Shown here piece by piece: positions 1-42,347 of a stretch of 42,347 bases of DNA; the first letter of the stretch is position 1, and every line of letters begins with the position of its first letter. Source of the stretch: Roseomonas sp. (GTDB lineage Bacteria; Pseudomonadota; Alphaproteobacteria; Acetobacterales; Acetobacteraceae); contig JAQGHX010000190.1 in NCBI GenBank assembly GCA_028288745.1, positions 1-42,347 of the forward strand, given 5' to 3'. The position numbers and the translations under genes are program-made. The notes below the pieces were generated by a model. The model saw only the letters and a list, made by a program, of their open reading frames with translations. It searched no databases and was not told the DNA's origin.

Positions 1-95
1 CGCGATACGGTGGACGGCGCCACATCCGCCAGTCGGGACAGGGTGACGATGGTGGCGCGCTGGCGCAGGGCGGCTGGGGCCGGCTGGTCGGTCAT
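1..95 (-). CDS. LacI-family transcriptional regulator, N-terminal fragment (runs off window start)
   Basis: Minus strand from 95 reads MTDQPAPAALRQRATIVTLSRLADVAPSTVSR, a LacI-type helix-turn-helix start (TLxxLAxxAxVSxSTVSR-like). Confidence 0.7.
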   Translation of the reverse strand, partial: MTDQPAPAALRQRATIVTLSRLADVAPSTVS

Positions 96-184
96 AGCGA
101 CCGTATAGCACAAATTTCCTGCGCACTCGTTCGCGCAGATGAAGAGCACAACGAGGCAGAGCACGGGCCGGAAAAGCCGCCAGA

Positions 185-286
185 TAGAGCGTGATTGCTT
201 CAGGTTGAATCGCCGCCAAGCATGAACAATACGAGGGTAAAAACGCCAGATTGGGTGTAGTGAACCCTGCGAACGAAACTTGCTCC
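185..286 (-). repeat. Dispersed ~100-bp imperfect palindromic repeat, copy 1
   Basis: TAGAGCGTGATTGCTTCAGGTTGAATCGCCGCCAAGCATGAAC...TAGTGAACCCTGCGAACGAAACTTGCTCC aligns by eye with copies at 8937, 12569 and 42158. Confidence 0.7.
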
Positions 287-473
287 AGCAAGAAGGCCGG
301 AGGCGCTGACCCAATATTGCGGTTGACCGGCGCCGAAAAAACCGCATAACTGCCGCCATCAAGCGCAAACGTTCGCGCAGCGTGGCCGCCCAAGGCCGAC
401 GGCATTCAAGGAAACATCACGGAGAGCGCGCCGGCCACGCGCGCGCCCCGTGCGGCAGGAAAGGGACCGCCCC

Positions 474-1850
474 ATGAGCGTCCAGCGGCAGATGAAAATG
501 GTGGGCTTCCTTCAGGCCCAGAACTGCTCGATCGCCCCCGGGTCCTGGCGTCACCCCGCCAACCCGATGGATTTTCTGAGCCCACGCTACTTCCAGCGCA
601 TCGGCCGCGCATTGGAAGACGGCAAGTTCCACCTTGCCTTCTTCGATGACCGCCTGGCCATGCCGGACATCTACAACAACGACCACCGCGATTCCGTCGA
701 GAACGGCGTGCGCGTCGTCAAGATGGACCCGGCCACGATCATCACCGCGATCGGCATGGTGACGCAGCGGCTTGGCCTCGGCGTCACCTATTCCACCACC
801 TATTACGAGCCCTTCCATGTGGCGCGGCTGTTCGCGACGCTGGACCTGATGACGGAAGGCCGCGCGGCCTGGAACGTCGTCACCTCGCTGAACAATTCCG
901 AGGCCGCCAATTTCGGCCGCGAAGGCCACCTGGCGCATGACCTGCGCTACGAGCGCGCGGACGAGTTCATGGAAGTCGTGCTCGGCCTCTGGGACAGCTG
1001 GGAGGATGACGCCATCATCGGCGACAAGGTCAGCGGACGCTTCGCCGATGGCAGCAAGGTCCACAAGCTGAACCACGAAGGAAAGTTCTTCAAGTCGGCC
1101 GGGCCGCTGCCGGTGCCGCGTTCGCCGCAGGGCCACCCGGTGCTGATCCAGGCCGGGCAGAGCGGGCGCGGGCGGCAGTTCGCCGGCCGCTGGGGCGAAC
1201 TGATCTTTGTCGTCTACCCGAACATCGCCGCCGGGCAGAAGCAATATGGCGAGCTGAAGGCCGCCGTCGCCGCCGAGGGCCGTGACCCCGACAGCGTCAG
1301 CGTCTGCCCCGCCTGCTATGTCTGCGTCGCCGAGACCCAGGCGATGGCGGAGGAGAAGCGCGAGTATATCCGCGCCCTCGCCAAGCCGATCGACGCGCTG
1401 GTGCTGCTGTCCGAGGCGCTGAACTTCGATTTCGGCAGCAAGGACCCCGATGCCAGCTTCACCGACGAGGAACTGAAGAAGCTGTCCTGGACCGGCTTCA
1501 AGGAACGTGTCGTCTCGCTGAGCGGCAAGGCCAACCCGACGGTGCGCGACTTCGTGCATTTCAGCGGCCGTGGCACGATCGGCGAATTTCCCATCTTCTG
1601 TGGCACGCCCAAGCAGGTCGCAGACCAGATGGAAGAATGGTTCAGCGCGGGCGCCTGCGACGGCTTCGTGCTGGCCGCCACGCATATGGCCGGCGCCTTC
1701 GAGGATTTCTCCCGTTTCGTGGTGCCGGAGCTGCAGCGGCGCGGGCTGTACCACAAGGATTACGCGGGCACGACGCTGCGCGAAAATCTGGGGCTGCGGA
1801 AGCCGGATGCGGGCGACTGGCGCAAGCCGGCGCTACGGCAGGTTTCCTGA
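474..1850 (+). CDS. LLM-class FMN-dependent monooxygenase (NtaA/SnaA/DszA family)
   Basis: ORF 450..1850; internal ATG at 474 gives MSVQRQMKMVGFLQAQNCSIAPGSWRHP. Motifs HLAFFDDRLAMPD, AAWNVVTSLNNSEAANFG, PVLIQAGQSGRGRQFA are typical of the family. Confidence 0.93.
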   Translation: MSVQRQMKMVGFLQAQNCSIAPGSWRHPANPMDFLSPRYFQRIGRALEDGKFHLAFFDDRLAMPDIYNNDHRDSVENGVRVVKMDPATIITAIGMVTQRLGLGVTYSTTYYEPFHVARLFATLDLMTEGRAAWNVVTSLNNSEAANFGREGHLAHDLRYERADEFMEVVLGLWDSWEDDAIIGDKVSGRFADGSKVHKLNHEGKFFKSAGPLPVPRSPQGHPVLIQAGQSGRGRQFAGRWGELIFVVYPNIAAGQKQYGELKAAVAAEGRDPDSVSVCPACYVCVAETQAMAEEKREYIRALAKPIDALVLLSEALNFDFGSKDPDASFTDEELKKLSWTGFKERVVSLSGKANPTVRDFVHFSGRGTIGEFPIFCGTPKQVADQMEEWFSAGACDGFVLAATHMAGAFEDFSRFVVPELQRRGLYHKDYAGTTLRENLGLRKPDAGDWRKPALRQVS

Positions 1851-2347
1851 TGCCGGGCGCCGACCCCGCGGCCTTCCGCGAGGGAATGCGCGCCATGCCG
1901 GGGGCGGTGGCGATCATCGCCACCGGCCACGCGGGCGAGCGCACGGGCATGACGGCCACCGCCGTCTGCTCGCTCAGTGATTCCCCGCCGATGCTGCTGG
2001 TCTGCGTCAATGCGGCGGCCAGCGCGCATCCGGTGATCCGCGAGCATGGCCACTTCGCCGTCAACCTGCTGGCCGAGGGGCAGGACGAGATCGCCGCCCG
2101 CTTCGCCGGGCGCGGCGGGCTGAAGGGCGAGGCACGTTTCGGCCTGGGAGACTGGGCCACACTGGAAACCGGCGCGCCCGTGCTGCGCGATGCCATGGTC
2201 AGCTTCGACTGCGCGCTGGTGGCCGAGCATGTGCACACCACCCACTCGATCTTCGTGGGTGCCGTTCAAGGCATCGCGTCCCGTCCCGGCGCGCCCCCGT
2301 TGCTCTACCTCGCCGGCGAGTTCGGCGGGTTCCGTGCCTCCAATTGA
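1850..2347 (+). CDS. Flavin reductase (NADH:FMN oxidoreductase-like)
   Basis: ATG at 1850 overlaps the preceding stop (TGATG). FREGMRAMPGAVAIIATGHAGERTGMTATAVCSLSDSPPMLLVCVN is a classic flavin reductase-like domain. Confidence 0.92.
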   Translation: MPGADPAAFREGMRAMPGAVAIIATGHAGERTGMTATAVCSLSDSPPMLLVCVNAAASAHPVIREHGHFAVNLLAEGQDEIAARFAGRGGLKGEARFGLGDWATLETGAPVLRDAMVSFDCALVAEHVHTTHSIFVGAVQGIASRPGAPPLLYLAGEFGGFRASN

Positions 2348-2369
2348 AAAAAGCCCTGGGAAGAAACCG

Positions 2370-3368
2370 ATGAAGAATGCGAACGGCGCGCCGCGCGGCA
2401 TGATGCGCCGCACCCTGCTGGCCACCGGTCTGACCGCGTTGGCCATCCCCGCCATCCGTCCCGCCCGGGCCCAGGACACCTGGCCGAACAGGACGGTACG
2501 CATCGTTGTGCCCTACGCGCCCGGCGGCGGCACCGACGTCACCACCCGCGCTCTGGCAGATGCGCTCGGGAAAAGCCTTGGACAGACCTTCGTCGTTGAA
2601 AACCGAGCGGGCGCCAATGGCATCGTCGGCAGCGAGGGCGTCTCCCACAGCCCGGCCGATGGCTATACCTTCATGGTGGTCACCAGCACGCATGTGATGA
2701 CCAAGTACATCACGGCGCAGCTGCCCTTCCACCCGCTGAACGACTTCACGCCCATCGCCATGACGGCGCGTTACCCGCTGGTGCTGATGACGGCGGCGAA
2801 GAGCCCCTATACCTCGGTCGCCGACCTGCTGGCGGATGCCAAGAAGAAGCCGGGCGCCATCGCCCAGGGCACGTCGGACGCGCAATCCTCCTTCACTGCC
2901 AACCAGTTCGCCAAGCGCGCCGGCGTGGACATGATCGAGATCCCCTATCGCGGCAGCGGCGCCTACCTGGCGGAGCTGACCGGCGGCCACCTGCCCGTCG
3001 CCTGGGGCAGCACCGCCACTGCCATGCCGCTGCTGGGCGCCGGCACCGTGAAGGTCCTGGCGGTCAGCTCGCTCGAGCGCTCCGCCTTCATGCCGGATGT
3101 GCCGACGGTGAAGGAAAGCGGCGTGAACGGCGCCGAGTTCACCGGCTGGTTCGGCATGTTCGGCCCGGCGAAGCTGCCCGCCGCCATCGCCGACAAGCTG
3201 CATGACGCGGTGATCGCGGCCATGGAGACGCCGGAACTCTCGCAGCGGCTGAAGAACCTGGCCGTGGACGCGGCACCGATGACCCGCGCCGCCTTCACCA
3301 GCCAGCTCGCCAAGGAAGACCTCCTCTGGCAGCAGGCCGAGAAGGACGGGATGCTGCCCAAGGGCTGA
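2370..3368 (+). CDS. Bug-family tripartite tricarboxylate transporter substrate-binding protein
   Basis: Signal peptide with MMRRTLLATGLTALAIP; WPNRTVRIVVPYAPGGGTDVTTRALADALGKSLGQTFVVENRAGANGIVG is the Bug hallmark. Confidence 0.95.
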   Translation: MKNANGAPRGMMRRTLLATGLTALAIPAIRPARAQDTWPNRTVRIVVPYAPGGGTDVTTRALADALGKSLGQTFVVENRAGANGIVGSEGVSHSPADGYTFMVVTSTHVMTKYITAQLPFHPLNDFTPIAMTARYPLVLMTAAKSPYTSVADLLADAKKKPGAIAQGTSDAQSSFTANQFAKRAGVDMIEIPYRGSGAYLAELTGGHLPVAWGSTATAMPLLGAGTVKVLAVSSLERSAFMPDVPTVKESGVNGAEFTGWFGMFGPAKLPAAIADKLHDAVIAAMETPELSQRLKNLAVDAAPMTRAAFTSQLAKEDLLWQQAEKDGMLPKG

Positions 3369-3387
3369 GCACACGCCGATAAACCTG

Positions 3388-3412
3388 CCGGGGCGGCAGC
3401 ACGCCGCCCCGG
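3388..3412 (+). terminator. Strong intercistronic hairpin (attenuating terminator or mRNA 3'-stabiliser)
   Basis: CCGGGGCGGC-AGCAC-GCCGCCCCGG, 10-bp perfect stem, 5-nt loop, no U-run, 20 nt after the Bug gene stop. Confidence 0.75.
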
Positions 3413-3438
3413 TTCACGGCTGATAGCAGGAGCGTGCC

Positions 3439-4800
3439 TTGGAAGAGTTCAGAATGCTCTCGACGAGCGGTATCCTCGGATACGGCTACGCCGAGGAATC
3501 GCTCAAGATCGGTATGTCGTGGCAGCCGCATGTCATCGGCTGCGATGGCGGCAGCACCGATCCCGGACCCTATTACCTCGGCGCGGGCAAGTCCTTCTGT
3601 TCCCGCCTGTCGGTCAAGCGCGACCTGCGCCTGATGCTGATGGCGGCGGTGGCGGCGAAAATCCCCTGCATCATCGGCACTTCCGGGGGCGCCGGCGGCG
3701 AGCCCCACCTTCAGGATACCGCCACCCTGGTGCGCGAGATCGCGAAGGAGGAGGGCCTCACCTTCAAGATGGCGCTGATCCATTCCGAGCAGAGCGCGGA
3801 TTCGCTGGTCGAGCGCGTCAATGCCGGCCTGTCGCGCCCGCTCGCCAAGATGAAGCCGCTGGACGAGGATACCATCCGCCGTGCCACGCGCATCGTCGGC
3901 ATGATGGGTCCCGAGCCCTTTATGAAGGCGCTGGATAATGGCGCGCAGGTCATCCTGGCGGGCCGCAGCAGCGACCCCGCGCAATGGGCCGGCCCCGCCA
4001 TCCGCGCCGGCATGGCCCCCGCGCCGTCCTGGTATGCCGGCAAGATGCTGGAATGCGGCGCCGAGCCGACCGTGCCGAAGGAGCCGGATTGCATCTTCCT
4101 GCGCGTCCGCAACGACCACATCGTGTGCGAGCCGCCGAACCCCATCCGCCGCTCCACCCCGCTGGCCGTCGCCAATTTCGCGCTGCACGAGAATTCAAGC
4201 CCGATCCACCATGTCGAGCCCGGCGGGTTGCTGGATACCAGCGCCTGCACCTTCACCGCCATCAACGACCGCGCGGTCAAGGTGGATGGCATGACCTGGC
4301 AGCCGGCCGAGCAGTACACCATCAAGCTGGAAGGCGTGGAACAGGTCGGCTATCGCGCCATGACCGTCTGCGGCACGCGCGACCCGGTGCTGATCAGCCA
4401 GATCGACAGCTACCTGGAAACGCACCGCGACAAGGTGGCGACCAAAGCCGCTTCCTTCGGCGTGCAGCCGGACAAGTACAAGATGGTTGTCCGCACCTAC
4501 GGCAAGAACGGCGTCATGGCCGGGTGGGAACCGGAGACGGAAATCCGCTCGCATGAGCTGGGCTTCGTGGTCGAGGTGGTAGGCCAGACGCAGGACATCG
4601 CCAACGCGGTGCTGGCGATGGCACGCACGTCCATGCTGCATGCCGACTTCCCGGGCCGGCTGTGCAAGGAAGGCAACATGGCCTTCCCGTTCAGCCCGTC
4701 CGATATCGAGATGGGGCCGCTGTTCCGCTTCAGCGTCTACCACGTGGTCGCGCCGGCCGACCCGTTCGAGATGTTCCCCATCGAATACGAGACTGTGTGA
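3439..4800 (+). CDS. AtuA-family (acyclic terpene utilisation, DUF1446) protein
   Basis: MLSTSGILGYGYAEESL...PHVIGCDGGSTDPGPYYLGAGKSF...IIGTSGGAGGEPH, hallmark N-terminal DUF1446 region. TTG start. Confidence 0.88.
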   Translation: MEEFRMLSTSGILGYGYAEESLKIGMSWQPHVIGCDGGSTDPGPYYLGAGKSFCSRLSVKRDLRLMLMAAVAAKIPCIIGTSGGAGGEPHLQDTATLVREIAKEEGLTFKMALIHSEQSADSLVERVNAGLSRPLAKMKPLDEDTIRRATRIVGMMGPEPFMKALDNGAQVILAGRSSDPAQWAGPAIRAGMAPAPSWYAGKMLECGAEPTVPKEPDCIFLRVRNDHIVCEPPNPIRRSTPLAVANFALHENSSPIHHVEPGGLLDTSACTFTAINDRAVKVDGMTWQPAEQYTIKLEGVEQVGYRAMTVCGTRDPVLISQIDSYLETHRDKVATKAASFGVQPDKYKMVVRTYGKNGVMAGWEPETEIRSHELGFVVEVVGQTQDIANAVLAMARTSMLHADFPGRLCKEGNMAFPFSPSDIEMGPLFRFSVYHVVAPADPFEMFPIEYETV

Positions 4801-4807
4801 GGACGCC

Positions 4808-5128
4808 ATGGCCCGCATCCGCGATATCGCGCAAATCTGCAAAAGCAAGAACGCCGGCCCCTTCGCCGTCACGATCGACGTGCTGTTCGAGGACCATGCC
4901 CTCTACCAGCGCGTGAAGGCGACCGGGGTGCTGAACGCCGCTCTTTTCTCCCGCCTCTACGGCGTGGCGGAGGCGGACGTGCTCTTCACTCCCTATGACG
5001 CCGCCTCGGCTTTCAAGGCCACCCTGCCCCGCCTGGTGCCGGCCGGCGATATCGGCGATACCGATGTCTATGGCGCCCAGCAGCACGCGCCGTTGCTGGA
5101 CGTGGATATCCCGCTCGACGCGGCGTGA
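4808..5128 (+). CDS. DUF4387-family protein
   Basis: MARIRDIAQICKSKNAGPFAVTIDVLFEDHALYQRVKATGVLN, typical DUF4387; placed directly downstream of AtuA. Confidence 0.85.
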   Translation: MARIRDIAQICKSKNAGPFAVTIDVLFEDHALYQRVKATGVLNAALFSRLYGVAEADVLFTPYDAASAFKATLPRLVPAGDIGDTDVYGAQQHAPLLDVDIPLDAA

Positions 5129-5198
5129 TCTGGCCCCCTGCCCCATCCCATGCCAAGCTGCCCCCGCAAGCCCCATCAAGCGGGCGGGAGGAGCAGGC

Positions 5199-6134
5199 AT
5201 GACGGATGGAAGCAGGGGAACGGCGCCTTACAAGGGCGTTTTCCCGGTCGTACCGACGATCTTCGACGAAGCCGGCGAGCTGGACCTGGCGGGCCAGCGC
5301 CGCTGCGTGGATTTCATGATCGATGCGGGGTCCGACGGGCTCTGCATCCTGGCAAATTTCTCCGAGCAGTTCGTCCTGTCGGACCAGGAGCGCGAGGTGC
5401 TGCAGGACGCGATCCTGGAGCATGTCGCGGGCCGGGTGCCGGTCATCGTGACCACGACGCATTTCAGCTCCCGCCTCTGCGCCCAGCGGTCCCGCCGCGC
5501 GCAGGATGCCGGCGCGGCCATGGTGATGGTGATGCCGCCGTATCACGGCGCCACCATCCGCGTGGGCGAACCCGGCATCCATGAGTTCTACCGCACCGTC
5601 TCGGATGCCATCGGCATCCCCATCATGATCCAGGACGCACCGGTGGCGGGCACCCCGCTTTCGGCCGGCTTCCTGGCCCGGATGGCGCGGGAGATCGAGC
5701 ATGTCTCTTATTTCAAGATCGAGGTGCCCTTCGCCGCCAACAAGCTGCGCGACCTGATCGCGCAGGGCGGCGATGCCATCGTCGGCCCCTGGGACGGCGA
5801 GGAAGCCATCACGCTGATGGCGGACCTGGAAGCCGGGGCCACGGGCGCCATGACGGGCGGCGGCTACCCCGACGGCATCCGGCAGATCCTGGACCCCTGG
5901 ACCAGCGGCGACCGCGGGGCGGCGGCGGCGGCCTACCAGCGCTGGCTGCCGCTGATCAACTACGAGAACCGCCAATGCGGCCTGCTGGCCGCCAAGGCGC
6001 TGATGCGCGAGGGTGGAATTATCCGGAGCGATGCCGGGCGCCACCCCGTCATGCCGCTTCATCCCGCGACCCGTGCCGGGCTGCTGGAGATCGCGGCGCG
6101 GCTGGACCCGCTGGTCCTGCGCTGGGGGCACTGA
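5199..6134 (+). CDS. Dihydrodipicolinate synthase/N-acetylneuraminate lyase family protein
   Basis: YKGVFPVVPTIFDEAGELDLAGQRRCVDFMIDAGSDGLCILANFSEQFVLSDQEREV; SD GGGAGGAG upstream of ATG 5199. Confidence 0.93.
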   Translation: MTDGSRGTAPYKGVFPVVPTIFDEAGELDLAGQRRCVDFMIDAGSDGLCILANFSEQFVLSDQEREVLQDAILEHVAGRVPVIVTTTHFSSRLCAQRSRRAQDAGAAMVMVMPPYHGATIRVGEPGIHEFYRTVSDAIGIPIMIQDAPVAGTPLSAGFLARMAREIEHVSYFKIEVPFAANKLRDLIAQGGDAIVGPWDGEEAITLMADLEAGATGAMTGGGYPDGIRQILDPWTSGDRGAAAAAYQRWLPLINYENRQCGLLAAKALMREGGIIRSDAGRHPVMPLHPATRAGLLEIAARLDPLVLRWGH

Positions 6135-6144
6135 AACGTTCTGT

Positions 6145-6170
6145 GCGAACGCCCTGATATGGGCGTTCGC
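6145..6170. terminator. Hairpin downstream of the DapA-like gene
   Basis: GCGAACGCCC-TGATAT-GGGCGTTCGC, perfect 10-bp stem. Confidence 0.75.
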
Positions 6171-6226
6171 TTCCACATGGTGGCAGTGGCCACCCCTGCC
6201 CTGAGGAAACCGGGCCTGGCCGGAGG

Positions 6227-6439
6227 CTACCTGCTGGTACCGGTTCCGGCATTGCCGGAACTGCCCTGGCCGCCGTTGCCGCCCTCACCCCCGCCCTGAT
6301 TCCGCTGCGCGGCTGTGGGATTGGCCGGCGCCTCCTGGGTGAAGCCCGACTTGGTCGACATCCTGCTGCTCTGGCCCCCCGGCGAGCAGGCGGACACCGC
6401 CAGGGCGGCCAGGAGCATGATGGCGGAAATGGGTCTCAT
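6227..6439 (-). CDS. Small Gly/Asn-rich predicted lipoprotein
   Basis: MRPISAIMLLAALAVSACSPGGQSS: signal peptide with lipobox LAVSAC, then a low-complexity Gly/Asn/Ser tail. Confidence 0.65.
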   Translation of the reverse strand: MRPISAIMLLAALAVSACSPGGQSSRMSTKSGFTQEAPANPTAAQRNQGGGEGGNGGQGSSGNAGTGTSR

Positions 6440-6691
6440 GGCTTTACCTCCGGTTCTTAATCCTGAACCCCATTCGGGCCGTCAAAGTTTCCAGGCGGCA
6501 GCGTGTCCAGGCCGCCGGGGACGGCGGCGAAATAAGCCAAAGCCCAGGCTTTAGGTAGTAACCACGGATGTCCTGAACGAGTCCCGGCCCAAGGAGGACC
6601 TCTCCGCCTTCGCGTTCAGGCGTCACTCATGCTTCGGCCTCGCCCCCGCCTTAAAAATAACTTAAAAAAAGTAACTCACACGACAAATTTC

Positions 6692-6743
6692 TTGCAACCA
6701 AAGCACGTGGTGGTAAGCATTGGCCACAACGCGGGGGTTGCAA
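6692..6743 (+). promoter_or_regulatory. Inverted-repeat 5' leader that could sequester the RBS of the 54-aa ORF
   Basis: TTGCAACC (6692-6699) ... GGTTGCAA (6736-6743) ends at the base before ATG 6744; inner pair CGTGGTGG/CCACAACG (one mismatch). The G-rich SD-like stretch is inside. Confidence 0.4.
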
Positions 6744-6908
6744 ATGAGCAACGAATGTTGGGTGCGCCTTTGGGCGGGAAAAGCCGTGAGCTTGATCGAG
6801 TATCAGGGTGACACGGCCATCATCTATATGGCTGGTGAGGAACTGGAGATGACGAAGTCTTTCTGGACGTCGCTCCCTGCCTACCAGGCGCCTTGCGAGT
6901 TCAGGTAA
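6744..6908 (+). CDS. Small hypothetical protein (54 aa)
   Basis: MSNECWVRLWAGKAVSLIEYQGDTAIIYMAGEELEMTKSFWTSLPAYQAPCEFR; preceded by an unusually AT-rich stretch and followed by a hairpin. Confidence 0.55.
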   Translation: MSNECWVRLWAGKAVSLIEYQGDTAIIYMAGEELEMTKSFWTSLPAYQAPCEFR

Positions 6909-6913
6909 GCCGC

Positions 6914-6932
6914 GGCTGCCCCTCGGGCAGCC
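6914..6932 (+). terminator. Hairpin terminator-like element
   Basis: GGCTGCCC-CTC-GGGCAGCC immediately after the stop at 6908. Confidence 0.6.
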
Positions 6933-7289
6933 CCGCCTGTCCGCTCCCGCCCCGCCCCCGCTTCGCGTGATGCGGGGCGGTCACGCGGCACCGGCGGAGC
7001 CAGCACCCGCGTAAATCTGACCGCCAGAGCGCGGCAAGCGCCGCCGCTGGCCTAGACCATGAAGAAAACGCCATGGCGGTGGCCGGCAGGGCCGCAGCTG
7101 TCGTGCCGTGCATCCGCGTTCGGTGCGGCAAGCGGATTACCAGGATCAGACCTCCCCCAGCCGGCCGGGCCGGCACGCTGACCTATGCGATGGATGTTCG
7201 CCCCACGGCCTGACCCGCATGAATGGGCCGGGGCGATGCGCCGGCCCACCGGCCTCACGGCACCGGCCGATCGCTATGTTCCAGCGGCG

Positions 7290-8219
7290 CTACCGGGCAT
7301 CGACTTCCACCCGGTTCCGCCCCGACATCTTGGCGGCATAGAGCGCCTGATCCGCCCGCCGGTACAGGTCGGATCGCGTATCGCCCTCCAGCGCGAAAGC
7401 GATGCCGGCCGAGAAGGAGTAGCGAAAGGCCGGCATCTCTTCCAGCGGGGCGGTTTCCCGGATGACCGCCAGCATCCGCTCGATGATCAGGGTCGCCTCC
7501 CGACCGTCGGCGGAGGGCATGACGAGAGCGAATTCCTCGCCGCTGACGCGGCCGAAGCAATCCGTCAGCCTGACATTCGCCAGTATCTTGCGCGCGAAGT
7601 TCCGCAGCACGACATCGCCCACGTGGTGGCCGAACCTGTCGTTGATATACTTGAAGTTGTCGATGTCGAGCACCGCCAGGCACCCTCCCAGCGCGCGCCG
7701 GGTCACGGGTGAATGGGCGGCCAGCAGGTCATCCAGCCGCTCCATCACGAAGCGGCGGTTGGCGATGCCCGTCAGGTCGTCCGTCTCGGACGCCCGGATC
7801 GCGAAGTCGCGGTCCTGCCGCAGGCTGCGCTCGTCCGCCCGCAGGCTGGTGATGTCGTTGGCGATGCACAGCATCCAGCCATTCGCCTGCGCCGTCTCCG
7901 TCATCCAGAGCCAGCGGCCGTCATGGAGGTCGGCCTCGAAGGCGCGGAAGCCGGTTTTGCCACGCCGGGACTGCGTGGCCGTCATCCAGGCGTCAAAGTC
8001 CCCTGTCCGGATGACGATCCCCTGCCGCCGGTCGAAATTCCTGCGCATCATCTCGCACCAGAGCGGATTTTCGTCTTTTTCTATAAAATATGCCGCGCGA
8101 AAGGCCTCATTCGCATAGCGGAGGCAGCCGGCCGCATCGAAGACCGCGATAAGATTGTGCGAGTTTTCAGCGAGGCTGATGGCCTGGGCGCAGGTTCTGT
8201 CAAACTGGAGGTAGTTCAT
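7290..8219 (-). CDS. PAS-GGDEF diguanylate cyclase
   Basis: Start MNYLQFDRTCAQAIS at 8219; PAS-like N-terminus (NLIAVFDAAGCLRYANEAFR); ETDDLTGIANRRFVMERLD...LDIDNFKYINDRFGHHVGDVVL...FGRVSGEEFAL, GGDEF signature as SGEEF. Confidence 0.9.
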   Translation of the reverse strand: MNYLQFDRTCAQAISLAENSHNLIAVFDAAGCLRYANEAFRAAYFIEKDENPLWCEMMRRNFDRRQGIVIRTGDFDAWMTATQSRRGKTGFRAFEADLHDGRWLWMTETAQANGWMLCIANDITSLRADERSLRQDRDFAIRASETDDLTGIANRRFVMERLDDLLAAHSPVTRRALGGCLAVLDIDNFKYINDRFGHHVGDVVLRNFARKILANVRLTDCFGRVSGEEFALVMPSADGREATLIIERMLAVIRETAPLEEMPAFRYSFSAGIAFALEGDTRSDLYRRADQALYAAKMSGRNRVEVDAR

Positions 8220-8554
8220 GTCAGCCGCCCCGCCAGATCTGTCAGAACTGTTACCCCAGCTTCGCGTCCGGCGCCATGGAGACGGGTATCGAGGCCGTTC
8301 ACTGCAACCGGGATGGATTGCTCGCCCCCGCACGGGCGGACGCGCGGCATGCGGCGCTGCCGGGTGCCGCGATGGCGGCGGCCGAACAGCCCGGCGGCGC
8401 CTGGGCCGCCAGGCCGCCGGGCAACACGCCAGCGGCACAAGGCATTCGCCAGGCTGTGTCGCGACTGCGGCCCACAGGCCGCAGCGGTGCCGGGATTTTT
8501 TGCCAACCGCATCCATCCCTGCCCCTTATCGAAACGAAATAAACTGGAGGAAAC

Positions 8555-8939
8555 ATGCTGGCTCGCACCTCGCTGAAGACAGGACCGGGGCAGCCTGCTC
8601 CACTCTTCGGCTTCTTCGTCGGCATCCCCTCGCCCGCCGTGGTCGAGATGATCGCGGCGGGCGGCTTCGACTTCGTCATCGTCGGCCGCGAACACGGCCC
8701 GATCGGGCCCGACGCCATGGAGAACATGCAGCGCGCGGCGGAAGCCTGCGGCATCGCCACCATCATACGTGTTCCCAGCGCCGGCGCAGCCGATATCATG
8801 TATGCGGCCTAATGCGGCGCCGATGCCATCATGGTGCCGCATGTCACCCATGCCGCGGTGGCGCGGCGCGTGCCTTCTGGTGGAGGACACGCAGCGGTGG
8901 CGGGCCGTGATCACGGAGGCGAAGATCACGGCGAACTAG
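8555..8939 (+). pseudogene. HpcH/HpaI aldolase/citrate lyase-family 5' fragment with premature TAA, joined to a short Bug-like C-terminal tail
   Basis: MLARTSLKTGPGQPAPLFGFFVGIPSPAVVEMIAAGGFDFVIVGREHGPIG...MYAA*CGADAIMVPHV. In-frame TAA at 8810-8812, then after a frame change 8874-8939 reads LLVEDTQRWRAVITEAKITAN*. Confidence 0.75.
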
Positions 8940-9039
8940 AGCAGGTTCCGTTCGCAAGGGATCACTGCACCTGCTTCAGCATGTTGTTTCTTCGCGTGAT
9001 TCACGCTTTGCGGTGATTCCACCTAAAGCGATCACACTC
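8937..9039 (+). repeat. Dispersed ~100-bp repeat, copy 2
   Basis: TAGAGCAGGTTCCGTTCGCAAGGGATCACTGCACCTGCTTCAGCATGTTGTTTCTTCGCGTGATTCACGCTTTGCGGTGATTCCACCTAAAGCGATCACACTC. Confidence 0.88.
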
Positions 9040-9053
9040 CAGGCCTTTGGCGC

Positions 9054-9078
9054 GGAAGGGCCTCGCGCTGGCCTTTCC
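9054..9078. terminator. Hairpin downstream of the FkbM-like gene
   Basis: GGAAGGGCC-TCGCGCT-GGCCTTTCC (one G-T wobble). Confidence 0.5.
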
Positions 9079-9157
9079 GTGTTCCGGCGGCGGTCGCGGG
9101 TACCGGCCGGGCGGCGCTTCGGTGGCATCCGCCGCCCTGGCCGTGGCGGCCGGCGCC

Positions 9158-10252
9158 TTACTCCGCCGGGCGGTCCCATTTGAGGTTGCGCCAGACCTGG
9201 GTGCCATCATGCGTGGTCATCGCGACCAGTGACCTGGCGCCCTGCTTCCACTCGAACCGGGGCGGCTTTTCATTTTCCAGCGCCCAGCCCTGTTGGAAGA
9301 ACAGGTCGATCAGGTCTCCATGCAGCTTGGAATCATGGGTGCCGATCACGACCCAGCGGACTTTTTCGTCCATCAGGGCGATGGCGGCCCGGCAGATACC
9401 GACCTCCCACCCCTGCACGTCGATATGCACCAGGTCCCAGACCGCCTGCTCAGCCAGCAGGTCACGGATGCCGACGATCTCGACATCCATCCACTCGTCG
9501 AACCGCCGGCCGATATGATCGACCTGCCCGGATGCCCCCGCCTCCATGGGGCTCGACCCCCAGTCATCGGCGGGATTTTCGACCTTGGGCCACCTTGCCC
9601 GGCCTGGCTCGGCGCCCACGGCCGCCTGGATCAGCCGGTGCGCCGCCGGGTCCAGGTGGTTTTCCTGGAAATGGCGCAGCAGGAATTCGAAATGCCCCGG
9701 GTCGGCCTCCACCGCGTGCAGATGGATATCCTGGATGCCGAGATGCCTGGCCGCCGCCGCACCCGCCACCGACCATGGCCCCCAGCCCGCCCCCAGTTCC
9801 AGCGCCACGTAGCGGTCGCGCGCCGTGGTGACGCTCTTCAGCAGGCCGATCCATTCGATGGTCTCGGAATGCCAGCCATCATCCGGCACGGGCACGCCCA
9901 GAAGCGTCCCGCCCAGCGGTTCGCTGCCTTTCACGTAGTCGGTGCTCATCGTCACACCGAGGAAATTGGTGATGCAGCCCGGGCTGGGCTGGCGCGGGAT
10001 GTCCCTGAACGGGCCGAAAACCTCAAGGTCCCGCTCGTCATACCCGCTGTAGATGGCGAGCGGACTGGCCAGGGGCGCCGTTGGGTTGCGCCCAGCCGGT
10101 GCCGGCCGTGGCTGGCGGCAACTCAGCGCGATGGCCTCGATCGTGCCCTCCATGGCGCGCAGCCGCTGCAGGGTCTCGGTCGTGTGGTGCGGCATCAGGG
10201 CCAGCCGGTGGATCCAGCGTCGCAGGCGTCCAGATCGGTCAGTGGCGGCCAT
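9158..10252 (-). CDS. FkbM-like SAM-dependent methyltransferase
   Basis: ALELGAGWGPWSVAGAAAARHLG (SAM motif I), HAVEADPGHFEFLLRHFQEN, DLVHIDVQGWEVG, typical FkbM core. Confidence 0.8.
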   Translation of the reverse strand: MAATDRSGRLRRWIHRLALMPHHTTETLQRLRAMEGTIEAIALSCRQPRPAPAGRNPTAPLASPLAIYSGYDERDLEVFGPFRDIPRQPSPGCITNFLGVTMSTDYVKGSEPLGGTLLGVPVPDDGWHSETIEWIGLLKSVTTARDRYVALELGAGWGPWSVAGAAAARHLGIQDIHLHAVEADPGHFEFLLRHFQENHLDPAAHRLIQAAVGAEPGRARWPKVENPADDWGSSPMEAGASGQVDHIGRRFDEWMDVEIVGIRDLLAEQAVWDLVHIDVQGWEVGICRAAIALMDEKVRWVVIGTHDSKLHGDLIDLFFQQGWALENEKPPRFEWKQGARSLVAMTTHDGTQVWRNLKWDRPAE

Positions 10253-10672
10253 ATTTTATCCCTGCATCAGCGCCCGTGAAAGCCGGAGGGCCCGTGATGT
10301 TTTCACGATACCGGAATGATGGCGAGCCCCCCGCCGCCGCTATCGTGGTGCCGGCCGGCCCTGCCCCGCACCCGGCGATAGCCCGAACCGCTCTACTTTG
10401 CCGGAAAAGGCCCCGGCCTGCTCTCACGCCTCGCCAGTGCGATGGCGGCCTACGGCTGGGGTGACCATCCGGCACGGGCGCACCGCCAAGGGGCAGCATG
10501 GCCGGGCAAGTTTATTCTTCGGCGCCTCCGGCCTGCCCGATCCATCTCGTGCTGAACAAATCCGCGCCCTGATCGAGCCCGATGATGGCGGCAAAACAGA
10601 CCGGTTCTTGATTTTCAAAATTTCGACTGCGAAACGGATATTATCGGAACTGGAATGCACAGGGGGTCAGGA

Positions 10673-12073
10673 ATGCCGCGGAAGACTTCAGGGGTGACGG
10701 AGGGAGGGCGGATCGTATTTCTCGACTATCTCCGCGCCATAGCTGTAATTCTGGTCATCTGGGGCCACATCTTCATCGTTGGCGTCAATAATCCTGAAGT
10801 CATTCGGCCCTGGCTCCCTTCCGTGACCGAAAATGCCTTTGGCAGCTCGATCGTATTCACCAATACGCACGGCCTGATCGACCTTTTTTTCATGCTTAAC
10901 TTCGGCATTTCCAGCGGGCCATTGGGCGTGGCGATATTCTTCATTATCAGTGGCTTTGTCATATTACGGAGCGTCGACCGCCTTCCGCCCGGCGCTTTTC
11001 TGATCCAGCGCGCCTTTCGCATTTTCCCCCTCTGTGCCGCGGTCGTCGCCGGCGTCGCGGTTTTTACTTTTTTCTATTGCGCTGCTTCCGGCCTGCCCTC
11101 GCCGCACACGCTTTATAGCGTGGCAGCCTCCAGCTTCGCAGCCAGCGGCTTTTTCCAGGTAATGGGCACGCTGCCGGTACTTTGGTCATTGACCGCCGAG
11201 CTTCTGTTCTACTTGCTCATGGCGGCCGCGGCGCGTCTTTTCAGTCATATCGGGTTCAGGGCCCTGCTCGGGATGGCCTGCACATTCCTGGCTGCCATCT
11301 GGGCCATCAACACGCCTGCCTTCGCAGCGGTCATGCCGCCCCTTCTGACCTACGAGCTTGTCTATGCCAGCTCGATGCTCATCCATGTCATTTTCATGCT
11401 GGTGGGCGCTGTATTCTACCGGGGCCTGTCATCATCCAGGAATGGGGCGGCCATCGTCTATGCGGCCATTATATTCGGCCTGTATCTGGCCAGTTACGCC
11501 ATTTACCGGGACCTGCGTGGCAATGCCGGCATCGGGGCCACACCCGCCGACGCCGTGGCGGCCCAGGGAATATTTCTGGCCGCCTTCTGGACCCGCCTCT
11601 CGTGGCGCTGGCTGCGGCCGCTGAAATTCGTCGCTGACATCAGCTACCCGCTCTACCTGGTCCATGTGCCTCTGGGCTGGGCCGTGCTGGTCTGGCTCGG
11701 CTCCATGGGGTGGAGCCATCATCTGGCCGCGCTTACCGCAACAACCGCAATGGCATTACTGGCCTGGGTGCTGCACGTCAGCATCGAGACGCCGTCTCAA
11801 CGCCTCGGTAAGCTCATCTCCAGGCATCGGTCCGCAAAAACCGCCTTCGCGCCGGCAGCCCTTTCGCCGATCGGCACTGAGGGTGACCGCAAGACCGGCC
11901 CGATCGCTCCGTTCCAGAGTTTCCATCAGGCCAGGCGAGGAGCAGAAGCTCGCCCGAACCGGCAGCCCGCTCGCCGGCATGGCGGGCGCGGCCCTTCCGA
12001 AAAAAACATACCGGCCGCCGCCAAGGTTTTCAGTTGGCGCTGCGGCATCAGACGGCCGAGGCGGTCGGGCTGA
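10673..12073 (+). CDS. Acyltransferase-3 family membrane protein (OafA/YrhL type)
   Basis: FLDYLRAIAVILVIWGHIFIV...GPLGVAIFFIISGFVILRSV...LWSLTAELLFYLLMAAAA...YPLYLVHVPLG. The last ~75 residues look non-homologous and may be read-through into eroded DNA. Confidence 0.9.
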   Translation: MPRKTSGVTEGGRIVFLDYLRAIAVILVIWGHIFIVGVNNPEVIRPWLPSVTENAFGSSIVFTNTHGLIDLFFMLNFGISSGPLGVAIFFIISGFVILRSVDRLPPGAFLIQRAFRIFPLCAAVVAGVAVFTFFYCAASGLPSPHTLYSVAASSFAASGFFQVMGTLPVLWSLTAELLFYLLMAAAARLFSHIGFRALLGMACTFLAAIWAINTPAFAAVMPPLLTYELVYASSMLIHVIFMLVGAVFYRGLSSSRNGAAIVYAAIIFGLYLASYAIYRDLRGNAGIGATPADAVAAQGIFLAAFWTRLSWRWLRPLKFVADISYPLYLVHVPLGWAVLVWLGSMGWSHHLAALTATTAMALLAWVLHVSIETPSQRLGKLISRHRSAKTAFAPAALSPIGTEGDRKTGPIAPFQSFHQARRGAEARPNRQPARRHGGRGPSEKNIPAAAKVFSWRCGIRRPRRSG

Positions 12074-12251
12074 AGCCGTCACAAGCCAAGCTCTCCTGCT
12101 TCCAGAATATGGCAACGTGACGCGCAGTCGCTGTTCCAGTTTTCCGCCAGTCTGGCGTGATCAAGAACCTTGGATAGACCAACGCCGCCCCTGCTGAGGC
12201 AACCCGCGCGGCGGATGAACGTTACGCATCCATCCAGTCGAGTATGCGGGC

Positions 12252-12482
12252 ATGATGCGCATTTTCTCAGTCGGCCCCAACGGGCCCCGTGCTGCGCGGG
12301 TCAAGCTATCAGAGATAGAAGCTGAGGCGGAGCGCCTCCGCAGGAACGGCCACAGGGATATCACGGTGGGAGACGAATGGCATTCAGCCCTCCCGTTGGA
12401 CGAGTTGCGTGGTGTGGCACCGCTCATCAAGGCGCCACCCAGCGAACGCCATCCCTGGCAGGATGTTCGCGATATAACGTGA
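12252..12482 (+). CDS. Small hypothetical ORF (76 aa)
   Basis: MMRIFSVGPNGPRAARVKLSEIEAEAERLRRNGHRDITVGDEWHSALPLDEL...; protein-like composition, but an antisense ORF overlaps. Confidence 0.35.
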   Translation: MMRIFSVGPNGPRAARVKLSEIEAEAERLRRNGHRDITVGDEWHSALPLDELRGVAPLIKAPPSERHPWQDVRDIT

Positions 12483-12568
12483 TCTTTAATCTTGCGGAGT
12501 TTCGCCTTCGCAGACGCCGTGATCGCGGCAGGCGGCGAGGCAAATAGAAACCCGTATGAGGTGCCGTC

Positions 12569-12653
12569 AGAGCAAGTTCCGCTCACAACGGCTCGTTGTT
12601 TGATTGCGTGATGCACGCGTGGCGCTGATTCTACCTCAAGCGATCACGCTCTA
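12569..12653 (+). repeat. Dispersed repeat, copy 3 (shorter, diverged)
   Basis: AGAGCAAGTTCCGCTCACAACGGCTCGTTGTTTGATTGCGTGATGCACGCGTGGCGCTGATTCTACCTCAAGCGATCACGCTCT; ends AGAGC/GCTCT. Confidence 0.75.
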
Positions 12654-12962
12654 ACAAGGCGGCGCCAGGACCGCGCATGCCAGGGCGCTTATCGGCGGCA
12701 TGGCCGCGATGGGCCGCACCACGAATGACAGCGAATGATGCCATGCGCGAATACGGCGCCACGTCCAGGGCGGCGCCTGATCCCGCTCTGCGGCCACAGC
12801 CTGCGTCGGTTACACGCGGCGGCCGCGTACCAGTTCTCCCTCGACGCGGCGGAAGGCAGCGGGGATTTTGAGGCAGGCATCACTTAACCCATAATGATAT
12901 TTTCATTTTCAGTAACTTTTTGCTGCATTGTTTACCCGGCAGGTTATGCCATCATCGCTGAC

Positions 12963-14282
12963 ATGACTGCGCAATACCTCCAGGCCGCGGCCCGTTTCGG
13001 GCTGGGGCCGCGGCCGGACCAACCAGTCCCCTCGGATCCACAGAAGTGGCTGGTGGACCAACTCGATGGGCAGTCCCCTCAACCGCCTCCGCCAGCAGGC
13101 TTTGACCATATGCCTACAGTGGCGGATGGCTTTCGCCTCTGGAGGGAACGCGAGAGGGCCGATCCGCCCGCTCCTGGCCAGCGGACTCCAGTGGATGAAT
13201 ACATCCTGGCGGAGAGCATCGCGGCCTGCGCCTGGCGCCTGGACACATCGACGCCCTATCTGGAAAGACTGGTCGATTTCTGGACCAACCATTTCACTGT
13301 CAGCAGGCGCGTCGGTGTGCGGGTCCTGGTGACGGTGCCTTGCTTCGTGCGTGACGTCATTCGCCCGAACGTCACCGGGAAGTTCGCCGACATGCTCGTG
13401 GCGGCGTTTAAACATCCGGCCATGCTGGGGTACCTGGACCAGGCCGCTTCTGTCGGGCCCAACAGTCGGCTGGGTCGCCGCACCCGCCGGGGGCTGAACG
13501 AGAACCTGGCGCGTGAGATCCTTGAGCTGCACACCGTCTCCGTCGCGGCCGGGTACACCCAGCAGGATGTCACGGAATTCGCCCGGCTGCTGACCGGCTG
13601 GAACTACGAGCGAGACAAGGAACCCTTCGGCACCATCTTCCACGTTGCGGCTCATGAACCCGGCCCCAAGACGGTGCTGGGCCACAGCTTCGGCGAAGGA
13701 GAGGATACGGCAGAGGCGGCGCTGCGCTTCCTGGCGGAGCAGCCGGCGACGCATCGCCATCTGGCGACCAAACTGGCGCGGCATTTCGTGGCCGATACGC
13801 CGCCTGATACAGCCGTCGCTAAACTAGAGTCGGTGCTGCGCGACACGGAGGGCGACCTCGGCGCCGTCGCCCGCGCGCTGCCAAGCCTGCCCGAGGCCTG
13901 GAAGCCGCCTTTCAGCAAGCTGCGCAACCCGGCCGATTACGTCACCGCTGTCTACCGCGCCTGTGGCGCCAGCGGCAAAGACTACGGCGAGGCCGCCTTC
14001 AAGGTCGCATCTGCCCTCGGCCAGCCGCTCTGGAGCGCGTTGCAGCCGAATGGCTGGCCGGACCAGGGCCGCGACTGGCTGGGACCAGAGGCGGCGATGC
14101 AACGGCTGGACTGGGCTTACCAGGTAGCCGGGCAGTTCGCGCGCCAAAATCCCATGGCGGTGCTGGATGCGACGCTCGGCCCGCTGGCCCCCAGCGAAAC
14201 CCGCCAGGCGATGCGCGGCGCCGGCTCGCCGCAGGACGCCCTGGCCCTGCTCTTTGCCAGCGCGGAGTTTCAACGCCGATGA
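12963..14282 (+). CDS. DUF1800 domain-containing protein
   Basis: MTAQYLQAAARFGLGPRPDQP; LVDFWTNHFTVSRR, GLNENLAREILELHTVS(V)AAGYTQQDVTEFARLLTGW is the DUF1800 hallmark. Confidence 0.93.
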   Translation: MTAQYLQAAARFGLGPRPDQPVPSDPQKWLVDQLDGQSPQPPPPAGFDHMPTVADGFRLWRERERADPPAPGQRTPVDEYILAESIAACAWRLDTSTPYLERLVDFWTNHFTVSRRVGVRVLVTVPCFVRDVIRPNVTGKFADMLVAAFKHPAMLGYLDQAASVGPNSRLGRRTRRGLNENLAREILELHTVSVAAGYTQQDVTEFARLLTGWNYERDKEPFGTIFHVAAHEPGPKTVLGHSFGEGEDTAEAALRFLAEQPATHRHLATKLARHFVADTPPDTAVAKLESVLRDTEGDLGAVARALPSLPEAWKPPFSKLRNPADYVTAVYRACGASGKDYGEAAFKVASALGQPLWSALQPNGWPDQGRDWLGPEAAMQRLDWAYQVAGQFARQNPMAVLDATLGPLAPSETRQAMRGAGSPQDALALLFASAEFQRR

Positions 14283-15490
14283 CCCACCTTCCAAAGATCG
14301 GCCGGCGCGGGTTGCTGCTGGGTCTGACCGCCATGGCAGCGACCGCGCGGGCCCGGCTGGCCCTGGCAGACACGCCGCCGGGCACGCTGGCCACCGACAA
14401 CCGGCTGGTGGTGGTGATCCTGCGCGGGGCCATGGACGGCATGGCGGCCCTGGCACCCTATGGCGATGCCAGTTACCGCGCGCTGCGTGGCAGCCTTGCG
14501 CTGCCGGAACCAGGCCAGGAGGGGGGATTGTTGGATTGCGGCGGCTTCTTCGGCCTCAACCCGAACCTGACCACGCTGCACAGCCTGTTCCGTGCAGGGG
14601 AACTGCTGCCGATTCACGCGATCGCCGGCCCCTATCGCAACCGCAGCCATTTCGAGGCGCAGGACCTGCTGGAAAGCGGTGCCGTGGAGCGTTCCGGATT
14701 GACCTCTGGATGGTTGAACCGCGCCCTCACCGGCCTGCCGGCGCGCCAGGCAGGGCAGCCGGAAGCCGGGCTGGCCGTGGGGCTTTCGCTGCCGCTGCTG
14801 ATGCAGGGGCCGCAGCGCGTGGGCATGTGGGCGCCGCCCCGCGGGGCCAGGCCGGCGCCAGACCTCTATGCCCGCATGGCGGACCTGTTGCACGCCGACC
14901 CGCTGCTGGGCCCGGACGTGGCCGACGGACTGCGCAGCCGTGGCTACGCCAATAGTGTGCTAACGGAGGAGAAGGGCCAACGCGGCGGCGGCTTCGTCGC
15001 GCTGGCGGGCGTGGCGGGCAAGCTGTTGGCGGCGGCCGACGGGCCGCGCGTGGCGGCACTCGAACTGGGCGGATGGGACACTCATGCCGCGCAGACGCAG
15101 CGGTTGAACCCTGTGCTGACGCAGTTGGATGCCGGGCTGAATGCGCTGCGCGCGCAGTTGGCGGGCGGATGGCAGCGCACCGCCGTGCTGGTAATGACCG
15201 AATTCGGCCGAACCGCCCGGGTGAATGGCAATAATGGCACCGACCATGGCACGGGTGGCGTGGCGTTCGTGCTTGGCGGCGCCGTGTCGGGCGGGCGGGT
15301 ATTGGCCGATTGGCCTGGCCTGGCCGAGGACCGGCTGTTCGAGGCGCGGGATCTGCAGCCGACGCGGGATCTGCGGGCCATCGCCAAAGCGCTTCTGAAG
15401 GATCACCTTCGCCTGCAACCAGCTGCCATTGCCGCTGCCTTTCCGGGCAGTGACGACGTCGTGCCAGAGCGCGGTATATTAAGATTATGA
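14279..15490 (+). CDS. DUF1501 domain-containing protein (secreted, sulfatase/phosphatase-like fold)
   Basis: ATGA overlap with the DUF1800 gene; GRRGLLLGLTAMAATARARLALA signal; VVVILRGAMDGMAALAPYGD, LELGGWDTHAAQ, VLVMTEFGRTARVNGNNGTDHGTGGVAFVLGG. Confidence 0.95.
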   Translation: MTHLPKIGRRGLLLGLTAMAATARARLALADTPPGTLATDNRLVVVILRGAMDGMAALAPYGDASYRALRGSLALPEPGQEGGLLDCGGFFGLNPNLTTLHSLFRAGELLPIHAIAGPYRNRSHFEAQDLLESGAVERSGLTSGWLNRALTGLPARQAGQPEAGLAVGLSLPLLMQGPQRVGMWAPPRGARPAPDLYARMADLLHADPLLGPDVADGLRSRGYANSVLTEEKGQRGGGFVALAGVAGKLLAAADGPRVAALELGGWDTHAAQTQRLNPVLTQLDAGLNALRAQLAGGWQRTAVLVMTEFGRTARVNGNNGTDHGTGGVAFVLGGAVSGGRVLADWPGLAEDRLFEARDLQPTRDLRAIAKALLKDHLRLQPAAIAAAFPGSDDVVPERGILRL

Positions 15491-15527
15491 CGCCGCCGGT
15501 CCTGGGGTTCAGCCCACCGCGGCCCAG

Positions 15528-15875
15528 GACAAGTCCATTTGTCCCGGCGCGGCTCGCCAAGTGGCGGACACGTTCCGGCATCGGTTCCGCAAAATCGCGG
15601 ATGCCGCGTTGATCCTGGTTGCCCTGCAGTCCGCAGCCTTCGCGCAACCGCCGCGACCGAACTTGCGGGCGCCGGCGCGGACCTGATCGAGATGAGCGCA
15701 TACACGAGGCCACCTGACCACGCAGATGGCGCTACGCCAGGCGGACCACTGCCCAATTCGAGAGTGCTGCCTCGAATACGTCAAAGCGCGCGTAGAATGT
15801 AGCGGGATGAGTAACGGAACTCGCGCCGGAGCGACGGAACTGGCTCAACGGCGCTCTAAATTTCCGCTTGTCTTT
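15528..15875 (+). pseudogene. Possible tyrosine-recombinase (integrase) C-terminal relic
   Basis: Fragments in shifting frames: DTFRHRFRKIADAALIL, ATAATELAGAGADLIEMSAYT, GATELAQRRSKFPL. They resemble the catalytic-C-terminal part of integrases and lie next to the tRNA-Lys 3' end. Confidence 0.35.
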
Positions 15876-15882
15876 AGGAAGA

Positions 15883-15958
15883 TGGTGGGCGCTCACGGGC
15901 TCGAACCGTGGACCTACTGATTAAGAGTCAGCTGCTCTACCAACTGAGCTAAGCGCCC
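15883..15958 (-). tRNA. tRNA-Lys (anticodon CTT)
   Basis: Minus strand GGGCGCTTAGCTCAGTTGGTAGAGCAGCTGACTCTTAATCAGTAGGTCCACGGTTCGAGCCCGTGAGCGCCCACCA; folds as a cloverleaf, anticodon loop CTCTTAA, CCA encoded. Confidence 0.97.
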
Positions 15959-16033
15959 ATCTCATGACCGGAAGCGGCGGACCGCTTCGGTGTGGGCGGG
16001 CTTTTAGCGCGTCTGGCGGGAATGGCAACCCCT

Positions 16034-17191
16034 TCAATCGCGGGTGGCGCCAAATTCCGCGTGGCGATGCACATAGACCGACATCAGCAACCCGCAGCCC
16101 AGCATCGTTGTCAGCATGGCGGAACCACCGTGGCTGATCAGCGGCAGCGGCACCCCGCCCACCGGAATGCTGCCTGTCACCATCGCGATGTTCACGAAAA
16201 CATAGAGGAAGAAATTGGTGCCGAGGCCGACCGCCACCAGCCGCCCGAACTGGTGCCGGCACCGCACCGCCACCATCAGCGCGAAGGCCACCACCAAGGC
16301 CAGCAGCAGCAGCGTGGCCAGCGCGCCGACCAGGCCGAATTCCTCGGCCAGCATGGTGAAGATGAAATCCGTCTGCTTCTCCGGCAGGAAGTTCAGGTGG
16401 CCCTGGGTGCCCTGCAGAAATCCCTTCCCCCAGAGCCCGCCCGAGCCCAGCGCGATCTTGGACTGGATGATGTTGTAGCCGGCGCCCAGCGGGTCGCTCT
16501 CCGGGTCCAGGAAGGTCGTGATGCGGGCGCGCTGGTAGTCGTGCAGGTGTTCGTAGGCGATGGGCGCCGCGACGCCGGCGGCGGCCAGGATGGCGGCGAA
16601 TTTCCACCAGCGCACTCCGGCGGCCCAGAACACGGCGCCACCCACCATCAGCGTGATCATGCCGGTGCCGAGGTTGGGCTGCTTCAGGATCATCCCCACC
16701 GGCACCAGGACCGCGATGACGGGCGGGATCAGGAACAGCGGGTTGCCCACCCGCTCCCAGCTCGCGCGATGGAACCAGGCGGCCAGGCCCAGCACCAGCA
16801 TGATTTTCATCAGTTCGGAGGGCTGCAACTGGACGGGACCCAGCTCGATCCACCGCTGCGCGCCCTTCCCCACCTGCCCGTGCAGCGCCACCAGCACCAG
16901 CAATCCCACCCCCAGCGCATAGCCGAGCCAGGAGAGCTTCGCGATGATGCGGATGTCGATCATGGCGATGGAGAGCATCATCACCAGCCCGAAGCCGAAG
17001 CGCAGCGCGTGCTTGCTGGCATAGGGCTCGGCCGCGCCGCCGCCGGCCGAATAGAGCGCCACATACCCCACCGCCGCGATGGCGCAGAGCAGGATCACGA
17101 AGCTCCAGGGGATCAGCCAGAACTTTTCCAGCACACCGGCACCGCGGTCGCGGGTCAGCAGGCGGCGCTCGAAGAAGGTGGTGGTGATCAT
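16034..17191 (-). CDS. rodA: Rod shape-determining SEDS glycosyltransferase RodA
   Basis: SEDS signatures GAQRWIELGPVQLQPSELMKIMLVL, DYQRARITTFLDPESDPLGAGYNIIQSKIALGSGGLWGKGF, FLPEKQTDFIFTMLAEEFG. Confidence 0.97.
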   Translation of the reverse strand: MITTTFFERRLLTRDRGAGVLEKFWLIPWSFVILLCAIAAVGYVALYSAGGGAAEPYASKHALRFGFGLVMMLSIAMIDIRIIAKLSWLGYALGVGLLVLVALHGQVGKGAQRWIELGPVQLQPSELMKIMLVLGLAAWFHRASWERVGNPLFLIPPVIAVLVPVGMILKQPNLGTGMITLMVGGAVFWAAGVRWWKFAAILAAAGVAAPIAYEHLHDYQRARITTFLDPESDPLGAGYNIIQSKIALGSGGLWGKGFLQGTQGHLNFLPEKQTDFIFTMLAEEFGLVGALATLLLLALVVAFALMVAVRCRHQFGRLVAVGLGTNFFLYVFVNIAMVTGSIPVGGVPLPLISHGGSAMLTTMLGCGLLMSVYVHRHAEFGATRD

Positions 17192-19107
17192 CGGCGGGTG
17201 GCTCCAGGCGGTGCCGGGGCTTCGGCCAGTTGTGGCGGGTGCGCGGCCTCGGCCGTGCGGGCACCGGGCGCGGCCGGCGGCGTGGCGCCGGGGCGAAAGC
17301 GGTTCAGCACGTCCGTCATGATTTCCTTGGCCAGCGGCGCGGCGGCGCCGGAGCCGCTGTTGCCATGCTCGACCACGACGGAAATGGCATATTGCGGGTT
17401 GTCATAGGGCGCGAAGGCCACGAACAGCGCGTGCGGGCGCCATTCGCGCGGCATGGTCTCGATCCGGAAGCCCCGCTCGCGTTGCTCACGCGAGACGCGG
17501 CGCACCTGGACCGAGCCTGTCTTGCCCGCCAGCACCCCTACCGAGGCCGCCAGCCGCCCGGCCTTGCCGGTACCGCCCTCCTCGTTCACCACGGCCCACA
17601 TGCCCTCGCGCATCAGCTTCAGGTCACGTTCCGGGATGCCGATCATCGGCCAGTCCTCGGCCACGACGCCGCGCACCGCCTTTCCGCTGACCGAGCGGGT
17701 CAGGTGCGGCTGCACCGCCCGCCCGGTGGCCAGCCGCGCCGCCATGGTGGCCAGCGACAGCGGCGTGAGCTGGTAGAAGCCCTGCCCGATGCCATGCACC
17801 ACGGTATCGCCCAGGTTCCACGGCTTGCCCTGGTCGATCCGCCATTGCCGCGTGGGCACGAAGCCGCGGCGGGTGCCGGGCAGCTCGATCTCCAGGTCCA
17901 CGCCCAGGCCGAAGCGCTTGGCCATGGCGGAGATCTTGTCGATGCCGGTACGCTTGGCGATCTCGTAGAAATAGACGTCGCAGGAATTCTTCAGCCCGCC
18001 CCGCATGTCCACGCTGCCATGGCCATAGCGGCTCCAGCAATGGAAGCGGGTGTCGCCCAGGTCGTAATGCCCTGGGCAGAAGACCCGGTCGGCCGGGCCG
18101 ATGGCCTTGGCCTCCAGCGCCGCGAGGCCCACGATCATCTTGAAGGTGGAGCCTGGCGCGTAGAGCCCGTTGGTCGTCTTGTTGATCAGCGGCGTGGAAC
18201 GGTTGCGCGTCCATTCCCGCCACTGCGCGGAGGAGATGCCGGAGCTGAACAGGTTGGGGTCGAAGCTGGGCTGGCTCGCCATGGCGACGACCTCGCCATT
18301 GCGCGCATCCATCACCACCACGCTGGTGCCTTCCTCGATGCGCCCGCGCACCGATTTCTGCAATTCGGCGTCGATCGAGATGGTCACATCCTGGCCGCGC
18401 GCGCCTTCCCGCCGGTCCAGCTCGCGGATCACGCGGCCGACGGCATTGACCTCGAACTGCACGGTGCCGGCGCTGCCGCGCAGGACCTTGTCGTGGAACT
18501 TCTCGACCCCGGAGCGGCCGACGCGGATGCCCGGCAATTCCAGCAGCGGGTCGCCATCGATATCGGCCTCGGCGGGCGGGGCCACATAGCCCACCACATG
18601 CGCCAGATGCTCGGCCCACGGATACTGCCTTGTGGTGCCGACATCGACGCTGATGCCCGGCAGGTCGGGCGCGTTGACCTCGATCCTCGCCATCTCCTCC
18701 CAGGTCAGGAACTCGCGCACCACGGCGGGCACGAAGCGGCGGCGGCGGCGCACCTCGCGCTCGATGCGCGCCCGATCCTGCTCCGTCAGCGGGATGATGC
18801 GGGAGAGCGTCTCAAGGGTCGAGGCGACGTCCTGGGTCTGCTCGGCCACCAGCAGGGCGCGCCAGTTCAGGTCGTTGGCGGCGATGACCCGCCCGGCCCG
18901 GTCCAGCACCCGCCCGCGCGGCGGCGCGATCAGCCGGGCGGAAATGCGGTTCTCCTCGGCCAGGGTGGCGTAGCGCTCACCCTGTTCCAGTTGCAGCTTC
19001 TGCAGCCGCCAGCCCAGGAAGCCGAGCATGCCCCCCTGCCCCGCGCCCAGCATCAGCGCCCGGCGCGTGAAGACGCCACGGCGGCGCTCTTCCTCTTTCT
19101 TGCTCAT
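17188..19107 (-). CDS. mrdA: Penicillin-binding protein 2
   Basis: GLYAPGSTFKMIVGLAALEA, KNSCDVYFYEIAKRTGID, LAGKTGSVQV; adjacent to rodA and overlapping by 4 nt. Confidence 0.96.
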   Translation of the reverse strand: MSKKEEERRRGVFTRRALMLGAGQGGMLGFLGWRLQKLQLEQGERYATLAEENRISARLIAPPRGRVLDRAGRVIAANDLNWRALLVAEQTQDVASTLETLSRIIPLTEQDRARIEREVRRRRRFVPAVVREFLTWEEMARIEVNAPDLPGISVDVGTTRQYPWAEHLAHVVGYVAPPAEADIDGDPLLELPGIRVGRSGVEKFHDKVLRGSAGTVQFEVNAVGRVIRELDRREGARGQDVTISIDAELQKSVRGRIEEGTSVVVMDARNGEVVAMASQPSFDPNLFSSGISSAQWREWTRNRSTPLINKTTNGLYAPGSTFKMIVGLAALEAKAIGPADRVFCPGHYDLGDTRFHCWSRYGHGSVDMRGGLKNSCDVYFYEIAKRTGIDKISAMAKRFGLGVDLEIELPGTRRGFVPTRQWRIDQGKPWNLGDTVVHGIGQGFYQLTPLSLATMAARLATGRAVQPHLTRSVSGKAVRGVVAEDWPMIGIPERDLKLMREGMWAVVNEEGGTGKAGRLAASVGVLAGKTGSVQVRRVSREQRERGFRIETMPREWRPHALFVAFAPYDNPQYAISVVVEHGNSGSGAAAPLAKEIMTDVLNRFRPGATPPAAPGARTAEAAHPPQLAEAPAPPGATRR

Positions 19108-19108
19108 G

Positions 19109-19642
19109 TCAGGCCAGATCCTCGGCCCGTTGCATGGCCTTGTGCAAGCGGGTCAGCAATGCCGCGATGGCGGGGTAGAAACCGATGCAGAGCACCCAGA
19201 ACACCACTCCTGGCACCGGCGGCGGCAGGCGCCAGTTCAACCCGGCCTGCAACAGATAGCCCAGCAGCGCGGCACCCAGCGCGAAGCCGGCGAAGGCCAG
19301 CCACACCACCAGGAAGGATTGCCGCGCCAGCAGCCGCCGCAGGCGCAGCACGAAGCCGTGCACCACCAGCATGGTCAGGATGCCGATACCCAGCGGCGCG
19401 AAGGCCAGCAGGTCCTGCAACAGCCCGATGCCGAAGCACACGGCCGGCGACATCGCGGCCGGGCGGAACAACGACCAGAAGAACACGCAGGCCAGCGCCA
19501 CCGCCGGCAGGGCCGATGGCAGCCCCACGGGCGCCGAGACCAGCACCATCAGCAGGGCGGTGGAGACCGCCGGAAAAGCCGCGCGCGCCAGGGCGTCCAG
19601 GCGCCGCAGCAAGCCCGGCGCGGGTTCGTGCCTGCCCTTCAA
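19109..19642 (-). CDS. mreD: Rod shape-determining protein MreD
   Basis: Hydrophobic 177-aa protein between mreC and PBP2; GIGLLQDLLAFAPLGIGILTMLVVHG. Confidence 0.85.
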   Translation of the reverse strand: MKGRHEPAPGLLRRLDALARAAFPAVSTALLMVLVSAPVGLPSALPAVALACVFFWSLFRPAAMSPAVCFGIGLLQDLLAFAPLGIGILTMLVVHGFVLRLRRLLARQSFLVVWLAFAGFALGAALLGYLLQAGLNWRLPPPVPGVVFWVLCIGFYPAIAALLTRLHKAMQRAEDLA

Positions 19643-19650
19643 GCGGCCGC

Positions 19651-20514
19651 TCAGCGCCGCCCGCGCGGCTCGGGGCGGGCGACCGCTTCCGGCGGCAGGA
19701 TGCCGGTCAGGCCAAAGTCGAAGATGCGCAGGAGGTCCAGCCGGTCCAGCCGCGCGAACAATTCCACTTCCGCCGTGCCGCCTTCCGTCCAGTGCACCAC
19801 GCCCACCGGCAGGCCCGCCGGAAAGACGGAAGCCTCGGCGCTGGTGACGACGCGCTCGCCCTCCTGCGGGCGGGTGCCTTCGGGCCAGTGCTGCAGGCGG
19901 GGCTCATCGCCATTGGTGCCGGCCATGATGGCGCGTGCCCGGCTGCCTTCCAGCGTTACCGGAATACGGCTGTTCATATCGGTGACCAGCAGCACGCGGG
20001 CGGAGCGGCTGCCGACCTCGGTCACCCGCCCGGCCAGGCCGCGCTCGTCCAGCGCCACCTGCCCCTTGCGGATCTCGGCGCCAGGGCCGGTGGCCAGCAG
20101 CACGGCGCGGGCATAGGTGCCGCCGGCATCGGCCACCACGCGCGCGGTGCGCAGACTGGCGGGAGCCTCCGGCACCAGGTTCAACTGGCGCCGCAGCAGG
20201 GTATTCTCCGATTCCAGCGAGAGGGCGGCGGCCTGCCAGCGGTGCAGGCGGTCATTCTCCTCCCGCAGCCGCGCATTCTCGGCGCGCATGGCCCAGAGCA
20301 GGCGCGCTTCCTGCACCGCGCCCCGCACCGCGCCCAGCGGCTGGGCCACCACGGCGTAGATCGGGGCCAGCGTGTCGGAGAGCGCCATGCGGGCACGATC
20401 GACCAGTACGGTGTCAGCCTTGCCGATCAGCATGGTGCCGAAGGCAAGGGCCACCAGCACTGGCAAGGACAAGCGCGACAGAGCCTGGCGCAGCGGAATG
20501 CTGAGACGGATCAA
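19651..20514 (-). CDS. mreC: Rod shape-determining protein MreC
   Basis: Position after mreB; RLREENDRLHRWQAAALSLESENTLLRRQLNL, DERGLAGRVTEVGSRSARVLLVTDMNSRIPV. Confidence 0.93.
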   Translation of the reverse strand: MIRLSIPLRQALSRLSLPVLVALAFGTMLIGKADTVLVDRARMALSDTLAPIYAVVAQPLGAVRGAVQEARLLWAMRAENARLREENDRLHRWQAAALSLESENTLLRRQLNLVPEAPASLRTARVVADAGGTYARAVLLATGPGAEIRKGQVALDERGLAGRVTEVGSRSARVLLVTDMNSRIPVTLEGSRARAIMAGTNGDEPRLQHWPEGTRPQEGERVVTSAEASVFPAGLPVGVVHWTEGGTAEVELFARLDRLDLLRIFDFGLTGILPPEAVARPEPRGRR

Positions 20515-20583
20515 GGCACGGCCTTTCTCTGCCCTGGAGTTGGATCAACGATCCGGCCGGATGCCGGGTTTACCCCGAGACCC

Positions 20584-21714
<1,131 letters not shown>

Positions 21715-21801
21715 TCAAGCCGCAATCCATGACCAGGGTGCAACCCCGCCATGGACCGCGCGTTTTCACACCGTAGAAATCAACCTTCTAGGGATTAACC
21801 C

Positions 21802-22041
21802 ATGCGTAAGACGTCTCTTGCCCTTCTCGCCCTTGCCGGTCTCAGCCTGGGCGCCTGCGGTTATTCGACGGGTGACCGGGCTGCCTCCGGTGGTCTGCTG
21901 GGCGCGGGCGCGGGCGCGGCGGTTGGCTCGCTCAGCGGCAATGCCGGCACGGGTGCCCTGCTCGGCGCCGGCGCGGGTGCGCTGGGCGGCGCGGTGACCA
22001 GCCCCAACCAGGTGAACCTGGGCCGTCCCGCCTGGCGCTGA
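21802..22041 (+). CDS. Small glycine-zipper lipoprotein
   Basis: MRKTSLALLALAGLSLGACGYSTGDRAASGGLLGAGAGAAVGSLSGNAGTGALLGAGAGALGGA: lipobox LGAC and Gly-zipper. Confidence 0.8.
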   Translation: MRKTSLALLALAGLSLGACGYSTGDRAASGGLLGAGAGAAVGSLSGNAGTGALLGAGAGALGGAVTSPNQVNLGRPAWR

Positions 22042-22069
22042 GCCAGCCGTCAATACCATGTTCATGCGT

Positions 22070-22096
22070 GGCCGGCCCCTCGGGGCCGGCCTTTTT
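22070..22096 (+). terminator. Rho-independent terminator
   Basis: GGCCGGCCCC-TC-GGGGCCGGCC-TTTTT after the lipoprotein gene. Confidence 0.92.
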
Positions 22097-22113
22097 CGTA
22101 TGAGGCCGGTGCC

Positions 22114-23706
22114 TTAGCTCGCGGCCTGGGCATGCAGGATCTCCGGCGGGGCCGTGCGGCCACGCTTGGCCATCAGCTTGTTCAGCGCATGCACATAGGC
22201 CCGCGCGGAGGCCACGATCGTGTCGGTATCCGCCCCCTGCCCGTCCACCAGCTTGCCGTCCTCCTCCAGCCGCACGGTCACGCGCGCCTGGGCATCGGTG
22301 CCGCCGGTGACGGACTGCACGGCATAGAGCTTCAGGCCGGCACGGTGCGGGACGACCTGCTGCAGGGCATTGAAGGTGGCGTCCACGGCGCCGTCGCCAC
22401 CGGCCACGCCATCGCACAGCTCGCCATCGACCTCCAGCGCCACGCTGGCAATGGGGCGGGTGCCCAGGCCGGTGGCCACCGTCATGGCGACCAGCTTCAC
22501 GCGGTCATGGCCACGCACCACCTCGTCATCCACCAGCGCGACGATGTCCTCGTCGTAGACGACCTTCTTGCGGTCGGCCAGGTCCTTGAAGCGCTTGAAG
22601 GCGTCGTTCAACTGGTTGTCGCCCAGCGTGTAGCCCAGTGTGGACAGCTTGTCGCGGAAGGCGGCGCGGCCGGAATGCTTGCCCATGACCAGCGAGCTGG
22701 TGGTCCAGCCGATGCTCTCCGGCGTCATGATCTCGTAGGTCGCGCTGTCCTTCAGCATACCATCCTGGTGGATGCCGGACTCGTGCGCGAAGGCGTTGCG
22801 GCCGACGATGGCCTTGTTCGGCTGCACGTCGAAGCTGGTGATGGTGGCCAGCAGCCGGCTGGTGCGCAGGATATTCTGCGTGACGATGCCGGTGGTATAG
22901 GGGTGCAGGTCCGGCCGCGTGCGCAGCACCATCGCGACCTCTTCCAGCGCCGCGTTGCCGGCGCGCTCGCCGATACCGTTGATGGTGGCCTCGACCTGCC
23001 GCGCGCCGGCGGTCAGGCAGGCCAGGGTATTCGCCACCGCCATGCCCAGGTCGTCATGGTTATGGGCGGAGAATATCACCTGGTCCGCGCCCGGCACCCG
23101 TTCCCGCACGCTGTTAAAAATGTGGGCCATGTCGGCGGGCATGGCGTAGCCCACGGTGTCGGGGATGTTGATGGTGGTGGCGCCGGCGCGGATGGCGGCC
23201 TCGACGCAGCGGCACAGGAAATCCAGGTCGGTGCGGCTGCCATCCTCGGCGGACCATTCCACATCGGCCACGTGGTTGCGCGCCAGAGTGACGGATTTGG
23301 CGATGGCGTCCAGCACGTCCTCGCGGCTCATCCGCAGCTTGACGCGCATATGCAGGTCGCTGGTGGACAGGAAGGTATGGATGCGGCTGCGGGCGGCGGG
23401 CTTCACCGCCTCGGCCGCGCGCAGGATGTCGCCGGGTGCCGATCGCGACAGGCCGCAGACCACCGGCCCGTCCTTGGCAAAGCGGCCGGCAATGGACTGC
23501 ACGCTGTCGAAATCGCCCTGGCTGGCGATGGGGAAGCCGGCTTCCATCACATCGACGCCCAGTTCCGCCAGGGCTTCCGCCATGCGCAGCTTCTCTTCCA
23601 GGTTCATGGAGAAGCCGGGGGATTGCTCGCCATCGCGCAGCGTGGTGTCGAAGACGATGACGCGGTTGGCCGCGATGGTGCCGAAGCTGGGGTGGTTAAT
23701 GGCCAT
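22114..23706 (-). CDS. leuA: 2-isopropylmalate synthase
   Basis: RVIVFDTTLRDGEQSPGFSMNLEEKLRMAEALAELGVDVMEAGFPIASQGDF; EVDGELCDGVAGGDGAVDATFNAL regulatory domain. Confidence 0.97.
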   Translation of the reverse strand: MAINHPSFGTIAANRVIVFDTTLRDGEQSPGFSMNLEEKLRMAEALAELGVDVMEAGFPIASQGDFDSVQSIAGRFAKDGPVVCGLSRSAPGDILRAAEAVKPAARSRIHTFLSTSDLHMRVKLRMSREDVLDAIAKSVTLARNHVADVEWSAEDGSRTDLDFLCRCVEAAIRAGATTINIPDTVGYAMPADMAHIFNSVRERVPGADQVIFSAHNHDDLGMAVANTLACLTAGARQVEATINGIGERAGNAALEEVAMVLRTRPDLHPYTTGIVTQNILRTSRLLATITSFDVQPNKAIVGRNAFAHESGIHQDGMLKDSATYEIMTPESIGWTTSSLVMGKHSGRAAFRDKLSTLGYTLGDNQLNDAFKRFKDLADRKKVVYDEDIVALVDDEVVRGHDRVKLVAMTVATGLGTRPIASVALEVDGELCDGVAGGDGAVDATFNALQQVVPHRAGLKLYAVQSVTGGTDAQARVTVRLEEDGKLVDGQGADTDTIVASARAYVHALNKLMAKRGRTAPPEILHAQAAS

Positions 23707-23797
23707 GGTGGCGTTCCTTCGTTGACTTTTGCCGGGCAGCAGAGGGCACGCGGGCCCGATTGGTCCCCCTGAGCGATGCCGGCAGGTCAGCCGGGCG

Positions 23798-23908
23798 TCA
23801 CGCCCAGGGGCGGCTAAGTCGAAGGAGGAGGAGGCCGGGAAGCGCGCGCACAGCCACGCCGGACGAAGGTCCGGTCAGCAGCGGGTTGCAGCGCGCGGTT
23901 GCGGTCAT
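23798..23908 (-). CDS. Putative leucine leader peptide of leuA
   Basis: Minus strand ATG 23908: MTATARCNPLLTGPSSGVAVRALPGLLLLRLSRPWA*; 8 Leu in 36 residues with four consecutive Leu codons (CTC CTC CTC CTT); stops 91 nt before leuA. Confidence 0.65.
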   Translation of the reverse strand: MTATARCNPLLTGPSSGVAVRALPGLLLLRLSRPWA

Positions 23909-23915
23909 GGAACCA

Positions 23916-23944
23916 ACGATAGGCACAGGCGGGCGCCCCCGCAA
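23916..23944 (-). promoter_or_regulatory. Putative sigma70 promoter giving a leaderless leader-peptide transcript
   Basis: TTGCGG - 17 nt - TATCGT, then 7 nt (TGGTTCC) to the A of the leader ATG. Confidence 0.5.
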
Positions 23945-23988
23945 GGGCGGAAATGCCCGCCGCGCGCCATGTCGGGCTTTGCCGCCCC

Positions 23989-25191
23989 TCAGGCTTTTTC
24001 ACCGGTATAGCCGACCGTGCTGTTGCCCAGCCGGACGGTGGCCCAGAGGAAGGGCGCCATGGCCTCCGGCAGCAGGTTGATGCCGAGGCCCGGGCCATCC
24101 GGGATGCTGACCCGCCCTCCCTGGATGCGGCCTTCCGGCGGGTCGTCGGTGATCTCCACATAACCCTCCATCCCCTGCCACATCGGATAGATTTCCTGGA
24201 TGGCGAAATTCGGGATGCAGGCGGCGAATTGCAGCGCCACCGCCGTCGCCAGCGGGCTGCCGCAGACATGGGGCTGCACGCGCATGCCATAGGCCTCGGC
24301 CATGGCGGCGATCTTCTTGCCCTCCATGATGCCGCCGGTGAGGCCCAGATCGGGCTGGATGATATCCACGGCGCGGGATTCCATCATCGGCAGGAAGCCG
24401 AAGCGGGTATAAAGCCGCTCCCCCGCCGCGACGGGCATGCGGATGCCGTCGGAAATCTTTTTCAGCGACGGCACGTCGAAGGGGTCGCAGGGCTCCTCGA
24501 CAAAGAAAATATCGAACTGCTCGATTTTGCGGCAAAAGCGCATCGTCTCGTCCGTGGTCAGCCCGCCGCTGAGGTCGAGCATGATATCCACATCCGGCCC
24601 GACCGCCTGCCGCAGCGCCTCCACTTTCCGCAACGCCATGCTCATGGCCTCGCGGCTCAGGGCGCGGCGCGACGGGTGGCGGGAGGTCGCCTGCGGATGC
24701 GCCTCGCGATAGGCGAAGGGGTAGAATTTCAGCGCGTCATAGCCCTCGGCCACGGCCTTTTGCGCGGCCTCGACGAAGGGCTCGATCTCCCGATGCTCCT
24801 GCCCCCAGCCATTGTGGTAGAGGCGTACATCATCGCGCATCTTGCCACCCAGCAGCTCATAGACCGGCACGCCAAGGGCGCGGCCCTTGATGTCCCACAA
24901 AGCCTGCTCGATCGCGCTGATGGCGGAGAAGACGATGGGCCCGCCGCCCTTGGCCCAGAAGGTGTGGTCATACATCTCGGACCACAGCGCCTCGATGCGG
25001 AAGGGGTCTGCGCCGAGGATCATGCGCTCGGCGATATCGCGCAGCATGCCGGCGGCGGCGGTGGCGCCCAGGCCATAGGCGATGCCGGCCTCACCGATGC
25101 CGGTGATGCCCGCGTCGGTATCGATCTCGACGATGACAGGGTGCAGGCGGGCCATCCGGACGATGGAGATCCGGACTTCAGTGATCTTCAT
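23989..25191 (-). CDS. Mandelate racemase/muconate lactonizing enzyme family (enolase superfamily)
   Basis: MKITEVRISIVRM..., GADPFRIEALWSEMYDHTFW, AISAIEQALWDIKGRALGVPVYELLGG, DIMLDLSGGLTTDE, FVEEPCDP, PVAAGERLYTR, IQPDLGLTGG. Confidence 0.95.
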   Translation of the reverse strand: MKITEVRISIVRMARLHPVIVEIDTDAGITGIGEAGIAYGLGATAAAGMLRDIAERMILGADPFRIEALWSEMYDHTFWAKGGGPIVFSAISAIEQALWDIKGRALGVPVYELLGGKMRDDVRLYHNGWGQEHREIEPFVEAAQKAVAEGYDALKFYPFAYREAHPQATSRHPSRRALSREAMSMALRKVEALRQAVGPDVDIMLDLSGGLTTDETMRFCRKIEQFDIFFVEEPCDPFDVPSLKKISDGIRMPVAAGERLYTRFGFLPMMESRAVDIIQPDLGLTGGIMEGKKIAAMAEAYGMRVQPHVCGSPLATAVALQFAACIPNFAIQEIYPMWQGMEGYVEITDDPPEGRIQGGRVSIPDGPGLGINLLPEAMAPFLWATVRLGNSTVGYTGEKA

Positions 25192-25227
25192 GATAAGCCT
25201 CGGGCAAGGGGCGGCGGGATGGGCTGT

Positions 25228-25775
25228 TCACGACAACCATATCAGCGCGGCCAGGGCCAGCAGCAAAGCCGGCGGCGTCACCACCAGCCCCACCCGCAGG
25301 AAGCCCGCCAGGCACCGACATGCAGGTTCTCCCGCCGGATCGCCAGCAGCCACAGGATGGTGGCGAGCGAGCCGGTGACGGAGAGGCTCGGCCCCAGGCC
25401 GATGCCGATCAGCACCGCCCCCGCCCGCTTCGGCGAAACCGCCGCCGTATGCACCACCGCGCCGGCCAGCAGCCCCGGCGGGCAGGTTGTTCACCAGGTT
25501 GGTCGCCACCGCCACCCAGCACGCCACTGCCCCAGGCGGCGGTGGCGGGCTCGGCCGCCGCGGCACCGCGCAGCGCCTGGATCAGCCAGGGCAGCAATGG
25601 CGTCTGCTCCAGCGCCTCCACCGCCACGAACAGGCCGGCGACCAGCGGCAGCACCGCCCAGGACACCCCCTTCAGCACCGCCAGCGGGTTCTGCCGTTGC
25701 GCCAGCAGCACCACCGCCACCGTCGCCAGCCCGTCCCGCACATCGGCCGGGAAGAAGTTCAGGCCATAACGTGCG
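25228..25775 (-). pseudogene. ArsB/anion permease-like transporter, truncated and multiply frameshifted
   Basis: Minus-strand pieces in different frames: YGLNFFPADVRDGLATVAVVLLAQRQNPLAVLKGVSWAVLPLVAGLFVAVEAL..., VAVATNLVNNLPAG, then LLAGAVVHTAAVSPKRAGAVLIGIGLGPSLSVTGSLATILWLLAIRRENLHVGAW, then FLRVGLVVTPPALLLALAALIWLS. At least three frame shifts. Confidence 0.8.
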
Positions 25776-25875
25776 TGGGTGGGGTGGCGCCTGACACGGC
25801 AGGGCGGGTCATCTGGCTCATTGGGGGGCCGCTCCGTGCTCTCAGGCAATGCCGCAACGGCGATAGGAAGGTTCG

Positions 25876-25910
25876 GTGCCGTGAAAGCCACGCCGGGGCT
25901 TTCACGGCAC
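25876..25910. terminator. Long perfect hairpin downstream of the polysaccharide deacetylase
   Basis: GTGCCGTGAAAGCC-ACGCCGG-GGCTTTCACGGCAC: 14-bp perfect stem, 26 bp past the deacetylase stop (minus). Confidence 0.7.
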
Positions 25911-25935
25911 ACCCGTTCCCTGGCGCTACCCCGGG

Positions 25936-26859
25936 CTAACCCGGCGGATGCACGCGCAGCCAGTGCCGCGCGATCTCCTCCCGCGTCGCCACCCAGACAT
26001 CCGGGCAGGTTTTCACATGGTCCATGAAGCGGGCCAGGGCGGCGGCGCGGCCGGGGCGGCCGACGATGCGGCAATGCAGGCCGATGCTCATCATCTTCGG
26101 TGCCGTCTGGCCTTCTTCCCGCAGCACGTCGAAAGCATCGCGCAAATGCTGCGTGAAGGCGTCGTTGGAAGCGAAGCCCGGCGGAACCGCGTATTTCATG
26201 TCGTTATTGTCGAGCGTGTAGGGAACCACCAGCAACGGCTTGCCGGCGACCGTGACGTAGTAAGGCAGGTCGTCATCATAGGCATCGCTGTCGTAGAGAA
26301 AGCCACCATGCTCGGCCACCAGCCGCCGCGTCCGCTCGCTGATGCGCCCGGTATACCAGCCGACCGGCGCGCGGCCGGTGACGCGCGTGATGGTGGTGAC
26401 GCAATCGGCGATGTGCTGGCGCTCGGTGGCCTCATCGACATTCTGGTAGTTGATCCAGCGCCAGCCATGGCTGGCGACCTCGTGCCCCGCTTCGGCGAAG
26501 GCCTGCCCCACCGCTGGGTTCAGTTCCAGCGCACGGCCGACACCATAGACGGTCAGCTTCATCTGGCGCTGCGCGAACATCCGCAGCACGCGCCAGACCC
26601 CGGCGCGGGCACCGTAGTCGAACTGGCTTTCCTTGCCGATATCGCGCTGGCCGAGCACCGGGTTCCCGCCCGGCGTCTCGTTCAGATAGACCTCGCTGCC
26701 GGCATCGCCGTTGAGGACGGTATTCTCACCCCCCTCTTCGTAATTCAGCACGAAAGAGACGGCGAGCTTCGCGCCGCCCGGCCATTGCGGGTCCGGCGGA
26801 TGGGCGCCGTAGCCGGTGAAGTCGCGGGGGTAGCAGCTATCCGGGGCCAGGATCGTCAT
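25936..26859 (-). CDS. Polysaccharide deacetylase family protein (PuuE-like allantoinase subfamily)
   Basis: YPRDFTGYGAHPPDPQWPGGAKLAVSFVLNYEEGGENTVLNGDAGSEVYLNE; GHEVASHGWRWINYQNVDEATERQHI; SIGLHCRIVGRPGRAAALARFMDHV. Confidence 0.92.
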   Translation of the reverse strand: MTILAPDSCYPRDFTGYGAHPPDPQWPGGAKLAVSFVLNYEEGGENTVLNGDAGSEVYLNETPGGNPVLGQRDIGKESQFDYGARAGVWRVLRMFAQRQMKLTVYGVGRALELNPAVGQAFAEAGHEVASHGWRWINYQNVDEATERQHIADCVTTITRVTGRAPVGWYTGRISERTRRLVAEHGGFLYDSDAYDDDLPYYVTVAGKPLLVVPYTLDNNDMKYAVPPGFASNDAFTQHLRDAFDVLREEGQTAPKMMSIGLHCRIVGRPGRAAALARFMDHVKTCPDVWVATREEIARHWLRVHPPG

Positions 26860-27039
26860 GAGGCCGAGCTTGGTGGGTGGGTGCGGCGGGCGTCAATGAA
26901 GGTTTTTGTTCGACGAAAGGAATATATTGACAAACAGGAAGATATAGGATTTTATTCAGAAAGATCGCGGGAGCCCTGCCCATGCCCCCCTTCAAAGCGT
27001 GCCGCGAAGATCGCCGCCCTGTCGGCAATGCCCGGGCCA

Positions 27040-27744
27040 ATGCATCGCCGGATGTGCTCTGGGCCAAGGACGCACTGGCCTGCCTGGGGCGCTATCCACG
27101 CGGCGTTAAGCAGCGGCATGGTTATATCGGCCGCGCCTGCATCAGGCGATCGAAAGCTACCAGCGCGACCGGGCCTGCGGCGGGATAGTTTCATGGCGCC
27201 GGATGGCGAGACGGAAAGCACCCCCTGGGTGGAATTGGCTGGGTGGAACTGGCACGACTGGCGGGGAGGACGGGCCGATGAGCGGGTGGTGGACCAATAC
27301 GCCCCGGCTGGGCAACAAGAATCAAGAATAGCGAGACGGCCCGCAGGATCTTCGAGCCCACGGAGGAGGACGCCTATTCCTTCATGAGCGCGGCACAGGC
27401 GACCTTCGACCATGCCGGCCTGGAAACCGCGGCCGATCATCTGGCGCGGTATCGCGGCGGCACGGGTGAGCAACGGGGCTTATTCCAGCGCCGAGATCGA
27501 CAAGCACCGCGTCTTCTCCAGGGCGGAGGATGCGAACCGGTCCAAATTCGAAGGCTGGACCTTTATCGGGGACACCAATACCAAAAAGGTCAATGACGCA
27601 TTGCTGGCATTGCGGGATGGCGAGACCGCCGAGTTCGAGGATCAGTCGATCAATCTGCCGGAAAACGGGCGCCCCATGCACCTGGAGAAACTGGATCAAT
27701 GCGGCGTTCTGCGCGCCGCGCTGACCATGGCCGATGGGGAGTAA
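27040..27744 (+). pseudogene. Frameshifted gene with a peptidoglycan-binding-like segment
   Basis: Fragments in three frames: VLWAKDALACLGRYPRG, LHQAIESYQRDR / RRDSFMAPDGET, RIFEPTEEDAYSFMSAAQATFDHAGLETAADHLARYRGGTG, NGAYSSAEIDKHRVFSRAEDANRSKFEGWTFIGDTNTKKVNDALLALRDGETAEFEDQSINLPENGRPMHLEKLDQ. Confidence 0.5.
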
Positions 27745-27815
27745 GGAAGTAAGACAGTAAGGAACCAGATGAAAAATGGGGTTCGGGAAATGCCTTCCCC
27801 GGCCTTTCACCGCCG

Positions 27816-28712
27816 TCAGGACAGCCGCACCATCAGGATCTCGGGCGCCACGCCGAAGCGCACCGGCAGCACGCTGCATCCCAGCCCGCCGGAGACGATC
27901 AGCCGCCTGCCCTCTTCCTCCACCAGCCCATAGACGAAGCGCTGCCCGTAGCGGGAGCCGACAACGGGCGCCCAGCCAAACAGCCGCACCTGCCCGCCAT
28001 GGGTATGGCCCGAGAGAGTCAGCGCCACCCGCTTCGGCACATTGACGAACTGGTCCGGCTCATGCGCCATCAGGATGGCCGGGGCGTCGTCGCCCGCCAG
28101 CGGCGCCAGCGTGGCGGCCAGGTTGTCAGCACCGCGGAACCGGCCCATCCCGAGCCGGAAGGCCAGCATGCTGTCGGCGCCGCAGAGCCAGACGCCCTCG
28201 CCATGCGGCAGGCGCACCGCGTCATTGGCCAGTACGCTGAAGCCCGCCTGGCGCAACAGCGGCTCCATGGCCGGCGACCCCTGCCTCGCCTGCTGCACCG
28301 CCAGATCGTCCCACCAGTCATGGTTACCGAGAACGGCGAATTTACCCAGCGGCGCCTGCAATTCAGCCAGGGCGCCGACCACCTCGGGCATTGGCAGGCG
28401 GCGGCGCGCCCAGCGGAAATGACTGGGAATATCGCCCAGCAGCAGGTGAGCGTCCGGCTTCAGCGCATTGGCGGTGGCGACGATCCGCTGGATGCGGTCC
28501 ATCGGCATCCAGGGCTCGTTGGCATGCAGGTCGGCCAGGACACAGAGCGAGAGCGGCGGCCGGGCGCCCCAGCCCGGCAGCTTCAGGTGGTACTCGCGCA
28601 CCACCAGCAACAGGCCGGGCTCGACAATGACGGCGAAGGCCGAGGTGGCGCCGCCGGCCGTCAGCCAGGCCGCGCCACCCGCCAGCAGGCGTCGCCGGGT
28701 CAGCCAGGGCAA
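27816..28712 (-). CDS. Tat-exported metallophosphoesterase (YkuE/YaeI type)
   Basis: MPWLTRRRLLAGGAAWL; LCVLADLHANEPWM, LLLGDIPSH, VLGNHDWWDD, ILMAHEPDQF, LSGHTHGGQVRLFGW. Confidence 0.93.
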   Translation of the reverse strand: MPWLTRRRLLAGGAAWLTAGGATSAFAVIVEPGLLLVVREYHLKLPGWGARPPLSLCVLADLHANEPWMPMDRIQRIVATANALKPDAHLLLGDIPSHFRWARRRLPMPEVVGALAELQAPLGKFAVLGNHDWWDDLAVQQARQGSPAMEPLLRQAGFSVLANDAVRLPHGEGVWLCGADSMLAFRLGMGRFRGADNLAATLAPLAGDDAPAILMAHEPDQFVNVPKRVALTLSGHTHGGQVRLFGWAPVVGSRYGQRFVYGLVEEEGRRLIVSGGLGCSVLPVRFGVAPEILMVRLS

Positions 28713-28722
28713 GCGGGCGGCC

Positions 28723-29814
28723 TCAGGATTTCGGGGCGTCGGCCGGGACCGCGCCGTGTACCAGGGCCTGGATGAAGGCCAGCTTCTCCACCACCGCCGG
28801 CGACAATACGAAGGGGTAGAGGTCGGCCGCGCCCATGCAGCGGTTCAGGCTGTTGACGGTGGCGGTCAGCGGCACCCAGGCCTCGATCACAGCGCGGATG
28901 TCCTTGGTGCGGTAGGGGTCGAAATCCACCTCCGTGGCCAGTTCGCCGGTGCGGTCGGCCCGTGGCGCGATGCCCAGGCCGAAGGCGCGGGCCATTTCCA
29001 GCGTATCCACGATATGCAGGTAATGCGCCCAGGTCTCCGCGAAATCCTCCCACGGATGGGCGGTGGCATAGGCGCTGACGAAATTCTCCTGCCAGTCCGG
29101 GGGCGGGCCTTCCTTGTAGTGGCGCTGCAGGGCCGCGCTGTAATCCTGGGTATCGTCGCCGAAGACGGCGCGGCATTCGTCGAGCCGCCCGCCATCGCGC
29201 ACCAGCCGGTCCCAGAAGTAATGGCCGGTTTCATGGCGGAAATGGCCCAGCAGGGTGCGGTAGGGCTCGCCCATGGCGGTGCGGCGCTTCACCCGCTCGG
29301 CATCGTCGGCCTCGACCAGCGCCAGGGTGATCAGGCCGTCATCATGGCCGGTCATCACCTGCTGCCCGACTTCCGGCGCATCGGCCAGGAAGTCGAAGGC
29401 CAGCCCGTTCTCCGGGTCCTCCAGCCGGCTGACCAGCGGCAGACGCAGGCGGATGAAGCTGTAGAAGGCGCGGCGCTTGGCGGCCTCGATCTTCTGCCAG
29501 CGTTCCTTGTTCACGGGGTCGGAAATGTCGGGGATGATGTGGTTGTGCCGGCAGGCGAGACAGAGTTTGTCCTCGCTCCCGGCCGGCACCATCCAGTTGC
29601 AGGCCTCGTGCCGGGCATTGCCGCAGAAGCGGTAGAGCTGAGACTGGTCGGCCTTCGGCCGCCACAGGTCCTTCCGCTCCTCCACATCCTCGGGGTCGAG
29701 CGCCGAGAGCACGTTCGGCCCCGACAGGTAGCCAAGCGTGACGCCGCATTTCACGCAGAGCGTATTCTCGAAATAGAGGAGCTGTCCGCAGACCTGGCAG
29801 TTGAAAAGGCGCAT
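28723..29814 (-). CDS. Putative zinc-binding metallopeptidase with N-terminal zinc ribbon (DUF2248-like)
   Basis: MRLFNCQVCGQLLYFENTLCVKCGVTLGYLS; LLGHFRHETGHYFWDRLV (HExxH); PPPDWQENFVSAYATAHPWEDFAETWAHYLHI. Confidence 0.88.
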   Translation of the reverse strand: MRLFNCQVCGQLLYFENTLCVKCGVTLGYLSGPNVLSALDPEDVEERKDLWRPKADQSQLYRFCGNARHEACNWMVPAGSEDKLCLACRHNHIIPDISDPVNKERWQKIEAAKRRAFYSFIRLRLPLVSRLEDPENGLAFDFLADAPEVGQQVMTGHDDGLITLALVEADDAERVKRRTAMGEPYRTLLGHFRHETGHYFWDRLVRDGGRLDECRAVFGDDTQDYSAALQRHYKEGPPPDWQENFVSAYATAHPWEDFAETWAHYLHIVDTLEMARAFGLGIAPRADRTGELATEVDFDPYRTKDIRAVIEAWVPLTATVNSLNRCMGAADLYPFVLSPAVVEKLAFIQALVHGAVPADAPKS

Positions 29815-29952
29815 GGATTCCGTTCCCGTCCGGGACCGGCCCGGCGTGTGGCAAGCAGAATGCCCGATATCCACCGCGGTTGCGCCCCACGCCGAAGAAT
29901 AGCGGGGCTTCACGGGGAGGGGCCGAAAGACCTCTCCCCGGTAGCGTAATGC

Positions 29953-31534
<1,582 letters not shown>

Positions 31535-31585
31535 GGTCGTTCCGATGCGGCGGGAGGAAGGGTGGCGCAGTTCAGGCTGGCCGGG

Positions 31586-33382
<1,797 letters not shown>

Positions 33383-33473
33383 GATGTTCTACGTGCTTCC
33401 TGGTCTGTCTGGCTGGCGGGGCGGAGCTTCGCCTCGCGGGTAGCCCGGGTCTAACGCGCCTGCCCGGCGTCCG

Positions 33474-34424
33474 TCAACGCCGGCAATCAATAAAAGCGAT
33501 AATTTCCGCCCATTCTCTTTCTGAAAATTGCTCCAGACCCGTCACTCGCGCATAGATCGTATGCGTGCCTGTCACATCCGCGAGTGGTTGGTGCCGGAAC
33601 CACGTCGCCTGGCGCTTGGTATATTGCCCGATAGCGAGGCAGGCCCGCCGCCCCGCCTCCTCCATGCTCATCCGGCCGCCGAGCACCGCCGAGATTTCCG
33701 GCACGCCATGCGCCCGCATCGCCGGCAGTGCCGGGTCCAGCTTGGCGGCGAGCAGCGCCCGCACTTCCTCCACCGCCCCCGCGCCGGCCATGCCCTGCCA
33801 GCGCTGCCCGATGGCGGCCCGGAGGGCATCACGCGGCGGGTCCAGCCGGATGGCGGCGAAGCGCCAGGGGGCCGGGCCGGTGCCGGATTCCGCCTGCCAG
33901 GAGGCCAGCCCCCGCCCGGTGGCGCGCCAGACCTCCCAGGCCCGTGCCAGCCGCTGGCTGTCGCTGGGGCGCAGCTTCGCGCCGGTCTCCGGGTCGGCTT
34001 CCATCAGCCGGGCATGCAGGGCGGCGGGGCCGCTGGTGGCCAGCAGGCCCCGGGCCTCGGCCCGCGCCTCGGGCGGGATTGGGGGGATATCGTTCAGCCC
34101 ATCCGTCAGGGCCCGAAAATACAACCCGGTGCCGCCGCAGAGAATCGGCAGCCGCGCCCGCCCCATTTCCTCCAGGGCCCGGCGCCGCCACCAGGCCACG
34201 CTGGCGGCCTCGCCCGGCGGATGTACGCCATAGAGCCGGTGGGGCGCCCTCGCCTCCTCCTCCGGGCTCGGGCGCGCGGTCAGCACCCGCAGCCCGTCAT
34301 AGACCTGCATGCTGTCGGTATTGATGACGGTGCCGCCCAGCCGTTCCGCCAGGGCGAGCGCCAGCGCCGACTTGCCGCTGGCCGTGGGCCCCGCCACCAG
34401 CAGCGCAAAAGGTTGATCCGTCAT
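33474..34424 (-). CDS. miaA: tRNA dimethylallyltransferase
   Basis: LLVAGPTASGKSALALALAERLGGTVINTDSMQVYDGLRVLTARPSPEEEARAPHRLYG. Confidence 0.97.
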   Translation of the reverse strand: MTDQPFALLVAGPTASGKSALALALAERLGGTVINTDSMQVYDGLRVLTARPSPEEEARAPHRLYGVHPPGEAASVAWWRRRALEEMGRARLPILCGGTGLYFRALTDGLNDIPPIPPEARAEARGLLATSGPAALHARLMEADPETGAKLRPSDSQRLARAWEVWRATGRGLASWQAESGTGPAPWRFAAIRLDPPRDALRAAIGQRWQGMAGAGAVEEVRALLAAKLDPALPAMRAHGVPEISAVLGGRMSMEEAGRRACLAIGQYTKRQATWFRHQPLADVTGTHTIYARVTGLEQFSEREWAEIIAFIDCRR

Positions 34425-34450
34425 GGCCGCGCGGGCATGGTCCCGCCCCA

Positions 34451-35341
34451 ATGTCTCATATGCTCACCCTGATCGCGCCCGCAGGAATCCTGCAGGCGCC
34501 CCTCGTCGCGCGCGTTCGCGCGGCCCTTCTCGACCTTGGCGGACAGGCCGGTACGCCGGACTGGCTGGCGGAGGGCGAGGCCGCCGACCTGCCCTTCGCC
34601 ATGCTGGCGCCGGAACAGGCGGATGCCATCGCCCGCGCCGCATTGGAAGGGGTTTCGGTCGATTGCATCGCGCAGCTGGCGGAAGGCCGCCGCAAGATGC
34701 TGCTGGTCGCGGACATGGACAGCACCATCATCACCGCCGAGACGCTGGACGAACTGGCCGCCTTCGCCGGCGTGCAGGACCAGATCGCTGCCATCACCCG
34801 GCGCAGCATGAATGGCGAGATCGACTTCGCCACCTCCCTCCGCGAGCGGGTGGCGATGATCGCCGGCCTGGGGCTGGAGGCCCTGCAGAAGACCTGGGCC
34901 GGGATCGAGATCATGCCGGGCGCCAAGACCCTGGTGCGCACCATGGCGGCGCATGGCGCGCATTGCGCCATCGCCTCGGGCGGCTTCACCTGGTTCACGG
35001 AGCGCGTGGCGAAAAAGGTCGGCTTCCAGAGCCACCACGCCAATATCCTGCTGGATGACGGCCATGCCCTGACCGGCAAGGTCGAGGAACCGGTCTTCGA
35101 CCGCGATGCCAAGCTGGCCATCCTGAAGAAGCTGGCCGCCGACCTGCACCTGCCCCTGGCCGCCACCGCCGCCGTGGGAGATGGCGCCAACGACCTGGCG
35201 ATGCTGGGGGCCGCGGGGCTGGGGGTCGCCTTCCGCGCCAAGCCCGTGGTCGCCGCCAGCGCCCGGGCGCGGGTGGACCATGCCGACCTGCGGGCCCTGC
35301 TCTACGCCCAGGGCTACCGCGCCAGCGAATTCAGGGCCTGA
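34451..35341 (+). CDS. serB: Phosphoserine phosphatase
   Basis: MLLVADMDSTIITAETLDELAAFAGVQDQIAAITRRSMNGEIDFATSLRERV; AVGDGANDLAMLGAAGLGVAFRAKP. Confidence 0.97.
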   Translation: MSHMLTLIAPAGILQAPLVARVRAALLDLGGQAGTPDWLAEGEAADLPFAMLAPEQADAIARAALEGVSVDCIAQLAEGRRKMLLVADMDSTIITAETLDELAAFAGVQDQIAAITRRSMNGEIDFATSLRERVAMIAGLGLEALQKTWAGIEIMPGAKTLVRTMAAHGAHCAIASGGFTWFTERVAKKVGFQSHHANILLDDGHALTGKVEEPVFDRDAKLAILKKLAADLHLPLAATAAVGDGANDLAMLGAAGLGVAFRAKPVVAASARARVDHADLRALLYAQGYRASEFRA

Positions 35342-35349
35342 AAACAGGA

Positions 35350-35371
35350 CAGGGGGGCCGAAGCCCCCCTG
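35350..35371. terminator. Bidirectional terminator hairpin between convergent serB and degP-like genes
   Basis: CAGGGGGGC-CGAA-GCCCCCCTG, 9-bp perfect stem with tetraloop. Confidence 0.8.
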
Positions 35372-35397
35372 CCTGACGGCTTTGGATGCCGGCCGGC

Positions 35398-36951
35398 TCA
35401 GCCGGGACGGCCGCTATCGGCCCGCAGGCGCAGCGGCACGAAGCGCTGCCCCTGGCCATTCTCGATCAACAGCAGGGCGCTCGGGCGGTTGGTCTTGCGC
35501 AGCCGCTCGATCTGGTCGCGCACCTCCTGCGGGGTGGTCACGCGGTTCTGCTGCACTTCCACGATCAGGTCGCCGGGCGCGATGCCGCGCTCGGCGGCGC
35601 TGCTGCCGGCGGCCACGTCGGTCACCACCACGCCGCGGGCTTCGTCGCGCAGGCTGAAGCGCTCCTTCAGCTCGGCATTGATGGGGGAGACCTTCAGGCC
35701 CAGCCCGGCCAGTTCCAGCGCCCCACCGGGGCTCGGGGTCTGCTGCGGGGCGGCGGTCGCGGCGGCCTGCTGGTCGTTCGGCAGCTCGGCCACCGTGATC
35801 TTCAGCTCCTTCTCGGCGCCACCGCGCCAGACGGTCATCGGCGCCTCGGTGCCCACCGGCGTCTCGGCGACGATACGCGGCAGGTTGCGCATCTCGCGCA
35901 CTTCCTGGCCATTGAAGCGCAGGATCACGTCGCCGTTCTGCACGCCGGCCTTGGCGGCCGGGCCGTCCTCCTGCGCGCGGGCCACCAGGGCGCCACGGGC
36001 GCCGCCGGGCACGGTCAGGCTCTCGGCGATCTCGTCCGTCACCTGCTGGATGTTCACGCCGACCCAGCCGCGCCGCACCCGGCCGCCGTTGCGCAATTGC
36101 GCCACGATGTTCTGGGCCAGGTTGGACGGAATGGCGAAGCCGATGCCGATGGACCCGCCGGAGGGCGAGACGATGGCGGTGTTGATGCCCACCACCTCGC
36201 CGCGCACGTTGAACAGCGGGCCGCCGGAATTGCCACGGTTGATGGCCGCATCCGTCTGGATGAAGTCGTCATACGGGCCGGCATTGATGTTGCGGCCGCG
36301 CGCCGAGACGATGCCGGCGGTGACGCTGCCGCCGAAGCCCAGCGGGTTGCCGATGGCCAGCACCCAGTCGCCGACCTCGGCGGTGTCGGAGTCACCGAAA
36401 GGTACGACAGGCAGCGGCTTGTCGCTCTTGACCCGCAGCACGGCCAGATCGGTGCGCGTGTCGACGCCCACCAGCTCGGCCTTCAGCGTGGTGTTGTCGT
36501 GCAGCACGACGTTGATCTCGTCGGCACCGTCGACCACGTGGTTGTTGGTCACGATGATGCCCGAGGCATCGATGATGAAGCCGGAGCCCTGGCTCTGCGC
36601 CCGGCGCTGCGGGCCGCCGCCCGGCGGCTGGCCGGGGCGGCCGCGCTGCTGGCGGTCGAAGAAGTCGCGGAACAACTCCTCGAACGGGCTGCCCGGCGGG
36701 GCCTGCGGCATTTCCGGCGCATCGGGCCGGCCGGCGCGCGCGCCACCGATTGCCTGGCTGGTCTGGATATTGACCACCGAGGGCAGCAGGCGGCGGGCCA
36801 GCGGCGCGAATGTTTCAGGGGTGCTCACGGCGGCGGGCGCCGTGGGCGTAGTGCTCGGCGCCGGGGCGGCCTGCTGGGCCAACGCCGGCAGCGGCGCTGC
36901 CAACGGGGCCGCGGCAACCGCGGCGGCGAACATCATGGAGGCGAGACGCAT
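35398..36951 (-). CDS. Do-family periplasmic serine endopeptidase (DegP/DegQ/MucD)
   Basis: Signal from MRLASMMFAAAVAAAPLAAP; GSGFIIDASGIIVTNNHVVDGADEINV, TDLAVLRVKSDKPLP, QTDAAINRGNSGGPLFNVRGEVVGINTAI, two PDZ domains. Confidence 0.96.
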   Translation of the reverse strand: MRLASMMFAAAVAAAPLAAPLPALAQQAAPAPSTTPTAPAAVSTPETFAPLARRLLPSVVNIQTSQAIGGARAGRPDAPEMPQAPPGSPFEELFRDFFDRQQRGRPGQPPGGGPQRRAQSQGSGFIIDASGIIVTNNHVVDGADEINVVLHDNTTLKAELVGVDTRTDLAVLRVKSDKPLPVVPFGDSDTAEVGDWVLAIGNPLGFGGSVTAGIVSARGRNINAGPYDDFIQTDAAINRGNSGGPLFNVRGEVVGINTAIVSPSGGSIGIGFAIPSNLAQNIVAQLRNGGRVRRGWVGVNIQQVTDEIAESLTVPGGARGALVARAQEDGPAAKAGVQNGDVILRFNGQEVREMRNLPRIVAETPVGTEAPMTVWRGGAEKELKITVAELPNDQQAAATAAPQQTPSPGGALELAGLGLKVSPINAELKERFSLRDEARGVVVTDVAAGSSAAERGIAPGDLIVEVQQNRVTTPQEVRDQIERLRKTNRPSALLLIENGQGQRFVPLRLRADSGRPG

Positions 36952-37238
36952 CGGCAGAACCTCGCTTTCGACCAGAAGACAGGCCGCATGGATAGGAGAT
37001 GAAGATGGGGCCACCCGCCGGAAAGGCAAAGGGTATGCCCCGCGCCATCATGAGAAAGCTCAACACGCGGGGGGGTGCAAGGGATGCGCCGCCGCCGTGA
37101 CAATCCGAAACTAGCGCCGGCCGAAACCAGCGCCACCCGAAACCAGCGCGGATCGGGCGCGGGCGGAATCATCCCCTGTGCCGTGTTCGTCCCGCCGGCG
37201 GGTGGGCCCGATGGCCCACCCGTCGGCGGAAGCGCCCG

Positions 37239-38198
37239 TCAGGGCGCCGGGGCGGGTTGTGGCGCCGGCGCCTGTTCCAGCGCGGGCGCGACCGGTGTCG
37301 GCCGCACCGGCTCGCTCACCCCCGGCAGGGGCACACCGGGCTGGCTGGAGCGGAAGTAGCGGAAGAATTCCGAATCCGGCGTCAGCACCAGCCGGGCATC
37401 ACCTTCCGAGAAGGCCTCCCGATACGCCTGCATGGTCCGCCAGAACTGGAAGAACTGCGGGTCGCGCTGGAAGGCTTCGGCGAAGAGGCCGATCGCCTCC
37501 TGCTCGCCCTGGCCGCGCAGCACGTCGGCCTGGGCCTGGCTTTCGGCCAGCAGCACGGTGCGCTCGCGGTCGGCGCCGGCGCGGACGCGGGCGGCCACCT
37601 CGGCACCCTCGGCCCGGGCCTCGCGCGCTACCCGCTCACGCTCGGACTGCATGCGGTTCAGCACGGCCTGCGTATTCTCTTCCGGCAGGTCGGCGCGACG
37701 GATGCGCACATCCTCCACCCCGATGCCGAAGCGCCGGGCCTCCTCGTTCACCTGCCGCTTGATCTCGTTCATGATCCGCTGGCGGTCGGCCGAGAGCACG
37801 GCCAGCAGCGGCTCGCTGCCCAGCACCCGCCGCAGCGAGGAGGACACGATCGAGGACAGCCGGCCGCGGATGCCCGCTTCCTGCGCGCCCGAGGTCTGGA
37901 AGAACAGCAGCGGGTCGGTGATGCGGAAGCGGGTGAAGCTGTCCACGGTCAGCCGGCGCTGGTCGCCCAGGATCACTTCCTCGCCCGCCGCGTCGAAATC
38001 CAGCAGACGCCGGTCGAAGGAGACGATGGACTGGATGAAGGGGATCTTGGCGTGCAGGCCGGGCTTGTCGATCACGCGGATCGGCTGGCCGAACTGGGTG
38101 ATCATCACCTGCTCGGTCTGCTGCACGGTGAACAGGGTGGATGCGGTGGCGACCACCGCGACGACGGCGATACCCGCCAGCAGGAGCATGCGGTTCAT
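37239..38198 (-). CDS. hflC: Protease modulator HflC
   Basis: SPFH protein: LFTVQQTEQVMITQFGQPIRVIDKPGLHAKIPFIQSIVSFDRRLLDFD; overlaps hflK stop by ATGA. Confidence 0.95.
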   Translation of the reverse strand: MNRMLLLAGIAVVAVVATASTLFTVQQTEQVMITQFGQPIRVIDKPGLHAKIPFIQSIVSFDRRLLDFDAAGEEVILGDQRRLTVDSFTRFRITDPLLFFQTSGAQEAGIRGRLSSIVSSSLRRVLGSEPLLAVLSADRQRIMNEIKRQVNEEARRFGIGVEDVRIRRADLPEENTQAVLNRMQSERERVAREARAEGAEVAARVRAGADRERTVLLAESQAQADVLRGQGEQEAIGLFAEAFQRDPQFFQFWRTMQAYREAFSEGDARLVLTPDSEFFRYFRSSQPGVPLPGVSEPVRPTPVAPALEQAPAPQPAPAP

Positions 38199-39448
38199 CG
38201 GGCGGCTCCCGGGTTGGGCGTGGCTGGCGGGGCCACCGGGCGGGCCGGGCGGTCGATCAGGCCCGGCGGCGCGGGCGCGGCGGCGCGGGGCTGGTTGCCC
38301 ACGCCCTGGGCACTGGCCCCTTCCCCACCCAGCGGCAGGTAGGGCACGACGCCCTGCAACCGGTCATCCACGATGATCTTGGGGTTGCGGCGCAGGATCT
38401 CTTCCATCGTTTCCAGGTACAGGCGGCGCACCGTCACGTCCTTCGCCACCTGGTAGGCGGAGAGCACGCTGAGGAAGCGCGCGGCCTCACCACGGGCGCG
38501 GGCGACATTGCTTTCCTTAAAGCCTTCGGCCTCCTGCACCAGCCGCTGACCCTCGCCGCGGGCGCGGGGGATGATGTCGTTGCGGTAAGCCTCGGCCTCG
38601 TTGCGGGCGCGCTCGCGGTCGGCATTGGCGCGCTGCACGTCGCGGAAGGCGTCGATGACAGCCGGGGGCGGATCGACCTTCAGCAGCTGGATCTGGGTGA
38701 TCTCGATACCCGAGCCATACTGGTCCAGGATGAACTGCGAGCCCTGCAGCACGGCCTGCTCGATCTGCGCGCGGGCCTCTGTCAGGGCCGGCTGGATGGG
38801 GGTACGGCCCACCACCTCGCGCATCACGCTCTCGGCGGCCGACTTCACGGTGGCATCGGGGTTGCGGGTCTGGAACAGGTACTGGCCGGCATCGCGGATA
38901 CGCCAGAACACCGCGAAGTCGATGTCGATGATGTTCTCATCGCCAGTCAGCATCATGCTCTCCTCCAGCACGTCCCGGGCGGAGACCGGGCGCTGGAGCG
39001 GCGAGTCATTGGCGCCGCGGAAGCCGACATCGATGCGGTTGATGCGCGTCACGCGCGGCGTCGTCACGCTGTCCACCGGCCAGGGCAGGCGATAGTTCAG
39101 GCCCGGCTGGGTGGTCTCGTGGAAGGCGCCGAAGCGCATCACCACGCCCTGCTCGTCGGGCTGGACGCGATAGATGCCACTGGCGGCCCAGACGGCCAAC
39201 AGCGCCACGGCGCCGGCCACGACCCACTTGCCGCTGATGCCGCCGCCCATGCCACCACCGCCCGGCAGGATGCGCCGCAGCGCAGCCTGGGCCTGGCGGA
39301 TCGCCTCATCCAGGTCGGGGCCACCGCCACCTTGCTTATTGGGTCCCCGGCCACCACCCGGCGGCGGGGTTCCCCACGGGCCACCCGGGCGTGGATTGCC
39401 CCAGGGGCTGCCCCCGGAGTTCTGACCACCATTATTGTTCCAGGGCAT
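38195..39448 (-). CDS. hflK: FtsH protease activity modulator HflK
   Basis: MPWNNNGGQNSGGSPWGNPRPGGPWG...; YRVQPDEQGVVMRFGAFHETTQPGLNYRLPWPVDSV. Confidence 0.96.
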   Translation of the reverse strand: MPWNNNGGQNSGGSPWGNPRPGGPWGTPPPGGGRGPNKQGGGGPDLDEAIRQAQAALRRILPGGGGMGGGISGKWVVAGAVALLAVWAASGIYRVQPDEQGVVMRFGAFHETTQPGLNYRLPWPVDSVTTPRVTRINRIDVGFRGANDSPLQRPVSARDVLEESMMLTGDENIIDIDFAVFWRIRDAGQYLFQTRNPDATVKSAAESVMREVVGRTPIQPALTEARAQIEQAVLQGSQFILDQYGSGIEITQIQLLKVDPPPAVIDAFRDVQRANADRERARNEAEAYRNDIIPRARGEGQRLVQEAEGFKESNVARARGEAARFLSVLSAYQVAKDVTVRRLYLETMEEILRRNPKIIVDDRLQGVVPYLPLGGEGASAQGVGNQPRAAAPAPPGLIDRPARPVAPPATPNPGAAR

Positions 39449-39515
39449 CGGCCGGCACATCTCCCGTAACGTGTCGTCGCACGCCGCGCATTGTGCGCGG
39501 TGGTCGCAAGGTCGT

Positions 39516-39831
39516 GGCCGCCTGCGCGGCCGTCGCAAGTCCCGGCCGCTTACGCGGCTGTCGCATTATGGCCGCTTGCGCGGCTGTCGCCCACCATGGC
39601 CGCCTGCGCGGCCGTCATATCCGGCCGCTTGCGCGGCTCTCGTTTATCATAGCCGCCCTCGGCCGTTCTCTCTCGTGGCCGCCTTCGCGGCTGTCGTAGC
39701 CCACCCCGGCCGCTTGCGCGGCTGCCGCAATCATCCCGCCCGCCGTCGGCTGCCGCAAGGGCCGGCTGCCGCTCCCTCACTCCGTCAGGCCGCCTGCGTG
39801 GTCGACGCAGGTCGTGGCCGCTTGCGCGAGG
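39516..39831. repeat. Periodic array of ~16-bp mini-palindromes, consensus GGCCGC-YTGC-GCGGCY-GTCGCA
   Basis: Units at 39516, 39544, 39570, 39598, 39623, 39651 (degenerate), 39677, 39708, 39788 (degenerate), 39816 (degenerate); mostly 25-31 bp apart; arms conserved, tetraloop and spacer vary. Confidence 0.88.
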
Positions 39832-39955
39832 CGGGTGCATGCGCGACAGGGCCAGACCATATGTCGTCCTGTCCGGGCCATGGCGCAATGCGTGAGCACG
39901 CACGTCACAGCGGGGGCGTGGCCGATATTGTCCGGGGATAAGGAGTTTTCAAGCG

Positions 39956-41134
39956 ATGGCGGAGACGCTGGCGGACGTGGTGCGGCAGGCCCTGGCCGGG
40001 ATTCGCGACCCCGAAACCGGAAAAGACGTGGTGTCCAGTGGCATGTTGCAAGGGCTCTCGGCGCGGGACGGGCTGGTGCAATTCGCGCTCGCCGTGCCAC
40101 GGGAACGCGCCCGCGCCCTGGAACCGCTCCGCGCGGCGGCCGAGCGGGCGGCGGCGGCGGTGCCCGGCGTGCTCTCGGCCACCTGCGTCCTGACGGCGCA
40201 TCGCGACATCGCGGTGGCCCCGCCCACCGGCCAGGCGCATGACCATGCCGGCCACGGCCACGGCCACGCCCCGAACCCCGCCGGCCCGGCCCCCGGCAGC
40301 GCCCGCGCCACCCGCCCGCCCGCCGGCCAGGGGGTGATGCTGCTGCCGGACGTGCGCGCCATCGTCGCCATCGCCTCGGGCAAGGGGGGGGTCGGCAAGT
40401 CCACCACCGCCGTCAACCTGGCGGTCTCGCTGGCCGCCGCCGGGCTGAAGGTCGGGCTGCTGGACGCCGATATCTATGGCCCCTCCCTGCCCCAGATGCT
40501 CGGTACACGGGAGAAGCCGCGCGCCACCGGCGGCCGGATCATCCCTGTCTCCCGCTGGGGCCTGAAGGCCATGTCCATCGGCTTCCTGGTCGAGGAGGAG
40601 ACGCCGATGGTCTGGCGCGGCCCCATGGTGATGGGCGCGCTGGAACAGATGCTGGGCCAGGTGGAATGGGGGCCGCTGGATATCATGATCGTCGACATGC
40701 CCCCCGGCACCGGCGATGCCCAGTTGACCATGAGCCAGCGGGTGCCGCTGGCCGGCGCCGTCATTGTCTCCACGCCCCAGGACGTGGCGCTGATCGACGC
40801 CCGGCGCGGCGTGCGGATGTTCGAGAAGGTCAATGTCCCGGTGCTGGGACTGATCGAGAACATGTCCTATTTCTGCTGCCCCAACTGCAACCACCGCTCC
40901 GAAATTTTCGGCCATGGCGGCGCGCGGGCGGAGGCGGAGCGGATGAAGGTGGAATTCCTGGGCGAATTGCCGCTGAAGCTCGCCATCCGGGAACTGGCCG
41001 ATGCCGGCACCCCCATCGCGATCGCCCGGCCAGAGAGCGACGAGGCGAAAGCCTACCATGCCATCGCCGCACGGCTGCGTTCCAAGGTGCTGGAGGGTGC
41101 GGCCACCGTCGCGCCCCGTTTCGTGGTGGAGTAA
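39956..41134 (+). CDS. apbC: Mrp/NBP35-family P-loop ATPase, Fe-S cluster carrier
   Basis: VRAIVAIASGKGGVGKSTTAVNLAVSLAAAGLKVGLLDADIYGPSLPQMLG; ENMSYFCCPNCNHRSEIFGHGG; N-terminal MIP18-like domain. Confidence 0.97.
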   Translation: MAETLADVVRQALAGIRDPETGKDVVSSGMLQGLSARDGLVQFALAVPRERARALEPLRAAAERAAAAVPGVLSATCVLTAHRDIAVAPPTGQAHDHAGHGHGHAPNPAGPAPGSARATRPPAGQGVMLLPDVRAIVAIASGKGGVGKSTTAVNLAVSLAAAGLKVGLLDADIYGPSLPQMLGTREKPRATGGRIIPVSRWGLKAMSIGFLVEEETPMVWRGPMVMGALEQMLGQVEWGPLDIMIVDMPPGTGDAQLTMSQRVPLAGAVIVSTPQDVALIDARRGVRMFEKVNVPVLGLIENMSYFCCPNCNHRSEIFGHGGARAEAERMKVEFLGELPLKLAIRELADAGTPIAIARPESDEAKAYHAIAARLRSKVLEGAATVAPRFVVE

Positions 41135-41139
41135 CGCGC

Positions 41140-41853
41140 ATGTCTGAAAGCGGCCTTCAGGTCGGGTTCATCCTGTTCCCTGATCTCATGCACCTGGATT
41201 TCGCCGGGCCCTGGGACGTGCTGGCCAACCTGCCGGGGGCCACCCTGCATGCCGTGGCGCGCGACCTCTCGCCGGTCCGCAGCAGCAGCGGGCTGTCGGT
41301 GGTGCCGGGCGTGACTTTCGCCGATTGCCCGCAACTGGACCTGATCTGCGTCCCCGGTGGCCCCGGCCACCTGCGCGCCATGGAGGACCCGGCGCTGCTG
41401 GACTTCCTGCGGCGGCAGGAGCCCGGTTGCCGCTTCGTCACCGCCGTCTGCACCGGCGCGCTGGTGCTGGCGGCGGCGGGGCTGCTGACAGGTTACGAGG
41501 CTACCACCCACTGGAACTCGCATGACCGGCTGGCCCGCTTCGGCGCCATCCCGAAGCATGGGCGCGTGGTGGTGGACCGCAACCGCATAACCGGCGGCGG
41601 CGTCACCGCCGGCATCGATTTCGGCCTGACCATGCTGGCCGCCCTCCAGGGCGAGGCGCTGGCCCGGCGGGTGCAGCTTGGCATCGAATACGCGCCCGAG
41701 CCGCCCTTCCCCGGTGCCGGCAGCCCCGAGGGCGCGGACGAGGCGACGCTGGAGGCGGTGCGCGAGAAGACCGCCCCCTACCGTGCCGCCATGGCCGAGG
41801 TCGATGCCCGCGCGGCCGCCCGGCTGGATCAGCCTTCCGCCGCCACCTCGTAA
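41140..41853 (+). CDS. DJ-1/PfpI family protein (isonitrile hydratase-like)
   Basis: VGFILFPDLMHLDFAGPWDVLANLPG; FVTAVCTGALVLAAAGLLTGYEATTHWNSHDRLARFGA; RITGGGVTAGIDFGLTMLA. Confidence 0.93.
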   Translation: MSESGLQVGFILFPDLMHLDFAGPWDVLANLPGATLHAVARDLSPVRSSSGLSVVPGVTFADCPQLDLICVPGGPGHLRAMEDPALLDFLRRQEPGCRFVTAVCTGALVLAAAGLLTGYEATTHWNSHDRLARFGAIPKHGRVVVDRNRITGGGVTAGIDFGLTMLAALQGEALARRVQLGIEYAPEPPFPGAGSPEGADEATLEAVREKTAPYRAAMAEVDARAAARLDQPSAATS

Positions 41854-42125
41854 TCCGCCGCCAGGCGCAGGTCGCGCAGCGGGCGCACCCGGTCGATCGA
41901 TTCCTGATAGGTCGGGTGCGCCTTGTAGGCGGCCAGCGCGGCGGCATCGGCGAACTCGCCATAGACCACCACGTCCACCTCGTTGCCGAGCTGGTCCATC
42001 CGGCCGTTCAGCGTGACCTCCAGCCGGCCGGCATGGGGGATGGTCTTCAGGATCGAGAGTCCTTCGAGCACCGCACCGGTATCCTCGCGGTGGCGGGCGC
42101 GGAAAAAGACGATGTGGCGGATCAT
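41829..42125 (-). CDS. Dabb-family (stress-responsive alpha/beta barrel) protein
   Basis: MIRHIVFFRARHREDTGAVLEGLSILKTIPHAGRLEVTLNGRMDQLGNEVDVVVYGEFADAAALAAYKAHPTYQESIDRV. Confidence 0.9.
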   Translation of the reverse strand: MIRHIVFFRARHREDTGAVLEGLSILKTIPHAGRLEVTLNGRMDQLGNEVDVVVYGEFADAAALAAYKAHPTYQESIDRVRPLRDLRLAADYEVAAEG

Positions 42126-42157
42126 GCCATGCTCCTGTGAAAGGTCCGCGGGGCCAG

Positions 42158-42255
42158 GTCGTGACCGCTTAGGGTGGAATCACCGCAAAGCGTGAATTAC
42201 ACGAAAAAACAACATGCTGGAGCATAGTGAGCCCCTGCGGGCGGAACCTGCTCTA
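42158..42255 (-). repeat. Dispersed ~100-bp repeat, copy 4
   Basis: Reverse complement TAGAGCAGGTTCCGCCCGCAGGGGCTCACTATGCTCCAGCATGTTGTTTTTTCGTGTAATTCACGCTTTGCGGTGATTCCACCCTAAGCGGTCAC; nearly collinear with copy 2. Confidence 0.9.
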
Positions 42256-42347
42256 GGTGGCGGCCAGCAGCGCATCGGTCTCGGCGGCGCTGGGCATGGC
42301 AGCGGCGGCGCCGGCGCGCCCCACCGCGATGGCCGCGGCCGCCGAGG
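42253..42347 (-). CDS. C-terminal end of a PfkB/ribokinase-type sugar kinase (runs off window end)
   Basis: Minus strand ...AAAAIAVGRAGAAAAMPSAAETDALLAAT*, like the ribokinase C-terminus (AxAALxVxRxGAxxSMPxxxEVxxLL); stop TAG at 42253-42255. Confidence 0.6.
   Translation of the reverse strand, partial: SAAAAIAVGRAGAAAAMPSAAETDALLAAT

What the first reader, a model, noticed from the sequence alone, without database searches (positions are those of the whole stretch)
23733..23944. Candidate leaderless leucine attenuator upstream of leuA
On the minus strand, TTGCGG-17 nt-TATCGT sits so that +1 would fall on the A of an ATG starting a 36-aa ORF with LLLL (CTC CTC CTC CTT) and 8 Leu in total. Downstream are alternative pairings: CCGGAC-CTTC-GTCCGG (23859-23874) inside the leader; CCCCTG of the last leader codons with CAGGGG (23805-23810/23766-23771); and CGGGC/GCCCG (23733-23758) just before leuA. 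Ribosome-mediated attenuation of leuA is established in proteobacteria, and leaderless trpL-type leaders are known in alphaproteobacteria. The specific assignment here is inference.
Basis: partly seen in the sequence, partly recalled or inferred. Interest (0 to 1): 0.65.

Follow-up and report, generated by a model that had tools for sequence, protein, structure and literature searches.

The report
Leucine-sensing leader ahead of leuA
Just upstream of the first leucine-synthesis gene lies a tiny leucine-rich peptide gene whose rare leucine codons also pair with that gene's ribosome-binding site, so that a ribosome starved for leucine would probably switch the gene on; the same element stands before leuA in much of the Alphaproteobacteria and resembles one described in Actinobacteria.

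Summary
A 36-codon ORF (23908-23798, minus strand) with LLLLRLSRPWA* precedes leuA (22114-23706). An ORF with the same ending is found upstream of leuA in almost all of about 80 Acetobacteraceae loci. A core RNA (CUUCGACUUANNCGCCCCUGGGCG...CGCUCAGGGG) is found by covariance model in 227/250 genomes of the order and 116/385 of the class. Stem P1 is 10 bp and covaries at 8 of 10 pairs. The leader start is very probably leaderless: a promoter 6-12 nt upstream of its ATG occurs in 59/71 relatives (0.5 expected), with no Shine-Dalgarno. Leu codons are rare ones (CUU 2% in leuA, 35-49% in leaders); the Arg codon CGA (0.7%) is near-invariant. There is no U-run terminator. Instead CUCCUUCGACUU pairs with AAGUC..CGAAGGA, the leuA Shine-Dalgarno; modelled SD accessibility rises from 0.01 to about 0.46 when a ribosome covers it. 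Best explanation: ribosome-mediated translational attenuation sensing Leu-tRNA, much like the actinobacterial LEU element, but without its loop pseudoknot. The leucine response itself is untested. New variant of a known kind; not in Rfam.

The parts
23939..23944 (-). -35 hexamer TTGCGG of the leader promoter
   Evidence: Sequence; TTGNNN-N15-20-TANNNT-N3-12-ATG in 59/71 thinned Acetobacteraceae, null mean 0.5, max 3
23916..23921 (-). -10 hexamer TATCGT, 7 nt before the leader ATG
   Evidence: spacing -10 to ATG 6-12 nt in relatives, 7 commonest
23798..23908 (-). 36-aa leucine leader peptide ORF (leuL), ...LLLLRLSRPWA*
   Evidence: ORF ending (LLLLRLxRPWA* or LRLxRP*) conserved upstream of leuA in nearly all of about 80 Acetobacteraceae loci; rare Leu codons
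23815..23824 (-). Strand A, CUUCGACUUA: Leu-Arg-Leu codons that double as anti-Shine-Dalgarno; near-invariant also at most silent positions
   Evidence: complementarity to region before leuA and third-base covariation
23801..23810 (-). 5' strand of stem P1 (CCCCUGGGCG), overlaps last leader codons
   Evidence: 8 of 10 pairs change on both sides across the class, 95.6% of cells paired
23766..23775 (-). 3' strand of stem P1 (CGCUCAGGGG)
23779..23794 (-). Inner hairpin P2, CCGGC (23794-23790) with GCCGG (23783-23779)
   Evidence: partly covarying in family; loop region folds better than shuffles, mean z -1.8 (family) and -1.5 (class)
23715..23728 (-). Strand A': AAGUC (23728-23724) and CGAAGGA (23721-23715), the leuA Shine-Dalgarno, pairs with strand A and the preceding CUC codon
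   Evidence: MFE pairing, SD pairs at P about 0.9-0.98 in the free RNA; AGUC-N-CGAAGG present in 6 of 12 close-group sequences including the window, CGAAGGA in 11 of 12
22114..23706 (-). leuA, 2-isopropylmalate synthase (TIGR00973 type), the regulated gene
   Evidence: 678 bits against a cut-off of 598.7

Best explanation
It is a leaderless, ribosome-mediated, leucine-responsive translational attenuator of leuA. Transcription starts at or within a few bases of the leader ATG. With enough Leu-tRNA the ribosome finishes the 36-codon leader and leaves; the stretch CUCCUUCGACUU, freed, pairs with AAGUC..CGAAGGA and hides the leuA Shine-Dalgarno, the P1/P2 hairpin bringing the two strands together. 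When Leu-tRNA is short the ribosome stalls on the rare CUU/CUC run, covers strand A, P1 still forms downstream and the Shine-Dalgarno is open. Shown by comparison: the leader, its codon bias, the leaderless promoter spacing (family level), stem P1 and strand A's complementarity to the region before leuA. Inferred: stalling, the direction of the response, and that control is on translation.
For: Leader conserved. Promoter 6-12 nt before the ATG in 59/71, SD before leader ATG in 1/59 but before leuA in 45/59. CUU 2.0% and CUG 74% of Leu codons in leuA against CUU 35%, CUG 14% in the eight codons before the core; CGA 0.7% of Arg codons. P1: 8/10 pairs covary, no shuffle reaches the covariation score. 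Strand A complementary run of 6 or more nt in 44% of distant sequences against 9% shuffled; third base of A covaries with the partner region, permutation P 0.0004-0.0008; no complementarity with upstream sequence. Modelled SD accessibility in the window: free 0.01, ribosome on A about 0.46-0.48, ribosome 30 nt upstream 0.01; family mean 0.22 / 0.36 / 0.25, P 2e-4. No terminator; U-run after P1 in 2/79 family and 6/60 class sequences.
Against: Strand A is more conserved than its partner: A' next to the Shine-Dalgarno is clear in the Roseomonas group but absent or placed just after P1 in many other genomes, so SD pairing alone does not explain why CGACUUA hardly varies. The accessibility tests assume a footprint and equilibrium folding, and the sequences are related. 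A terminating ribosome also partly opens the SD in the model (0.35). Leucine codon mutations in the Streptomyces leuA leader were reported not to give classical attenuation behaviour (cited in PMC1262725).
Confidence: 0.62

Rival explanations
1. Transcription attenuation: leader translation decides whether transcription ends before leuA, through a hairpin without a clear U-run or through Rho (P1 or the alternative hairpin CUCAGGG-GAA-CCCUGAG that competes with P1).
For: Ribosome-mediated attenuators of amino-acid operons are usually transcriptional. In Acetobacteraceae a hairpin that competes with P1 is mildly enriched (longest run 4.78 against 4.19 shuffled). A few relatives have a U-run right after P1.
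Against: No terminator in the window, none in most relatives; the competing hairpin is not enriched outside the family. It does not explain pairing of strand A with the Shine-Dalgarno region.
Confidence: 0.2
2. Nascent-peptide or termination arrest: the near-invariant end L-R-L-x-R-P-stop with CGA and CUU codons stalls the ribosome in response to leucine or slow termination, as TnaC (which ends in Arg-Pro-stop, own knowledge) does for tryptophan, rather than simple lack of charged tRNA.
For: Distant leaders often keep only LRLxRP* and few other Leu codons.
Against: The fifth residue is R, G, C, S or H while its nucleotides NGC are mostly kept, the Roseomonas group replaced the UGA by UGG and reads on to WA*, and Methylobacterium and Paracoccus lack the CGA codon, so nucleotides are kept more than amino acids. 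In the family the Leu run is long and codon-biased.
Confidence: 0.1
3. Binding site of a regulatory protein (the proposal made for the actinobacterial LEU element), the leader ORF being incidental.
For: Strand A is conserved beyond what its partner explains.
Against: Leaderless start, Leu run and codon bias are conserved; no candidate protein was sought.
Confidence: 0.06

Closest known systems
LEU element upstream of leuA in Actinobacteria (Seliverstov et al. 2005, PMC1262725); leader LeuL1 MRFGLLLLSCRGEGL* of Streptomyces lividans, leaderless, no terminator (PMC8079986)
   Same: Leu-run leader before leuA, leaderless, no terminator, base stem of Leu codons with the leuA Shine-Dalgarno, hairpin directly after the run. 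Nonomuraea GGGCUCCUUCUUAGCUGCC (L261) and an unnamed alphaproteobacterium GGGCUUCUUCUUAGCUGCC (L213) agree at 18 of 19 bases.
   Different: No pairing of strand A with the P1 loop, i.e. no such pseudoknot, was found here; stem and inserted CGA codon differ; model R2 does not detect the Nonomuraea locus.
Gammaproteobacterial leu operon leader (Rfam Leu_leader)
   Same: Leu-rich leader peptide before leuA, ribosome-mediated (own knowledge).
   Different: No Rfam match here; no U-run terminator; leaderless; different structure.
Leaderless trp attenuator trpL/peTrpL of Sinorhizobium meliloti (PMC10117765)
   Same: Alphaproteobacterial, leaderless leader ORF before a biosynthetic gene.
   Different: Senses Trp; yields an attenuator sRNA; no relation in sequence claimed.

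Membership tests
Ribosome-mediated amino-acid attenuator | Short ORF rich in codons of the amino acid made by the operon, conserved in relatives | tested here: met
Ribosome-mediated amino-acid attenuator | Mutually exclusive RNA structures tied to ribosome position | tested here: inconclusive
   P1 covaries; A:A' pairing supported; switching itself not shown
Ribosome-mediated amino-acid attenuator (transcriptional type) | Intrinsic terminator with U-run before the gene | tested here: not met
Ribosome-mediated amino-acid attenuator | Response to leucine or Leu-tRNA charging | not testable with these tools
   needs experiment
LEU element of Actinobacteria | Leader peptide with Leu codon run before leuA | tested here: met
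   definition
LEU element of Actinobacteria | Base stem of Leu codon run with the leuA Shine-Dalgarno box | tested here: met
   met in the window and close relatives; class-wide A' enriched but not always at the SD
LEU element of Actinobacteria | Pseudoknot inside the base stem | tested here: not met
   strand A shows no excess complementarity to the P1 loop; other pseudoknots not tested
Rfam Leu_leader and any other Rfam 15 family | Covariance model score at or above the gathering threshold | tested here: not met
   best sub-threshold match Chloroflexi-1, 18 bits against 80, E 0.39
Leaderless mRNA leader (peTrpL kind) | Start site at the A of the ATG, no Shine-Dalgarno | tested here: inconclusive
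   promoter spacing and lack of SD strongly support it; start site not mapped

The most novel reading that the evidence does not exclude
One ancient leuA leader type, shared by Alphaproteobacteria and Actinobacteria, has outlived replacement of the enzyme itself: the same RNA core precedes two different LeuA families (TIGR00973 and TIGR00970). Its rare CUU/CGA codons serve at once as Leu-tRNA sensor and as anti-Shine-Dalgarno, making it a translational counterpart to the textbook transcriptional leu attenuator.
Probability: 0.3. Interest if true: 0.68.

Novelty: new variant of a known kind. Interest (0 to 1): 0.52.

Why it matters
It gives a testable leucine sensor for leuA across a large part of the Alphaproteobacteria, with a covarying RNA that Rfam lacks, and offers a genetically tractable relative of the actinobacterial LEU element, whose mechanism has been left open. 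It also shows codon choice in a leader being under two constraints at once (tRNA sensing and pairing with a ribosome-binding site).

Tried and rejected
Classical terminator attenuation as the main reading: no U-run. Pairing of strand A or P1 with upstream leader sequence (arm 1 of a classical attenuator): no excess over shuffles. Loop pseudoknot as in the LEU element: no excess. Fixed +1 reading-frame extension after CUU-A (frameshift idea): P1 loop lengths are spread over all three residues mod 3, so no product frame is kept. RNAduplex energies of A against the downstream region were too noisy to decide and were replaced by longest-run and permutation tests. Leaderless promoter pattern outside Acetobacteraceae: 0 of 52 distant leaders, so leaderlessness is claimed for the family only, with a promoter-like match also in Sinorhizobium. 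Second hits of the model in nine genomes: only one genome (G183) has two strong ones on separate contigs; the rest are the palindromic opposite strand or marginal. Vitreschak et al. 2004 (proteobacterial attenuators) is not held, so whether it lists alphaproteobacterial leuA leaders could not be checked.

Full report
Observation. The window is from a Roseomonas/Pseudoroseomonas-like member of the Acetobacteraceae: the closest leuA genes are from those genera, 86-91% identical. The gene is leuA of the TIGR00973 type. The ORF at 23908-23798 reads MTATARCNPLLTGPSSGVAVRALPGLLLLRLSRPWA*. Shuffles of the intergenic DNA gave no comparable Leu-rich ORF in 2000 trials.

Conservation. In almost all of about 80 Acetobacteraceae leuA loci with enough upstream sequence there is an ORF ending LLLLRLxRPWA* or LRLxRP*. 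Its nucleotides are kept better than its amino acids: CUUCGACUU is invariant in the family but for the third base of the first Leu codon in one sequence, and the following NNCGCCCCUGRGCG is nearly so. A covariance model of the core finds 227 of 250 genomes of the order and 86 of 385 genomes of the class; a broader model finds 116 of 385 in the class and, in a phylum-wide sample of 249 genomes, one marginal 29-nt hit outside the class. All 29 distant loci fetched first lie upstream of leuA. In the Sphingomonadales type the gene downstream is a different LeuA family, TIGR00970 (L153; named example Sphingomonas parapaucimobilis), with a compensated stem CCCUUAGGCG/CGCCUAAGGG. Named relatives with looser versions are Methylobacterium bullatum (LLLLIRP*), Paracoccus denitrificans (LLLLTLR*), Phaeobacter inhibens (LLILIRL*) and Sinorhizobium meliloti (LLLLGLIRGCRVR*; the last is not found by the model).

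Structure. P1 pairs CCCCUGGGCG (23810-23801) with CGCUCAGGGG (23775-23766). On 68 thinned sequences 95.6% of cells pair, 8 of 10 pairs show changes on both sides, and none of 500 shuffles reaches the covariation score. Inside is a variable hairpin P2. The Leu codon stretch pairs with the leuA Shine-Dalgarno region in the minimum-energy fold. Across the class, strand A has a run of 6 or more complementary bases between P1 and the leuA start in 44% of sequences against 9% after shuffling, and the one variable base of A covaries with that region (P 0.0004-0.0008). It shows no excess complementarity to upstream sequence or to the P1 loop. The position of A' varies: at the Shine-Dalgarno in the Roseomonas group, nearer P1 in others.

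Start of the leader. A promoter TTGNNN-N17/18-TANNNT lies 6-12 nt before the leader ATG in 59 of 71 thinned family members (shuffles 0.5, maximum 3); only 1 of 59 of these leaders has a Shine-Dalgarno-like tetramer, against 45 of 59 for leuA. This is strong indirect evidence for a leaderless leader in the family. It was not seen in the distant set, apart from a promoter-like match in Sinorhizobium.

Codons. In leuA genes CUG is 74% and CUU 2% of Leu codons; in the eight codons before the core CUG is 14%, CUC 48%, CUU 35%. CGA is 0.7% of Arg codons in leuA yet fixed in the family core. These codons suit a stalling sensor and also spell an anti-Shine-Dalgarno. Sensitivity of ribosome-mediated attenuation to amino-acid limitation has been modelled in general (PMC1183508, listed, abstract only read); which cause dominates the codon choice here is not decided.

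Mechanism. With a 30-nt ribosome footprint on strand A the modelled accessibility of the leuA Shine-Dalgarno in the window rises from 0.01 to 0.46-0.48; with the footprint 30 nt upstream it stays at 0.01. Family means are 0.22 free, 0.36 stalled, 0.25 control (Wilcoxon P 2e-4), class means 0.27, 0.43, 0.31 (P 0.009); relatedness makes these P values optimistic. With no terminator the best reading is translational attenuation. The stall, the direction and the leucine response are inference.

Comparison. The closest described system is the actinobacterial LEU element: Leu-run leader, base stem with the leuA Shine-Dalgarno, a pseudoknot, no terminator (PMC1262725); the Streptomyces lividans leader is leaderless and lacks a terminator (PMC8079986). 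Nonomuraea and one unnamed alphaproteobacterium share 18 of 19 bases at the end of the Leu run, which hints at common origin but is one pair chosen by eye. Because the pseudoknot was not found, it is not filed as a LEU element, only as working like one. No Rfam family matches. The papers searched describe no alphaproteobacterial leuA leader, but the most relevant survey (Vitreschak et al. 2004) could not be read.

Noticed in passing
L153:1501-3063, L162, L169, L187, L259: The same leader core precedes a different LeuA family (TIGR00970 type) in sphingomonad-type genomes, with a compensated P1 stem.
   Followed up: partly
L034 and L035: Pseudoroseomonas wenyumeiae holds two leuA loci with identical leader peptides.
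   Followed up: no
L191:601-653, L144, L142: In some relatives a U-run follows P1 directly, so P1 itself may act as a terminator there.
   Followed up: partly
window 23815-23818: The leader keeps CUU followed by A in nearly all distant genomes, the base context of +1 slippage from CUU to UUA; no frame downstream is conserved.
   Followed up: partly
window 23989-25191: The gene upstream of the leader, on the same strand, is an enolase-superfamily sugar-acid dehydratase-like protein below the curated cut-offs of all matched NCBIfam models.
   Followed up: no
L260: A Sinorhizobium meliloti leuA leader has a promoter-like TTGCTC-17-TATAGG 7 nt before its leader ATG, suggesting it too is leaderless.
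   Followed up: partly
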